From: Candidatus Saccharimonadota bacterium
GTDB taxonomy: Bacteria > Patescibacteriota > Saccharimonadia > Saccharimonadales > Saccharimonadaceae
Reading direction: 5' to 3'
Length of the DNA stretch: 53,896 nucleotides
Assembly: GCA_017510705.1 (NCBI GenBank)
Contig: JAFWMO010000015.1
Coordinates: forward strand, 1 to 53,896
Below the pieces are notes generated by a model. That model was not told the origin of the DNA. It saw only the letters and a list, made by a program, of their open reading frames with translations, and did no database searches. The position numbers and the translations under genes were made by a program. Shown here in pieces: positions 1 through 53,896 of the stretch. Each line of letters begins with the position of its first letter. The stretch's first letter is position 1.

Positions 1-111
1 ATCAGCCCAGGGTTGGAAGACACCATGTATGACATGATTGTAGCGCTGATTGGCGGCATAGTCGGCACGGTAATGGCATTTCCGCTTAGACAAGGCAGTC
101 GGAAAAAATAG
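1..111 (+). CDS. C-terminal end of a membrane protein (truncated by window edge)
   Basis: An open frame enters from the left edge and stops at TAG 109-111, giving 36 residues. It has an acidic-aromatic stretch (LEDTMYDM) and one hydrophobic segment rich in Gly/Ile/Val, then a short basic tail (RQGSRKK). The D-T-x-x-D pattern before a last membrane helix resembles the C-terminus of DUF2238/VanZ-like small membrane proteins, but the fragment is too short for a family call. A heat-shock promoter follows 50 bases later, so it is not in the dnaK transcription unit. Confidence 0.6.
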   Translation: MSPGLEDTMYDMIVALIGGIVGTVMAFPLRQGSRKK

Positions 112-151
112 TATCGCCAAAGATTTACTATTTTTTCCTACCGCCCCTGTA

Positions 152-178
152 TTAGCACTCTTGACATGAGAGTGCTAA
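152..178 (+). promoter_or_regulatory. CIRCE operator 1 (HrcA site) of dnaK
   Basis: Perfect inverted repeat TTAGCACTC-N9-GAGTGCTAA, the consensus CIRCE element bound by HrcA. The nine-base loop holds the -35 hexamer TTGACA, so bound repressor would cover the core promoter. hrcA itself lies at 28792-29502 in this window. Confidence 0.97.
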
Positions 179-189
179 TTTGCTACAAT
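161..189 (+). promoter_or_regulatory. dnaK promoter
   Basis: TTGACA (161-166), a 17-base spacer and TACAAT (184-189). The -35 lies inside the loop of CIRCE 1, and the start point expected near 196 lies just before CIRCE 2. Confidence 0.9.
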
Positions 190-200
190 AGAGGTAAGAA

Positions 201-227
201 TTAGCAGTCGTATGGAGCGAGTGCTAA
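201..227 (+). promoter_or_regulatory. CIRCE operator 2 in the dnaK leader
   Basis: TTAGCAGTC-N9-GAGTGCTAA, one mismatch from consensus, 22 bases downstream of the first operator and within the expected 5' UTR. It could bind a second HrcA dimer or act as an mRNA hairpin. Confidence 0.88.
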
Positions 228-265
228 AATCCAACAGATCAAGCATTAAAAGAAAGGAACTAAAA

Positions 266-2152
<1,887 letters not shown>

Positions 2153-2170
2153 TTCTCTGTTTGTCTGAAA

Positions 2171-2199
2171 TATAACCCCTATACGGGGTTATATTTTTT
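2171..2199 (+). terminator. dnaK terminator
   Basis: TATAACCCC and GGGGTTATA pair around a five-base loop and run into a T tract. The ruvB -10 follows at once. Confidence 0.92.
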
Positions 2200-2213
2200 G
2201 GTATAATATATAT

Positions 2214-3233
2214 ATGGCAATAGAGAGGTTAGTAGAGCCGACAGTAGCTCCAGATAATTCCGAAGAAGAGAAAATGGAAATTTCCCTTCGCCCGATTAGT
2301 TTTTCTGAATATATTGGACAAGAGCATCTCAAGAATAATTTAAAATTGGCTATTGATGCGGTAAAAAAACGAAATGATGGCCAGACTCTAGACCATATAT
2401 TATTATATGGTCCACCGGGGCTTGGTAAAACTACGATGGCCGGAGTAATTGCGCATGAACTCGGTGCGTCACTAAGGGTTACGAGTGGCCCGGCGATTGA
2501 GAGGGCGGGAGATCTTGCGTCAATTTTGACGAATCTAAAAGACGGTGATGTGCTGTTTATTGATGAAATTCACAGATTAAGGAGAACGGTAGAAGAAGTT
2601 CTCTATTCGGCAATGGAAGATTATAAATTAGATATTGTGATTGGAAAAGGGCCGGCAGCCAGGAGTGTGAGACTTGATTTGCCTCATTTTACGGTGATTG
2701 GTGCTACAACGAGGACTGGATCTCTTGCGGGGCCGCTTCGTGATAGATTTGGAATTATTCATAGATTGGAGTATTATAAAGAACCGGAGATAGAAAAGAT
2801 AATCAATCGGACGGCTGGGATATTGGGCACAAAAATTAACCCAGACGCAACAGAACTTTTGGCGACGCGTTCTAGATTAACTCCGCGTATTGCGAACCGG
2901 ATTTTTAAGCGGGTGCGGGATTATGCGGATGTGAACGGAGATGGGATTGTAGACAAAAAGACAGCGGAAAAATCTCTGGAGTTAATGGAGATTGATTATC
3001 TTGGGTTGGACCCAGCGGATAGGAATATGCTTCGGTTGATGTATGAGAATTATGGTGATAGGCCGGTTGGCCTTACGACGATTGCGGCGCTTACGGGTGA
3101 CGAAGCGACGACGATTGAGGACTATTATGAACCGTATCTTTTGCAACTTGGGCTGTTAGCGCGTACGCCTAGAGGTAGGGTGGTGACGGAAAAGGGCAAA
3201 AGGCATTTACAAAATGGCAAAAATGATGTATAA
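2214..3233 (+). CDS. ruvB: Holliday junction branch migration helicase RuvB
   Basis: A 339-residue AAA+ motor that, with RuvA, drives branch migration of Holliday junctions in recombinational repair. It opens with the family block RPISFSEYIGQ, then Walker A GPPGLGKT, Walker B DVLFIDEIH, sensor 1 GATTR and the RDRFG arginine-finger region, and ends with the winged-helix part (TTIAALTGDE). Length is normal. TATAAT at 2202-2207 lies six bases before ATG and there is no ribosome site, so a leaderless mRNA is expected. ruvA and ruvC are not in the window. Its stop overlaps the -10 of the next gene. Confidence 0.98.
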   Translation: MAIERLVEPTVAPDNSEEEKMEISLRPISFSEYIGQEHLKNNLKLAIDAVKKRNDGQTLDHILLYGPPGLGKTTMAGVIAHELGASLRVTSGPAIERAGDLASILTNLKDGDVLFIDEIHRLRRTVEEVLYSAMEDYKLDIVIGKGPAARSVRLDLPHFTVIGATTRTGSLAGPLRDRFGIIHRLEYYKEPEIEKIINRTAGILGTKINPDATELLATRSRLTPRIANRIFKRVRDYADVNGDGIVDKKTAEKSLELMEIDYLGLDPADRNMLRLMYENYGDRPVGLTTIAALTGDEATTIEDYYEPYLLQLGLLARTPRGRVVTEKGKRHLQNGKNDV

Positions 3234-3254
3234 TAATAAAAAGGAGAACTCTAT

Positions 3255-3842
3255 ATGGATGAAGGACTAAATAGAATTCGCCACGAGCGAAGTAAAAAAG
3301 ATTTCCCTTCTCTGAAGCTTGAAGATGATGAATTTGTAGAGTTTGCGATTTCTAGGTCTAGAAAATACTTGATGATGATGTTGGGTGGACTAATTTGTGG
3401 CTTGGCAATTACGCTGTTTGTGTTTTTGGTGGTTTTGATGGGGCAGTCTGGGCTAGATAATATGGGCCAGAATTTTCTATATATAATATTGTCTGCAATT
3501 ATTGTAGTGGCGTTACTTGCAGCAGTAGTGGTTTTGATGATCTATCGCGGGAACAAACTTTTTATCACAAACAAACATGTGATACAAATGATGATGAGTT
3601 CGCCGGTAGCGACGTCGCTTAATATTATTGATTTGTCTTCAGTAGAAGATGCAAGTTTTAGCCAGAACGGCTTGATACAAAAATTAATGCATTTTGGTAC
3701 GCTCCGCCTTGCGACGGTAGGCGATGAGACTACTTATACTTTTCCCTATACTGAGGTTTCGCCTAACGATTTGAATGAAATTTCTAAACTAGTGACAGAA
3801 GCCAAAAAGAAGAAAAAAGGCGACGAGATAATTGTTTATTAA
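3255..3842 (+). CDS. Membrane protein with bacterial PH-like domain
   Basis: 195 residues: a charged cytoplasmic start, two membrane helices near 37-63 and 74-98, then a C-terminal beta-rich domain (ITNKHVIQ, VEDASFSQ, FGTLRLAT) typical of bacterial PH_2 (YdbT-like) proteins, and a lysine-rich tail. Such proteins sit in the envelope; their ligands are mostly unknown. TATAAT (3229-3234) overlaps the ruvB stop, and AAGGAG at 3241-3246 gives a classical ribosome site, so it can be transcribed separately from ruvB. Confidence 0.8.
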   Translation: MDEGLNRIRHERSKKDFPSLKLEDDEFVEFAISRSRKYLMMMLGGLICGLAITLFVFLVVLMGQSGLDNMGQNFLYIILSAIIVVALLAAVVVLMIYRGNKLFITNKHVIQMMMSSPVATSLNIIDLSSVEDASFSQNGLIQKLMHFGTLRLATVGDETTYTFPYTEVSPNDLNEISKLVTEAKKKKKGDEIIVY

Positions 3843-3845
3843 TTG

Positions 3846-4229
3846 TTAGTTGCGGTTGTATTTTATGTATGCGTCTTCTTTTTCGAGGGTCGCTTTAAGG
3901 GTGTATTCTTTGCAGTGGCCATTGTCGCAATTGGCGGGAGTATATGAATAATCGCTAATCGGATCGCCGAGATTGATGCCGTTTGGGTCGGTCCAGAGAG
4001 CAGGGTCGATTACTTTGATATTTTCTTCACTAATGGTTTCCGGATAGTATTTATGCTCTTTGTAAAAGCTTTCTTCGAGGGCATAGTACATAGCATTGAT
4101 GGCGGTTTTGCGGTTTTCGTCACGTTTCATAGCATCTAGATTAGCTTTTTGTACAAAAAACAAAATTAAAAGAAGCGTTGCAAAAACACCGACTATGGAG
4201 ATTTCTAAAATGGTGAAGCCTTTTTTCAT
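3846..4229 (-). CDS. Type IV pilin-like protein
   Basis: 127 residues starting KKGFTILEISIVG, a prepilin leader peptide with the Gly-Phe cleavage site and Glu at +5, followed by the hydrophobic assembly helix. The rest is a small globular domain with two cysteines (CDNGHC). Translation upstream of ATG 4229 would run into a tRNA gene, and TATAAT (reverse strand, 4236-4241) sits six bases before this ATG, so the mRNA should be leaderless. It is convergent with the PH-domain gene. It may be a minor pilin working with PilB at 9547. Confidence 0.85.
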   Translation of the reverse strand: MKKGFTILEISIVGVFATLLLILFFVQKANLDAMKRDENRKTAINAMYYALEESFYKEHKYYPETISEENIKVIDPALWTDPNGINLGDPISDYSYTPANCDNGHCKEYTLKATLEKEDAYIKYNRN

Positions 4230-4250
4230 AAGTATATTATAGCACAAAAA

Positions 4251-4327
4251 TGGTAGTACCGACTGGAATTGAACCAGTGACCTTGGGCTTATGAGTCCCA
4301 CGCTCTAACCAACTGAGCTACGGTACC
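4251..4327 (-). tRNA. tRNA-Met(CAT)
   Basis: 77-nt cloverleaf with acceptor GGTACCG paired to CGGTACT, D-arm GCTC/GAGC, anticodon loop CTCATAA, T-arm ACTGG/CCAGT and encoded CCA. A CAT anticodon could be elongator Met or lysidine-type Ile; Met is preferred because a tRNA-Ile(TAT) exists at 20717. The inner pair of the anticodon stem is an A-G mismatch. A reverse-strand TATAAT lies just upstream. Confidence 0.9.
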
Positions 4328-4361
4328 ACGTTCTTATATTATAACATAGATTTTAAATTTT

Positions 4362-4438
4362 TGGTATGCCCGGGAGGATTCGAACCTCTGACCTTCAGTT
4401 CCGGAAACTGACGCTCTATCCAGCTAAGCTACGGGCAC
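4362..4438 (-). tRNA. tRNA-Arg(CCG)
   Basis: Acceptor GTGCCCG/CGGGCAT, anticodon stem TCAGT/ACTGA with loop TTCCGGA, T-arm AGAGG/CCTCC and encoded CCA. It reads CGG. The first 11 bases are repeated 70 bases upstream (4510-4520). Confidence 0.95.
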
Positions 4439-4440
4439 GA

Positions 4441-4520
4441 GGAGAAAGATTAGCAAATGCTTGCATTTGCAAAATCTTTCGATGAGTGCGCCGTAGAGAG
4501 CAAAGCGACGCTACGGGCAC
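4441..4520 (-). repeat. Intergenic hairpin and tRNA-Arg 5'-end duplication
   Basis: Between two tRNA-Arg genes lie a long imperfect hairpin (4446-4480, AGCAAATGC facing GCATTTGC) and an inverted CCGTAG/CTACGG around AGAGCAAAGCGACG. The right end, GCTACGGGCAC, copies the 5' end of tRNA-Arg(CCG). A related GGAGCGAAGCGACG block beside a tRNA fragment occurs at 7851-7909. Confidence 0.6.
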
Positions 4521-4529
4521 AGATAAAAA

Positions 4530-4606
4530 TGGTACCTCCGATAGGATTCGAACCTACGACACCTAGTTCCGAAGACTAGTGCTCTAATCCACTGAGCTAC
4601 GGAGGC
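4530..4606 (-). tRNA. tRNA-Arg(TCG)
   Basis: Acceptor GCCTCCG/CGGAGGT, anticodon stem CTAGT/ACTAG with loop CTTCGGA, encoded CCA. Reverse-strand TATAAT at 4617-4622 places the start point a few bases before the mature 5' end. Confidence 0.95.
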
Positions 4607-4633
4607 ATTTAGAGACATTATAGCATAAATAAG

Positions 4634-4673
4634 GGGGTGGGGGGTTGTAATTTTTACTACAGTGTGCTAGATA
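4634..4673 (+). promoter_or_regulatory. GGGGTTGTAA-type promoter of comEC
   Basis: GGGGTGGGGGGTTGTAA (4634-4650), exactly 17 bases, then TAGATA preceded by TGC. The 17-base motif is identical upstream of recA (49095-49111) and partly repeated before the gene at 26852. From TAGATA to the GTG start is seven bases. Confidence 0.65.
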
Positions 4674-4680
4674 TGTTTTC

Positions 4681-5853
4681 GTGAAAAAGATTCATCAGTC
4701 GTGGTTCGTGATGGCAATGTGTGTGGGGGTTGTTGTTGGTGCAGTGATAGCATTTATTCTAAAGATAGATTGTTTTTCGTCGTTTTGGTGGGTGCTTATT
4801 GCGATTGGTTTGCTTTTGTTGATATTTTGGAAACCGCTTTGTATTTTTGTGCTGGTGGCATTTTTGGCTGGAAATATGATGGTGCTTTTTCGAGCTTCGC
4901 AAGAATTTGGGGCGCAAAAACAGAATATGACAACGGTGATTGATGAGCCGGTGACAATGGCGAGGGATTGGTTTGCGGAAAGAATTGACACATTGATACC
5001 GGCGCCAGAAAATAAATTGGGCAAATCTTATCTTCTTGGCATGAAATCTGGTTTGCCAAATAAGTTGTCTGAATATTTGCGAGTAGTGGGACTTACGCAT
5101 ATTGTGGTGGCGAGCGGAGCGCACCTATCAATTCTTATAGAAATTGCACGGAAGATTTTTGGGAAGTTGTCGCGGTTTTCTGGATTATTATTTTCTTTGC
5201 TGTTCATTATACTTTTTATGGCAATGGTGGGATGGACGCCATCTATCATGCGGGCAGGCGTGATGGCGATACTCACGCTTCTTACTTGGTATGTGGGGAG
5301 AAAAGTGGCGCCCATAAGGATGATAATAATGGTAATGGCATTTACTTTGATGGTAAATCCGTTATTTATAAATAACGTGGGATGGATGTTAAGTTTTGCA
5401 AGCTATGCGGGAATAATGCTTCTTGGTCCGAACCTCACAAAATATTTTTATGGCGAGAAAAAACCAGGGTTTGTGGGGTCTATGATATTAACAACAATTG
5501 CTGCTACAATAATGACTTTGCCGATAACTTTGTATTATTTTGGTGCGGTGTCGCTCATTTCTGTGATTGCGAATTTATTAATTTTGCCGACACTTAGTTT
5601 TGCAATGGGATTGACTTTTCTTACTGGAATGGTAGCAGGGATCCCGGTGGTTGGTGAAACGGTGGGTTTTATGGCAACAAAACTTTTGGATTATCATATT
5701 GGTGTGATAGAATTTTTTGGCGAGATGGAGCAATTTTTGGTGCAGATTCCACAGTCCCAAATGTGGGTGTTTTTGATTTATGTTTTGGTGGTGGCGCCAT
5801 TTATTATAAAATGGGTTATGCATAGGAGAAGAAAACGTAAGATTATGGTATAA
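4681..5853 (+). CDS. comEC: ComEC/Rec2-type DNA uptake channel, short form
   Basis: 390 residues, about half the length of full ComEC. Two or three N-terminal helices lead into the competence domain with the hallmark GLTHIVVASGAHLSIL and many further membrane helices (for example WTPSIMRAGVMAIL). It moves single-stranded DNA through the cytoplasmic membrane during transformation. The N-terminal OB-fold and the C-terminal metallo-beta-lactamase domain of longer homologues are absent, so any nuclease step must come from another protein. The start is GTG 4681, seven bases after TAGATA in a promoter shared with recA. The next gene's -10 overlaps its last codons. Confidence 0.88.
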   Translation: MKKIHQSWFVMAMCVGVVVGAVIAFILKIDCFSSFWWVLIAIGLLLLIFWKPLCIFVLVAFLAGNMMVLFRASQEFGAQKQNMTTVIDEPVTMARDWFAERIDTLIPAPENKLGKSYLLGMKSGLPNKLSEYLRVVGLTHIVVASGAHLSILIEIARKIFGKLSRFSGLLFSLLFIILFMAMVGWTPSIMRAGVMAILTLLTWYVGRKVAPIRMIIMVMAFTLMVNPLFINNVGWMLSFASYAGIMLLGPNLTKYFYGEKKPGFVGSMILTTIAATIMTLPITLYYFGAVSLISVIANLLILPTLSFAMGLTFLTGMVAGIPVVGETVGFMATKLLDYHIGVIEFFGEMEQFLVQIPQSQMWVFLIYVLVVAPFIIKWVMHRRRKRKIMV

Positions 5854-5861
5854 TAATGAAT

Positions 5862-6653
5862 ATGAAAAGTATTTTTAATGATAAAACTTTGGAAACTTTT
5901 AAGAAGATCCGTCAAGTTTTCTTGAAAGTGATAGTGGGGATTATTATTGGCGAGATAGTGCTTCTGGCAGTTTTGATTATTGCACAAAGTGCAAATGCGA
6001 TTATTGGTAAGTTTATGGGGACTTTGTTTGTTGTCGCGATTGCTATGTTTATTTCAATGTGTTGTTTTAAGTGTATCGAGAAAAAACAGCCTATCGCGCA
6101 AGTATTGTCCTTGGTTACTCTCGGCGCAGAAGTATTTTGGTTTATTTTTCAATTGCTTGAACTTTGGGAAGTAGTTCCTATGTATGTGATTTCTGGTAAT
6201 AACTTTAGTTTATTTAGCGTGGATGCGACTTTGACGCCGTTTGCGATATTCACGTCTATTATTTCGAGTATAATGATTTATGGTTTGTTTGGTGCGTGGA
6301 TTTCTTCAATTGAAGAAAATGGCGGGCCGATTAAACCTCTTAAAATTACGGCGCTTGTATGTGATGTCTATATTTGGATTGTTTCAATGATTTCGGTGTT
6401 TGGTGTGTTTAATACCAACAATGCGGCTACTGTACTTGGGCTTTATGCCTTGGCGTGGTTGGCGCTTATTATTACTTGGATTTCTGCGGCATCAATTTCC
6501 AGAAGGAATAGAAGAGAACAGTTAGACAAGGTGATTGCAGGTGGCAAAAAAGTGAATTTGGATAGCGAAGAAATGCAAGCGCAGATTCGTGAGATGGTGG
6601 AAAAAGAAGTAAAAGCCAGAATGGCGGCAGAAAAAGAAAAGGAGAAAAAATAA
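5862..6653 (+). CDS. Polytopic membrane protein, function unknown
   Basis: 263 residues with about six or seven membrane helices and a charged cytoplasmic C-terminus rich in Glu and Lys that is likely helical. No family was recognised. An ATG at 5856 is also possible, but TATAAT ends at 5854, one base before it; ATG 5862 is seven bases away, as in the other leaderless genes here. The stop overlaps the yebC start (TAATG), so the two are translationally coupled. Confidence 0.75.
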   Translation: MKSIFNDKTLETFKKIRQVFLKVIVGIIIGEIVLLAVLIIAQSANAIIGKFMGTLFVVAIAMFISMCCFKCIEKKQPIAQVLSLVTLGAEVFWFIFQLLELWEVVPMYVISGNNFSLFSVDATLTPFAIFTSIISSIMIYGLFGAWISSIEENGGPIKPLKITALVCDVYIWIVSMISVFGVFNTNNAATVLGLYALAWLALIITWISAASISRRNRREQLDKVIAGGKKVNLDSEEMQAQIREMVEKEVKARMAAEKEKEKK

Positions 6654-7354
6654 TGTCTGGACATAGTAAATGGGCTACTACTAAGCGTCAAAAGGCGGTA
6701 GTGGATGCCAAGCGTGGTGCTTTGTTTACCAAGATTGGCAACCAAATCGCGATTGCAGCGAGGGCTGGTACTGATCCTAGCATGAACCCTTCGCTTGCGA
6801 TGGTGCTTGAAAAAGCACGCCTTGCAAATATGCCAAAAGCTAATATTGAGCGTGCAATTGCGCGTGTGGCAGATAAGTCTGCGGCGGCTCTTATTGAAGA
6901 AGTTTATGAGGCATATGGCCCTGGTGGGGTTGGTATTGTGATTGAAATCGCTACCGACAACAAAAATCGTACTATGCCGGAAGTACGCCATACTCTTGAT
7001 AAAAATGGTGGCCGTATGGCTGATCCAGGAAGCGTGATGTTCCAATTCACTAAGAAGGGTGTAATTGAAATTTCTGAAAAAGGCGAAGATGCTCTCATGG
7101 CTGCGCTTGAAGCTGGTGCTGAAGATGCCGTAGAAGAAGATGAGGGGACTGTGATCTATACGGCTTCTTCTGATCTAATGAAAGTGCGTGGAGCGTTGAT
7201 TGACGCGGGTCTTACTGTGACGAGTGCCGAACTTCAATATGTGCCAAATAATTATGTGCCAATTGAAGGTGAGAATGCTGAGAAGCTTGAAAAGTTGCTT
7301 GACGCAATTGATGAACTAGACGATGTAGTTAATACTTACACGAATGCAGAATAA
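6653..7354 (+). CDS. yebC: YebC/PmpR-family protein
   Basis: 233 residues. The N-terminus SGHSKWATTKRQKAVVD...RGALFTKI and later blocks YGPGGVGIVIE and FTKKGVIEI are diagnostic of the YebC family, which includes DNA-binding regulators and, in recent work, ribosome-associated factors that help translation of difficult sequences. Length is about normal. It is coupled to the upstream membrane protein by TAATG overlap and closed by a strong terminator. Confidence 0.95.
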   Translation: MSGHSKWATTKRQKAVVDAKRGALFTKIGNQIAIAARAGTDPSMNPSLAMVLEKARLANMPKANIERAIARVADKSAAALIEEVYEAYGPGGVGIVIEIATDNKNRTMPEVRHTLDKNGGRMADPGSVMFQFTKKGVIEISEKGEDALMAALEAGAEDAVEEDEGTVIYTASSDLMKVRGALIDAGLTVTSAELQYVPNNYVPIEGENAEKLEKLLDAIDELDDVVNTYTNAE

Positions 7355-7358
7355 ACAA

Positions 7359-7384
7359 AACCGTCTCGAAAGAGACGGTTTTTT
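7359..7384 (+). terminator. yebC terminator
   Basis: AACCGTCTC and GAGACGGTT around a GAAA loop, followed by a T run. Confidence 0.95.
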
Positions 7385-7390
7385 GATGGA

Positions 7391-7567
7391 TTAAAGTGCA
7401 ATGAAGCCCTTGGCACTGTTTTTTGCTTTTTGCTCTTTGATGCGGTTTTTTAGAATACGTTCATCCGCTTCTTTGATGATTTCTTGGTAGCGTTTTTCGC
7501 CTGCTTTGACCTTTGATTTTGTTACTCTTTTACTTGCGTTTGAATCTGGGATTATTATTTTAGACAT
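7391..7567 (-). CDS. 58-residue charged protein, unknown
   Basis: A 58-codon frame with start CAT 7565-7567 behind a near-perfect reverse-strand ribosome site AAGGAGGTGG. The product begins MSKIIIPDSNASKR and continues as a strongly charged, probably helical segment (KRYQEIIKEADERILKNRIK). TATAAT lies about 35 bases upstream. The ribosome site and tail-to-tail placement with yebC support a real gene. Function unknown; its size and charge suggest a nucleic-acid or ribosome partner, but this is a guess. Confidence 0.75.
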   Translation of the reverse strand: MSKIIIPDSNASKRVTKSKVKAGEKRYQEIIKEADERILKNRIKEQKAKNSAKGFIAL

Positions 7568-7697
7568 ATGCCACCTCCTTAATGTACTGTGCTGAGTTTT
7601 ATTTATTATAACATTACATGGCAGAATGATAATCCTAATAAAACTTAAGGAAAACGACGACTATACAAACACAGAATAATCTGTTATAATTGTTAGC

Positions 7698-7783
7698 GGA
7701 AAGGTGGCCGAGTGGTTGAAGGCACTGGTCTTGAAAACCAGAGATGGAAACATCCGCAGGTTCGAATCCTGTCCTTTCCGCCA
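7698..7783 (+). tRNA. tRNA-Ser(TGA)
   Basis: 86-nt class II tRNA: acceptor GGAAAGG/CCTTTCC, anticodon stem CTGGT/ACCAG with loop CTTGAAA, extra arm, encoded CCA. TATAAT (7685-7690) ends seven bases upstream, so transcription may begin at the mature 5' end. Confidence 0.97.
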
Positions 7784-7792
7784 AATAAAAAT

Positions 7793-7816
7793 AAGACCAT
7801 AAATGGTCTTCTTTTT
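7793..7816 (+). terminator. tRNA-Ser terminator
   Basis: AAGACCAT/ATGGTCTT hairpin followed by CTTTTTATTT. Confidence 0.85.
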
Positions 7817-7823
7817 ATTTGAT

Positions 7824-7909
7824 TGACAGGATTTGAGCCTAAGGTTCGAACGGAGCGAAGCGACGTCTAGCCGAAGCGAAGCGAAGGCGCAATCCTGTCC
7901 TTTCCGCCA
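7824..7909 (+). repeat. Partial tRNA-Ser 3'-end duplication with GCGAAGCG insert
   Basis: The last 19 bases of tRNA-Ser (7765-7783) recur exactly at 7891-7909. Before them, GGTTCGAA of the T-arm reappears at 7843-7850, separated by about 40 bases rich in GCGAAG (GGAGCGAAGCGACG). GACAGGATT at 7824-7832 pairs with AATCCTGTC in the copy. It looks like a relic of a duplication or insertion at a tRNA end; no integrase is near. Confidence 0.7.
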
Positions 7910-7923
7910 TTTTATACTTAATT

Positions 7924-7941
7924 GACCCTTTGGGTCTTTTT
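7924..7941 (+). terminator. Short hairpin terminator
   Basis: GACCC-TTT-GGGTC followed by six T, just before the promoter TATAAT at 7948-7953. Confidence 0.75.
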
Positions 7942-7973
7942 TGTTACTATATAATCATAATTAAGGAGTAAAA

Positions 7974-8660
7974 ATGAAAAACATATCAAGTATAATTTGG
8001 GGACTTGTGCTGGTTGCCGTGGGCGTGATTCTTGGTGGCAATGCACTAGGTTGGTTTAATATTGACGTATTCTTTGATGGATGGTGGACTTTGTTTATCA
8101 TTATTCCATGCGCAATTGGTTTCGTCACAAAACCGGGCGAGCGTATTGGACATCTAATTGGTCTTGCGGTAGGCGTATTTTTGCTTCTTGGATGTCTTGA
8201 TGTTTTGTCGTTTGAAATACTCTGGAAGCTTGTATTCCCAGCAATTATAATTTTGGTAGGTCTTTGCATTATTTTCAAAAATATTTTTGCAACCAAGTTT
8301 AATGAGGCCACTAAAAAGTTGAATGAAAAGATTAACAAAGATGATGAAGTGGGCGCAGTGTTTGGTGGGCAAAACGTCGATATGGCTGGAGAGGAGTTTA
8401 AAGGCCGCAATATTAGTGCTGTATTTGGTGGTGTAAAATTTGATCTTCGTAAAGCTAAAATCAAAGACGATGCTGTGATTAACGCATCTGCTATCTTTGG
8501 TGGAATTGATATTTTAGTACCGGATGACGTGGTGGTAGTAACTAAGTCTAATTCTCTATTTGGTGGTGTTTCCAACAAGAAGAAGTCCGAAGCAAAGGAC
8601 GGTTCTCCTACGATTTATGTAAATGGTATGGCGATATTCGGTGGCGTGGAGATTAAATAA
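7974..8660 (+). CDS. LiaF-like membrane protein
   Basis: 228 residues: four membrane helices in the first 105 residues (a DUF5668-like WxxxFIIIPCAIG region), then a repeated beta-helical C-terminus with recurring (A/S)xFGG(V/G) turns (GAVFGGQNV, SAVFGGVKF, SAIFGGIDI, AIFGGVEI). This is the arrangement of LiaF and related envelope-stress proteins of Gram-positive bacteria. TATAAT is at 7948-7953 and AAGGAG at 7963-7968. It overlaps the next gene by one base (TAATG). No LiaRS two-component genes are near. Confidence 0.8.
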   Translation: MKNISSIIWGLVLVAVGVILGGNALGWFNIDVFFDGWWTLFIIIPCAIGFVTKPGERIGHLIGLAVGVFLLLGCLDVLSFEILWKLVFPAIIILVGLCIIFKNIFATKFNEATKKLNEKINKDDEVGAVFGGQNVDMAGEEFKGRNISAVFGGVKFDLRKAKIKDDAVINASAIFGGIDILVPDDVVVVTKSNSLFGGVSNKKKSEAKDGSPTIYVNGMAIFGGVEIK

Positions 8661-9358
8661 TGAATACCGCGCAAAAAATTATCAAGTATTTTGCGATTGC
8701 TTTTGCGGCAACATTGTCTATTTCTATTATTGCCGGGATTATATTTGGTGGATTGGGGATTTTGACGGCCACAAAATTGATTAAAGATAATTCTAGCGTA
8801 GAAATTAGTTGTGAAGAAAGCGATAAAGCGTGCTTGCAAATTTCACTTGCTGCCTCGGAACTTATAATTAAAAAGGGCGATAATTTATCTGCAGAAAGTA
8901 CTTACGACAAGGTGGAGATAAAGCAAGATGGTGACCAGCTGGTAATTACGGAGAATGGGGGGAGTATCTTTGGGAACTATGATAGAACTACGATTGTATA
9001 TGTGCCAGAAAATATGGAGTTTGATAAGGTGGGGATTTCTGGTGGTGCAGGTAGGATCTATGTAGAGGCTATAAAGGCTAAAAAAATGGAAGTGTCGCTT
9101 GGTATAGGCGAAACTGTATTTGGCAATCTAGAAGTGGACCAAGCAAAAATTAGCACTGGTATCGGACATGTGGAAATCAATTTGGCTTCTAGTGATGATG
9201 CGTATTCAATAAAAGTAGATAGAGGGATTGGCGAGGTCAAGTTTAATGGCAGTAGGATTAGTAGTGATACCTGGATTGGTAATGGCGGCAAAAAGATAGA
9301 GATAAGTAGCGGGATTGGTGAGCTTGATATAAAAACTGCAGCGAAAAAAGCAGAATAA
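8660..9358 (+). CDS. DUF4097/LiaG-like envelope protein
   Basis: 232 residues with one N-terminal membrane anchor (residues 8-38) and an external right-handed beta-type domain with recurring G(I/A)G motifs (SLGIGETVFGNLEV, STGIGHVEI, DRGIGEVKF, SSGIGELDI). This matches the DUF4097 fold found in LiaG and putative adhesin proteins. A CEESDKAC pair may form a disulfide outside. It is translationally coupled to the LiaF-like gene, which suggests one membrane complex; the ligand is unknown. Confidence 0.78.
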   Translation: MNTAQKIIKYFAIAFAATLSISIIAGIIFGGLGILTATKLIKDNSSVEISCEESDKACLQISLAASELIIKKGDNLSAESTYDKVEIKQDGDQLVITENGGSIFGNYDRTTIVYVPENMEFDKVGISGGAGRIYVEAIKAKKMEVSLGIGETVFGNLEVDQAKISTGIGHVEINLASSDDAYSIKVDRGIGEVKFNGSRISSDTWIGNGGKKIEISSGIGELDIKTAAKKAE

Positions 9359-9360
9359 AA

Positions 9361-9384
9361 ATAAGCCCTCACCGAGGGCTTATT
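9361..9384. terminator. Bidirectional terminator
   Basis: ATAAGCCCTC and GAGGGCTTAT around ACC, with A and T runs on both sides. It serves the LiaG-like gene (+) and the small basic gene (-). Confidence 0.85.
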
Positions 9385-9489
9385 TTAGCGACCGTTTTTG
9401 AGACGTGGATGCTTGCGCTTGTCGCTATGCTTGTGATTGTTGTTGCGATTTTGTTTTGCAACAGGTTTCATTACGAATTTTCTTGCCAT
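9385..9489 (-). CDS. 34-residue highly basic protein
   Basis: The frame runs MARKFVMKPVAKQNRNNNHK and on through HSDKRKH to LKNGR, with 13 Lys/Arg in 34 residues. Reverse-strand TATAAT at 9496-9501 is exactly six bases before the ATG, as in the leaderless genes of this window, and the stop abuts a terminator. The composition suits an RNA- or ribosome-binding peptide. It does not match bL34, bL36 or Thx as I know them, so no function is assigned. Confidence 0.7.
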   Translation of the reverse strand: MARKFVMKPVAKQNRNNNHKHSDKRKHPRLKNGR

Positions 9490-9546
9490 TTTTTGATTAT
9501 ATCATATTCATTTTATAAATAAAAATTCTTATGCTATAATGATACT

Positions 9547-11169
9547 ATGGATGAGAGTGAGATACAGCGGAAGAGGCGTGAAAACGAAGAATTAGCCACT
9601 GCTGGTAGGGCTCGCATTTTGGGCTTACCGTATCTTGATACGCGTGAGTTTGAAAATGAAATTCCACTCACGGAGCCGTTTATTAGCACCCAAGAGATGC
9701 ACAAGGATTATATTATTCCTTTACAAAAAGGTGGTGGAGAAGAGCATTACCAATTTATGGTGACAAGCCAGACGCCGAGGTCGCTTATTCAGAGGATGCG
9801 ACAGGAGTATACAGACAAAGGCAAAAAGGCGGATTTTTTCTTGATTTCCAATTCAGCTTATAAAGTATTTATGTTGCGTTATGACCCGCCGGTAGAGATT
9901 CATTATGATGACATTAAGATTGGTGGTGAGGGAGATTCCGAGACGATTGCTTCGGTGTCCGAAACGTTGAACCAAGTTTCTACGGAAAAGATTTTTGATT
10001 TTTTGATAGACCAGGCTGATAAACTTGGTGCTTCTGATATTCATATTGAAAATATGCGTGGAGAAATAAGGATAAGGATGCGCGTGGACGGTATTTTGCA
10101 TCCGGTGGCGGATATAGACAAAGATAAATACCGAATTTTTATGGGTGAGCTGAGCTCGCGGGCGAATGTTTCAACTGCTTCCAACAAGCCGCAATCTGGG
10201 CATATGCAGAAGGAAATTACGAGAGACGGCGCAACGCATATTCTTAACATTCGTGTGGAAACTATCCCGACTATGTATGGGCAAGATGCGGTGCTAAGGC
10301 TTTTTAACTTTGATGAGTCATTACTAAATCTGGATTTTTTGGGTCTTTCCAAAGAGGAACGGGCAGAGATTGATGAAGTAATTTCGCATCCGAGAGGATT
10401 GGTGCTAATGGTAGGCCCAACTGGCTCTGGTAAATCTACTACGCTTTATTCTATGTTGAACGCACTCAACACTACGGATCGTAAAATCATTACACTTGAG
10501 GACCCGATTGAATATGGGATTACGGGGATTTCGCAGATTCCGGTAAATACAAACGCGGGTGGTTCGTTTGCGGAGGGGCTTAGGAGTGTACTTCGTCTTG
10601 ATCCGGATGTAGTGATGGTGGGCGAGATTCGTGATGCTGATACGGCAAAAACTGCAATACAGGCGTCTATCACTGGGCATTTGGTTTTGTCGTCTTTCCA
10701 TGCAAATTCTACGGCGGCGGCATTTTCGCGCATGATTGACCTTATAGGTGTGAATCCGATTTTTGCAAGTTCTATTAGGCTAGTAATTGCACAGCGGCTA
10801 GTACGAAAATTGTCTGACAATAAGAAGGCGCGTCCGGCTACAGAGGCGGAAGCAAAGTATATCCGTGAAGTGCTTTCAACGGCTTCACAGGAAAAATTAT
10901 CAGGAGTGGATTTAGAAAACATTACGCTTTATGACCCGGTAGTGACAGAAGACGATCCGTTTGGGTATGTTGGGCGAACGGTTTTGATGGAACAACTGGT
11001 GGTAACGGAAGATGTGCAGGCGTTTATCCGTGGCGATGTGGCAGATATTAATACTGAAGCGATAGAAAAAGTGGCAAAGCATAATGGGATGCTGACATTG
11101 GAACAAAAAGGTGTGCTACTTGCGCTGAAGGGCGAAACGACGCTAGAAGAAGTGTCGCGAGTGATATAA
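9547..11169 (+). CDS. pilB: Type IV pilus extension ATPase PilB/GspE family
   Basis: 540 residues. An N-terminal T2SSE-like region precedes the hexameric ATPase core: SDIHIENMRGEIRIRMRVDG, Walker A GPTGSGKST near residue 289, Asp box LEDPIEYGI, Walker B VVMVGEIRDADTA near 355, and HANST. It powers pilin polymerisation at the inner face of the membrane. The C-terminal tetracysteine zinc site of classical PilB/GspE is missing. TATAAT (9535-9540) is six bases before ATG: leaderless. The cassette array starts directly after its stop, tail to tail. Confidence 0.93.
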   Translation: MDESEIQRKRRENEELATAGRARILGLPYLDTREFENEIPLTEPFISTQEMHKDYIIPLQKGGGEEHYQFMVTSQTPRSLIQRMRQEYTDKGKKADFFLISNSAYKVFMLRYDPPVEIHYDDIKIGGEGDSETIASVSETLNQVSTEKIFDFLIDQADKLGASDIHIENMRGEIRIRMRVDGILHPVADIDKDKYRIFMGELSSRANVSTASNKPQSGHMQKEITRDGATHILNIRVETIPTMYGQDAVLRLFNFDESLLNLDFLGLSKEERAEIDEVISHPRGLVLMVGPTGSGKSTTLYSMLNALNTTDRKIITLEDPIEYGITGISQIPVNTNAGGSFAEGLRSVLRLDPDVVMVGEIRDADTAKTAIQASITGHLVLSSFHANSTAAAFSRMIDLIGVNPIFASSIRLVIAQRLVRKLSDNKKARPATEAEAKYIREVLSTASQEKLSGVDLENITLYDPVVTEDDPFGYVGRTVLMEQLVVTEDVQAFIRGDVADINTEAIEKVAKHNGMLTLEQKGVLLALKGETTLEEVSRVI

Positions 11170-11179
11170 GTTTTTGCGG

Positions 11180-11397
11180 GCTGGGTAGCGGACGGTCCTT
11201 CCGTCGTACCTATTGCTGCTGTTGGCAGGAGTGACGCTCGTGCTGTTGAAGCCCAGGAAGTAAGCGCTGGAGCTACTATACACAGTACTAGACCAGAAGT
11301 ACCCGAGGTTGCCTGGGTTGCTCAAAGCATCCGAGTACACGTTGCCCGCCCGGTTGAAGTATAAAGGAGCAACAAATAGTCCTTGGTCTCTGCCTTG
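11180..11397 (-). other. Cassette B1 (silent FISUMP C-terminus)
   Basis: Reverse-strand B-family cassette, lying tail to tail with pilB. The usual terminal RC(L) is RYP, Tyr replacing Cys by TGC to TAC. The frame continues past the cassette to a stop inside the pilB 3' end. Its 5' anchor abuts that of A1 head to head. Confidence 0.85.
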
Positions 11398-11404
11398 ATA
11401 TTCT

Positions 11405-11620
11405 AATACCGAAGATAAAGGTTTTGTCTATAGCCCACTATTCTTCGTCCGCGGAGGCCTCATCGCCAGTCGCACTTTGCTCAACGCAGGTTACAATGGC
11501 TACTATTGGTCTAGCACTGTGCAGTCCGCTACCGTCGCCCGTCTCTTGAATTTCTCTAGTGGTGGTTCCAATACGCAGTATAACTACAACCGGTACCTCG
11601 GATTTTTTCTCCGCTGCCTA
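11405..11620 (+). other. Cassette A1 (silent FISUMP C-terminus)
   Basis: Forward A-family cassette with AATACCGAAGATAAAGG at its 5' end and CTCCGCTGCCTA at its 3' end. Compared with A2 it differs almost only at NNY codons. Confidence 0.87.
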
Positions 11621-11623
11621 CCC

Positions 11624-11840
11624 TGCCACCGGAGATAAGGGTTTTACTGCTAGGCCCCTATTCTTTGTGCGTGGAGGATATATCGATGGCCGCATTTTGC
11701 ACTACGCAGGTCTCCGTGGCTATTATTGGTCTAATACCGCCCGGTCTAATACTGATGCTTATTTCTTGCGTTTTACTAGTTCTATTAATCCACAATATAG
11801 CAATGAACGGCGCTATGGTTTTCCTCTCCGCTGCATAGCA
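11624..11840 (+). other. Cassette C1 (divergent A-like)
   Basis: Same length and fold signature (GDKGF, PLFFVRGG, YYWSNT, YGFPLRC) but with many synonymous and non-synonymous differences from family A, including Glu and Gln codons, so it is older. It joins B2 without a gap (TAGCACCAAGG). Confidence 0.83.
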
Positions 11841-12057
11841 CCAAGGCAGAGACCAAGGACTATTTGTTGCTCCTTTATACTTCAACCGGGCGGGTAACGT
11901 GATCTCGGATGCTTTGGATAACCCAGGCCGTAGCGGGTACTTCTGGTCTAGTACTGTGAGCAGTAGCTCCGACGCTTACAACCTGAGCTTCAGCAGCGCA
12001 AACGTCGGTCCTGCCAACAACTACAATAGGTACCTCGGAAGGACCGTCCGCTGCCTA
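11841..12057 (+). other. Cassette B2 (silent FISUMP C-terminus)
   Basis: The only forward B-family cassette. It begins with CCAAGGCAGAGACCAAGG and ends GGACCGTCCGCTGCCTA. The frame runs on after RCLV into non-homologous sequence. Confidence 0.87.
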
Positions 12058-12071
12058 GTTCTAAATATCCC

Positions 12072-12290
12072 AATACCGAAGATAAAGGTTTTGTCTATAG
12101 CCTACTATTCTTCGTCCGCGGAGGCTACATCTACTATCGCTCTTTGAACTACGCAGGTTACAATGGCCACTATTGGTCTAGCACTGTGCAGTCCGATACC
12201 AATGCCCGTTACTTGAGCTTCACTAGTAGTGGTTCCGGTACGCAGAATAGCAACTACCGGAACCCTGGCTTTTCTCTCCGCTGCGTAGCC
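12072..12290 (+). other. Cassette A2 (silent FISUMP C-terminus)
   Basis: Forward A-family cassette, in tandem before A3. With A5 it forms the cleanest pair for codon comparison: 18 codons differ, 15 of them NNY in both. Confidence 0.87.
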
Positions 12291-12298
12291 TATATCCT

Positions 12299-12520
12299 AA
12301 TACTGAAGATAAAGGTTTTGTCTATAGCCCACTATACTTCGTCCGCGGAGGCATCATCTACATTCGCGCTTTGGACAACGCAGGTTATGATGGCCGCTAC
12401 TGGTCTAGCACTACATATTCCGATACATATTCTCGTCGTTTGGTTATTTCTAGTAATGGCCCTACCACGCAAAATAGCAACGGTCGGGCCAACGGTCTTT
12501 CTCTCCGCTGCCTAGCCTGA
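12299..12520 (+). other. Cassette A3 (silent FISUMP C-terminus, with natural stop)
   Basis: A forward A-family cassette, more divergent. It keeps a stop codon right after RCLA (TGA 12518-12520), probably showing the true C-terminus of the expressed protein. Confidence 0.87.
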
Positions 12521-12529
12521 ATTGGTAGT

Positions 12530-12746
12530 TAGGCAGCGGACGGTTCTTCCGCCGTACCTATTGCGGCTGCTGGCGGGATCGACGCTCGTGCTGCCGAAGT
12601 ACAGGTTGTAAGCGCCGGAGCTATTGGACACAGTACTAGACCAGAAGCCCCCGTTGTTGCCTGGGTTGTACAAAGCATCCGAGTTCACATACCCCGCCCG
12701 GTTGAAGTATAAAGGAGCAACAAATAGTCCTTGGTCTCTGCCTTGG
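12530..12746 (-). other. Cassette B3 (silent FISUMP C-terminus)
   Basis: Reverse B-family cassette, tail to tail with A3 and head to head with A4 across about 22 unrelated bases. After RCL its frame ends TTNSG and stop. Confidence 0.87.
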
Positions 12747-12768
12747 GAGGTATAAAACAGCCTACCCC

Positions 12769-12987
12769 AATACCGAAGATAAAGGTTTTGTCTATAGCCC
12801 ACTATTCTTCGTCCGCGGAGGCACTACCTACTCTTACGCCTTGAACAATGCAGGCTACTATGGTTATTATTGGTCTAACACTGTTTCATCCGCTACTGGT
12901 GCTCGTGGCCTAACTTTTGGCAATGGGACTATATCTGCACAAGTAGGTAACTACCGGAACCCTGGCTTTTCTCTCCGCTGCATAGCC
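12769..12987 (+). other. Cassette A4 (silent FISUMP C-terminus)
   Basis: Forward A-family cassette with the most synonymous changes in the family. Its 3' end merges with the 3' end of B4 (CATAGCCAGCGGAC). Confidence 0.86.
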
Positions 12988-13208
12988 AGCGGACGGTCCT
13001 TCCGTAGTACCTACTGCTGTAGCTGTAGTAGTTGGCGGGATTGACGTAGGTGCTGTAGAAGCCCAGGCTGTAAGCGCTGGAACTACTGTACATAGTACTA
13101 GACCAGAAGTACCCGTAGTTGCCTGGGACGCTCAAAGCATCCGAGTTCACGTTGCCCGCCCGGTTGAAGTATAAAGGAGCAACAAATAGTCCTTGGTCTC
13201 TGCCTTGG
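12985..13208 (-). other. Cassette B4 (silent FISUMP C-terminus)
   Basis: Reverse B-family cassette with three extra codons in the loop before RYYGRTV and Trp replacing the terminal Cys (RWL). It follows A5 in tandem on the minus strand. Confidence 0.86.
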
Positions 13209-13210
13209 TA

Positions 13211-13427
13211 CTAGGCAGCGGAGAGATAATCCGTAGTGCCGGTAGTCGCTATTCTGCGTACTGGAACCACCACTATAGAAACGCAAGTTACGGGCGTGGG
13301 TATCGGACTGCACAGTGCTAGACCAATAGGCGCCAAGGTAACCTGCGTAGTTCAAAGTGCGACTGCTGATGGCGCCTCCGCGGACGAAGAATAGTGGGCT
13401 ATAGACAAAACCTTTATCTTCGGTATT
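13211..13427 (-). other. Cassette A5 (silent FISUMP C-terminus)
   Basis: Reverse A-family cassette at the right edge of the array. The 5' anchor ends nine bases before the -10 of the methyltransferase gene, so array and gene do not overlap. The junction A5 to B4 (TAGTACCAAGG) mirrors C1 to B2. Confidence 0.87.
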
Positions 13428-13449
13428 GGTATGTGCTATAATTGGTGTT

Positions 13450-14199
13450 ATGAGTGAAAAGGTTATTTCGGACTATAATGGTTACGATTATAAAAAAGTT
13501 TTTTGGGAAGATGCTGATCGTGAGTATGAGGATCAGGCAGACCGGATGGCAATCAGGAAGTTGTTGCCAAAGCGGATGGAAAAATTTGCCGATATTGGCG
13601 GTGGGTATGGTAGGCTTGCAAATGAATATTTGAAGCGCGCGCGCAAGGTTTATATTTTTGATTATTCTAAAACCGAGCTAAAACAAGCAAAAGAAATTTA
13701 TGGTGACAAGATTGAGACTAAGGCTGGTGATGTTTATGATTTGCCATTTAAAGATAACGAGCTAGATGGACTAATGATGGTGCGTGTGACACATCACCTT
13801 ACTGATCTAAAAAAGGCAATAGAAGAGCTTTATCGTGTATTGAAGCCTGGTGGTGTGGCGGTGATAGAAGTAGCAAACAAACGAACTTTGCCAAAAATGG
13901 CAAGGTATCTTACTGGGCGTTCCAAGGTGAACCCGTTTGACAAAAAAGTTGCGAACTATAAAGATATTGCCAAGAGTGGATTTTATAATTATCATCCAAA
14001 ATATGTGGAAGAGATTTTTGAGAAGACAGGATTTAAACGTGAGAAAGTTTTGTCTGTGTCTAATTTTCGTAGCAAGACTTTAAAGAAAGTTTTTAAGACT
14101 AAGAATCTTGTAAAAATGGAAAATTCTGCGCAGCAAGTTTTGGCGCCGATTAGATTTGCGCCGTCTATCTATTATAAGTTGAGAAAACCTGAGGAATAA
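13450..14199 (+). CDS. Class I SAM-dependent methyltransferase
   Basis: 249 residues with motif I FADIGGGYGRLA, an acidic second strand (YIFDYS), AGDVYDLPF and the post-motif block RVLKPGGVAVIEV of the Methyltransf_11 (UbiE/SmtA-like) group. The substrate cannot be read from sequence. The start at 13450 (MSEKVISDY) is preferred to an upstream ATG at 13426 inside the cassette edge, because TATAAT (13437-13442) lies seven bases before it and would lie inside the longer frame. The mRNA should be leaderless. A tRNA gene follows. Confidence 0.88.
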   Translation: MSEKVISDYNGYDYKKVFWEDADREYEDQADRMAIRKLLPKRMEKFADIGGGYGRLANEYLKRARKVYIFDYSKTELKQAKEIYGDKIETKAGDVYDLPFKDNELDGLMMVRVTHHLTDLKKAIEELYRVLKPGGVAVIEVANKRTLPKMARYLTGRSKVNPFDKKVANYKDIAKSGFYNYHPKYVEEIFEKTGFKREKVLSVSNFRSKTLKKVFKTKNLVKMENSAQQVLAPIRFAPSIYYKLRKPEE

Positions 14200-14220
14200 G
14201 GTATAATATACTTTGTTGAC

Positions 14221-14295
14221 GGGGCCATCGTTCAACGGATAGGACATATCCCCTCTAAGGATACAATGCAGGTTCGATTCCTGCTGGCCTCGCCA
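14221..14295 (+). tRNA. tRNA-Arg(TCT)
   Basis: Acceptor GGGGCCA/TGGCCTC, anticodon stem TATCC/GGATA with loop CCTCTAA, T-arm CAGG/CCTG, encoded CCA. TATAAT at 14202-14207. It is the third tRNA-Arg in the window. Confidence 0.95.
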
Positions 14296-14317
14296 TTTTT
14301 TGTTGTATAATGTAAAT

Positions 14318-15040
14318 ATGAAAAATATTGTAGATGTAAAACATTTCCAAATGAAGTTTGGGGATAAGGAAGTGATTAAAGATTTGTCTTTTGATGTGAA
14401 AAAAGGCGAAATCTTTGGGTTACTTGGTGCGAATGGGTCTGGCAAGACTACGACCATTCGTGCGCTACTTGGATTTTATCGCCCTACGGCTGGCGAAGTG
14501 TTGGTGGATGGCAAAGTATATAATCCCGAAAATTCTAGTGTTAGGATTGGATATCTTCCGGAAGAACGTGGGCTGTACCGTAAAGAAACCGTGCTAGACA
14601 CCATGGTGTATTTTGGTGAGTTAAATGGGCTAAAAGACTCAGCAGAATGGAGTAAAAAATATTTGAAGCGTGTGGGGCTAGAAGACAAAATAAACGAGAG
14701 GATTGAAAAATTGTCTGGTGGGCAACAGCAAAAGGTGCAGCTAGGCATTACAATTATGGGTGATCCGCAACTGCTGATTCTAGATGAGCCGACGAAGGGG
14801 TTTGACCCAATGAACCGCAGGCTTCTTATGGAGATAATTGAAGAACATCACAAAAAAGGCGCAGCGATTATTATGATTACGCATTATATGGATGAAGTGG
14901 AAAAGCTTTGCGATAGGGCATTGCTGCTAAAAGATGGTGTAGCGAGAGCTTATGGGTCTATTTCGGAAATTAAGAAAGAGTTTAAGAACAAGAGCCTAGA
15001 ACAAATTTTTGTAGATGTATATGGAGGCGAAAATGAATAG
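14318..15040 (+). CDS. ABC exporter ATP-binding subunit (NatA-like)
   Basis: 240 residues: Walker A GANGSGKTTT, signature LSGGQQQK, Walker B LLILDEPTKGFDP and switch His in IMITHYMDE. The C-terminal extension (SLEQIFVDVY) is typical of NatA-type ATPases that pair with ABC-2 permeases exporting ions, drugs or lipids. TATAAT at 14306-14311, six bases before ATG 14318, sets the start and predicts a leaderless mRNA. The 3' end carries GGAGG for the next gene and overlaps it. Confidence 0.93.
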   Translation: MKNIVDVKHFQMKFGDKEVIKDLSFDVKKGEIFGLLGANGSGKTTTIRALLGFYRPTAGEVLVDGKVYNPENSSVRIGYLPEERGLYRKETVLDTMVYFGELNGLKDSAEWSKKYLKRVGLEDKINERIEKLSGGQQQKVQLGITIMGDPQLLILDEPTKGFDPMNRRLLMEIIEEHHKKGAAIIMITHYMDEVEKLCDRALLLKDGVARAYGSISEIKKEFKNKSLEQIFVDVYGGENE

Positions 15041-16226
15041 TTTTACTTTCAAAGTTGCAAAATTTGAAATCATGCGCCAGCTAAAGAAGCCAGCATTTTG
15101 GGCGGCGACACTTTTGATCCCGCTTTTGATGGGCGGCATTTATTTTATTAGTTTTATTTCTTCGCAAAATGTGGATCAAAATCCCGCACTTGATGAGAAT
15201 ACCAAAGTGGCCATTACGGATGATGCGGGAGTGTTTTCAAACCAGGCACCATTTATAATAAATGGCGACAAAGAATATGGCAAGGAAATGGTGACGAAAG
15301 GTGAGGTGGATTTATATTTCTATATTCCAAAAGATTTTCTAGAGACAAAGAAGGCTGAGTTTTATCATATTTCGGAAGGGCTAGAAATGTTTAATTTTGA
15401 CGCTAATATTCTGAAGAGTTTGATGGCGCAAGATGCGGCTACGCGCGTGGCACCTTCTGACATTTTGGCGCTTAATGGCCAGTTTGAAATAGAAGATAAT
15501 AAACTCGCAAAAGATGGTAGCAATTCCAATGCGCTTGGCAAGGCGATAATACCATTCTTTATTGGGATTTTGTTCTTTATGTTTATTTGTTTATGCGGAA
15601 ACAGATTTTTGCTGTGTGTAGTGGAGGAAAAAGAAAACCGCATATCTGAAATGATATTGACAGCGGTGTCGCCAAAGCATTTGATCGTAGGGAAGATTAT
15701 TGCGATGTTGGTGTTAGGCATGATACAGATATTAGCAATAACTATTCCAGTAGTATTGTTGGTGTTCGCAAATCGTGATAACCAGATGATTAGCCAGATT
15801 TTGGCTATGATAGAAGTGGACCCAGTAGCAATTACATTAAGTATTTTACTGTTTATTGTTTCGTCTATATTTTATGCGGGGGCTTGTACCTTTGTGGGTT
15901 CGCTAGTGTCTACGGCAAAAGACGCATCATCATTTATTGGGCCGGCAATTATTGCTATGGTGCTTCCTTTGTATTGTATGCAAATGTTTATGATGACAGA
16001 ACCAAATTTTGTGGTGCAGTTCTTTACGTATTTTCCACTATCTGCACCGGTAGCGTTGATGTTGAGACAAGGATTTGGTACGATTACGACCTTAGAATAT
16101 TGTATTGGCCTTGCTGTGGTGTTTGTGGCTGCAGTAGTTATGATTAGGCTGGCAGTTGTTACATTCCAAAAGAATGCAATTAATTTTGGTACCGTAAGTC
16201 TTAAGATTGGAAGGCGTAAAAAATAA
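15033..16226 (+). CDS. ABC-2 type permease (NatB-like)
   Basis: 397 residues: one N-terminal helix, a large external loop (about residues 45-175), then five or six helices at the C-terminus, the usual ABC-2 permease topology. The block CVVEEKENRISEMILTAVSP is the conserved coupling segment of NatB-type permeases. The start ATG 15033 sits eight bases inside the ATPase gene after GGAGG, so the subunits are coupled in translation. The substrate is unknown. Confidence 0.92.
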   Translation: MNSFTFKVAKFEIMRQLKKPAFWAATLLIPLLMGGIYFISFISSQNVDQNPALDENTKVAITDDAGVFSNQAPFIINGDKEYGKEMVTKGEVDLYFYIPKDFLETKKAEFYHISEGLEMFNFDANILKSLMAQDAATRVAPSDILALNGQFEIEDNKLAKDGSNSNALGKAIIPFFIGILFFMFICLCGNRFLLCVVEEKENRISEMILTAVSPKHLIVGKIIAMLVLGMIQILAITIPVVLLVFANRDNQMISQILAMIEVDPVAITLSILLFIVSSIFYAGACTFVGSLVSTAKDASSFIGPAIIAMVLPLYCMQMFMMTEPNFVVQFFTYFPLSAPVALMLRQGFGTITTLEYCIGLAVVFVAAVVMIRLAVVTFQKNAINFGTVSLKIGRRKK

Positions 16227-16249
16227 TAAATTTTATGCTTGCACGCAAG

Positions 16250-16353
16250 TATAATGTTTGATAGAATAGAAAAAGTTGCTCGTTTTTACCCAGTATACTG
16301 CGAGTGGGCGTTAGGTCGGAGAGCAACAAAACATTAAGGAGAAATTTGATACA
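16250..16353 (+). promoter_or_regulatory. Promoter and structured leader of a micro-gene
   Basis: TATAAT at 16250-16255, then about 90 bases of leader with GTTGCTC (16275-16281) pairing with GAGCAAC (16321-16327), an inner CCCA/TGGG stem, and AAGGAGA at 16336-16342. Such a leader is unusual in this window, where many genes have none. No known riboswitch was recognised. Confidence 0.55.
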
Positions 16354-16437
16354 ATGCGTATCAACTTAGCCAAGCGTTCTAAAGAGCGCAAGGCCAAAAT
16401 AGCTCCTGCTGAATGGCAAGAGTTTATTGAAATATAA
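16354..16437 (+). CDS. 27-residue micro-protein
   Basis: The frame starts MRINLAKRSKERKAKIAP and ends EWQEFIEI. The first half is very basic, the second acidic. It has its own promoter, a ribosome site 11 bases upstream and a terminator four bases after the stop, which together support a real gene. The function is unknown; the leader suggests that its expression is controlled at RNA level, or that the transcript itself is the active product. Confidence 0.6.
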   Translation: MRINLAKRSKERKAKIAPAEWQEFIEI

Positions 16438-16440
16438 AAT

Positions 16441-16464
16441 AAAGCCCCGTAGGGCTTTATTTTA
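16441..16464. terminator. Terminator between convergent genes
   Basis: AAAGCCC-CGTA-GGGCTTT followed by ATTTTATT; usable from both sides. Confidence 0.85.
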
Positions 16465-16470
16465 TTGGGG

Positions 16471-17241
16471 TTATTTGTTGAAATTTGTATCTACTTCTAC
16501 AATTTGTTTGAGCAAATCTACAAATTCGGTGCCAGATAGAGCGTGGTCCCAAGTGATGGTCTTGCCGTTGATGTCTAGCGAGCCGCCTTCGTCGTTGCTC
16601 CAATCAATACGTTGACCATCTACGAAGAATGCTGGGGTGCCTGGGATGTCGATACGTTTGCCAATGCCCATGTCGAATTTGATTTTTTTGCTAACTTCTG
16701 GTGAAGAAATATCTGATTTGAATTTTTCTAAGTCGCCTTTGCCTTTGGTAACTTCGTTGAAGTATTTTTCAAACAAGGCGGTGCGTTCTGAACCAGAGGC
16801 ATATTCCCATTCGGCTTGGTTGTTGAACAAAGTATCGGCGTATTCTTTCCAGTAGCCTTGGAGTCCGGCGGCTTCGGCAGCGGAGGCGGCTGCAGTGGCA
16901 TTCTGGTGGTAGCTTAGAAGATAGCTACGATATATTACGGCGAGTTTGCCATTGGATTCTTCGACAGCTTGGTTTACACGGGTATTCATGGAAGCACAGC
17001 CAGGGCATTGAAAATCTGCATATTCAAAGATATAAACTAAAGCGTCCTTTGAGCCTTTGACGTGGTCGCCGATATTGCCATTATCTGCGTTTGGCTCGAT
17101 AAAAGAATTAAAATTGTAATTATCAAAATTAGTGGCTTTGTTGTTGCCGTCTATGACGATAAATGTGCCAATAGCAATGGCTGCGACAATGAGGATACAT
17201 ACAATGATCCCGGCGAGAGAAAAACCTTTGAACTTTTTCAT
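16471..17241 (-). CDS. DsbA-like membrane-anchored thiol oxidoreductase
   Basis: 256 residues: an uncleaved-type N-terminal anchor (residues 8-30) and an external thioredoxin fold with active site CPGC in FADFQ-type context (FEYADFQCPGCASM) and cis-Pro segment IPGTPAFFVDG, as in the DsbA/BdbD thioredoxin_4 family. It should catalyse disulfide formation in exported proteins; several secreted proteins here carry paired cysteines. The start at 17241 has AAAGGAG behind it; the longer frame has no support. It shares a palindromic -10 with the divergent CBS gene. Confidence 0.92.
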   Translation of the reverse strand: MKKFKGFSLAGIIVCILIVAAIAIGTFIVIDGNNKATNFDNYNFNSFIEPNADNGNIGDHVKGSKDALVYIFEYADFQCPGCASMNTRVNQAVEESNGKLAVIYRSYLLSYHQNATAAASAAEAAGLQGYWKEYADTLFNNQAEWEYASGSERTALFEKYFNEVTKGKGDLEKFKSDISSPEVSKKIKFDMGIGKRIDIPGTPAFFVDGQRIDWSNDEGGSLDINGKTITWDHALSGTEFVDLLKQIVEVDTNFNK

Positions 17242-17258
17242 GAATACTCCTTTAATGT

Positions 17259-17268
17259 TATAATTATA
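17259..17268. promoter_or_regulatory. Palindromic divergent -10 element
   Basis: TATAATTATA reads the same on both strands and can serve as -10 for the CBS gene (+, ATG eight bases on) and for the DsbA-like gene (-). Confidence 0.7.
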
Positions 17269-17272
17269 GCAT

Positions 17273-17839
17273 ATGTGGGAAAAGATTCTAAAGAAGTTCA
17301 CAGAATGGATTGATCCAAAGCTTCAGAAGTATCGTCCAAAGAAGGCGGAGGTAAAGTATACGCCAAAAACTCTGGAAGATTTTATTGGTGTGATTCAGCG
17401 TACTCCAAAGAATGTTTTGTCTTCAAGCGATAGAGCAAGAATTGCGGCAGCAATGAGCTTTGATGAGCGAAAAGTGAGTGATATCATGGTGAAGAAAAAT
17501 GATATGGTGTTTGTGAACGAAAAAGATTTTTTGGGGCCGTTGATGCTAGACAAGCTTTATAAATCTGGATTTACGAATTTTCCAGTAGTGGATAATAGTA
17601 ATAAAGTGAAGGGAATTATTCATACTGAAGCTTTGAATATGCTTGAAATTAAAAAGACTGACCGAGCTTCTAAATATATGGACAAGGATGTGAATTATTT
17701 GCACGTTAATGATGGCTTACAAAAAGTGGTTTCCGAGATAGAGCGTACCAACAGTTATTATTACTTGGTGCTTGATGAAAAAGAAGAGTTGGCAGGGTTT
17801 CTTACAATCCAAATGCTGCTGGATTATCTCTTGAATTAG
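17273..17839 (+). CDS. CBS-pair protein
   Basis: 188 residues. After a basic N-terminus come two CBS motifs (KVSDIMVKKNDMVFV...GFTNFPVVDNSNKVKGIIHT and a second YMDKDVNYL...YYLVLDEKEELAGFLT). The arrangement is that of the cytosolic part of CorC/HlyC-type magnesium efflux proteins, but the membrane DUF21 domain and CorC_HlyC tail are absent. It probably binds adenine nucleotides and regulates an unknown partner. It is predicted to be leaderless. Confidence 0.82.
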   Translation: MWEKILKKFTEWIDPKLQKYRPKKAEVKYTPKTLEDFIGVIQRTPKNVLSSSDRARIAAAMSFDERKVSDIMVKKNDMVFVNEKDFLGPLMLDKLYKSGFTNFPVVDNSNKVKGIIHTEALNMLEIKKTDRASKYMDKDVNYLHVNDGLQKVVSEIERTNSYYYLVLDEKEELAGFLTIQMLLDYLLN

Positions 17840-17854
17840 TGTTATAATATTTTT

Positions 17855-19654
17855 ATGAGAATTTTGACCGATAAATTAAATGATTTTTTGGGTAAAACTG
17901 TAACTGTGGCCGGATGGGTAAATTCTAGGCGTGATCACGGTGGGTTGATTTTTATTGATTTGCGCGATCATACTGGGATTATTCAGCTTGTGGTGACGCC
18001 GGAAACTGAGAACGCTTTTAAATTGGCCGAAACAGTGCGTGATGAATTTGTGCTTCGCGCTACTGGTGTGATGCGTGAGCGTGAGCTGGAGTTAATTAAC
18101 CCAAATATACCTACGGGCAAAATTGAATTAGTGGTGTCTGAACTTGAACTTCTCAACCGCTCTGAGCCTTTGCCGGTAAATACGCATGATGATGGAGAAA
18201 AATCTTCAGAAGAAATGAGGCTGAAGTATCGCTATCTTGACCTTCGCCGTCCAAGGATGCAGCATATTTTGGCACGTCGTTCTGAATTTTATCGTTTTAT
18301 TCGTAATTATATGTACGGGCGTGGTTTTACGGAAATTACTACGCCTATCTTGGCGAATTCTTCACCAGAAGGAGCACGTGATTTTCTAGTACCATCTAGG
18401 CTTCATCCAGGTAAGTTTTATGCATTACCACAAGCTCCGCAACAATTTAAACAGCTTCTGATGGTGGGCGGGGTGGATAAATATTTCCAGATTGCACCGT
18501 GTTTTCGTGATGAAGATCCAAGGGCGGATAGGCTTTATGGAGATTTTTATCAGCTAGATATGGAAATGTCATTTGTAGAAGATGGTGAGACGGTGCGTAA
18601 GGAAATTGAGCCGCTTTACATTGAGCTTGCGACTAAATTTGCGGACAAGAAGTTGGTGCTAAAGTCTGAAGTCGCGAAGGAATATTTGAAAGATGGAGAA
18701 AAAGTACCGCGTATCCCATTTGGGGTAGCAATGGATAACTATGGCGTGGATAAGCCAGATTTACGTTATGGGATGGAATTAATTGATCTTACTGATGTAT
18801 TTAAAGAAACTGAGTTTAAGGTATTTAAGACACCGTGCGTGAAAGCAATTTGCGTGAAAGGTGCAGCTTCGCTCACCCGCAGAGAAATTGATGAGTTTAC
18901 AGAACAAGCGAGGAAGCTTGGTGCCGGTGGGCTTGCGTATATATTGTATAGTGATGGTGAAGCAAAATCTCCGATTCTAAAGTTTATGAGCGAAAAGGAA
19001 ATTGCTGAGGTAAAGAAACGTACTGGCGCAGAGGATGGTGATGCAGTATTCTTTGGTGCGGACGAAAAGTCGCTTGTGAACAAAGTGCTTGGGCAACTTC
19101 GTATTCAGTTTGCAGACCATTTTGGACTGAAGAATCCTAAGGAAGTGGCGCTTTGTTGGATTGTGGATTTTCCATTTTATGAATGGGATGATAAAAATAA
19201 AAAACTGGACTTTGGGCACAATCCATTTAGCATGCCGAAAGGCGGTTTGAAGGCGCTCGAGGAAGCAAAAACTGACGCGGAAAAGCTTGCGATCGTAGCA
19301 GACCAATACGATATGGTGATGAATGGCTATGAAGTGGCTTCTGGCGCAGTAAGGAATTATAACCCAGAAATTATGTACAAGGTTTTTAATATCTTGGGTT
19401 ACAATAATGAATATGTAGAAGCAAGATTTGGTGGTATGCTTAATGCATTTAAGTTCGGTGCGCCACCACATGCAGGATGCGCTCCGGGACTTGACCGTAT
19501 ATTCATGATTCTTGAAGAAGAAGAAAATATTCGTGATATTGTGGCATTTCCAAAGAACGGTGCTGGCGTAGATCTTATGATGAATTCGCCAAGCGAAGTA
19601 GACAAAGAACAGCTAGATGAGACAAGAATTGCAATTTTGCCTGAAGAGGATTAG
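17855..19654 (+). CDS. aspS: Aspartyl-tRNA synthetase
   Basis: 599 residues, the bacterial-type enzyme: N-terminal OB fold (VAGWVNSRRDHGGLIFIDLRD), class II motif 2 FRDEDPRADR, the inserted GAD domain (middle third, up to about residue 420) and motif 3 in GCAPGLDRI. It charges tRNA-Asp, possibly also tRNA-Asn where an amidotransferase is used. TATAAT (17843-17848) is six bases before ATG, so even this large housekeeping enzyme seems to be made from a leaderless mRNA. Confidence 0.98.
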   Translation: MRILTDKLNDFLGKTVTVAGWVNSRRDHGGLIFIDLRDHTGIIQLVVTPETENAFKLAETVRDEFVLRATGVMRERELELINPNIPTGKIELVVSELELLNRSEPLPVNTHDDGEKSSEEMRLKYRYLDLRRPRMQHILARRSEFYRFIRNYMYGRGFTEITTPILANSSPEGARDFLVPSRLHPGKFYALPQAPQQFKQLLMVGGVDKYFQIAPCFRDEDPRADRLYGDFYQLDMEMSFVEDGETVRKEIEPLYIELATKFADKKLVLKSEVAKEYLKDGEKVPRIPFGVAMDNYGVDKPDLRYGMELIDLTDVFKETEFKVFKTPCVKAICVKGAASLTRREIDEFTEQARKLGAGGLAYILYSDGEAKSPILKFMSEKEIAEVKKRTGAEDGDAVFFGADEKSLVNKVLGQLRIQFADHFGLKNPKEVALCWIVDFPFYEWDDKNKKLDFGHNPFSMPKGGLKALEEAKTDAEKLAIVADQYDMVMNGYEVASGAVRNYNPEIMYKVFNILGYNNEYVEARFGGMLNAFKFGAPPHAGCAPGLDRIFMILEEEENIRDIVAFPKNGAGVDLMMNSPSEVDKEQLDETRIAILPEED

Positions 19655-19659
19655 CAACT

Positions 19660-20334
19660 ATGGGTGGGCGTATTAAAATCAAAAAGTTTAAAATAAAAAC
19701 TTGGCAGCTATTGGTTATTTTGGTGCCAATGCTTTTTATTGATGCAACCTTAATGCGGCAAGATCATATAAAAATGACAGAGCTTCGTGATGCAGTGATG
19801 ACGGCAGATGAAGCTGGCAATGAAGAAGAAATAGTGGAGAACCTGACGAAGCTTAGGCAATATGTAGCATCCAATATAGTAATTAATATAGTAGATGATA
19901 ACGGTGCGCAAAAAATTATGTTTGGGACGGGGCCGTTTTATTTGGAACATTCATATCTAAAGGCTGCAAATAAGGCGCTTGAAGAGGCGGAGGCCAAGAT
20001 GTCTGGCGATAATAACCCCTATGGAAATGTTTATGGGCAGGCTGGGGAAGTATGCCGGGCGCAAGCTCTACAATATGGTTGGACTTGGGATAATGTTAAT
20101 TTTATTAATTGTATGCTTACGGAGATTGGTAAATATCCGGCCGCGGATGAGATACAGGACACAATCATTGCGAGTTTGCCATCTACTGAACTTTATCGGC
20201 ATAATTATGCTTCGCCAATATGGGCACCAACATTCACAGGGTTTATGCTTCTTTTTACACTGATTATCGTTGTTGTAATTTTTATTAGGATGATTATCTG
20301 GGTGGTGTTGAGACTATATCTGTTGTTCGCTTAG
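19660..20334 (+). CDS. Bitopic membrane protein, unknown
   Basis: 224 residues: helix near residues 15-30, an external middle with two cysteines (EVCRAQ, NCMLTE) and several acidic helices, and a second long helix near 185-218. No family was recognised. It begins five bases after aspS, probably in the same transcript. The external cysteine pair could be a substrate of the DsbA-like protein. Confidence 0.7.
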   Translation: MGGRIKIKKFKIKTWQLLVILVPMLFIDATLMRQDHIKMTELRDAVMTADEAGNEEEIVENLTKLRQYVASNIVINIVDDNGAQKIMFGTGPFYLEHSYLKAANKALEEAEAKMSGDNNPYGNVYGQAGEVCRAQALQYGWTWDNVNFINCMLTEIGKYPAADEIQDTIIASLPSTELYRHNYASPIWAPTFTGFMLLFTLIIVVVIFIRMIIWVVLRLYLLFA

Positions 20335-20362
20335 TTTTTGGGGTGATTCCCTAAAAAACCTC

Positions 20363-20391
20363 TTGACAATTGAAGTGCACGGTCATAAGAT
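20363..20391 (+). promoter_or_regulatory. Sigma70-type promoter
   Basis: TTGACA, 17 bases, TAAGAT; followed by AAGGAGGA before ATG 20423. Confidence 0.8.
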
Positions 20392-20422
20392 AAGAATATA
20401 TTAACTTAAGGAGGAAGCTTAA

Positions 20423-20626
20423 ATGGCTTACGAACATACCAATGGCAAGGGAGTAAAGTACTACCTTCACAAATCTGAAGTAACTCTACGTGGTGGCAAA
20501 CCTCAGACTATCTACTTCTTCACTAAAGACGAAAAAGGTGGTAAAGGTACCCCATGTGATCTCCCAGCAGACCGTATGGTTTGTGAGAATCCACGCAATG
20601 GTTTCTTGACTCTCAAGAAGAAATAA
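20423..20626 (+). CDS. Conserved small protein (67 residues)
   Basis: The sequence AYEHTNGKGVKYYLH followed by a GGKPQTIYFFTKDEK block and a lysine-rich end resembles small proteins that I recall as frequent and highly conserved in CPR bacteria; no function is known. It is predicted all-beta with a basic C-terminus. Strong signals (TTGACA promoter, AAGGAGGA, biased codons, its own terminator) indicate high expression as a single gene. Confidence 0.8.
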   Translation: MAYEHTNGKGVKYYLHKSEVTLRGGKPQTIYFFTKDEKGGKGTPCDLPADRMVCENPRNGFLTLKKK

Positions 20627-20654
20627 TCAGTGCGCAAAGTTAATTAGGTGCAAG

Positions 20655-20678
20655 AAAAAATGCCTACGGGCATTTTTT
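20655..20678 (+). terminator. Terminator of the 67-residue gene
   Basis: AAAAAATGCC-TACG-GGCATTTTTT, a tetraloop hairpin with A and T flanks. Confidence 0.93.
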
Positions 20679-20716
20679 CTATTATAGAGGTTTTTGGTGT
20701 ATAATAATGGATATGT

Positions 20717-20793
20717 GGGGATGTAGCTCAGTTGGTTAGAGCATGCGTCTTATACACGCAGTGTCATAGGTTCGAGTCCTATCATCCCTACCA
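20717..20793 (+). tRNA. tRNA-Ile(TAT)
   Basis: Acceptor GGGGATG/CATCCCT, anticodon stem TGCGT/ACGCA with loop CTTATAC, T-arm ATAGG/CCTAT, encoded CCA; TATAAT at 20700-20705. Most bacteria read AUA with a lysidine-modified CAU tRNA; a UAU anticodon is uncommon. Confidence 0.93.
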
Positions 20794-20803
20794 AAGGTGG
20801 AGC

Positions 20804-21232
20804 ATGAGCAAGATTAAGACTTTTTTTCGAAGGATACAATATCGTTTGAAACACGGTTTTTTTACGCCAGAGAACATTGTGTTGATGCTGGCGATTTTTT
20901 TGTGCCTGATGTGGACTTATAGATCTATCGAATCTATGTCTAGGAACTGGGAGCTTTCTGAAAGGCTAAATTCGGAGCGAAAAAGTTTGGAGCTTTTGAA
21001 AATAGAGACTCAGATGGCGGAGCTTGAAAATGAGTATTATGAAACGAATGAGTACCAGGAGCTATTAGCAAGAAAACTTGCTAACAAACAACTATCTGGT
21101 GAGCATATGGTATATTTGCCGGAAAATTCTGAGGCGGCTAAGAACAAGCATAAGAAATCTACGGTGGAAATAGCAGAAAAAGAGTATAGTAATTTTGAGA
21201 AATGGATGATGTTTTTATTTCCGGTACGATAA
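20804..21232 (+). CDS. FtsL/DivIC-like septum protein
   Basis: 142 residues: basic cytoplasmic start, one membrane helix (about residues 26-42) and a coiled coil (NWELSERLNSERKSLELLK...EMAELENEYYETNEY). This is the architecture of the DivIC/FtsB/FtsL group that bridges divisome parts. Sequence is too variable to choose among them. The start at 20804 follows GGTGGAG; the longer frame begins inside the tRNA. It precedes a pilin cluster. Confidence 0.75.
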   Translation: MSKIKTFFRRIQYRLKHGFFTPENIVLMLAIFLCLMWTYRSIESMSRNWELSERLNSERKSLELLKIETQMAELENEYYETNEYQELLARKLANKQLSGEHMVYLPENSEAAKNKHKKSTVEIAEKEYSNFEKWMMFLFPVR

Positions 21233-21255
21233 AGAACTTATGGTATAATTGAAAT

Positions 21256-22071
21256 ATGAAGCTAAGAAGAAGTGGGTTTACATTGGTAGAAATAGCAATA
21301 TTTTTGGCTATAACCGGGCTTCTTTTTGCGGGGATCGCTGTTGGGACGAGTAATTCTATAAGGCAGCAGAGATTTACCGACTCGGTACAAAATTTCGCGG
21401 AATTTCTGAGGGGTATTTATTCCGGTGTGTCTAATCCTCAGAGTAGTGGTGATGGTAGAAGTGAGAATGCTATTTATGGTAAGTTAGTAACTTTTGGTGA
21501 GACATATGCGTTGGATGGTTCGAATAATACAGAAAATAAAATTTTTGCCTATGATGTTGTAGGTAATGTGAGCGGTGAATTTGGTTCTGGCGGTTTGAGC
21601 GAAGTGCTTTATAATCTTGGCGCAAATGTAAGAATTGATGGCGAAGTAGCTAGTTTTGTTGAGAGCTATAAACCAAAATGGGCGACAAAGATTGAAAATA
21701 CGGACAATAGTAATTCTTTTGTGGGGGCATTATTGGTTGTAAGAAATCCAAAATCTGGAACGATAATGACTTTGGCAATGAAGGGCCAAACCGTAGAAGT
21801 AAACAAGACAGTTCAGGCCTGCATGTACCAAACTATTCCTGGAATGCCATCCGGTGTTTATCAATATTACTGTTCAAGCTCGGTGCCTTCTAATCCATTA
21901 GCAGATGTTTTGAAAGCCAAGAAATTTTCTGTGCAAGAGGTAGATTTTTGTGTAGACCCAAATGAAAACTTTAACCAGAGACAGAATGTGAGAATTGTGG
22001 CCAATGCGCATAATGCTGCGGGTGTAGAAATTATTTCTCTAGACGGCAGTGAAAATCGTTGTCGTAAATAA
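21256..22071 (+). CDS. Prepilin-like protein (pseudopilin)
   Basis: 271 residues. The class III signal RRSGFTLVEIAIFL gives cleavage after Gly with Phe +1 and Glu +5, followed by the pilin helix. The large variable domain has two Cys pairs (ACMYQ...YYCSS and VDFCVD...NRCRK). It is probably a minor pilin or tip protein. TATAAT (21244-21249) six bases before ATG: leaderless. First of three consecutive pilus genes. Confidence 0.88.
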   Translation: MKLRRSGFTLVEIAIFLAITGLLFAGIAVGTSNSIRQQRFTDSVQNFAEFLRGIYSGVSNPQSSGDGRSENAIYGKLVTFGETYALDGSNNTENKIFAYDVVGNVSGEFGSGGLSEVLYNLGANVRIDGEVASFVESYKPKWATKIENTDNSNSFVGALLVVRNPKSGTIMTLAMKGQTVEVNKTVQACMYQTIPGMPSGVYQYYCSSSVPSNPLADVLKAKKFSVQEVDFCVDPNENFNQRQNVRIVANAHNAAGVEIISLDGSENRCRK

Positions 22072-22107
22072 TTAGATTTTGTAAAATGTTTATGCTATAA
22101 TTGTGGT

Positions 22108-22977
22108 ATGTCGAACAGGAAGGAAGGTTTCACTTTGATTGAGCTGTCTCTTTCAATTGTTTTTATTGCGTTGCTTTCACTTTCTATTGTGGTGACAATT
22201 CTTAATACAGTTTCCGCATATCGTAGAGGTTTGACGTTGAACCAAATTAATACGGTTGGTATGGCGGTGGTGGATGATATGCGTGCGGCGGTACAAAATT
22301 CTTCTACGCGTTCGCTCGTGAATGAATGTTCTATGGTATACACGGATAATACAATGCGAACTAATTGTATAAATAGTGGTGCGGCGAATTTCGTTTCTGT
22401 AAAACGTACTGCTACGGTAAAAATTGGAAACAAGGAAGAAAAAAATGTGCCAGTGTTTGGGGCGTTTTGTACTGGTTCGTATTCTTATATCTGGAATAGC
22501 GGATATTTCTGGGCGGAAGGTGCGACTGTACAGAATGCCAACAAGGCTTATGTAGCTTACAACCAAAATGGCGTAGTAAAAACGAGGACGGATTTTAGAT
22601 TGCTAAAAATACGTGATGATTCTAGGTATGTTTGCGAGCTGGCCTTTAAGTCTAATTACAATTATAATTTTAATGGGTTTAGCGGCGGGTTTAACATTAG
22701 TTCTATGACGATTGCAGGTGATCCGGTAGAACTTTTGGAAAATAAAGAAGGTAACGATATGGCGATTTATGACCTTTCTGCAACGGCGCCAGCAGTAAGC
22801 GTGAATGAAGATAATATGTTTTATTTTGTGTCATTTATTCTAGGTACAACGAGGGGCGGAGCGAATATTAAAGCAAATGGTAAATCTTGTGCAGCGCCAG
22901 AAGATTCTGGGCTAGAAGATTTTGATTATTGTGCGATAAATAAATTTAATTTTGCTGCGCAGGCAAATGGAGGATAG
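22108..22977 (+). CDS. Prepilin-like protein (pseudopilin)
   Basis: 289 residues with leader RKEGFTLIELSLSIVF and a large external domain with several cysteines (NECSM, NCINSG, GAFCTGS, RYVCELA, GKSCAAPE, DYCAINK). It has its own leaderless promoter, TATAAT 22096-22101 with an extended TGC before it. No conserved head domain was recognised. The stop is one base from the next start. Confidence 0.87.
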   Translation: MSNRKEGFTLIELSLSIVFIALLSLSIVVTILNTVSAYRRGLTLNQINTVGMAVVDDMRAAVQNSSTRSLVNECSMVYTDNTMRTNCINSGAANFVSVKRTATVKIGNKEEKNVPVFGAFCTGSYSYIWNSGYFWAEGATVQNANKAYVAYNQNGVVKTRTDFRLLKIRDDSRYVCELAFKSNYNYNFNGFSGGFNISSMTIAGDPVELLENKEGNDMAIYDLSATAPAVSVNEDNMFYFVSFILGTTRGGANIKANGKSCAAPEDSGLEDFDYCAINKFNFAAQANGG

Positions 22978-22978
22978 G

Positions 22979-24322
22979 ATGAAGAAGGCATTGAATAAAT
23001 TTAGAAAGGGTGTGGCTTCGTTTTATATTGTGGCATTTTCTACCTTGATTTTATTAGTTGTATCGGTGGGTTTTGCGGCGGTGATTATTTCTGAAGTGAC
23101 ACGTACTTCTAATGATGATTTGTCGCAATCGGCATACGATTCGGCAATGGCTGGCGTAGAAGATGCTAAACTTGCATTTGCAAACTACAGAAAATGCATA
23201 GAAAGTGGCGCGACTGTTACGAGTTCGCTTAGTTCTGGCAACAATGTAACTTGTAGTGACATTATTTATTGGGTGGAGCACCCGGATTGTGACCAAGTGG
23301 CGCATATTTTAGGTAGAATTGGTAAGTTTGATTCTGGCGAAGTATTGGTGAGTGATACAGTGACGGTATCTGGCAACAAAGTTTCAAGTGATTTAGACCA
23401 AGCTTATACCTGCGTACAGATTGATGCGGAGCTTTCTGACTACAAAGCTACACTGACTAGTAGCAGACCGGATAAGGTTGTGAAAGTAAAGCTTGATGGT
23501 GTGGCTGCTTCACAATTGCAATATGTGAGGATTAAATGGTTTTCTAATCGCGAAGGTTCGGTGTATAATTATTCAAATTTTACGGGAGAAAGGGTGGCAT
23601 TCCAGCCGATTTCTGCAGTGAGAGCTTCTACACCACCAACTCTGCAAGTGCAATTAATTCAGACCAGCAATAGTTTTCACCTTTCACAGTTTGATGAAGC
23701 AAGTGAGGGGGTAACAGATCGTGCGACACTCTATCTGGTGCCAACCAGCAATTCTGGAAAAGCTTCCGCTAGCTATTCTACAGATAAATATTTCCCTCAA
23801 TACGAAGCCAACGGTAAGACTGGTAGAAACTGGATTAGTAAAGGCAAAGTAGCACATACGAATCAAAGAGACAAGAAAAATTTTCCATATGTGGTGTATT
23901 GTCCGAATAACTCAACTAGCGATTATGCTTGTTCTGTAGATATAGAACTTCCTACTGCTGTTGGTGGTGGTAGGAGTAATGAAACTTTTTCGTTTGTAGT
24001 GTCATTGCCATATGGTGAGCCTGACACGGATTTTTCAATAGAATATTATTGTGCGGATGGTGCAACTTGTTCTAAACAGCAGGTGGTATCTGGCGGTACT
24101 ACCACGACGCAAAATTCTTCCAAAGCTATGATAAAAGGCACGCAGGTAGGTGTAGATTCTACCGGTAGGGCAAACGATTTGTTTAGGAGGGTAGAAGTAA
24201 GGTTGGAGTCTGTGGATGATTCGTTTAACCAACCGTCTTATGCGGTACAGTTGCTAAGTAATTCTACTAGTGGATCCACTATTGAAAAAAGTTTAACCGT
24301 GACAAAAGAGTGGGGGCTATAA
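22979..24322 (+). CDS. PilX-like pilus-associated membrane protein
   Basis: 447 residues. A basic start, then a pilin-type hydrophobic helix (FYIVAFSTLILLVV) without the Gly-Phe-Glu processing site; an acidic residue pattern SQSAYDSAMAGVEDAK after the helix recalls PilX/GspK-like proteins. The rest is a large external Ser/Thr-rich domain with Cys pairs. ATG 22979 follows GGAGG and comes one base after the upstream stop, so it is coupled to the pseudopilin. It probably helps pilus assembly or adhesion. Confidence 0.78.
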   Translation: MKKALNKFRKGVASFYIVAFSTLILLVVSVGFAAVIISEVTRTSNDDLSQSAYDSAMAGVEDAKLAFANYRKCIESGATVTSSLSSGNNVTCSDIIYWVEHPDCDQVAHILGRIGKFDSGEVLVSDTVTVSGNKVSSDLDQAYTCVQIDAELSDYKATLTSSRPDKVVKVKLDGVAASQLQYVRIKWFSNREGSVYNYSNFTGERVAFQPISAVRASTPPTLQVQLIQTSNSFHLSQFDEASEGVTDRATLYLVPTSNSGKASASYSTDKYFPQYEANGKTGRNWISKGKVAHTNQRDKKNFPYVVYCPNNSTSDYACSVDIELPTAVGGGRSNETFSFVVSLPYGEPDTDFSIEYYCADGATCSKQQVVSGGTTTTQNSSKAMIKGTQVGVDSTGRANDLFRRVEVRLESVDDSFNQPSYAVQLLSNSTSGSTIEKSLTVTKEWGL

Positions 24323-24379
24323 CGATATAGCTACTAGCTATTGCTTTTTCTCGTGACTTGATGTATAATATTCGTATGT

Positions 24380-24456
24380 CGCGGGGTAGAGCAGCCTGGT
24401 AGCTCGTTTGGCTCATAACCAAAAGGTCGTTCGTTCAAATCGAACCCCCGCCACCA
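24380..24456 (+). tRNA. Initiator tRNA-fMet(CAT)
   Basis: 77 nt. First base C1 faces C72 (mismatch), a mark of initiator tRNA; anticodon loop CTCATAA. The anticodon stem is TTTGG/CCAAA, so only two of the three G-C pairs typical of initiators are present, the third being T-A. Encoded CCA; TATAAT at 24364-24369. Confidence 0.93.
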
Positions 24457-24497
24457 AAATCAGCCTAGATTATCCCCCCAATCTAGGCTGATTTTTG
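24456..24497. terminator. Bidirectional terminator
   Basis: AATCAGCCTAGATT and AATCTAGGCTGATT form a 15-16 bp stem around ATCCCCCC, with T run on the right and A run on the left. Confidence 0.92.
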
Positions 24498-25856
24498 TAC
24501 GAGTTGTTTGGCGGCGAGTTTTATTGCAGAAGAGTAATTAAGTGATGGGTGAGGAGTGCTGGCGATTTCTAAAACATTAAGGCGATGACGAACAGCCAGT
24601 GAGAGTTCGCCGATCATTTCGCTAGCATTCGGTGCCATGACAGTAGCCCCGATAAGGCGGCCGTTTGGTTCGGTGATGAGTTTGACAAAGCCGTACTTTA
24701 GACCGTTAATTTTGCCAGATAATGTGTCTTCTAGTTTTACTGTGACTTTTTTGGCCCGGTGATCGCGTTTTAGTAAATCATATTCATTGAGCCCGACGGT
24801 AGCAATTTCTGGATAGGTGTTTATGATGCGAGCAAAGCCGTTGTAATTTGTGATGTTTTTGGTCTTATGGAGCAAGTTGGAAGCTAAGGCTGCGCCTTCG
24901 TATTCGGCACATTCCATAGACGAGATACCCTTACTAGTAGCATCACCAATAGCAAAAATGTGCTTGGTGGAAGTTTGGAAAGATTTGTCAACAATGATAC
25001 CGGATTTTTTGTACTTGATGCCGGCGTTTTCTAAACCGTAATTTACGACTGGTTCGGAACCAGTGGCAAGGATGATGCAATCTACGCGAACGGCTTTTTC
25101 TTGGCGGTCGCCGATGAACACGACGCGTTTGCTGATATTGTCTTGTTCTAATGCAACAACTTTGCAGCCAGTTAGCACCATCATACCAAGTTCATCTACG
25201 AAATAGTCGGCGAGGGTCTCGCCTGCTTCTTTGTCTTCGCGTGGGAGGAGATGATTTGCGCGTTCCATAAGAAGGACTTTAGTGCCAAGTTCGGCAAAAT
25301 ATTCGGCGATTTCACAACCGGATGCACCACCGCCTACTACCATTACGGCTCTTGGTAAGCGACGCAATTTGATGGCGGTAGAAGGTGTGAGATAATTGAC
25401 GGATTCGAGACCAGATATTTCGTTTACTTTTAATTTACTGCCGGTGGCAAGTATAAAATAAGAAGCGGTAAATTGATTGCTGCCGACGGCAATAGTGTGA
25501 GCGTCTATAAAATTTGCAAAACCGTTGATACAGGTGATACCGGCATCTTCAAAAATTTGTTTGTTGTCTCCGCCAGCAAGAGTAGAAACATGATCCATGT
25601 GCGCAGAAATGGTAGGGAAATTAAAATGGAGATCTTGACCGCCAAATTCTGGAAAAACTGAAATATTGGAAAAGGTATGTGAAAAATTGAGCCCGATTTT
25701 GTATGGGATATCGCGAGAATTGATGGCGCTACCGCCAAATTTGTCGCCTTCTACGATGGCGATACGTTTTTTGGACTTGGCAAGCGCGAGAGCGGCGGAA
25801 CTGCCGGAAGGCCCGCTGCCAATTATAATATAGTCAAAATCGTACTTTTTACCCAT
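24483..25856 (-). CDS. FAD/NAD(P)-dependent oxidoreductase lacking the active-site disulfide
   Basis: 457 residues with the fold of dihydrolipoamide dehydrogenase/mercuric reductase: FAD site IIIGSGPSGSSAALALAK, NAD(P) site VMVVGGGASGCEIAEYFAELG, FAD motif TSKHIFAIGD and C-terminal dimer domain with HPHPSLNYS. In place of the redox-active CxxxxC there is GGSAINSRDIP, so both cysteines are missing. It therefore cannot act as a classical disulfide reductase and may be an NAD(P)H oxidase or another electron-transfer flavoprotein. Third gene of a tightly packed operon with single-base gaps. Confidence 0.9.
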   Translation of the reverse strand: MGKKYDFDYIIIGSGPSGSSAALALAKSKKRIAIVEGDKFGGSAINSRDIPYKIGLNFSHTFSNISVFPEFGGQDLHFNFPTISAHMDHVSTLAGGDNKQIFEDAGITCINGFANFIDAHTIAVGSNQFTASYFILATGSKLKVNEISGLESVNYLTPSTAIKLRRLPRAVMVVGGGASGCEIAEYFAELGTKVLLMERANHLLPREDKEAGETLADYFVDELGMMVLTGCKVVALEQDNISKRVVFIGDRQEKAVRVDCIILATGSEPVVNYGLENAGIKYKKSGIIVDKSFQTSTKHIFAIGDATSKGISSMECAEYEGAALASNLLHKTKNITNYNGFARIINTYPEIATVGLNEYDLLKRDHRAKKVTVKLEDTLSGKINGLKYGFVKLITEPNGRLIGATVMAPNASEMIGELSLAVRHRLNVLEIASTPHPSLNYSSAIKLAAKQLVQKSA

Positions 25857-25857
25857 T

Positions 25858-26097
25858 TTATATTATTTTATCATGAATTTTATAAACATAAGCTAAATCG
25901 GTGTTGTATTTTTTTGCTTCGGCAATAACAAAACGATTTAAATCTTGTTCGGTAATGATGTTTTTGGACTTGATGGATTTCTTGACGCCGGAAATGATTT
26001 TTTCTGTAAAAATTTCGGCGGAACCAGCAGGAATACCAAGGGCTTTCATGTTGATTTTTAAATCTTTGATTAATGTTTTTTCGGTAGCTGTGTCCAT
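25858..26097 (-). CDS. 79-residue hypothetical protein
   Basis: A mostly helical, soluble protein (LIKDLKINMKALGIP..., EQDLNRFVIAEAKKYNTDLAYVYKIHDKII). The last part faintly recalls the C-terminal half of an ATP-cone domain, but this is not a firm match. It lies between a membrane protein and the flavoprotein with gaps of one base on each side, so it most likely works with them. Confidence 0.7.
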   Translation of the reverse strand: MDTATEKTLIKDLKINMKALGIPAGSAEIFTEKIISGVKKSIKSKNIITEQDLNRFVIAEAKKYNTDLAYVYKIHDKII

Positions 26098-26098
26098 A

Positions 26099-26791
26099 TC
26101 AAAATCCTATTAACATTACGCAAGCTAAAACTAGATAACCAATGGTTTCTATAGTGCGAAAGAAAGTTTTGTTTTTAATACGGAGACGCTCAATTTCGGC
26201 GAGATTGTAACCTCTGCGAAAGAGGACGAGATAAACCATAATTGGTGCAACGACGGCAATGATGTACAAAAACCCGAAAATTTGTCTTGGAAAATTATCT
26301 ATTTCCATGATAGCAGTGGTAGCGAGTATGTATAAAGGCAAAGTGAAAATTAGTTCAAAGACGCCAGTGGTGAGGCCGAGGACAAAAGCATCTGAGCGGT
26401 TTTTGACGTTTTTGGCTGAGGCGGTGAGTTGCCGAGCAATTTTTCTGGAAATAAAAAGTTCGGTAGTTCTACCTTTTTTGAAATAGGCAAAGAAACTAAG
26501 GATGGCAAGTGCAACTAAGACTCCGGCCATAATCCATGGGAAAACTGTAGAACGAAGATTTATTTCGCCAATAAATATATTGAAGAATAAAAGATAAATT
26601 AAGATGAACATAAGAACGGAAAAAAATTCTACACCTAGAATATAAAAAATTGAAAAATCATCTGCTACGCGGGAAGATTTTTTGCCGGAAGCGTAATGAT
26701 AAAAAATTGTAAAAACACTTGGTACGAGTTGCAAAAAAGCATGAATAAGCATAGCCAGAAAAACAATTTCCAAAGAGGCGAAAAAACTCAT
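26099..26791 (-). CDS. Six-helix membrane protein, unknown
   Basis: 230 residues with about six membrane helices; a cytoplasmic loop KKGRTTELFISRKIARQLTASAK lies in the middle and the block FVLGLTTGVFELIFTLPLYILA has the Gly/Pro pattern of LysE/CcdA-like transporters, a weak resemblance. Reverse-strand TATAAT at 26798-26803 is six bases before the start: leaderless first gene of the operon. With the downstream flavoprotein it may form a membrane redox or transport module. Confidence 0.75.
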   Translation of the reverse strand: MSFFASLEIVFLAMLIHAFLQLVPSVFTIFYHYASGKKSSRVADDFSIFYILGVEFFSVLMFILIYLLFFNIFIGEINLRSTVFPWIMAGVLVALAILSFFAYFKKGRTTELFISRKIARQLTASAKNVKNRSDAFVLGLTTGVFELIFTLPLYILATTAIMEIDNFPRQIFGFLYIIAVVAPIMVYLVLFRRGYNLAEIERLRIKNKTFFRTIETIGYLVLACVMLIGF

Positions 26792-26811
26792 GCTTAAATT
26801 ATAGCATGAAA

Positions 26812-26844
26812 GGGGTTGTAATTCTAGGGGAAGTTTGCTAGAGA
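26812..26844 (+). promoter_or_regulatory. GGGGTTGTAA-type promoter of the LTD gene
   Basis: GGGGTTGTAA (26812-26821), 17 bases ending TTGC, TAGAGA (26839-26844), and seven bases to ATG 26852. Same layout as comEC. Confidence 0.6.
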
Positions 26845-26851
26845 ATGAGGC

Positions 26852-28138
26852 ATGAAAAATTTACCAGATATTTATATAAAATCAATTAACCCTGGATATA
26901 CTGTGGATGGGGTAAATAATGTTGGAGAAATGATTGAAATTGCCAGAACGAACTCCGACGAACCGATATTGCTCACCGGCCTATCGCTAGGCTATACAAA
27001 CTCAAGCGGGAATTATACTGTGATCGTGGATTTTCCCGAGAATAGCTATATGGTTGGTGAGACCCTCCTCCTCCGATTGGCTAGTTCGCCGGATCACGAA
27101 CTAGCCAACCTAGTTTATACTAAAACATTAGCTTTAAAGGCTGGGCCGCTAGAATTAAAACGCGGTGATGAAATTTTAGACACGGTGTGTTGGAATAATA
27201 AGGAAGGTTGCAACAAAGAATTTAAAAAAGAAAATCCAACAACGTTGGTAAGAAATGTAGAAACTGGTGATTTTGAGCACCAAGTAGACTATACGCTGAA
27301 TTATGATGAAAAAAATTATAAAGTAGAAGGCGCCAATGATGAGGCCGAAACAAAACCAAGTCAATGCAAAGGTTTGGAATTTTCGGAAGTTTTGACATAT
27401 TATGACAATTCACAGAGCGAACAATTTATTGAATTTTATAATTCTGGCGCCGAACAAATTTTGATGGATGGCTGCCAAATAAAATATAAAAATAAATTTT
27501 ATGATTTGAATGGAATTGTAAAACCGGAAGGATATTTTGCGAGATATTTGAATGATTTTAGTTTGACAAAAAATCCTACAAATAAAAATATATTGGAGCT
27601 GGTGGACACAAATGGGGAGATTGTGGACAAGTTGGAAATTCCGAATGGGCAAAGAAAAGGTACGTCATATGCTATGGTTGGATATGATAAAAACGGTGCG
27701 GAGCTTTGGCACGTGACTTATGCACCGACGCCGAATGAGCCAAATAATTACCAGGAATTTAAAACGTGTGAGGCGGGAAAAGTCTTGAATAATACGACAG
27801 GGAATTGTGTAAAGACTACGGAAATAGTGGAAAAAGTGTGCAAAACGGGATATTATTTGAATCCTTTGACTGGGCGATGCAACAAGATTCCGGTAACGGC
27901 AGAAAAAACTTGTAAAGAAGGATATACTTTGAACAAAGAAACTGGACGGTGCATCAAAATAAAAGAAAATACAGGCGCGAATTATAATTTGGAAACGGAA
28001 GAATACAAGGAGAGTTCATCCTTTGTGGCACTCTATGCAATACTGGGCGTGGTGATAATTGGCGTAGTATATATAATATATGAGTTTAGGCAGGAAATTG
28101 CAAAGATCTTTCGTAAAGTTTTTCGACGATCTCGTTAA
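26852..28138 (+). CDS. Lamin-tail-domain surface protein
   Basis: 428 residues. Two lamin-tail-like (LTD) beta domains (about residues 5-130, and 175-300 with EFSEVLTYYDNSQSEQFIEFYN), then three Cys-rich repeats of the form C-x2-G-x-LN-x3-G-x-C (from about 305), a linker, one membrane helix (about 393-412) and a strongly basic end. LTD domains occur in DNA-uptake and secreted nuclease proteins. No signal peptide is seen, although the basic tail suggests the large domain lies outside. The 3' end overlaps adk by 53 bases. Confidence 0.8.
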   Translation: MKNLPDIYIKSINPGYTVDGVNNVGEMIEIARTNSDEPILLTGLSLGYTNSSGNYTVIVDFPENSYMVGETLLLRLASSPDHELANLVYTKTLALKAGPLELKRGDEILDTVCWNNKEGCNKEFKKENPTTLVRNVETGDFEHQVDYTLNYDEKNYKVEGANDEAETKPSQCKGLEFSEVLTYYDNSQSEQFIEFYNSGAEQILMDGCQIKYKNKFYDLNGIVKPEGYFARYLNDFSLTKNPTNKNILELVDTNGEIVDKLEIPNGQRKGTSYAMVGYDKNGAELWHVTYAPTPNEPNNYQEFKTCEAGKVLNNTTGNCVKTTEIVEKVCKTGYYLNPLTGRCNKIPVTAEKTCKEGYTLNKETGRCIKIKENTGANYNLETEEYKESSSFVALYAILGVVIIGVVYIIYEFRQEIAKIFRKVFRRSR

Positions 28139-28709
28139 AAACGGCATCGCGAGGTTGGTCGCCATTAATATTAACAAGGAGACCTAGTTCATTGTAATGA
28201 GTAATGACCGGTAAGGTTTTGGAGCGAAATTCTTCAAGACGGTTTTCAAAGACTTTAATGTCTCTATCGTCTTGACGGTCGCCGCGATCATTTAGAGTTT
28301 TGGCGACTTCGAAGCGATCTTTGGCGTCTGCCTCGGAAATATTGAGCGAAATTACGGCTTTGATATTGTGGCCGGCGCTAGCAGCTGCGGTCATTACGGC
28401 GTCTTCTTCGCCGTACCAGCGGCCAATAGAGGATAAAATTAGTGGATACTCAAAAAGGTCTTTTCTTTCAAAATATGGTAAAACCCATTCATAAAAGACG
28501 TTTGTAGGAATGAGGGAGCCGTTTTCTGAATAGGATTTTTTGGAGTTTTTCTCCATGGCGCGGATAATAAGACCAGAGGACAAGAATTTGCCGCCAAGAA
28601 CTTCGGCGAGATGAATGCCTTGAGTGTCTTTGCCAGACATTGGTAAGCCAAAAATGTTGATAGAGCCCGTGCCGAGCCAAGATTTGATTGCTTTGATTTT
28701 CTCTTCCAT
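28086..28709 (-). CDS. adk: Adenylate kinase family protein
   Basis: 207 residues: P-loop FGLPMSGKDTQG, NMP-binding region (GKFLSSGLIIRAM), and the C-terminal core RGDRQDDRDIKVFENRLEEF with the catalytic arginines. The LID is the short type without zinc cysteines. It converts AMP and ATP to two ADP, or acts on a related monophosphate; GKDTQ in place of GKGTQ is unusual. The start at 28709 is set by reverse-strand TATAAT (28716-28721), six bases before it. Confidence 0.87.
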   Translation of the reverse strand: MEEKIKAIKSWLGTGSINIFGLPMSGKDTQGIHLAEVLGGKFLSSGLIIRAMEKNSKKSYSENGSLIPTNVFYEWVLPYFERKDLFEYPLILSSIGRWYGEEDAVMTAAASAGHNIKAVISLNISEADAKDRFEVAKTLNDRGDRQDDRDIKVFENRLEEFRSKTLPVITHYNELGLLVNINGDQPRDAVFNEIVEKLYERSLQFPA

Positions 28710-28747
28710 AATTTGATTATAGCACAAAGCATATCTTGGCGGGCTAA

Positions 28748-28774
28748 TTAGCACTCTTTACATTTTAGTGCTAA
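28748..28774 (+). promoter_or_regulatory. CIRCE operator of hrcA-grpE
   Basis: TTAGCACTC-N9-TAGTGCTAA, one mismatch. As at dnaK, the -35 (TTTACA, 28757-28762) lies inside the loop. Confidence 0.93.
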
Positions 28775-28785
28775 TTTATTATAAT
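28757..28785 (+). promoter_or_regulatory. hrcA promoter
   Basis: TTTACA, 17 bases, TATAAT (28780-28785), six bases to ATG: start point at or next to the first codon. Confidence 0.88.
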
Positions 28786-28791
28786 ATAAGC

Positions 28792-29502
28792 ATGGAAATT
28801 ACACAGCGCCAGAGGGAAATTCTGAGTCAAATTATAGAGGAGTATGCCGAGACTGCTGCACCAGTTGGTAGCATGACCATGGCAAAACTTTTTGGTGTGT
28901 CTCCAGCAACGATTCGGGCAGAGATGGCGAGGCTTGAGGCTTTGGGGCTCGTGGCGCAGCCACACACTTCGGCTGGGCGGGTGCCAACGGATGCTGGGTA
29001 TAGATTTTATGTGAATAATCTTGAAAATCATGAAACCGCAATGGAGCCAGCGTTTGAACGGGGTGCACATGTTTTGGATGTAAGAGTAGGTTCGCAATCG
29101 CGTGCGGATGCGGCGATTCGTGGTGCGGTAGATTCCTTGGTGGAGCTTACTGGCAATTTGGGGCTTGCGACGATTGGTGGGCAGCTTTATCTTTCTGGCA
29201 TCTCCAAACTATTTACACAGCCAGAATTTTTGGATAATCGTAGAGTGCAGTCTGTGGCGAAACTACTTGATAACTTGGAGCCATGGCTTCGTGAAGCAGC
29301 ACCAGGTGAGCCGTTAAATATATTTATTGGGCAAGAGAACCCGATTGGGCGCAATTCCGAAGTTTCGCTAATTATTTCAAAATTCCGTTCACCGTTTTCG
29401 GATAAAAGTTATATTGGGGTGCTAGGGCCAACTCGTCAGAATTATTCTAGAGTTACAGCGCTAGTGCGTCATGCTGGTAATATGCTAGAGGAGATATTAT
29501 GA
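28792..29502 (+). CDS. hrcA: Heat-inducible repressor HrcA (short)
   Basis: 236 residues against about 340 in model species. The N-terminal winged helix (ITQRQREILSQIIEEY, PVGSMTMAKLF, SPATIRAEMARLEALGLVAQPHTSAGRVPTDAGYR split over two blocks) is fully conserved; the dimerisation region is shortened but keeps the end IGVLGPTRQNYSRV. It should repress dnaK and its own operon through CIRCE. The start at 28792 is chosen by the leaderless promoter. Confidence 0.96.
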   Translation: MEITQRQREILSQIIEEYAETAAPVGSMTMAKLFGVSPATIRAEMARLEALGLVAQPHTSAGRVPTDAGYRFYVNNLENHETAMEPAFERGAHVLDVRVGSQSRADAAIRGAVDSLVELTGNLGLATIGGQLYLSGISKLFTQPEFLDNRRVQSVAKLLDNLEPWLREAAPGEPLNIFIGQENPIGRNSEVSLIISKFRSPFSDKSYIGVLGPTRQNYSRVTALVRHAGNMLEEIL

Positions 29503-29918
29503 AAAAAGATGCAAAAGTAGAAGAAAAGGTTGCAGAACTTACGAATGATTTGCAGCGTACGCGTGCGGATTTTGAAAATTTTCGTAAGCAAGTAGAAATC
29601 CAAAAAGAGAATGAAAAAAATACGGTAAAACTTGCAACGGTTTATAAAGTTTTGCCACTTTTAGATGATCTTGATAGGGCGATTAATACTTATGCAGAGC
29701 TTGCACCACTTAAAAAATCGCTTGAAAAAACTTTGGTAGAACTAAAGTTAGAAAAAATTCCAGCAGATGAAACCGTAGAATTTAACCCAGATTTGCATGA
29801 AGCGGTGATGGCAGAAGGTGATGGTGAAAAGGAAATGATTGCTGAGGTACTTCGCCCGGGATATTATTATGAAGGAGAAGTTCTTCGTCCGGCAATGGTG
29901 AAAGTAAAACGAGTGTAA
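29499..29918 (+). CDS. grpE: Nucleotide exchange factor GrpE
   Basis: 139 residues, short for GrpE. A coiled-coil start (LTNDLQRTRADFENFRKQVE) is followed by the beta domain with DLDRAI, FNPDLHEAV and VLRPGYYYEGEVLRPAMVKV. It releases ADP from DnaK. It overlaps hrcA by four bases (ATGA), giving translational coupling. dnaJ does not follow. Confidence 0.96.
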   Translation: MKKDAKVEEKVAELTNDLQRTRADFENFRKQVEIQKENEKNTVKLATVYKVLPLLDDLDRAINTYAELAPLKKSLEKTLVELKLEKIPADETVEFNPDLHEAVMAEGDGEKEMIAEVLRPGYYYEGEVLRPAMVKVKRV

Positions 29919-29987
29919 ATCTCCTCAAACTTTACTTTTTTACAGATAAGTGGTAAAATAACAAGAATAATTAAAGGATATACATAA

Positions 29988-30674
29988 ATGGCTGAATACA
30001 AGTTGGCGCTTGAAGCGCGTGAATTAACTGGCAAAAAGTTGAAAGAGCTAAGAGCTAAAGGTTTGATTCCATCCGTAGTTTATGGTGGCAAAGATCCTAT
30101 TTTGGCTGCTTCTGAATACGTTGCTACAGAAAAAGTTTTGGAGAAAGCGGGCTATCATTCACCAGTGGATCTAGATATTGCTGGCAAGAAACGCCTTGCT
30201 ATTGTAAAGGATGTTCATATCGACCCAGTTTCTCGTAAAATCATTAATATTGAATTCCAAGCGATTAAGGCAAACGAGGTAGTGGAAGCAACCACTCCTA
30301 TCGTAATTGTGAATTTTGAGGCATCTGATGCTTCTAAACTTTATCACTTTGCTATGACCCAAGCTTTAGAGGAGATTGACGTAAAGGCAAAGCCAGCTGA
30401 TCTTCCAAAAGATATTGAAATTGATGCGTCTAAACTAGCTGCTGTAGAAGATAAGATCACTGTTGCGGACATTAAGCTCCCAGAAGGCGTGGAACTTGCC
30501 GACAAGGAACTTAGCCCAGAGCAAGTGATCGCATCTCTATATGATCCAGCTCAAGAAGCAGCTGCACGTGAAGCTGCGGAAGCTGCCGCTGCAGAGGAAA
30601 CTGTGGATGCTGCTGATGTGCCAGCTGATAATGGTACTAAGCCTGAAGAAGCTAGCGAAGAAAAAGCTGAATAA
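29988..30674 (+). CDS. rplY: Ribosomal protein bL25 (CTC form)
   Basis: 228 residues: N-terminal 5S rRNA-binding domain (KLALEARELTGKKLKELRAKGLIPSVVYGG) and C-terminal TL5/CTC beta domain (LPKDIEIDASKL...DIKLPEGVEL), then an Ala/Glu-rich acidic tail. AAAGGA precedes the ATG. Codon use is biased as for highly expressed genes. Confidence 0.96.
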   Translation: MAEYKLALEARELTGKKLKELRAKGLIPSVVYGGKDPILAASEYVATEKVLEKAGYHSPVDLDIAGKKRLAIVKDVHIDPVSRKIINIEFQAIKANEVVEATTPIVIVNFEASDASKLYHFAMTQALEEIDVKAKPADLPKDIEIDASKLAAVEDKITVADIKLPEGVELADKELSPEQVIASLYDPAQEAAAREAAEAAAAEETVDAADVPADNGTKPEEASEEKAE

Positions 30675-30695
30675 ATATAAAATTAGCCGCCAGAG

Positions 30696-30720
30696 TCCCC
30701 TCGTGATAGAGGGGATTTTT
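30696..30720 (+). terminator. rplY terminator
   Basis: TCCCCTC-GTGATA-GAGGGGA followed by five T. Confidence 0.92.
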
Positions 30721-30721
30721 G

Positions 30722-32506
30722 TTAGAGAACTTCGGTATTGGCAATGAGGCGGTCTTTAAATGCGGCGCGAGCGGCATCAGAATTTTCGTTGTTGCCTTCC
30801 CAGGTAAAGAGGGCTGGATCTTGGAGGGCGCGAGCAAAGGAAAATGTCACTGGCCATGGGAATGGGCCGTTTTTGATGATTTCGGCTAGATTGTCTGTGG
30901 CTTGCTCTACGGTTTGACCGCCAGAAAGGAACACTACGCCGGCCAAATCTTTTGGAACGTGATTTTTTAGTACTTCTGCAGTGGCCTTGCCGACTTCTTC
31001 GGTGGTAGATTGGACTTCGTATTGTTTGCCGGCTAGGACCATATTGACTTTCAAAATACAAGCTTTTAGATTTACGCCAAACTTTATTAAGTTTTCAAAA
31101 AGACAATCTAGGATTTTGCTAGTAATTTCTGCAGATTTGTTAATGTCGTAATATCCGTCGTATACTACTTCTGGCTCTACAATTGGTACGATGCCGGCGG
31201 ATTGACATTTTTTGGCATATTCAGAGAGGATACGACAATTTTCTTCTATACAGGCATCAGTAGGAGTGTTTTCTGTGATGTTGAAGGCGGCGCGCCATTT
31301 GGCGAAACGGAGACCCATCATATAGTATTCCAAAAGGCGAGATTCTAATCCATCTAAACCTTTGGTGATGTTCTCTTCTGTGTTGTTGAATGGTGTAAGC
31401 CCTTGATCTACTTTGATACCAGGGACAATGCGTTTGGAAATTAGGTAATTAACATAAGTTTCGCCGTTGTCGGCCCAGTCGCGTGCGGTTTCGTCAAAGA
31501 GTATAACGCCGCTAACATATTTTTCTAGATCTGGAGTGGTGAAGAAAATGTTGCGATAATCGTGACGATTTTCTAAAGTATCCTCAATATTTAATTGTGC
31601 GAATTTCTTTTTGATGGAACCACCGGATTCGTCTGCGGCAAGGATACCTTTTTTGGGCACCATAAGGCTAGCTGCAATTAATTCTAAATTTTCGCTTGGG
31701 ATGAAGTTTTCGTTGATTTTTTCTAGTTCATTTAGAGATAAAACTGAATTTAGTGTAGCATTTTCTACATTTACTCGTGCCAGGCGCAAACTTTCTTCTA
31801 CAGTTTTGCCGAGCGCAAAACAACCCAAAATGGTAGCTGCGATAATTGAATATGCAGATAAATGCGTCATTGTATCTATACGTGGTGTGGTGATATTTTC
31901 TATAGTATTTTTGTATGAAAGTTTGTTGCTAGAGAGATAAACTATTTTTTCTGCGGTTATATTTTCTAAATTGTCGGTCTCAGAGAAAATTAAGCTAGCT
32001 TTGGGGATAAGAGGGGTATTTTCTAGATTGTTTTTTAGGTATAGGATGAGTTTTGTGGATGGCGAGCTATCGAGGTAATTTAAAATTTTGTTGGTGGTAT
32101 CTATGTCTAGTACGGCTGAACGATCTACAAAAAGATAATCATAAAACTCGTTTGGCGTTGTGAAATTAGTGATTTTAAATTCGCTCGGGACGAGATATGA
32201 TACGCCGCCGTCTACGCACAGAATGTAACGGTATACTGAAGCGGGGCCACTTATGGCTGGGCCATTGTCATCAAAAGTAAAATCAGAATTGGTAATTTGC
32301 GAGCTGATTCCAAGTTTGTTTAGGACTTCCATAGAGACAGCGGCACCGCCAAAATTGCTAGTGCGTGCAAAATAATGAAGTTCCGACGCACCAAAATTAA
32401 CGTCTAGCCAACTTATGCCGTTTTTGTCGATTTCAAAATTGTTTTTAAGAGTATCGAGATTTAGATAAACATCTTTTAAGACATTGCCCACTATCAAAAT
32501 ATTCAT
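30722..32506 (-). CDS. Degenerate PfkB-type kinase fused to class I fructose-bisphosphate aldolase
   Basis: 594 residues. Residues 1-~260 have the PfkB/ribokinase outline: NILIVGNVLKDVYLNLD, FGGAAVSMEVLNKLGI, and a C-terminal helix EESLRLARVNVENA, but the catalytic GAGD motif is replaced by THLSAY, so phosphoryl transfer is unlikely. Residues ~275-594 are a class I aldolase: GILAADESGGSIKKKF, GIVPIVEPEVVYDG, Schiff-base Lys in CILKVNMV, and FLSGGQT. The second half should split fructose 1,6-bisphosphate; the first may be a scaffold or sensor. Reverse-strand TATAAT six bases before ATG gives a leaderless mRNA. tpiA lies close by on the other strand. Confidence 0.88.
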   Translation of the reverse strand: MNILIVGNVLKDVYLNLDTLKNNFEIDKNGISWLDVNFGASELHYFARTSNFGGAAVSMEVLNKLGISSQITNSDFTFDDNGPAISGPASVYRYILCVDGGVSYLVPSEFKITNFTTPNEFYDYLFVDRSAVLDIDTTNKILNYLDSSPSTKLILYLKNNLENTPLIPKASLIFSETDNLENITAEKIVYLSSNKLSYKNTIENITTPRIDTMTHLSAYSIIAATILGCFALGKTVEESLRLARVNVENATLNSVLSLNELEKINENFIPSENLELIAASLMVPKKGILAADESGGSIKKKFAQLNIEDTLENRHDYRNIFFTTPDLEKYVSGVILFDETARDWADNGETYVNYLISKRIVPGIKVDQGLTPFNNTEENITKGLDGLESRLLEYYMMGLRFAKWRAAFNITENTPTDACIEENCRILSEYAKKCQSAGIVPIVEPEVVYDGYYDINKSAEITSKILDCLFENLIKFGVNLKACILKVNMVLAGKQYEVQSTTEEVGKATAEVLKNHVPKDLAGVVFLSGGQTVEQATDNLAEIIKNGPFPWPVTFSFARALQDPALFTWEGNNENSDAARAAFKDRLIANTEVL

Positions 32507-32520
32507 GTTACAATTATATC
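32507..32520. promoter_or_regulatory. Fourteen-base divergent leaderless promoter
   Basis: Two start codons face away from each other with 14 bases between. TACAAT (32509-32514, +) is six bases before ATG 32521; TATAAT (reverse of 32513-32518) is six bases before the start at 32506. The two -10 hexamers overlap by two bases. Confidence 0.75.
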
Positions 32521-33285
32521 ATGAAAAAAGTACTTGCATTTGACATAGACCAAACATTAAATGTAGCAAAGACGCCAATTCCGGACGAAATTGCAGATCT
32601 CTTGATAAAATGTCTTGATAGATTTGAGATTTGTCCGATTTCTGGTCAGAAATTTGAGCAATTTTTGATTCAGATTGTAGATAGACTAACGGAGCGTGGC
32701 GCTACGTCGGAGCAACTAAAACATCTCCATTTGTTTGTGGCGCAAGGTACGCAATATTATCGTTATGATGGTAATGATTGGGAGCAGGTTTATAATTACC
32801 CTCTCACAGAGGAACAAGTTGCAAAGATAACCGCTACAATTGAACAATCTGCTAAGGAATTGGGATATTGGGAAGAAGACAAATTGGCTCCGGGCGACGA
32901 GATTATCGAAAACCGTTTGTCGCAAGTAACTTTTTCGGCGCTTGGGCAGAAGGCGGGAACGGACGCTAAGTATGCGTGGGATCCAGATTGCAAGAAACGC
33001 GAAAAAATTGTGGCTAGATGTAAGGAACTCGCACCAGAATTTGATTATGAAATTGGCGGGACTACTTCTATTAATGCGATCACGCCTGGTATGAACAAGA
33101 CTTTTGGTATGACACATCTTTTGAAAGAATTGAATGTAGAAAAATCTGATATCCTTTACTTTGGTGACATGACGCAACCGGGCGGGAATGATTATCCAGT
33201 GGTGCAAATGGGGATCGAGACCATTACAGTGAGGAATCATGAGGATACTGCCTACGCCTTGCGTGGGATTTTGGGAGTGATATAA
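32521..33285 (+). CDS. HAD-family phosphomannomutase-like protein
   Basis: 254 residues with HAD motif 1 AFDIDQTLN, cap domain region (ENRLSQVTFSALGQKAG, like the NRxSQxTFSALGQ-type segment of eukaryotic PMM) and motif 4 YFGDMTQPGGNDYPV. It matches the eukaryotic-type phosphomannomutase branch of HAD-IIB, which interconverts mannose 6- and 1-phosphate, or glucose phosphates. It is encoded upstream of tpiA, in a sugar-phosphate cluster with the divergent aldolase. Confidence 0.85.
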   Translation: MKKVLAFDIDQTLNVAKTPIPDEIADLLIKCLDRFEICPISGQKFEQFLIQIVDRLTERGATSEQLKHLHLFVAQGTQYYRYDGNDWEQVYNYPLTEEQVAKITATIEQSAKELGYWEEDKLAPGDEIIENRLSQVTFSALGQKAGTDAKYAWDPDCKKREKIVARCKELAPEFDYEIGGTTSINAITPGMNKTFGMTHLLKELNVEKSDILYFGDMTQPGGNDYPVVQMGIETITVRNHEDTAYALRGILGVI

Positions 33286-33292
33286 TAAGAGT

Positions 33293-34063
33293 ATGAAAAC
33301 TTATATTGTGGGCAACTGGAAGTTGAATTTCACCGTGGGTGAATCTTCCATCTATCTTCATAAACTTTTAAAAAAGGTGCCGATTATCCGTGATGTGGAA
33401 GTGGTAGTGGCGCCAACAGCTTTGGCGCTTCAGCCATTGTCGCTTCAAATTGATCGTCATAAGATGAAACTAGCAGCGCAAAATGCGTTTTATCGTGATT
33501 ACGGTGCGTTTACTGGTGAGATTTCGTTTGAACAGCTGAGGGGGCTAGTGGACTATTGTATTATTGGGCATTCGGAGAGACGCCATATTCTAGGCGAAGA
33601 TGACAAAATGATTCAAAAAAAGGTCGCTGCGGCGATTCGCAACAAGATCACTCCGATTCTTTGCATTGGTGAGACAGAATCAGAGAGGTCGTTTGGCGAA
33701 ACTGCGGATGTAATTCGTGATCAGTTGATTGGTGGGCTCACGGATGTTTCCGAAGAGGATCTAGGAAAGGTGATTATTGCCTACGAGCCAGTTTGGGCGA
33801 TTTCTTCAACAAAAGCTTCAAAGCCAGCTACTCCAGACGAAATTGCAGAGGTAGTGAAGCTGATTCGTGAGACACTTAAAGAGACTTATGGTGCTAAAGT
33901 AGCAGAGGAAACGCCGGTACTATTTGGCGGAAGTGTAAATCCGTCTAATGCGGGTGCGTATTTGACCGTACCAGGTGTAAACGGGCTTCTTGTAGGTGGG
34001 GCTAGCTTGATTCTGGGTGAGTTCACTGATATAATTGATATTGCTAAGAGAGTAAAATCATGA
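33293..34063 (+). CDS. tpiA: Triosephosphate isomerase
   Basis: 256 residues: NWKLN at the start, catalytic His in CIIGHSERR, Glu in AYEPVWAI, and phosphate loop LFGGSVN...GLLVGGASL. It interconverts the two triose phosphates made by the aldolase. Its own TATAAT (33281-33286) overlaps the upstream stop codon and ends six bases before ATG, so it can be transcribed alone as a leaderless mRNA. It overlaps the next gene by four bases. Confidence 0.98.
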   Translation: MKTYIVGNWKLNFTVGESSIYLHKLLKKVPIIRDVEVVVAPTALALQPLSLQIDRHKMKLAAQNAFYRDYGAFTGEISFEQLRGLVDYCIIGHSERRHILGEDDKMIQKKVAAAIRNKITPILCIGETESERSFGETADVIRDQLIGGLTDVSEEDLGKVIIAYEPVWAISSTKASKPATPDEIAEVVKLIRETLKETYGAKVAEETPVLFGGSVNPSNAGAYLTVPGVNGLLVGGASLILGEFTDIIDIAKRVKS

Positions 34064-34728
34064 ACCAACGCTACATGGATTTTGTCCCAAAAAACAAAAA
34101 ACTCCCGGTAAAAAAGCCTGTGGAGGTGAGGAAGCCTGTGCCAGTGGCAGAAGAGCCAGAAGTGATGAATACTAAGGCTACGGACGAAACCCCAGTAGAA
34201 GAAGATGTAATTTTGGAAGATTATTTTGCGGTGGATGATACACCACGTCGTGCGCGTGCTGAAAAGAGCGTAGAGTATGGCGTAATAGAAGAGTATCGCC
34301 CAAAATTTGTGCGTACAGAGATTAAAAAACGTCCACTTGGCCAGCCGGATGAGAAATTTGCTAAATCTAAGGCTTCCGCGAGCGAAATCGCAGAGGTAAA
34401 AGCAAAGAAACTAGTAGGGAAGAAGGCTGAGGGTGTGGCTAGTAGCGCTGCATCAGAGAAGAAAGCTACTTCGGAGAAGAAAACTGAGGAAACTCTGAAG
34501 GTGCCGAAGGCGCGTTTTGTGAATACGGATAAGATAGAAAAACGCCCACTATCTAAGAATGTTTACAAGAAAAAAGTGGTGGCGCCGAAAGAGGAGCCAA
34601 AGGGGCCGGTAACGATTATTTCAAAGCCGGATGATGGTTCGCATGTGGGGGTAATTGTGACGATTATTCTTACGATTATTTTAGGGGCGGCGGCAGGGAC
34701 GGTGGCGTTCTTGCTTCTTCCGAAATAG
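34060..34728 (+). CDS. Lys/Pro-rich tail-anchored protein, unknown
   Basis: 222 residues. A long, low-complexity, basic and acidic region (residues 1-195) holds a repeated I/E-KK/R-PL block (EIKKRPLGQ, KIEKRPLSKN), and a single membrane helix closes the chain (TIILTIILGAAAGTVAFLLL). It would be held at the membrane by its tail with the body in the cytoplasm. No family recognised. Coupled to tpiA by ATGA. Confidence 0.75.
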   Translation: MNQRYMDFVPKNKKLPVKKPVEVRKPVPVAEEPEVMNTKATDETPVEEDVILEDYFAVDDTPRRARAEKSVEYGVIEEYRPKFVRTEIKKRPLGQPDEKFAKSKASASEIAEVKAKKLVGKKAEGVASSAASEKKATSEKKTEETLKVPKARFVNTDKIEKRPLSKNVYKKKVVAPKEEPKGPVTIISKPDDGSHVGVIVTIILTIILGAAAGTVAFLLLPK

Positions 34729-34756
34729 TCTGGTATAATATAAATGTATGGTATCT

Positions 34757-34834
34757 GGTGGGATTAGCTCAGATGGTTAGAGCGTCTGATTGTGGTCCAG
34801 AAGGTCGTCGGTTCGATCCCGATATCCCACCCCA
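34757..34834 (+). tRNA. tRNA-His(GTG)
   Basis: Acceptor GTGGGAT/ATCCCAC with the extra G(-1) facing C73, anticodon stem TCTGA/CCAGA-type with loop TTGTGGT, encoded CCA. TATAAT at 34734-34739. Confidence 0.95.
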
Positions 34835-34848
34835 TATTATATGTTCTT

Positions 34849-34923
34849 GCGGGTATAGTACAGTGGTTAGTATGCAAGTTTTCCAAACTTGAGATGAGAG
34901 TTCGATTCTCTCTACCCGCACCA
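34849..34923 (+). tRNA. tRNA-Gly(TCC)
   Basis: Acceptor GCGGGTA/TACCCGC, anticodon stem CAAGT/ACTTG with loop TTTCCAA, T-arm GAGAG/CTCTC, encoded CCA. Cotranscribed with tRNA-His. Confidence 0.95.
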
Positions 34924-34944
34924 AGCCTGAAAAGGCTGTTTTTT
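34924..34944 (+). terminator. tRNA-His/Gly terminator
   Basis: AGCCT-GAAA-AGGCT followed by GTTTTTT. Confidence 0.85.
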
Positions 34945-35012
34945 GAGATGATAAAAAAAGAGAGTGTCGCCAGCTCCAAAGGAGCCTTGTTTCACTCTAT
35001 ACTTTTATATTA

Positions 35013-35402
35013 TCACAACTCATCTTTAAAGTCAATAACCTTATGATTTTTTGTAATAATGATTAGCTTCTTAATGCCATGCTTATTATTATGAAGGTAG
35101 TATTTAGTTCTAGAAAGCGCTTGGTTGCCGTTCATTTTTATGCGAGAAAAATCTAGTATAATATTTTTTGATTGCTTTGTGGCTTTCTTTAAAATATTCT
35201 CAATTGTTTTAGCGCTGTCGCCTTGTGGGGATTTAAGTTCCCATTCAATACCATTTATTTTGAGGTCAGGAGTTTTTCCAGACCCTGGGTGGATACACGT
35301 GATGTCCGTATCAAAATAATCCAGCAAAAGCAAAATCGCATTAACCTCATGAAAACGAAGTTGTTTGCGGCTCTGGCCTTCGAATATTATTTTACTACCC
35401 AT
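35013..35402 (-). CDS. CdiA C-terminal toxin-like nuclease domain, stand-alone
   Basis: 129 residues with a restriction-endonuclease-like core: HPGSGKTPDLKINGIEWELKSPQGDS, where Asp, then E-x-K (WELK), form a PD-(D/E)xK site; the following region KKATKQSKNIILDFSRIK fits the CdiA tRNA-nuclease toxin fold. There is no delivery domain or signal peptide. Start set by reverse-strand TATAAT (35409-35414), six bases before ATG. A second such gene lies at 52529. Role unknown: a toxin module, an RNA-processing enzyme or a defence effector. Confidence 0.75.
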   Translation of the reverse strand: MGSKIIFEGQSRKQLRFHEVNAILLLLDYFDTDITCIHPGSGKTPDLKINGIEWELKSPQGDSAKTIENILKKATKQSKNIILDFSRIKMNGNQALSRTKYYLHNNKHGIKKLIIITKNHKVIDFKDEL

Positions 35403-35478
35403 ATTTCTATTATATCATTAAGCGCAACCTGTAATAGGGAAAATACACTGGAAAGTGCTTATTTTTGTGTTGTGACTA

Positions 35479-35507
35479 TTGACATATGCGGGATTGTGTG
35501 ATATAAT
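35479..35507 (+). promoter_or_regulatory. Consensus sigma70 promoter
   Basis: TTGACA, 17 bases, TATAAT: a perfect match, about 70 bases before ATG 35579. Confidence 0.93.
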
Positions 35508-35578
35508 GAGGGCAAGTTTTAGTACATTTTTGAAACTCATTTTTAAAAACATAGAAAACGAAAAAGGAGGGTAAAAAA

Positions 35579-36232
35579 ATGAGTAAAAGAGTAACGGGTT
35601 CTGCTGTAGACCCTAAAAATACAGCAACAAAAACAGCAAAAGCCAAGTTCGTTGAGGAGTCCCGTAAAAAGGACGAAAAAATCAACAAATTGCAGACTGC
35701 TCTTGATGGCGCTAAAAAAGGCCATGAAAAGCAGTTATCGGACAACAAGACTTTAAAGGCCGAGAAGGCGAAGCTGGAAGCCGAGGTAACAAAACTGAAA
35801 GCGGAGCTGGCAAAGGCACAAAAGGCGGAAGCCGATTCCAAGAAGGCGGAAGCACAGGCGCAAGCTGATTCTAAAAAAGTCCAGTTAGAAAATGCGGACT
35901 TAAAAAATAAGCTTGATGCCGCAAACAAGCGCGCCGAAGAGGCTGAGAAAAAGGCCAATGAGGTTAAGGCTGGTGGCGCATCCGAGCTCGACATTGCCAA
36001 TGGTACGGTAGGTGAACATACTGAATATGGTTTCGCTATCGAAATACCGGGAAAAGGAAGGCAGGTCATAAAGCCTGATGATGCGAAGATCGAAGCAATT
36101 GTCACTAGCTATGGCGAAGGCGTTGGCAAAAAGAGCTGGTGGTGGGTAAAAGAAGATGGTACTGTTGATGATACGCAAGGAGACAACGGCGTGCCTACGA
36201 TTGGCCAGCTTCTTAACTTGAAAAAACTTTAA
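35579..36232 (+). CDS. Coiled-coil protein with C-terminal domain, unknown
   Basis: 217 residues. Residues 20-130 are a continuous Lys/Glu/Ala coiled coil; residues 135-217 form a small domain (GEHTEYGFAIEIPGKGRQVI, KKSWWWVKEDGTVDD). There is no signal peptide. The perfect promoter and AAAGGAGGG ribosome site imply strong expression. No family recognised; it could be a cytoskeletal or DNA-organising protein. A terminator follows, so it is monocistronic. Confidence 0.8.
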   Translation: MSKRVTGSAVDPKNTATKTAKAKFVEESRKKDEKINKLQTALDGAKKGHEKQLSDNKTLKAEKAKLEAEVTKLKAELAKAQKAEADSKKAEAQAQADSKKVQLENADLKNKLDAANKRAEEAEKKANEVKAGGASELDIANGTVGEHTEYGFAIEIPGKGRQVIKPDDAKIEAIVTSYGEGVGKKSWWWVKEDGTVDDTQGDNGVPTIGQLLNLKKL

Positions 36233-36256
36233 TGAAAGGAGGTGATCGAAAGATCA
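36232..36256 (+). promoter_or_regulatory. Hairpin holding a full anti-16S sequence after the stop
   Basis: AAAGGAGGTGATC (36237-36249 region) matches the complement of the 16S rRNA 3' end at 13 positions. It is folded into a nine-base-pair stem with a GAAA tetraloop (GAGGTGATC facing GATCATCTC). No gene start follows; ATG 36232 overlapping the previous stop opens only a 33-codon frame through the terminator. Confidence 0.55.
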
Positions 36257-36262
36257 TCTCGG

Positions 36263-36296
36263 AAAACCTAGCTTGCATTATAAGCTGGGTTTTTTC
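36263..36296 (+). terminator. Terminator of the coiled-coil gene
   Basis: AACCTAGCTT and AAGCTGGGTT form a ten-pair stem, followed by TTTT. Confidence 0.88.
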
Positions 36297-36354
36297 GTGC
36301 TTTTTTGTGTTTTTTATGATGAGTTTACCATAAGCAGAAAAAGTGGTTTAAACA

Positions 36355-36383
36355 TTGACATTTTTAGGGAAGTGTGCTATAAT
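36355..36383 (+). promoter_or_regulatory. Consensus sigma70 promoter
   Basis: TTGACA, 17 bases, TATAAT, with TGC before the -10. It gives a leader of about 170 bases for the gene at 36563. Confidence 0.93.
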
Positions 36384-36389
36384 GTAGTT

Positions 36390-36562
36390 AGTCTGAGTTT
36401 TGGGTGTGTATCTAGAACCGAAGACCTTTCACAATCAGATCATCTTAGGTTCAAATCATTTTTGTTGAACCTAAAGTTGCCTATAGATGTATGTCCCCAA
36501 GACACTAATAGTTGCGGGGCTTGTACGCCTCCGCGAAGAAAATGGAAAGGAGGCGTAAGCCT
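36390..36562 (+). promoter_or_regulatory. Structured leader that hides the ribosome site
   Basis: About 170 bases containing a perfect ten-pair hairpin (TTAGGTTCAA 36444-36453 with TTGAACCTAA 36465-36474), a CCCCAA/TTGCGGGG stem, and ACGCCTCC (36525-36532) pairing with GGAGGCGT (36549-36556), which contains the Shine-Dalgarno sequence. It suggests translation control by refolding. No known riboswitch recognised. Confidence 0.65.
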
Positions 36563-38407
36563 ATGAAGAATGTATTTTTTTCTATCGCGGTGTTCGTCGT
36601 TATGATGTTGTTGTGCAACATGACGGAGGCTGCATTCGCTGACGGTGCTCAAGGAGCACATACTAGAGGACGGAGAAACAGAAACCCGATAAAAAAGATT
36701 GGACAATTTATTGTTCAGACTTTTAGAATTGGGGTTGGCGCTTGGGTGCGTTCGTTGCTGTTTGCTATAATTGCAACAGTTTGCGTTGGCTTTGGCCCAG
36801 CGATGAGTGCCAAGATTGCATTATTTTTCACCATTATAATGCTCGGCTTTATTGCCTACACATTGTACTGGTGGATTACCGACGGTAACAGATTCATAGA
36901 AGCCGTTTTTATGGCTTTGGTAATTTGTTTGCTATCGGTGTCGGCTGCTACGGTTGCGGCTAGAGCTGTTGCAGTTACAGGTTCAGTTTTTTGGGCATCT
37001 GTGATTCAGCGGGCGCCGGCAATTGTTGCCCTGTTGGTGTGCGGGTATATTTTCGTATCACTGACTTGGGAGGCAAGACAAATTTATGAAAAGGTACTCG
37101 GCGGTATTATTGCCAGCGTCTTGATCATAATTGCGGTAGTGCTGGCCATTTTTTCAATCAGATGGGCAGCTCTGTTGCCGGCAAAAGCAGATGACGACAA
37201 CACTGGTGCGGCACCTGTTCAGTTGGCGCCGCAAACTTCTGAAACCGAGGTGGAAGAAGGGGAAATGCCGGCGGAGCCGTTAGCGACATCTGGCCCTAAT
37301 TGGGGTACTACCGAGTATGGAGTCTGGCATGATTATGCCGAGTACGCAGACTTTGATAATAAAGTGAAGTTGCGTGCGTTTGGCTATGATTATTCTAGCC
37401 TTTGGCAGGACGAGGATGCTTTGAAAGAGGCGTTTCTTCAGATAGCTGAGAATGAGCCGGAAGCCTTGGCTTTCTATTCCTTTGATTTTTTCAATAAAGA
37501 GGAAAAGAAAGCTTTAGGCATTAACGGCCTGAAGGTCGGAACGGACTTCCGAACTGGCGATTATGCTGGTATCGATGCCAATTTCGATAAGGAAGGTGGC
37601 GGAGAGCTTCAGGAGGATTTGTACCAAGCGCTCAGTCGTGAGGTACTATCCGACAATGTTCGATTTAATCCCATAAAGACAACGGGTCTGCAGAAGACTT
37701 CGTATATTTATTGGGAAGATTTGAACAAAGACGGATACATTACTCCGGAAGAGTGCTTCTGCTGCTATGACAACGTAAGCCGAAAGGATGCATTACAAGT
37801 AGAGGTACAAAGAAAGGTACAGAAGATGGGCAAGGACGGAGGATATACTTGGGAAACTAAGTTTATTCTGAATCTGGACTGCGGATTCCAAATCTGCTGG
37901 AAAGATAAGGTGCCGAAAGGTGTACCGCAGATTTCTGAGGTTCCTACGGCAAGCGGAAATAACCCGCCTCCAACGCCCGATCCTGGTCCTGGACCTGGAC
38001 CTAATCCTAATCCGAAAAAGGATAAGAGTAAGGGCACACAGGGTGATGTAGTAAAGCCCAATGACAATAAGGGGACGGGCCCCGATACAAACAACCCGAG
38101 CAACCCGCAGGAGAGCAAAGCAGAAGAGCATCCTAATAGCACAGATAATAAGACTTATTCTGAATATAAGCAGGAAGTCAAAGAGCTGAAGGACGTGAAT
38201 GCTGACCAGAAGCAGGGAGGAGATCCAAACACTCCAACTGAACCTACTCAACCGGGGACAAATGTCGACTCCAACGCCGAGAAGGGGACCGGCAATGGAG
38301 GAATAGATAAAAAGACGGAGGTGAAACCGGTTGAAAAGACTGGTGGAACTGAAATAAAGAACAATTCAGAAAAAACGGCTGCGGGTAAGATAGCTGCGCC
38401 GGATTAA
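36563..38407 (+). CDS. Large secreted/membrane protein with Pro-rich tail
   Basis: 614 residues: signal peptide (cut probably after TEAAFA), a basic stretch, five or six membrane helices (about 50-215), an external domain of about 230 residues with Cys pairs (ECFCCYD, DCGFQICW) and an EF-hand-like DLNKDGYITPEE, then a Pro/Gly-rich segment (TPDPGPGPGPNPNPKK) and a long hydrophilic Asn/Thr/Lys tail. No family recognised. The helical bundle recalls type IV secretion membrane proteins. The structured leader suggests a regulated, abundant envelope protein. Confidence 0.75.
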   Translation: MKNVFFSIAVFVVMMLLCNMTEAAFADGAQGAHTRGRRNRNPIKKIGQFIVQTFRIGVGAWVRSLLFAIIATVCVGFGPAMSAKIALFFTIIMLGFIAYTLYWWITDGNRFIEAVFMALVICLLSVSAATVAARAVAVTGSVFWASVIQRAPAIVALLVCGYIFVSLTWEARQIYEKVLGGIIASVLIIIAVVLAIFSIRWAALLPAKADDDNTGAAPVQLAPQTSETEVEEGEMPAEPLATSGPNWGTTEYGVWHDYAEYADFDNKVKLRAFGYDYSSLWQDEDALKEAFLQIAENEPEALAFYSFDFFNKEEKKALGINGLKVGTDFRTGDYAGIDANFDKEGGGELQEDLYQALSREVLSDNVRFNPIKTTGLQKTSYIYWEDLNKDGYITPEECFCCYDNVSRKDALQVEVQRKVQKMGKDGGYTWETKFILNLDCGFQICWKDKVPKGVPQISEVPTASGNNPPPTPDPGPGPGPNPNPKKDKSKGTQGDVVKPNDNKGTGPDTNNPSNPQESKAEEHPNSTDNKTYSEYKQEVKELKDVNADQKQGGDPNTPTEPTQPGTNVDSNAEKGTGNGGIDKKTEVKPVEKTGGTEIKNNSEKTAAGKIAAPD

Positions 38408-38611
38408 ATAGGCAACACAAACGGATGATACTCGTGCTTTTCTAGACGAGTGAAAACATTGCACTTTAATGATACCTGGTGGCGAAAGCTGCCAGGTTTC
38501 ATCCAAGATTTGAGACTAAGATGATTTGGTTGTGCAGACGAAAGTTAACAATTAGTTTATTCGACTAAGCAACAATTATTCCAATTTATTATTTTTTAAG
38601 AAAGGATTATT
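38408..38611 (+). other. Intergenic region with two hairpins
   Basis: 204 bases without a gene. ACTCGT/ACGAGT (38430-38451) and a ten-pair stem with GAAA loop (38474-38497, ACCTGGTGGC facing GCTGCCAGGT) are visible. The second may terminate the upstream transcript although its T run is weak. No convincing -35/-10 pair was found for the next gene, whose ribosome site is AAGAAAGGA. Confidence 0.5.
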
Positions 38612-39889
38612 ATGAATAAGATTTATACATCTATTCTAGCTGCGGCTGCTACTGCGATTGTGGCTACTGCAGTTATTGCACCTGCAAGCGTGAACGCTTG
38701 GGGTGATTCAGCAAATGGTCGTCCTAGTTACACTATTGCTGAAATTAATGCCGGTAAACTCGGCGACAAAATTACTTTTAACTCTATTTCCGATAGTAAA
38801 ATCGGTAATGAGAAAAACTTCGTTGGCGCTAAGGTAAGCTCACAAGCAGCTGATACTTGGAATGCTGACGAAATTACTGTGAAAGATGGCGAAACTTACA
38901 CAATTCGTCTTTATGTTCACAATAACAGCCCTAAGGGTACTGCAAAAATTGCTGAAAATGTAAAAGCTACTTTTGCTGTGCCTACTGCTGTTGCTAAATC
39001 TCATACGATTGTGGGTTACCTTGATTCTTCAAACGCAGCCCCAAATCGTTACTGGGATGAAGTAGTGCTAAAGTCTGATAAAGATTTTTACCTAGAGTAT
39101 GTTGATGGCTCTGCTCGTTATACCAATGCAAAACTTGGTACCGTAGCTCTTCCAAACGAAGTAATCACTTCTGGTGCTAAACTTGGTTATGACAAACTTG
39201 ATGGTAAGATCCCTGGTTGTTACGAATATGATGGCGTGGTAACTATTCAAGTTAAGGCCCATCAATCTGTAACTGCTAAACTTAGCAAAACTGTGCGCAT
39301 CAAAGGTACTAAGGGTTGGAACGAATCCGTAACTGCTAAGGTTGGTGACGAAGTTGAGTACCAAATTGAGTACGAAAACTTGTACAACACTACCGTAAAC
39401 AACGTAATGATTCGTGATATTTTGCCAACCAACATGGAATATGTGCAAAATTCTACCTATCTTTACAATACCGCTTATCCAAACGGTGCCCGTCTTGACG
39501 GCAATACTGTAACTACCTCTGGTATTAACATTGGTAGCTACCAAGCTGGTGGTAACGCATTTGTGCGCTTTACCGCTAAGGTGGTAGATAAAGAACTCAA
39601 GTGTGGTGACAACCAACTTGTAAACTGGGCAAGCTCTACGGTAAATGATAAAGTTACTAAGGATGATGCATCTGTGATGGTGAAGAAGACTGGTGGTACT
39701 TGCGATACTCCAACTCCTCCAACTCCTCCTACGCCACCAACTCCAACTCCTACACCACCAGAGCCAACCCCTCAGGTGATCCCAAGTACTGGTCCTAGTG
39801 CCATTGTACTCGGTGCTCTTGGTGTTGGTGCTACTGTAACCACTGCTGGTTACTATGTTGCTAGCCGCAAAAAACTAATGAAAAAATAA
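38612..39889 (+). CDS. Major surface protein with C-terminal sorting-like signal
   Basis: 425 residues: signal peptide (cut near SVNA/WGDS), beta domains including a DUF11-type repeat (KTVRIKGTKGWNESV...VMIRDILPTNMEYVQNS), a Thr/Pro linker (TPTPPTPPTPPTPTP), then IPSTGP, a hydrophobic helix and RKKLMKK. This is the plan of sortase-anchored proteins, with IPSTG in place of LPxTG. Codons are strongly biased (GGT, GCT, ACT), as in dnaK, so it is probably very abundant, perhaps an S-layer or host-contact protein. Confidence 0.87.
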   Translation: MNKIYTSILAAAATAIVATAVIAPASVNAWGDSANGRPSYTIAEINAGKLGDKITFNSISDSKIGNEKNFVGAKVSSQAADTWNADEITVKDGETYTIRLYVHNNSPKGTAKIAENVKATFAVPTAVAKSHTIVGYLDSSNAAPNRYWDEVVLKSDKDFYLEYVDGSARYTNAKLGTVALPNEVITSGAKLGYDKLDGKIPGCYEYDGVVTIQVKAHQSVTAKLSKTVRIKGTKGWNESVTAKVGDEVEYQIEYENLYNTTVNNVMIRDILPTNMEYVQNSTYLYNTAYPNGARLDGNTVTTSGINIGSYQAGGNAFVRFTAKVVDKELKCGDNQLVNWASSTVNDKVTKDDASVMVKKTGGTCDTPTPPTPPTPPTPTPTPPEPTPQVIPSTGPSAIVLGALGVGATVTTAGYYVASRKKLMKK

Positions 39890-39943
39890 GTTGACCGCTT
39901 CACTAGACGTTTATTTTAGACGTTGTACGGGCGGGAAAACTTC

Positions 39944-39971
39944 AAAAAGCCTCCTGATGGAGGCTTTTTGT
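39944..39971 (+). terminator. Terminator of the surface protein gene
   Basis: AAAAAGCCTCC-TGAT-GGAGGCTTTTT. Confidence 0.96.
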
Positions 39972-40036
39972 TGTGCTATAATTATAGAGGAGTAGTAATA
40001 ATACTACTATGCACTTTTAAGGAAGGGGGGAGAACG

Positions 40037-40603
40037 ATGAATACAAAAAGGTTTTTGAGGATAGCAGCAGTAGGGATCTTGCTTGCGATTTCAGCGTGGA
40101 TTTTGGCCATAAATGTGCATGCAAGGTCAAATTTGTGGATGCTGGAAATATCTGAGGAGACAGCTTTGTCTTACAACCAACTATGCGTAGTGGACGAAAA
40201 AGGACGCTTATATTCATTATCCGCTTGGGTGCCGGCGCCGTTACACAGAGAGAAATTGCGTGACAGGGGCGTAGATGTAGCGGATTATGCTACGATGTAT
40301 CGGCAACTAAACTATGAAGAGATAATCGCTTGCACTGACGTGCAAATACCGGTGGTGACGGATGATGCTAACCTAAGGCATTATTATTCTGCAGATGAAT
40401 CTGTGGTGTCGTTTCGCGAGGCGGAATACATGGGTTTTGAGGGCGAACACCGGATGTATAGTATAAATACTATGGAAGAGTTCGTTTATAATGCCGCGGT
40501 GGGGCCGGAAGGATATGGTATATATGATTTGTCTGATCTAGAAGATGGGTTGTATTATGTAAACCCCGGCGGGTTGGTAGAACTAAAACGTCGTTCTGAA
40601 TGA
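40037..40603 (+). CDS. Secreted protein, unknown (paralogue of 40785)
   Basis: 188 residues with a signal peptide or N-terminal anchor (residues 7-30, ending NVHARS). The C-terminal motif GYGIYDLSDLEDGLYYV recurs in the next gene as GYALYNLSDVPAGLYAV. TATAAT at 39977-39982 and a small AGTAGTA/TACTACT hairpin lie in the leader; AAGGAAGGGGGG is the ribosome site. Function unknown. Confidence 0.78.
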   Translation: MNTKRFLRIAAVGILLAISAWILAINVHARSNLWMLEISEETALSYNQLCVVDEKGRLYSLSAWVPAPLHREKLRDRGVDVADYATMYRQLNYEEIIACTDVQIPVVTDDANLRHYYSADESVVSFREAEYMGFEGEHRMYSINTMEEFVYNAAVGPEGYGIYDLSDLEDGLYYVNPGGLVELKRRSE

Positions 40604-40631
40604 ATGCGCCGCTTTTGCGGCGTATTTTTTG
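40603..40631 (+). terminator. Terminator
   Basis: ATGCGCCGC-TTTT-GCGGCGTAT followed by TTTTT. Confidence 0.92.
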
Positions 40632-40784
40632 CGCCTGGACTATTTATGGGTTTTGTGGTATAATATGCGTAACAAAGGTTGATTTATCCTTTTCATGAGC
40701 CGTCACATGAATCTTGGTGTTTTGTGGTGAATGTGGCGACTCGCAGCCAAAATAAATAGAAAATTAAGAAGGAGGGAAAAAGTT

Positions 40785-41726
40785 ATGAAAAGGAAGATTT
40801 TAAGTGTATTTTTGATGTTCACGATGGTGATGGCGGTGGTATCTTGCAACGGCAATGCAACGGCGACGTCTGAAGACCCCATGTTGTATTCGGTAGACGA
40901 TACGCAGCCGGTGATACTAGAGGAGGGGATTAGTGAAGAAATTGTAAGCGAAGTAGAGAGCGAGGTAGAAAGTGAGACGGTGAGCGAAACGGTGGACAAG
41001 GATCCGCTAGCAACGCTTGAAGTAAGTGAGGAATGGGCAAGGAATCAGAAGGGACATTATCTGATGCGCGGTGATAGATTTTATACTCTGACTGGCATTA
41101 TGGATTATGCGAAAAGTAAAGAATACAATGTTGGATGGAGAAATGGTTATGTAAACGGGGCCGTGGTGTATATGTCCTATAAGATTGTTGGTAGCCCGAA
41201 CGCTTCTGATTTTAGACCTAGATATGTAGGCAGGTTGACGATAGGTGATATTCCAGTGATATCTTTAGAAAGCGGTGATAAAATCGTGAGCTTTGGCAAT
41301 ACAAGTATAGAATTGTTTAAAGTGGAAAGTTTTACATATTCCATAAATGTCTGGGATAGTGATGGCGTTATGTATTTAATGACGGATGCTGATTATGATG
41401 TTTCAAAAATCCCAATGATAACGAGTGTGGATATGGATAAGTTTACCGTGTCTGATGAGAGTGGCAATGTAGTTGAGGATGTGCGCAATCTGGAATATGG
41501 TAGAAAATATATTGCATCTGGGTTTAATGGGACAGATTATATTGAGAAAGAAATGATAGCAGATAGCGGATGTTTTGTAGTGGATAGAGAGGATCCTATC
41601 AAATTGGACGGTGAGCTTGATAAAAATGGATATGCTCTGTATAACTTATCTGATGTCCCGGCAGGACTATATGCAGTAGGAAACGGAAACGGTGGAGACA
41701 TGTACGGCTTTTTAAGAATTGAGTAA
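40785..41726 (+). CDS. Lipoprotein, unknown
   Basis: 313 residues: signal peptide with lipobox-like VVSC at residue 21, a Ser/Glu/Val repeat (SEVESEVESETVSETV) near residue 60, and a beta-rich body that ends with the GYALYNLSDVPAGLYAV motif shared with the preceding gene. TATAAT at 40659-40664 gives a leader of about 115 bases; ribosome site AAGAAGGAGGG. The frame upstream of ATG 40785 lacks a signal peptide. Probably a membrane-anchored extracellular protein. Confidence 0.8.
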   Translation: MKRKILSVFLMFTMVMAVVSCNGNATATSEDPMLYSVDDTQPVILEEGISEEIVSEVESEVESETVSETVDKDPLATLEVSEEWARNQKGHYLMRGDRFYTLTGIMDYAKSKEYNVGWRNGYVNGAVVYMSYKIVGSPNASDFRPRYVGRLTIGDIPVISLESGDKIVSFGNTSIELFKVESFTYSINVWDSDGVMYLMTDADYDVSKIPMITSVDMDKFTVSDESGNVVEDVRNLEYGRKYIASGFNGTDYIEKEMIADSGCFVVDREDPIKLDGELDKNGYALYNLSDVPAGLYAVGNGNGGDMYGFLRIE

Positions 41727-41749
41727 TTCCTTCTTGCCTTTGTACTTTA

Positions 41750-41780
41750 AAAAACGCGCTAGGCTCTAGTGCGTTTTTTC
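41750..41780 (+). terminator. Terminator
   Basis: AAAAACGC-(G)CTAG-GCT-CTAG-TGCGTTTTTT stem. Confidence 0.88.
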
Positions 41781-41829
41781 ATGTTAAACTTTACAAAAAC
41801 AAAAATGCTTATGTTATAATATATTGTAT

Positions 41830-42588
41830 ATGGATCCGTCATACAATAATTCTTTTGGTATGCCTGCACAGCAACCAATAGTTAGCCCTAGTAACGGTGG
41901 TTTTTTGCCTGCCAAAAAGAATAAGAGATGGGTCGTGGTGCTTGTTGTGATAATCATTTTTATTACATTAGTCAGTGGTGTACTTTTTTGGTTTTTGTCA
42001 ACGAGAAATAAGGCCAATAGTGATGACTATAGGATGAGTTTTTATCATTATGCGAACTATCTTATTAGTGGCAGTGATAGTAAAAATAAGGTGACAGAGA
42101 TTGATGTTGCTGAAGATTCATATATCGACGGGCATTATAAAGATGGTCAATATATTGATGTACTAAAGAATAGGTATAAGGCTTTTGTTGATTTGATACC
42201 AAAAGATAAGGTACAATTGTTTGTCGACGCTGATATTTCTTTTTCGTCTGGTGAAGATGCGCTAGATTTTATAAAAGAATATGATGGGATGAAGCTTATT
42301 GATATGGGGGCTTTGGTTGAAATTTATAAGAGCAATGGAGAAGAAAGTGCAATTGAATATATTGATAATTTTTACAAAGATTCTTCTAGCAATAATTCAT
42401 TCATAAAAAGAGCCGAGAGTGAGGATGTGCTTTTTGCAAAAAATATGATTAAAAAAATAAAGGCAGGTTATTCTTATGATGTTGGATACGAGGACGAGGA
42501 AGATGTGTCAATCACACTGGAAAATGCTATCTACGTGTTGAAAGAACAGTGTAATGAAATAATTTCGGTCTTGGAGAACGAATTATGA
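41830..42588 (+). CDS. Single-pass membrane protein coupled to VirB6-like gene
   Basis: 252 residues: short Pro/Asn-rich cytoplasmic start, one membrane helix (about residues 34-56), then an external helical acidic domain. No family recognised. TATAAT (41815-41820) lies nine bases before ATG 41830, so the leader is at most two or three bases. It overlaps the VirB6-like gene by four bases (ATGA), so both products are probably partners in one envelope machine. Confidence 0.75.
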   Translation: MDPSYNNSFGMPAQQPIVSPSNGGFLPAKKNKRWVVVLVVIIIFITLVSGVLFWFLSTRNKANSDDYRMSFYHYANYLISGSDSKNKVTEIDVAEDSYIDGHYKDGQYIDVLKNRYKAFVDLIPKDKVQLFVDADISFSSGEDALDFIKEYDGMKLIDMGALVEIYKSNGEESAIEYIDNFYKDSSSNNSFIKRAESEDVLFAKNMIKKIKAGYSYDVGYEDEEDVSITLENAIYVLKEQCNEIISVLENEL

Positions 42589-45500
42589 AAAAGTTTATGA
42601 TGCCATTTTTGAGTGTTGGATTGATGCTGCTTGGAGCCATGTTGTTTAGTGGTTCTGCTCATGCATATGAATACACTAGACAAGAAAAAAAGGCTTATGG
42701 GTATGGCGTGTGGAATTGTTATGTAAATGCGTATACTGGTTTTGATAACATTGAGAGTACGGTTCCTAATTCGGTGAAAAGTAATGCCGGTTATTTGTGG
42801 GGTGGTAATGTTATTAAATCTAACAACCCGCAATTTAACCCGTATCTGATAGGCCAAGCTGGTGACAATCTGTATTGTTATCAGCTATTGGGAGGCAGTG
42901 AAAGCTTCAACGGAATTTTTATAAATAAATATGGTCATGATTACGATAATTTGAATACTTTAGAAAAGACCGATGTAGCACTTAGGGCTCTCGGTTATTC
43001 TCCTGACGCTAGTTCTGGTTCGTGTTTTACTATAGAAATTAACGTTAAGGATTGGGATGATATAAGTAGTCCGGAAAAATCTTACGAGACTGGGAAAATA
43101 TGTGGTCCGTCATCTGGCATGACTTCTGGTAATATGCGATATTATTCAGAAAATACTTATGATAGTGGCGTAATAAGTCTTGAAATGACGAATGGGAAAA
43201 AAGTGAGCTTGTCTATAGAGACTTCAGAATATAGGTATGATTATCAATATAAGATAAAAGATTATAATTCCATTGATAGTTTAAGGGTGGCGGTTGAAAA
43301 TGACCTGAAGAAGACATTTGGTAGCAATGATGTCTTGTATTATGGAACGAAGGCGTTTAGTGTGACCAAGATGATAAATGAATCGTATGCCTCATCTTAT
43401 ATATTGGGCGGTAGGTTAAATGCTGCATTATCTGTGTCTAATGGATTGTTGGGGTCGAGCTTCAAAAGTTTTACTGATTTGAAATTTTCTGATGCAGAAA
43501 AATATGATTTATACTATAATGATTATCTTCTCGGATACTATAAAGCGGAGATGAGATGCGATATTGATCCTAATTCGATTACAGCTAAGAGTCTTCAAGA
43601 TTATGGCGCCGTTGCAAAAAGAATGTATGTTGATGGTGAAGAAAAAGAGTGCTATGTGATTTCGTCTAATGATCGTTGGGGGAATAATGTGAATGGGCTA
43701 AGCGACGAAGGTTATTTCGATGGTACGTCCAGATCTTTTAAAGAAATTGTTGATGCGGTGGACTTGAATAACTTACCGAATTTTGACCCGAGCGAATATG
43801 AAGAAATAATTGACGAAAAAGAAGAGATTAATAATGCCAATGGTTGCTATGACGCTGGGCTGGATAGTCAGGCGTGGGTGCTCTGTCCAACGTTGACTAA
43901 TATGACTAGCGCGGTGGATGGATTGGACAAGATGGTAGATGACTTATTATCCTTTAATACTGATTATATCAATGACGGAAAGGCTGAGTTTACGTGGAAT
44001 ATTTTTAGAAATATAGCAAACACCATAATGATTATCGTATTGTTGGCAATTATATTCTCACAATTGACTGGTTATGGTATAGATAACTATGGCATTAAAA
44101 AAATGTTGCCAAAATTAGTCATAATGGCGATTTTGATTAATTTATCATTTATTCTGTGTAAGCTTGCTATAGATTTGTCTAATATATTAGGTGTTGGGTT
44201 AGAAAATCTATTTAGGAATTTTGGGGATGCTACATTCAGCGGGTATCAAGCTGGACAGCATCTTGCAAATATAGTTGTTGCCGTGTTTGGCACTGCTGCA
44301 GCAGCAGGTGCTACCATTAGCGTGGCGGTTCCCCTGATAGAAAGTGGTGCTGGTGGGCCTATGATTGTAATTTCTTTGCTTTTGGTGCTTTTGACGGCGT
44401 TAATATCTGTATTATTGTTCTTTATATCACTTGGAGCGAGACTGGTCATAATATTAGTGTTTACGGTTGTTTCACCAGTAGCATTTGCGTGTTATATTTT
44501 GCCAAATACGCAGAAGATATTTAAAAAATGGTGGGATATTTTTAAAGCTGCCCTTGTCATATATCCAATCTGTGGGGCATTGTATGGTATAAGTTTTATG
44601 ATTCGTAGTTTGACAAATATTCCTTTGGCAAATGGAAGTAGTGTGAGCAAAGTAGAGATGGCCGATTTTCCTATGTTACTAGTGTCTGCGGTGGCGCCGT
44701 TTATTCCGTTTTTGATTTTGCCGGCGTTGTTAAAGGGTACTTTGTCTACTCTTGGCGCAGTGGGGGGAGCCCTATCTTCGCTTGGAAATGGTTTGAGACA
44801 AGGTATTTCTCGTGGAAACCAGACGCTTCAGGGGTCAAATGCATATAAGAGCGCACAGGAAAAACAGCAGAGGAATATGACTAGGTGGCAGGCTGGACTT
44901 AAACGTGATGGCACAGAACGAAACGTGGGTAAGATCGGTAAGTTTTTGCGAGGCGGTACTAGTGGCATGGCCGGTGCGCGTGCTCAGTATTTAAAAAATC
45001 AAAATGCGCAAGCGAAAGAAAACAGTTATATGGGCGATGGTTTTGCAGCAGCTACTATTGCGCAACAAAAAGCCGTAGAGGCCGATGAGACAAAAGATTA
45101 TATGACTTTGGTGAACCATAATACTAGAAATGGTGAAGACAAAGGTGCTCTATATGATATGTATAGACAATATGAGGCTACTGGTAATAAATCTGGTATG
45201 GTGGCGGTGGCAAGGATAGCTGGTAGACGTAAAGATACTGCTGCAGATTTTGCCAAAATGCTAAATAATACCGGCAACACTATGAATGCCAGCGTAGCGA
45301 AGGAAATTGCCACTGGTGAGAATAGTGGTATGTATAGAGCTTCTGCTCCGTTTGCATTTGAATATGCCGCTCAAGTAAACAAGGGCTTTAGCGGTAATTA
45401 TGATGCGTGGTCTTCAACTCCTGGCAACATGGTAAAAGCCCTAGATAATTATGTAACGGATTCTAAAGAATTGTTAGGCATGAAGAGTGGTTCTTTGAAG

Positions 45501-45848
45501 GAATTGATTAAAACTATGAAAGACGATGAAACAAGAGTGAAGGCTGGTGGCAAAGCGTTGATTGATGATAATACTAAGGCACGAATTGCTACCTTGGCTG
45601 CGGAAGCTATTGAAAACCGTGATAAGAATGGCTTTGATTATACTAAGGCTAATGAGATTGCGCAGCTTTCGGGTAAGTATAAATATGAATATAAAAATGG
45701 GCAGGCTGTGTTTACGTCTAATAATGGAGCAAAAAATAGTAATTCTGGGCCGACTGAAATGGATGTCCCGCATAATAATCAGCCGACGAATCCTCCTGGC
45801 ACTATGGGGCCAGATGAGCCGGTTGATGATTCTGGGCAAATTATTTAA
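42585..45848 (+). CDS. VirB6/TrbL-like type IV secretion membrane protein
   Basis: 1087 residues. Signal peptide (to about AHA, residue 26), an external Cys-containing domain of about 430 residues, then six or more helices (about 480-740: FRNIANTIMIIVLLAIIF, KLVIMAILINLSFILCKL, GARLVIILVFTVVSPVAF) as in VirB6/TrbL proteins of Gram-positive and CPR bacteria, and a soluble C-terminal part of about 340 residues, helical, ending in a Pro/Asn-rich tail. No VirB4 or VirD4 is adjacent. It may form a channel for DNA or protein transfer to the host. Confidence 0.8.
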   Translation: MKKFMMPFLSVGLMLLGAMLFSGSAHAYEYTRQEKKAYGYGVWNCYVNAYTGFDNIESTVPNSVKSNAGYLWGGNVIKSNNPQFNPYLIGQAGDNLYCYQLLGGSESFNGIFINKYGHDYDNLNTLEKTDVALRALGYSPDASSGSCFTIEINVKDWDDISSPEKSYETGKICGPSSGMTSGNMRYYSENTYDSGVISLEMTNGKKVSLSIETSEYRYDYQYKIKDYNSIDSLRVAVENDLKKTFGSNDVLYYGTKAFSVTKMINESYASSYILGGRLNAALSVSNGLLGSSFKSFTDLKFSDAEKYDLYYNDYLLGYYKAEMRCDIDPNSITAKSLQDYGAVAKRMYVDGEEKECYVISSNDRWGNNVNGLSDEGYFDGTSRSFKEIVDAVDLNNLPNFDPSEYEEIIDEKEEINNANGCYDAGLDSQAWVLCPTLTNMTSAVDGLDKMVDDLLSFNTDYINDGKAEFTWNIFRNIANTIMIIVLLAIIFSQLTGYGIDNYGIKKMLPKLVIMAILINLSFILCKLAIDLSNILGVGLENLFRNFGDATFSGYQAGQHLANIVVAVFGTAAAAGATISVAVPLIESGAGGPMIVISLLLVLLTALISVLLFFISLGARLVIILVFTVVSPVAFACYILPNTQKIFKKWWDIFKAALVIYPICGALYGISFMIRSLTNIPLANGSSVSKVEMADFPMLLVSAVAPFIPFLILPALLKGTLSTLGAVGGALSSLGNGLRQGISRGNQTLQGSNAYKSAQEKQQRNMTRWQAGLKRDGTERNVGKIGKFLRGGTSGMAGARAQYLKNQNAQAKENSYMGDGFAAATIAQQKAVEADETKDYMTLVNHNTRNGEDKGALYDMYRQYEATGNKSGMVAVARIAGRRKDTAADFAKMLNNTGNTMNASVAKEIATGENSGMYRASAPFAFEYAAQVNKGFSGNYDAWSSTPGNMVKALDNYVTDSKELLGMKSGSLKELIKTMKDDETRVKAGGKALIDDNTKARIATLAAEAIENRDKNGFDYTKANEIAQLSGKYKYEYKNGQAVFTSNNGAKNSNSGPTEMDVPHNNQPTNPPGTMGPDEPVDDSGQII

Positions 45849-45977
45849 ACAGATTAATATAAAGCCAAAACTGGAGTGATATGGTGCATAGCTATTGTAT
45901 TTTTTGAAAAATATATTATAATATATTATAGAGTGTTGTTATTTACAAAATTGGGACTTTAAAAGGAGGACTAAAAT
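45849..45977 (+). other. Intergenic region with Nudix promoter
   Basis: AT-rich; TATAAT-type sequences near 45915-45930 and AAAAGGAGGA before ATG 45978. No terminator for the VirB6-like gene is evident. Confidence 0.5.
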
Positions 45978-46469
45978 ATGGAATCAAGTTTGGAGAAACA
46001 TTTTGCCGCGAGCGGCTTCGTGATAAATCGTGAAAATACCAAGATGTTGATGGTTTATCATAAAAAATTGAATACTTGGGTTATTCCTGGAGGACATTTG
46101 GAGCCGAACGAATACCCAGCTGATGGAGCACTTCGTGAAATTTTTGAGGAGACTGGCATTAAGGCTACAGTAATTGATTCGAGTGAATCTTCTTTTGAAG
46201 GGAACGAAAAAGAATCAAAAATTGCTACTCCATATGTTATGCTTAGCGAGTTTATCCCGGAGAAAAATGATAAACCTGCTCATATACATATGGATTTTGT
46301 GTATTTATGTATAGCTGATGAAACAACTCCTGTAAAACGGGAAGCTGAAGTTAGTAATGTCAAATGGATGACGTTTGAAGAAGTTTTAAAAACAGATACT
46401 TTTGAATCTATAAAGGAATTCGCAAGAAAGAGGGTGGGTGAAAAATGCGAGAATTCAGATTTGTCTTAA
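45978..46469 (+). CDS. Nudix hydrolase
   Basis: 163 residues. The Nudix box GGHLEPNEYPADGALREIFEETGI fits G-x5-E-x7-REUxEExGU completely. It cleaves a nucleoside diphosphate linked to another group; the substrate is unknown. The last 25 bases overlap the radical SAM gene, so the two are coupled. Ribosome site AAAAGGAGGA. Confidence 0.93.
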   Translation: MESSLEKHFAASGFVINRENTKMLMVYHKKLNTWVIPGGHLEPNEYPADGALREIFEETGIKATVIDSSESSFEGNEKESKIATPYVMLSEFIPEKNDKPAHIHMDFVYLCIADETTPVKREAEVSNVKWMTFEEVLKTDTFESIKEFARKRVGEKCENSDLS

Positions 46470-47296
46470 CACCGTTTTGTAACTATAAATGTTTCTTTTG
46501 TCATAGTGAGTGCATAAACGAGGGGATTTCGTTGCAATTAACCCCGAGCGATTATGAATTTATGGCGAAGGTCGCACGAGACCAACTTGTCTGGACGACA
46601 TGTACGCTAACCGGCGGTGAGCCTTTGATTTCTCCTATTTTTAAGGAAGTATGTGAAAGGTTTAGGCGCCTGGGCATTGCAACAACTGTTGTAACTAATG
46701 CAAGTCTTTTGGCTAGGCCGGAAGAACTGCTGAAAGATATTTCTCAAATTAATGTGTCGGTTCATACAATGAATCCTGATACTTACAAAAGAATTACTCA
46801 GATAGGTTATCCGCTGGAATCAATATTGAATACTATTGCGATGACTAGGGAGAAATTGCCGGAACTAGAAATTCACCTTAACTATACAGTAATAAAGGGT
46901 ATGAATGATTCCGACGAGGAATTTGAGCAATTTCTTAGATTTGCACGTAAAGTAAGAGCGAGAGCAAAATTTATTGACCTCTCCACTACGGACGAGAATT
47001 TAAAGACTGATGCTAGGGAGATTGTAAAGCAGCTTGAGGCTTTGGGTTTTAAATTGGAAGATGAAAATGCTTGGCAATATCATCTCGTTCGGGCGGGTGA
47101 GAAAACTACGGTTACGAAATGCCCTTTTAATGGTAAATACGAAGATTTGCCAGCTAGGGATGTATTCGTAGATCCAAACGGGATGATATACCGAAGCTAT
47201 GGCGGGTATTTTTCTGTAGATGCTTTGAGCGAGATCAAGTCTCGTGATGCTGATGGCTTGATCGGAAAAATCAGAGTCCTTATTAATTATTCTTAA
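46445..47296 (+). CDS. Radical SAM protein (MoaA-like)
   Basis: 283 residues with the cluster motif CNYKCFFC, SAM-binding LTGGEPLI and VTNASLL, and the barrel strand INVSVHTMNPDTYKRIT, all close to MoaA. The C-terminus has a single further Cys (TKCPFNGKY) followed by VFVDPNGMIY, which recalls the start of a second cluster site but does not complete it. No other molybdopterin genes are present. Pairing with a Nudix hydrolase suggests a modified nucleotide or cofactor product. Confidence 0.88.
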   Translation: MREFRFVLTPFCNYKCFFCHSECINEGISLQLTPSDYEFMAKVARDQLVWTTCTLTGGEPLISPIFKEVCERFRRLGIATTVVTNASLLARPEELLKDISQINVSVHTMNPDTYKRITQIGYPLESILNTIAMTREKLPELEIHLNYTVIKGMNDSDEEFEQFLRFARKVRARAKFIDLSTTDENLKTDAREIVKQLEALGFKLEDENAWQYHLVRAGEKTTVTKCPFNGKYEDLPARDVFVDPNGMIYRSYGGYFSVDALSEIKSRDADGLIGKIRVLINYS

Positions 47297-48080
47297 GCGC
47301 GGAGAGATCCGCGCTTTTTAGTACGTGTTCAAAAAGACAGGTGACGGTGAGTGGACCGACGCCGCCGATTTTTGGTGTGATAGCAGTGAGATCGGTGCGG
47401 GCGCGAACTTCTTCGGCTACGTCTCCTTTTAAAACACCATCTTCGCTAGCTGTGCCAGCATCTACAATCACTGCGCCAGGTTTTATCATCTCGTTTGTGA
47501 TAATGCCTGGTTTACCGGTGGCAGTGATGATGATGTCGTAGTTTTTTAATTCTGTGAGATCGTCGCCACGATGGAAGAGCGAAACATTATAACCAGAGCT
47601 ACTAAACATTTTGAAAAGTGGTGCGCCAACGAGTTTGCCACGCCCAACAATAGCAATCTTTGCGGTGTTTAATTTGATATCGTAGCCAGCGAGAAGCCAA
47701 TTGATGGCGGTGGCGGTGGCAGAATCAAAATTGCCATTTTCGGATAAGCCGTCGACGTCTTTTGCTGGAGCAATAAGTGCGGTGAGCTCATCGGTTTTGT
47801 CTTTTTCTAAAATTGGAAGTTGCAAAATAATGCCAGAAATATTGCTGTCTTTGTTTGCAGAAAGAATTTTTTTGCGAATGTCGTCGGTGGAACTTGCTAG
47901 GTAGTCAATAACTTTTACGCCGATATCTTCGCCATAGCGGATTTTGAGATTAACATACTTAGTGATTACTGGGTTATCGCTATCGCGGATAATAAGAAGC
48001 GTGGCGTGTTTGCCGCGAGCTTCGTGGGACTGGCGCTCTTTGATAAATCCTGCAAGTTCTTTACCGTTTAGTTCTTTCAT
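47283..48080 (-). CDS. folD: Bifunctional methylene-THF dehydrogenase/cyclohydrolase FolD
   Basis: 265 residues: catalytic Lys in YVNLKIRYGEDIGV, GIILQLPIL, PAKDVDGL, NADP site IVGRGKLVGAP (Gly-Lys where most have Ser) and PKIGGVGPLT. It interconverts one-carbon folates. The last codons contain the terminator hairpin of the convergent radical SAM gene. It overlaps murB by four bases. Confidence 0.96.
   Translation of the reverse strand: MKELNGKELAGFIKERQSHEARGKHATLLIIRDSDNPVITKYVNLKIRYGEDIGVKVIDYLASSTDDIRKKILSANKDSNISGIILQLPILEKDKTDELTALIAPAKDVDGLSENGNFDSATATAINWLLAGYDIKLNTAKIAIVGRGKLVGAPLFKMFSSSGYNVSLFHRGDDLTELKNYDIIITATGKPGIITNEMIKPGAVIVDAGTASEDGVLKGDVAEEVRARTDLTAITPKIGGVGPLTVTCLFEHVLKSADLSALKNN
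47295..47320. terminator. Terminator inside the folD 3' end
   Basis: AAGCGCGGA-GAGA-TCCGCGCTT followed by TTTTA. For the plus-strand radical SAM gene it follows the stop codon; on the minus strand it is folD coding sequence. Confidence 0.85.
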
Positions 48081-49075
48081 ATAATCTCCACTGGTTCTTG
48101 TTCCAATTTGTAGCCGAATTTATTAAAAACCGCGTCGGTAATTTCGGTGCGGGCGGCGGCGAGGTCGCTGTAATTTTTGGCGGATTCATTAATGAGTACT
48201 AGTGCTGCTTTTGGGTTTACACGCATGCCGTGGATGAGTTCGCCAGAAAATCCAGCTTTTTCAATAAGCCAACCAGAATTGACTTTGAGGCCGTCGTGAC
48301 CGTGATAAACTGGATAGCCTTTTTCCTCGGCAGCTTTAGCACCGGCTTCGTCTAGGTAAACATTTTTGAAAAACGAACCAGAGCTGGCGTGCTCTTTTGG
48401 ATCTGGAAGTTTATCGCCACGAATTTCGGAAACGATTTTTCTAATGCCTTGTGGTGAAAAATCGGTAGCGCCGGTACTAGCTATATAACGCTCGATAGAA
48501 TTGTAAAATGGACGAGACATTGCGCCGGGTTTTAGCTTTAGTGTGATGGAAATTACAAAATAACGACCTTTTTCGGAAGTGTTTAGAATGCTTTTGCGAT
48601 AGGAAAAGCCCATGTCGGATTTATTTAGGGTTTTGAATTTGCCATCTTCTGTGTCGTAGACTTCGGCAGAAACAAAAGTATCCGAAACATCTTGGCCGTA
48701 GGCACCGATATTTTGGACTGGGGCTGCGCCGGCGGAGCCAGGGATTTTGCTAAGAGCTTCGATACCAGTGAGATTCCGTTCGCAGGCGAAGGCGACGACA
48801 TCGTCCCAAATTTCGCCGCCGAATGCAGTGATGAAATTGTCTTTGATAGCAATGCCTTTCATGGCGTTTTTGATAAGTACGCCGCCAAAACCTTCGTCGT
48901 GGCCGATAGTGTTGGCGCCACCGCCGAGGATAAAGACCGGGAGATTTTTTTCTTTGGCGAAAGCATAAGCTTTGGGAATGTCTTCAATTTTTTCAACTTC
49001 AATTACAAAGCGGGCAGGGCCACCAAGGCGCATGGTAGTTAATTCTGAAATTGGAACGTTTTCTCTAATTTTCAT
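48077..49075 (-). CDS. murB: UDP-N-acetylenolpyruvoylglucosamine reductase MurB
   Basis: 332 residues: N-terminal TTMRLGGPARF, FAD-binding FILGGGANTIGHDEGFGG, SKIPGSAGAAPVQNIGAYGQ, the catalytic region YRKSIL, and HASSGSFFKN (Ser and substrate region). It makes UDP-MurNAc for peptidoglycan. Reverse-strand TATAAT (49083-49088) is seven bases before the chosen ATG; the open frame further upstream crosses the recA promoter and is not used. Confidence 0.96.
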   Translation of the reverse strand: MKIRENVPISELTTMRLGGPARFVIEVEKIEDIPKAYAFAKEKNLPVFILGGGANTIGHDEGFGGVLIKNAMKGIAIKDNFITAFGGEIWDDVVAFACERNLTGIEALSKIPGSAGAAPVQNIGAYGQDVSDTFVSAEVYDTEDGKFKTLNKSDMGFSYRKSILNTSEKGRYFVISITLKLKPGAMSRPFYNSIERYIASTGATDFSPQGIRKIVSEIRGDKLPDPKEHASSGSFFKNVYLDEAGAKAAEEKGYPVYHGHDGLKVNSGWLIEKAGFSGELIHGMRVNPKAALVLINESAKNYSDLAAARTEITDAVFNKFGYKLEQEPVEII

Positions 49076-49094
49076 ACTTTTTATTATACCACGT

Positions 49095-49134
49095 GGGGTG
49101 GGGGGTTGTAAAATACACAACATTATGCTATACA
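49095..49134 (+). promoter_or_regulatory. GGGGTTGTAA-type promoter upstream of recA
   Basis: GGGGTGGGGGGTTGTAA (49095-49111), identical to the comEC site, then 17 bases ending ATGC and TATACA (49129-49134). A GAAAATA/TATTTTC hairpin (about 49143-49169) and a second TATAAT-like site follow before recA, so recA may have two promoters. Confidence 0.6.
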
Positions 49135-49208
49135 GGGGTGCAGAAAATAGCAAGGTGTGTTTATTTTCTAAAAAATAATATATAATATAACAAAAGAAAG
49201 GTAATACT

Positions 49209-50234
49209 ATGGCAAAAAAGGATGCGGTGGCAGAAAAAAATGATAAACAGAGCGACGGAAAGTCTGAGGCACTAAAACTCGCAATTTCACAAATTACCAA
49301 ACAATTTGGTGATGGCTCTATCATGAGACTAGGTGAGACGCCAAAAATGGATGTGGAGCTTCTCCCATCTGGGTCTTTGGCACTAGATATGGCGCTTGGA
49401 GGTGGCTACCCGAAAGGGCGTATCATTGAGATTTATGGGCCAGAATCTTCTGGCAAGACGACGCTAGCGCTTCACGCGATTGCAGAAATTCAGAAGCAAG
49501 GCGGGCAAGCTGCGTTTATTGACGCAGAGCACGCGCTGGATCCGGCATATGCCAAGAAAATTGGTGTGGATACGGAGAATTTGCTAATTTCGCAACCTGA
49601 TAATGGTGAACAAGCGCTTGAGATTTGTGAAACTTTGGTGCGTTCTAATGCGGTAGATTTGATTGTAGTGGATTCGGTGGCGGCGCTAGTACCACAAGCT
49701 GAGATTGACGGCGAGATGGGTGATGCGCAAATGGGGCTTCAGGCTAGACTGATGAGCCAAGCAATGCGTAAACTTACTGGTATTATTAGTAAGTCTAAAG
49801 CTACAGTGATATTTATCAACCAAATTCGTATGAAGATTGGCGTGATGTTTGGTAATCCAGAGACCACTACTGGTGGTAATGCGTTGAAATTCTATGCGTC
49901 GGTGCGTATTGATATTCGTAGGATTGGGCAAATTAAGGAGGGCGACAATATTTCTGGTAATCGTACGAAGATTAAGGTAGTAAAGAATAAGATTGCAGCA
50001 CCTTTCCGTACGGCTGAGTTTGATATTATGTACAATGAAGGTATTTCTAAGACTGGCGATGTGCTAGATCTTGGCATTCAATACGGTATTCTTGAAAAAG
50101 CTGGTGCGTTTGTGAAATACAAGGGTGAGACGATTGGACAAGGTCGTGAAGCGGTGAAGAAATTGTTTAAGGAAAAACCAGAACTAATGGCTGAGATTGA
50201 AAAACAAGTACGCGAAAAAGCTGCACAGGAATAA
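49209..50234 (+). CDS. recA: Recombinase RecA
   Basis: 341 residues: Walker [10 protein letters not shown], Walker [13 protein letters not shown]1 [22 protein letters not shown]-type block ([12 protein letters not shown]), L2 [18 protein letters not shown], and a short C-terminus. It drives strand exchange in repair and in integration of transformed DNA. GAAAGG precedes the ATG. It shares a rare promoter motif with comEC and is coupled to recX by TAATG. Confidence 0.98.
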
Positions 50235-50908
50235 TGGAAGGACAGTTGAAATTATGGGGGGATGACGTGGAAGCGGAAACGTCTGGTCTGAAAATTACGG
50301 ACATCCGCCAGGCGGTAAAGAATGAAAATCGCGTAAATGTTTTTGTGAATAATAAATATGCGTTTTCGCTAGATATTTCGCAAGTGGTGGATTTCCATAT
50401 CAAAAAAGGTCTTGCGATTTCTGCAGAGCAATTAGAAGAATATAAGCGTGCGTCTGAATTTGGTAAACTTTATCAAAGGGCGCTAGAATGGACGCTGACG
50501 AGGCCGCATTCAGAAAGAGAAGTGCGTGATTATTTGCGCCGGAAAATTTACGAGAAAAAAGTTGATAAAGAATATGTAGATAAGATTCTGGATAAATTGA
50601 AAGAAAAAAAGTATGTAAATGATGAAGCGTTTGCAACGTATTATGTGGAAAATCGGTTTGTGAGGCGGGGAATTTCTAGAAAGAGATTGTATATGGAACT
50701 AATGCAAAAAGGTGTGGCGCAGGACATTATTGAAGAAGCTTTGAATGCGCGGAATGACGAAGATGAAATATTAAAAATTATCGCAAAAAAACGTGCGAAA
50801 TATGACGATGTGGGGCTTATTCAGTACTTGTGTCGGCAGGGGTTTTCGTATCAGTTGGCGCAAGATCTTGTTCGGACTTACGAAACGGATTCACAAAGTT
50901 GGGAATAA
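50234..50908 (+). CDS. recX: RecA modulator RecX
   Basis: 224 residues: N-terminal extension (KITDIRQAVKNENRVNVFV) and three-helix repeats (YQRALEWTLTRPHSEREVRDYL, LKEKKYVNDEAFATYYVENRF, GISRKRLYMELMQKGV). RecX binds and restrains RecA filaments. Overlaps recA by one base. Its last 92 bases are antisense to the end of the convergent PRC-barrel gene. Confidence 0.93.
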   Translation: MEGQLKLWGDDVEAETSGLKITDIRQAVKNENRVNVFVNNKYAFSLDISQVVDFHIKKGLAISAEQLEEYKRASEFGKLYQRALEWTLTRPHSEREVRDYLRRKIYEKKVDKEYVDKILDKLKEKKYVNDEAFATYYVENRFVRRGISRKRLYMELMQKGVAQDIIEEALNARNDEDEILKIIAKKRAKYDDVGLIQYLCRQGFSYQLAQDLVRTYETDSQSWE

Positions 50909-51428
50909 AATCTTCTTTTTCGGCTTTGGCCTTGATAACTTTTTCTTCGTCTTTGACTATGATTTTGTAGTCGGTGATTTCAACGATTTCTTTGCGCGGG
51001 ATGGTGAGCTCTGGATCCATGAGACTTTTCATGATAGGACGTTTTACAATGATTTGCTGGACGCTGAAATTGTCGTTTGTAACGATGTAGTCTGAAACTT
51101 TGCCGAGTTTGGAGCCTTTTTTGGTTTCAACTTTGAGATTGATGAGATTGAAATTGAGTTTTAGGACTTCGGAAATTTTGATAACGTCATTTGGCTCGAC
51201 GAGCTCTTCAACACTATCGATCACCATGCCATAGCGGGAATATTCACGGATGGATTTGGTGTCTAAAATATAGGCTGGGGATTTGCCAACCACGCCACCA
51301 CCTAGGATGAAACCGATAATTTTGAGAGAATTTGGGTCAACAATACATTCGGAAATACTGGCGATTCCCGCGGCGGCTTGCATGCTAAGAATTGGTGTAC
51401 CAATAAGGCGACTTGCTGCGATTAACAT
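50817..51428 (-). CDS. PRC-barrel domain protein
   Basis: 203 residues with two PRC-barrel-like halves: ASRLIGTPILSM...VDPNSLKIIGFIL near the start and KVETKKGSKLGKVSDYIVT in the middle, then a charged, Thr-rich tail. PRC barrels bind RNA or protein (RimM is the best known). Role unknown. Reverse-strand TATAAT (51435-51440) overlaps the truB stop codon and lies six bases before the start: own leaderless promoter. Confidence 0.82.
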   Translation of the reverse strand: MLIAASRLIGTPILSMQAAAGIASISECIVDPNSLKIIGFILGGGVVGKSPAYILDTKSIREYSRYGMVIDSVEELVEPNDVIKISEVLKLNFNLINLKVETKKGSKLGKVSDYIVTNDNFSVQQIIVKRPIMKSLMDPELTIPRKEIVEITDYKIIVKDEEKVIKAKAEKEDFIPNFVNPFRKSEQDLAPTDTKTPADTSTE

Positions 51429-51435
51429 ATTTTAA

Positions 51436-52095
51436 TTATAGCACAAGTTTTTCGGCATCTTTTACATCGTAGCCGGCGATTTTGGTCCTTCTGAGTGCAG
51501 TGAGATAGGCACCAGTGCCGAGCTTTTTGCCGATATCTTCGGCAAGCGTGCGAATATAGGTGCCAGATGAAACGTGAGTTCTGATTTTGAGTTCTGGATA
51601 ATTATAGTCTAGTATTTCTATACTGTAGATGGTGACTTTTCTTTTTGGAATTTCAAAATCTGCGCCTTTGCGAGCTAATTTATAAGCACGCTCACCATTG
51701 ATCTTAATTGCGCTGAAGCGTGGCGGAGTTTGCTCTATCTCGCCAATGAAAGAATTGATGATAGAAGTAATTTTTTCTAAACTCGGATAGTATTCGCGCG
51801 GATATAATTGAATCTCTCCTTCCGGGTCTCCGGTGGTGGAGGTGTAGCCAAGCTTCAGTGTGGCTTCGTAGACTTTGTCTTTTTTCAAGAATTCATTGGA
51901 TTTTTTGGTCATTTTGCCAGAGAGGAGAATTAAAAGCCCGGTAGCAAAGGGATCTAAAGTGCCGGTGTGGCCAACTTTAACTTTGTGGCCAAATTCAGTT
52001 TTTAGATGGCCGCGGACTTTGGCAACAACACCAAAGCTAGAAATCCCAGCTGGTTTGTCTATTAAGATAATTTTGTCTTCTGGCCTTGTATCCAT
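51436..52095 (-). CDS. truB: tRNA pseudouridine-55 synthase TruB
   Basis: 219 residues, shorter than E. coli TruB by loss of the PUA domain. Motifs: DKPAGISSF, catalytic Asp in GHTGTLDPFATGLL, TGDPEGEI, SSGTYIRTLAEDIG. It makes pseudouridine in the T-loop. The start MDTRPEDK at 52095 is given by reverse-strand TATAAT (52102-52107) six bases before; the longer frame overlaps rpsO. Confidence 0.95.
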   Translation of the reverse strand: MDTRPEDKIILIDKPAGISSFGVVAKVRGHLKTEFGHKVKVGHTGTLDPFATGLLILLSGKMTKKSNEFLKKDKVYEATLKLGYTSTTGDPEGEIQLYPREYYPSLEKITSIINSFIGEIEQTPPRFSAIKINGERAYKLARKGADFEIPKRKVTIYSIEILDYNYPELKIRTHVSSGTYIRTLAEDIGKKLGTGAYLTALRRTKIAGYDVKDAEKLVL

Positions 52096-52132
52096 TGCAT
52101 TATTATAACAGATGTGGTATAATGAATCCACT

Positions 52133-52399
52133 ATGATAACAAAAGAGAATAAGGACAAGGCTATTGCCAAGGTTGCCCGCAACAAGGCAGACGTTGGTTC
52201 TCCTGAAGTTCAAGTTTCTATTTTGACGGAGCGCATCAAAGAAGTGACTGAGCACGTCAAAGCTAACAAACATGACTTTATGGCCAAAAGAGGTTTGATG
52301 CAAATGGTAGGGAAGCGCAAGAAGCTTCTCAAATACCTAGAAGAGACCGATTTTGAGCTATACAAGAAGACTGTTAAGAAACTCGGCCTCAGAAAATAG
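52133..52399 (+). CDS. rpsO: Ribosomal protein uS15
   Basis: 88 residues, normal length: GSPEVQVSILTERIKEVTEHV, HDFMAKRGLMQMVGKRKKLLKYL. It binds 16S rRNA early in 30S assembly. TATAAT (52118-52123) is nine bases before ATG, so the leader is at most a few bases and the self-binding leader pseudoknot known from E. coli cannot exist. Divergent from truB with 37 bases between starts. Confidence 0.97.
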   Translation: MITKENKDKAIAKVARNKADVGSPEVQVSILTERIKEVTEHVKANKHDFMAKRGLMQMVGKRKKLLKYLEETDFELYKKTVKKLGLRK

Positions 52400-52410
52400 T
52401 TTTGAATAAA

Positions 52411-52440
52411 AGAAAACCCGCCTAATAGAGGCGGGTTTTT
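52411..52440 (+). terminator. rpsO terminator
   Basis: AAAACCCGCCT-AATAG-AGGCGGGTTTTT. Confidence 0.95.
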
Positions 52441-52444
52441 GTGG

Positions 52445-52528
52445 TATACTGGGATTAGTATAGCTGACTAATAACAATTTAATTCTGAAAACCATTACTG
52501 ATGGTTTTTGTTTTTTGTAAAGGAAAGA
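52445..52528 (+). promoter_or_regulatory. Promoter and attenuator-like leader of nuclease gene
   Basis: TATACT (52445-52450), then a leader of about 70 bases in which AAAACCAT-TACTG-ATGGTTTT plus a long T run forms an intrinsic terminator directly before AAAGGAA and ATG 52529. Confidence 0.65.
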
Positions 52529-52942
52529 ATGAATAAAATAGAATTAGAAAAAGTGCCTAAAGATAAAGTGGGTAGAATTGAAAAGAATGGCATAAAACTA
52601 GAGGACCATGAAGAAAAGACAATTAGATTTTTGTTGAAATATGGTTTTAATATTGAACTGATTCGCCCAGTAAGTATCCCAAAGATGAACAATCCTGATA
52701 TTTTGGTGTCCGGTGCGATTTGGGAGATAAAAGCGCCAACTAGTTTTAATGAAAACAAGTTAAAAAAGAGGATAAAAAAGGCTTCAAGGCAAGCAAGCCG
52801 CGTGATTTTTGACCTTAGAAATATGAATAGGGATTATGAAAAAGCCGGGATATTTTTAGAAAGAATGTTTGATGGTAATGCGACTATAAGAAGAATGATT
52901 ATTATTGAGAAGGAGGGAAAAGTCATTGAGTATTATAAATAG
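52529..52942 (+). CDS. CdiA C-terminal toxin-like nuclease domain, stand-alone
   Basis: 137 residues related in plan to the gene at 35013: an N-terminal helical part (HEEKTIRFLLKYGFNIELIRP), the core NNPDILVSGAIWEIKAPTS with Asp and E-x-K, a basic helix (KKRIKKASRQASRVIFDLR) and a final MIIIEKEGKVIEYYK. This is the PD-(D/E)xK-type CdiA tRNA-nuclease group. No immunity gene is evident. Expression may be limited by the terminator in its leader. Confidence 0.75.
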   Translation: MNKIELEKVPKDKVGRIEKNGIKLEDHEEKTIRFLLKYGFNIELIRPVSIPKMNNPDILVSGAIWEIKAPTSFNENKLKKRIKKASRQASRVIFDLRNMNRDYEKAGIFLERMFDGNATIRRMIIIEKEGKVIEYYK

Positions 52943-52948
52943 ATGTAG

Positions 52949-53010
52949 TATAATCAAGGTAATGAGGGCGACCCCGTTCTTAATTGAGCGAGGCCAAGCC
53001 CTCTTTTTTT
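52949..53010 (+). ncRNA. Short promoter-terminator unit (small RNA or 16-codon gene)
   Basis: TATAAT at 52949-52954 is followed within about 50 bases by GAGGGC...GCCCTC and seven T. ATG 52962, seven bases after the -10, opens a 16-codon frame (MRATPFLIERGQALFF) whose TGA follows the T run directly. It is either a small RNA or a leaderless micro-gene. Confidence 0.45.
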
Positions 53011-53019
53011 GACAAAAAA

Positions 53020-53050
53020 AAGACCCCGCCTGTAAAAGCGCGGGGTTTTT
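53020..53050. terminator. Terminator of the RelA/SpoT-domain gene
   Basis: ACCCCGC and GCGGGGT with A and T runs; on the minus strand it lies at the end of the alarmone synthetase gene. Confidence 0.85.
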
Positions 53051-53661
53051 TATACTTCCGTTTTGTTTACGAGCAGATAAATTTGTTCCCCAAGCTCGTC
53101 TATTTTTGTGATCCATTTCGCGATTTGCTTAAAGAGACCACGGAACTCTTCTGGAAATACTCCTTTATTTTTGTAAAGGTAGTGCTCCAGTTCAGCCCAT
53201 AGATCTTGGGCTTTAGTTCTTAGTTGGATCTCTACTGGCACGAGTTCGGTCCCGTCTGTCGTATAGACTTCAACTTGAACTATTAGATGCAGACTACTGT
53301 AACCATTTTGTTTTGGTATGGTTATGTAGTCTTTTCTCTTTGTTACACTCATTCCAGGGATTTTTTTGATCGATTTCTCAAGCTCGAAAATGTGTCTCTT
53401 AAATAATACACAGATTCGTTCTCCTGCAATATCGGTCTCGTTGTCAAAGATATCATCAATTGTGATTTCTTCGACTTTCTTTCCGGTTTTCCTGGTTGCC
53501 TTTTCCATAGCGCTTGCAAAAGTTTTTGGTCTGCAAGATATTGAACATGGTATGTTATTATACAATAATAAATTATTGGTTTTTGTCAAAACTGTGTTCA
53601 TCGCTGCTAGATATGGCAGTTTTCTTTTTTCAAAACCTTTTTCCAGCTCTTCTAAATTCAT
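53050..53661 (-). CDS. Small alarmone synthetase (RelA/SpoT domain)
   Basis: 203 residues consisting of a RelA_SpoT synthetase domain: SCRPKTFASAMEKATRK, DIAGERICVLF, KQNGYSSLHLIV and VPVEIQLRTKAQDLWAELEHYLYK. It should make (p)ppGpp or pppApp; no hydrolase domain is present, which leaves degradation to other enzymes. Ribosome site AAGGAGGGA; the leader contains ATTGGGC/GCCCAAT. The promoter is TTGACT-N17-TATAAT on the minus strand (about 53720-53748). Confidence 0.88.
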   Translation of the reverse strand: MNLEELEKGFEKRKLPYLAAMNTVLTKTNNLLLYNNIPCSISCRPKTFASAMEKATRKTGKKVEEITIDDIFDNETDIAGERICVLFKRHIFELEKSIKKIPGMSVTKRKDYITIPKQNGYSSLHLIVQVEVYTTDGTELVPVEIQLRTKAQDLWAELEHYLYKNKGVFPEEFRGLFKQIAKWITKIDELGEQIYLLVNKTEV

Positions 53662-53773
53662 CTTTTGTCCCTCCTTTTTCTGGAAAAATCTCTATTGGGC
53701 GGAATTGCCCAATCTGTATTATTATATCACACTTACGCTAAAAAGTCAACTTCTAAAGGGGTAAAAAGTGTGA

Positions 53774-53864
53774 TATAATAGATGTAACATTAAAAAACGG
53801 GAAGACGGCAGATACGAGATAGGGGACTCATATCTGATGTTTTCCCAAGAAAGGAATATTTTTC
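53774..53864 (+). promoter_or_regulatory. Promoter and two-stem leader of the last gene
   Basis: TATAAT (53774-53779). The leader has GGGAAGAC (53799-53806) pairing with GTTTTCCC (53839-53846), and inside it CAGATA (53809-53814) with TATCTG (53831-53836). AAGAAAGGA precedes ATG 53865. Could be a riboswitch or protein-binding site. Confidence 0.6.
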
Positions 53865-53896
53865 ATGGATATTATAAATCCAAATGGCAAAAAGAC
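53865..53896 (+). CDS. Start of a gene cut by the window edge
   Basis: Ten codons (MDIINPNGKK) are visible behind a ribosome site and structured leader. The product cannot be identified from this fragment. Confidence 0.6.
   Translation, partial: MDIINPNGKK

Follow-up and report, generated by a model that had tools for sequence, protein, structure and literature searches.

The silent cassette array

The window, that is, the whole stretch of 53,896 nucleotides analyzed here, represents contig C4 of a draft genome (G000; 658 kb in 19 contigs, 91%-complete). A PilB/GspE-type ATPase gene (positions 9547-11169, forward strand, 540 aa), whose name derives from the motif GPTGSGKSTT and not from a profile search, lies upstream of the array, and a methyltransferase-like gene (13451-14199, forward strand), named from reading of the sequence, lies downstream. 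With the cassettes of the initial annotation as queries, nhmmer recovered ten cassettes in the window, and no more, at 11180-13432 (E about 1e-50 to 1e-65). The annotation had described ten start-less segments in both orientations, distributed among families A, B and C, and exactly this number was recovered, with five A, four B and one C cassette; the array end, given there as 13427, is now placed at 13432.

The first silent VR cassette belongs to family B and lies on the reverse strand (11180-11397), with 10 nt between the pilB stop and its 3′ end. It is followed on the forward strand by an A cassette (11399-11621), which has its 3′ half in common with the cassette C13:26023-26239, then by the single silent VR-like cassette of family C (11619-11839), a B cassette (11842-12058) and two A cassettes (12066-12289 and 12293-12516). 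A reverse-strand B cassette (12530-12748) stands head-to-head with a forward A cassette (12763-12986), which is itself tail-to-tail with a further reverse-strand B cassette (12983-13208) carrying an in-frame insertion of 9 nt. The last cassette, of family A, occupies 13211-13432 on the reverse strand.

All ten are 217-226 bp long and start-less, and none has a gene-making start codon upstream of the constant 5′ segment. The repeats of the window (214-227 nt, 70-87% identity, both orientations) are far beyond chance. The proposal of a silent store with constant ends, variable middles and no starts agrees with the cassette sequences.

Full-length genes with the same ends

Full-length genes ending in the A or B anchor had been predicted elsewhere in the genome, and their absence would have counted against the proposal. 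Three full-length secreted genes, ending in the A, B and C anchors, were found: VP-A at C6:1-1654, VP-B at C13:1-1648 and VP-C at C2:1-1545 (L011). Their proteins are secreted, as read from the N-terminal sequence, and have a C-terminal FISUMP domain. The related full-length proteins match the FISUMP profile TIGR02145 at 36-38 bits, just under the cut-off of 41.65, and a sister gene passes it. The PDB sequence search with a variable protein gave no match, and the fold search with a full variable protein returned just middling pilus-like matches to its N-terminal part. The modeled FISUMP domain of a congener (pLDDT 69) aligned with Lcl CTD (Z 7.0), TvpA (Z 6.3) and TaqVP (Z 4.9), and C-type-lectin folds appeared in many top rows, every Z being below 8. 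For an episymbiont, a role in host-cell contact is plausible.

In each of the three genes the contig ends within the VR; the VR is intact in the full-length genes of congeners. The draft has 38 contig ends, twelve of which fall in, or at most 11 bases from, a cassette or VR. Breaks affect 3 of 3 gene VRs, but among the roughly 50 silent copies only about 6 (P 0.003). Population heterogeneity limited mainly to the expressed VRs would produce such a pattern, although plain repeats can also cause contig breaks. The overlap between C13 and C5 is 65 nt and exact, that between the ends of C6 and C16 is 141 nt with one mismatch, and both DGR loci described below were put together across contig gaps via these overlaps. 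Gene conversion was ruled out as the source of the near-identity of the C6 and C16 ends, which is a contig overlap of one gene, and likewise for the C2 end and the C9 start.

One VR haplotype (C16:2-141, L020; C11:45730-45869, L021; C8:38920-39066, L023) is situated behind two different upstream flanks and continues into C8; one of these two flanks has 76 nt of extra VP-A sequence. This points either to a duplicated allele or to structural variation within the population.

Template repeats and adenine-specific change

The template repeat TR-A (C16:8087-8271, beside RT-A) reads NINSRTLNNAGYNGNYW...NNNNRNNGFSLRCL, and TR-B (C5:2319-2496, beside RT-B) reads NVNSDALNNPGNNGNFW...NNNNRYNGRTVRCL; both have asparagine (AAY) codons where the other copies vary. 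RT-A and RT-B share the motifs IGNLTSQ and YVDD, match RVT_1 at 1e-12 and 8e-10, respectively, and are the only two matches for this RT in the genome, with 62% identity. The locus order is the same in both DGRs, namely gene VR, accessory ORF, RT and TR, with A on C16/C6 and B on C5/C13. The accessory ORF of 274 or 283 aa (L015:236-1087; L020:9480-10304) has a counterpart of 281 aa in the congener G009. It matches nothing in Pfam or NCBIfam and nothing convincingly in PHROGs, and is possibly a new DGR accessory protein.

Adenines of the TR are substituted in the cassettes at 39% (A) and 38% (B), against 6-11% for C, G and T positions. Similar values were obtained for the congeners G113 (43% vs 5-7%) and G013 (44% vs 14-26%). 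The template repeats, the adjacent RTs and the adenine-specific change together identify the A and B cassettes as VRs written by two DGRs, and of this part of the reading we are nearly certain. The initial annotation had taken pilS and vls as its models; the diversity of A and B, however, was generated by the two DGRs and not by recombination among cassettes as in those systems. A classical store of that kind, varying solely by segmental gene conversion with no retroelement mutagenesis, would explain the constant ends, the variable middles, the start-less copies and the full-length genes with the same ends, and could still fit family C. For families A and B it is already contradicted by the TRs, the RTs and the adenine-specific change; moreover, no silent cassette matches the expressed VRs, and we regard this explanation as very improbable.

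At AAY codons Tyr is enriched and Cys depleted (3 Cys vs about 93 expected). We set this skew aside as a sign of selection because the BPP-1 RT is itself biased at AAC, favoring Tyr, Ser and Asp (PMC12875486).

Family C, which comprises the gene at C2:1-1545 and the cassettes C2:16814-17040, C9:25691-25924, C13:25785-26011 and 11619-11839 of the window, has variable length and varies at non-adenine positions. No template repeat for it was found in the draft genome, and its variation may have an origin different from that of A and B.

Silent copies across the genome

The window-cassette query matches 79 stretches in the genome. In these fetched stretches nhmmer delimits about 50 silent cassettes at about 15 intergenic places, the window array included, besides the two template repeats and the VRs of the three genes. 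The silent copies sit between genes, often immediately behind a stop codon, and 44 of the 46 full-length cassettes keep an open frame.

Where do these copies come from? A and B cassettes begin 42-46 nt upstream of the template start, with a segment that is present in the genes and absent from the template. Among the 45 silent records of families A and B, which include contig-end fragments, 41 carry it. This gene-only segment indicates that the cassettes descend from gene 3′ ends and are not direct cDNA insertions; judged from these sequence comparisons, gene 3′ ends have been copied to intergenic places as start-less cassettes.

The inverted repeat CTAGCCCGCTAG at the stop is common to VR-A, VR-B, TR-A and TR-B, and most silent cassettes are without it, ending at the stop. 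Target recognition in BPP-1 depends on a hairpin located behind the VR (PMC3240598). By analogy, the lack of the repeat probably makes most silent cassettes poor targets for homing.

Rewriting, exchange and constraint

The unusual junction TGCATGGTCCTGGCAG is common to the C-B-A modules of C2 and C9 and to the B-A module of C13, and several head-to-head B/A modules have AAAACAGCC in common. Module copies remain 92-94% identical at non-adenine sites, and the variable-site identity within junction-sharing modules is 0.29-0.59 versus a background of 0.34-0.35. Shared junctions combined with near-background VR identity show that VR content was replaced after module duplication.

Such replacement could mean that the silent cassettes are themselves DGR targets, with mutagenised cDNA homing in place and nothing stored from genes. 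Duplicated modules with preserved junctions and different VRs, identity retained at non-adenine sites, and adenine-limited change in nearly all A and B cassettes, with almost unique haplotypes, are all in favor of this explanation. However, most cassettes lack the inverted repeat of the VRs and TRs, a structure of the kind that BPP-1 needs (PMC3240598); most of them assemble unbroken whereas all three gene VRs break; and private changes persist in silent cassettes. We therefore consider direct homing rather unlikely.

Common blocks join three informative pairs of distant cassettes in this genome, one further pair having been left out as a contig overlap. Two of the three clearly exceed the shuffle null, while the third is at the null's largest value (non-template bases) but is 94% identical over the overlap. 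Block-sharing pairs above the null number nine in G013, mosaics included, and seven in G030. The cassette C9:481-697 has a C anchor fused to an A VR. Exchange between cassettes happens, but it is rare.

In the draft genome, where some copies may be missing, VR-A and VR-B match none of the silent cassettes, the best variable-site identity being 0.54 for VR-A and 0.53 for VR-B. Transfer from cassette to gene was seen nowhere in the genomes compared. The full-length genes envisaged earlier as recipients of the cassettes thus exist, but their current VR-A and VR-B are neither copies nor mosaics of any silent cassette.

Private changes in adenine-free codons of G000 and G113 comprise 35 synonymous and 26 non-synonymous ones versus about 75 non-synonymous expected with transitions weighted 3:1 (P 3.5e-5), and no stops. 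This constraint implies that the copies have passed through, or serve, a translated state, two cases that are indistinguishable here; it could predate the copying, as a legacy of the gene. The private changes of G013 appear neutral (ratio 1.17), and the low N/S of shared changes in that genome was for this reason discarded as evidence of constraint.

These results also bear on the view that the cassettes are decaying, non-functional debris, gene 3′ ends scattered by recombination or by stray capture of cDNA. No starts or expression signals were identified in the cassettes, a few frame breaks are present, and the single copies of G013 are dispersed with neutral private changes, all of which would suit debris. 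It is opposed by the 44 open frames among 46, by adenine-free codons without stops, by the constraint on private changes in G000 and G113, by the recurrence of two-family arrays in other species, and by the accumulation of about 50 copies within a genome of 0.66 Mb. Debris seems to us unlikely, somewhat more so than direct homing.

According to our preferred explanation, two DGRs would reverse-transcribe asparagine-rich template repeats with adenine errors, their activity being deduced from the signature in the sequence, and the mutated product would be written into the 3′ end of the gene for a secreted FISUMP protein, so that the protein tip varies. Gene 3′ ends, together with the 42-46 nt that the template lacks, have been copied to intergenic places as start-less cassettes. 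Homologous recombination via shared anchors and constant template-derived bases would move VR content between copies, as seen between a few cassettes and as presumed between genes and cassettes. Past alleles would be stored in this way, and their return to the genes is possible. Storage by recombination is likely; the whole model, in which DGRs write and recombination stores and perhaps recalls, we regard as about evenly balanced. Its fuller form, in which the DGR invents receptor variants in the expressed gene while recombination keeps them in a recallable archive of silent cassettes, is tentative. If true, it would mean that a genome-reduced bacterium gains a heritable library of tested surface variants.

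Silent stores in related species

An RT of this type was detected in 39 of the 60 sampled congeners. Start-less VR stores were read in sequence in three of them. G113 has about 30 start-less cassettes in two alternating families with its own template and RT. In G013 there are 79 matches, nearly all in short frames and either dispersed or arranged as tail-to-tail pairs; its template and RT lie on its contig C16. G030 has about 110 start-less cassettes of two families, often in inverted pairs (L137-L156, L161-L164). Neither an RT nor a matching full-length gene was found in the G030 draft, and the idea of an RT-free store was dropped, as the target gene is missing too and the genome is a draft.

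Four further congeners (G171, G024, G040, G069) probably have start-less VR stores, as their matches are mostly short frames, judged from frame lengths only. Full-length target genes predominate in G056, G009 and G076, in place of a store. Since anchors, templates and edges differ between species, repeated origin or rebuilding of the store is probable. The two arrangements, start-less store and many full-length targets, appear to be alternatives among congeners, which makes the storage and reuse of variants accessible to comparative tests.

Some tail-to-tail pairs of G013, separated by no more than about 40 nt (C8:20983-21368, L124; C2:93739-94139, L125; C15:8949-9354, L122), form inverted repeats directly downstream of the VR end that might serve as the hairpin needed for DGR homing.

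Comparison with known systems

Neisseria pilS and Borrelia vlsE combine a full-length expressed gene with silent partial copies whose ends are constant and whose middles vary. The present system resembles them in its start-less partial copies with constant ends and a full-length gene with the same ends. In contrast to them, its variation is written by reverse transcription, and the expressed VRs match no silent cassette. DGR variation is regarded as write-only, each homing event overwriting the previous variant. A library of about 50 silent DGR-written variants, recurring with unrelated sequences in related species, suggests that variants can be kept and perhaps reused. The combination of a DGR with a silent store would join two strategies of antigenic variation described so far separately.

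With known DGRs (BPP-1 Mtd, Treponema denticola TvpA, Thermus TaqVP; Patescibacteria DGR clade 2, PMC8144416) the system shares an RT with the IGxxxSQ motif, an adjacent template repeat, adenine-specific change at AAY codons and a VR placed 3′-terminally in the gene for a secreted protein. The predicted VR domain of the congener aligned, at Z below 8 throughout, with C-type-lectin folds, TvpA and TaqVP among them. The system differs from known DGRs in the start-less intergenic VR copies outside the target genes, with their gene-derived 5′ anchors, and in the accessory ORF that matches no family. Multi-VR DGRs have several target genes in 86.7% of cases and one common target ORF in 11.3%, and their most repetitive example has few A-to-N changes (PMC6642488). 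Many VRs are served by one template there as here, but the copies in G000 are start-less, intergenic and adenine-mutagenised.

For Saccharibacteria or TM7 we found no description, in the open-access literature, of silent VR stores or of DGRs combined with silent cassettes; surveys seeking VRs beside the RT or in target ORFs would overlook them. One named relative, a Candidatus Saccharibacteria genome from sheep ileum, has an RT with 49% identity, and the DGR there is ordinary. This relative and the gene content are the grounds for assigning the present genome to Saccharibacteria. The phage DNA search gave no match. One contig of the viral collection IMG/VR (3300035327_000500; L134) carries a template repeat and a 538-aa frame with a similar VR at its end.
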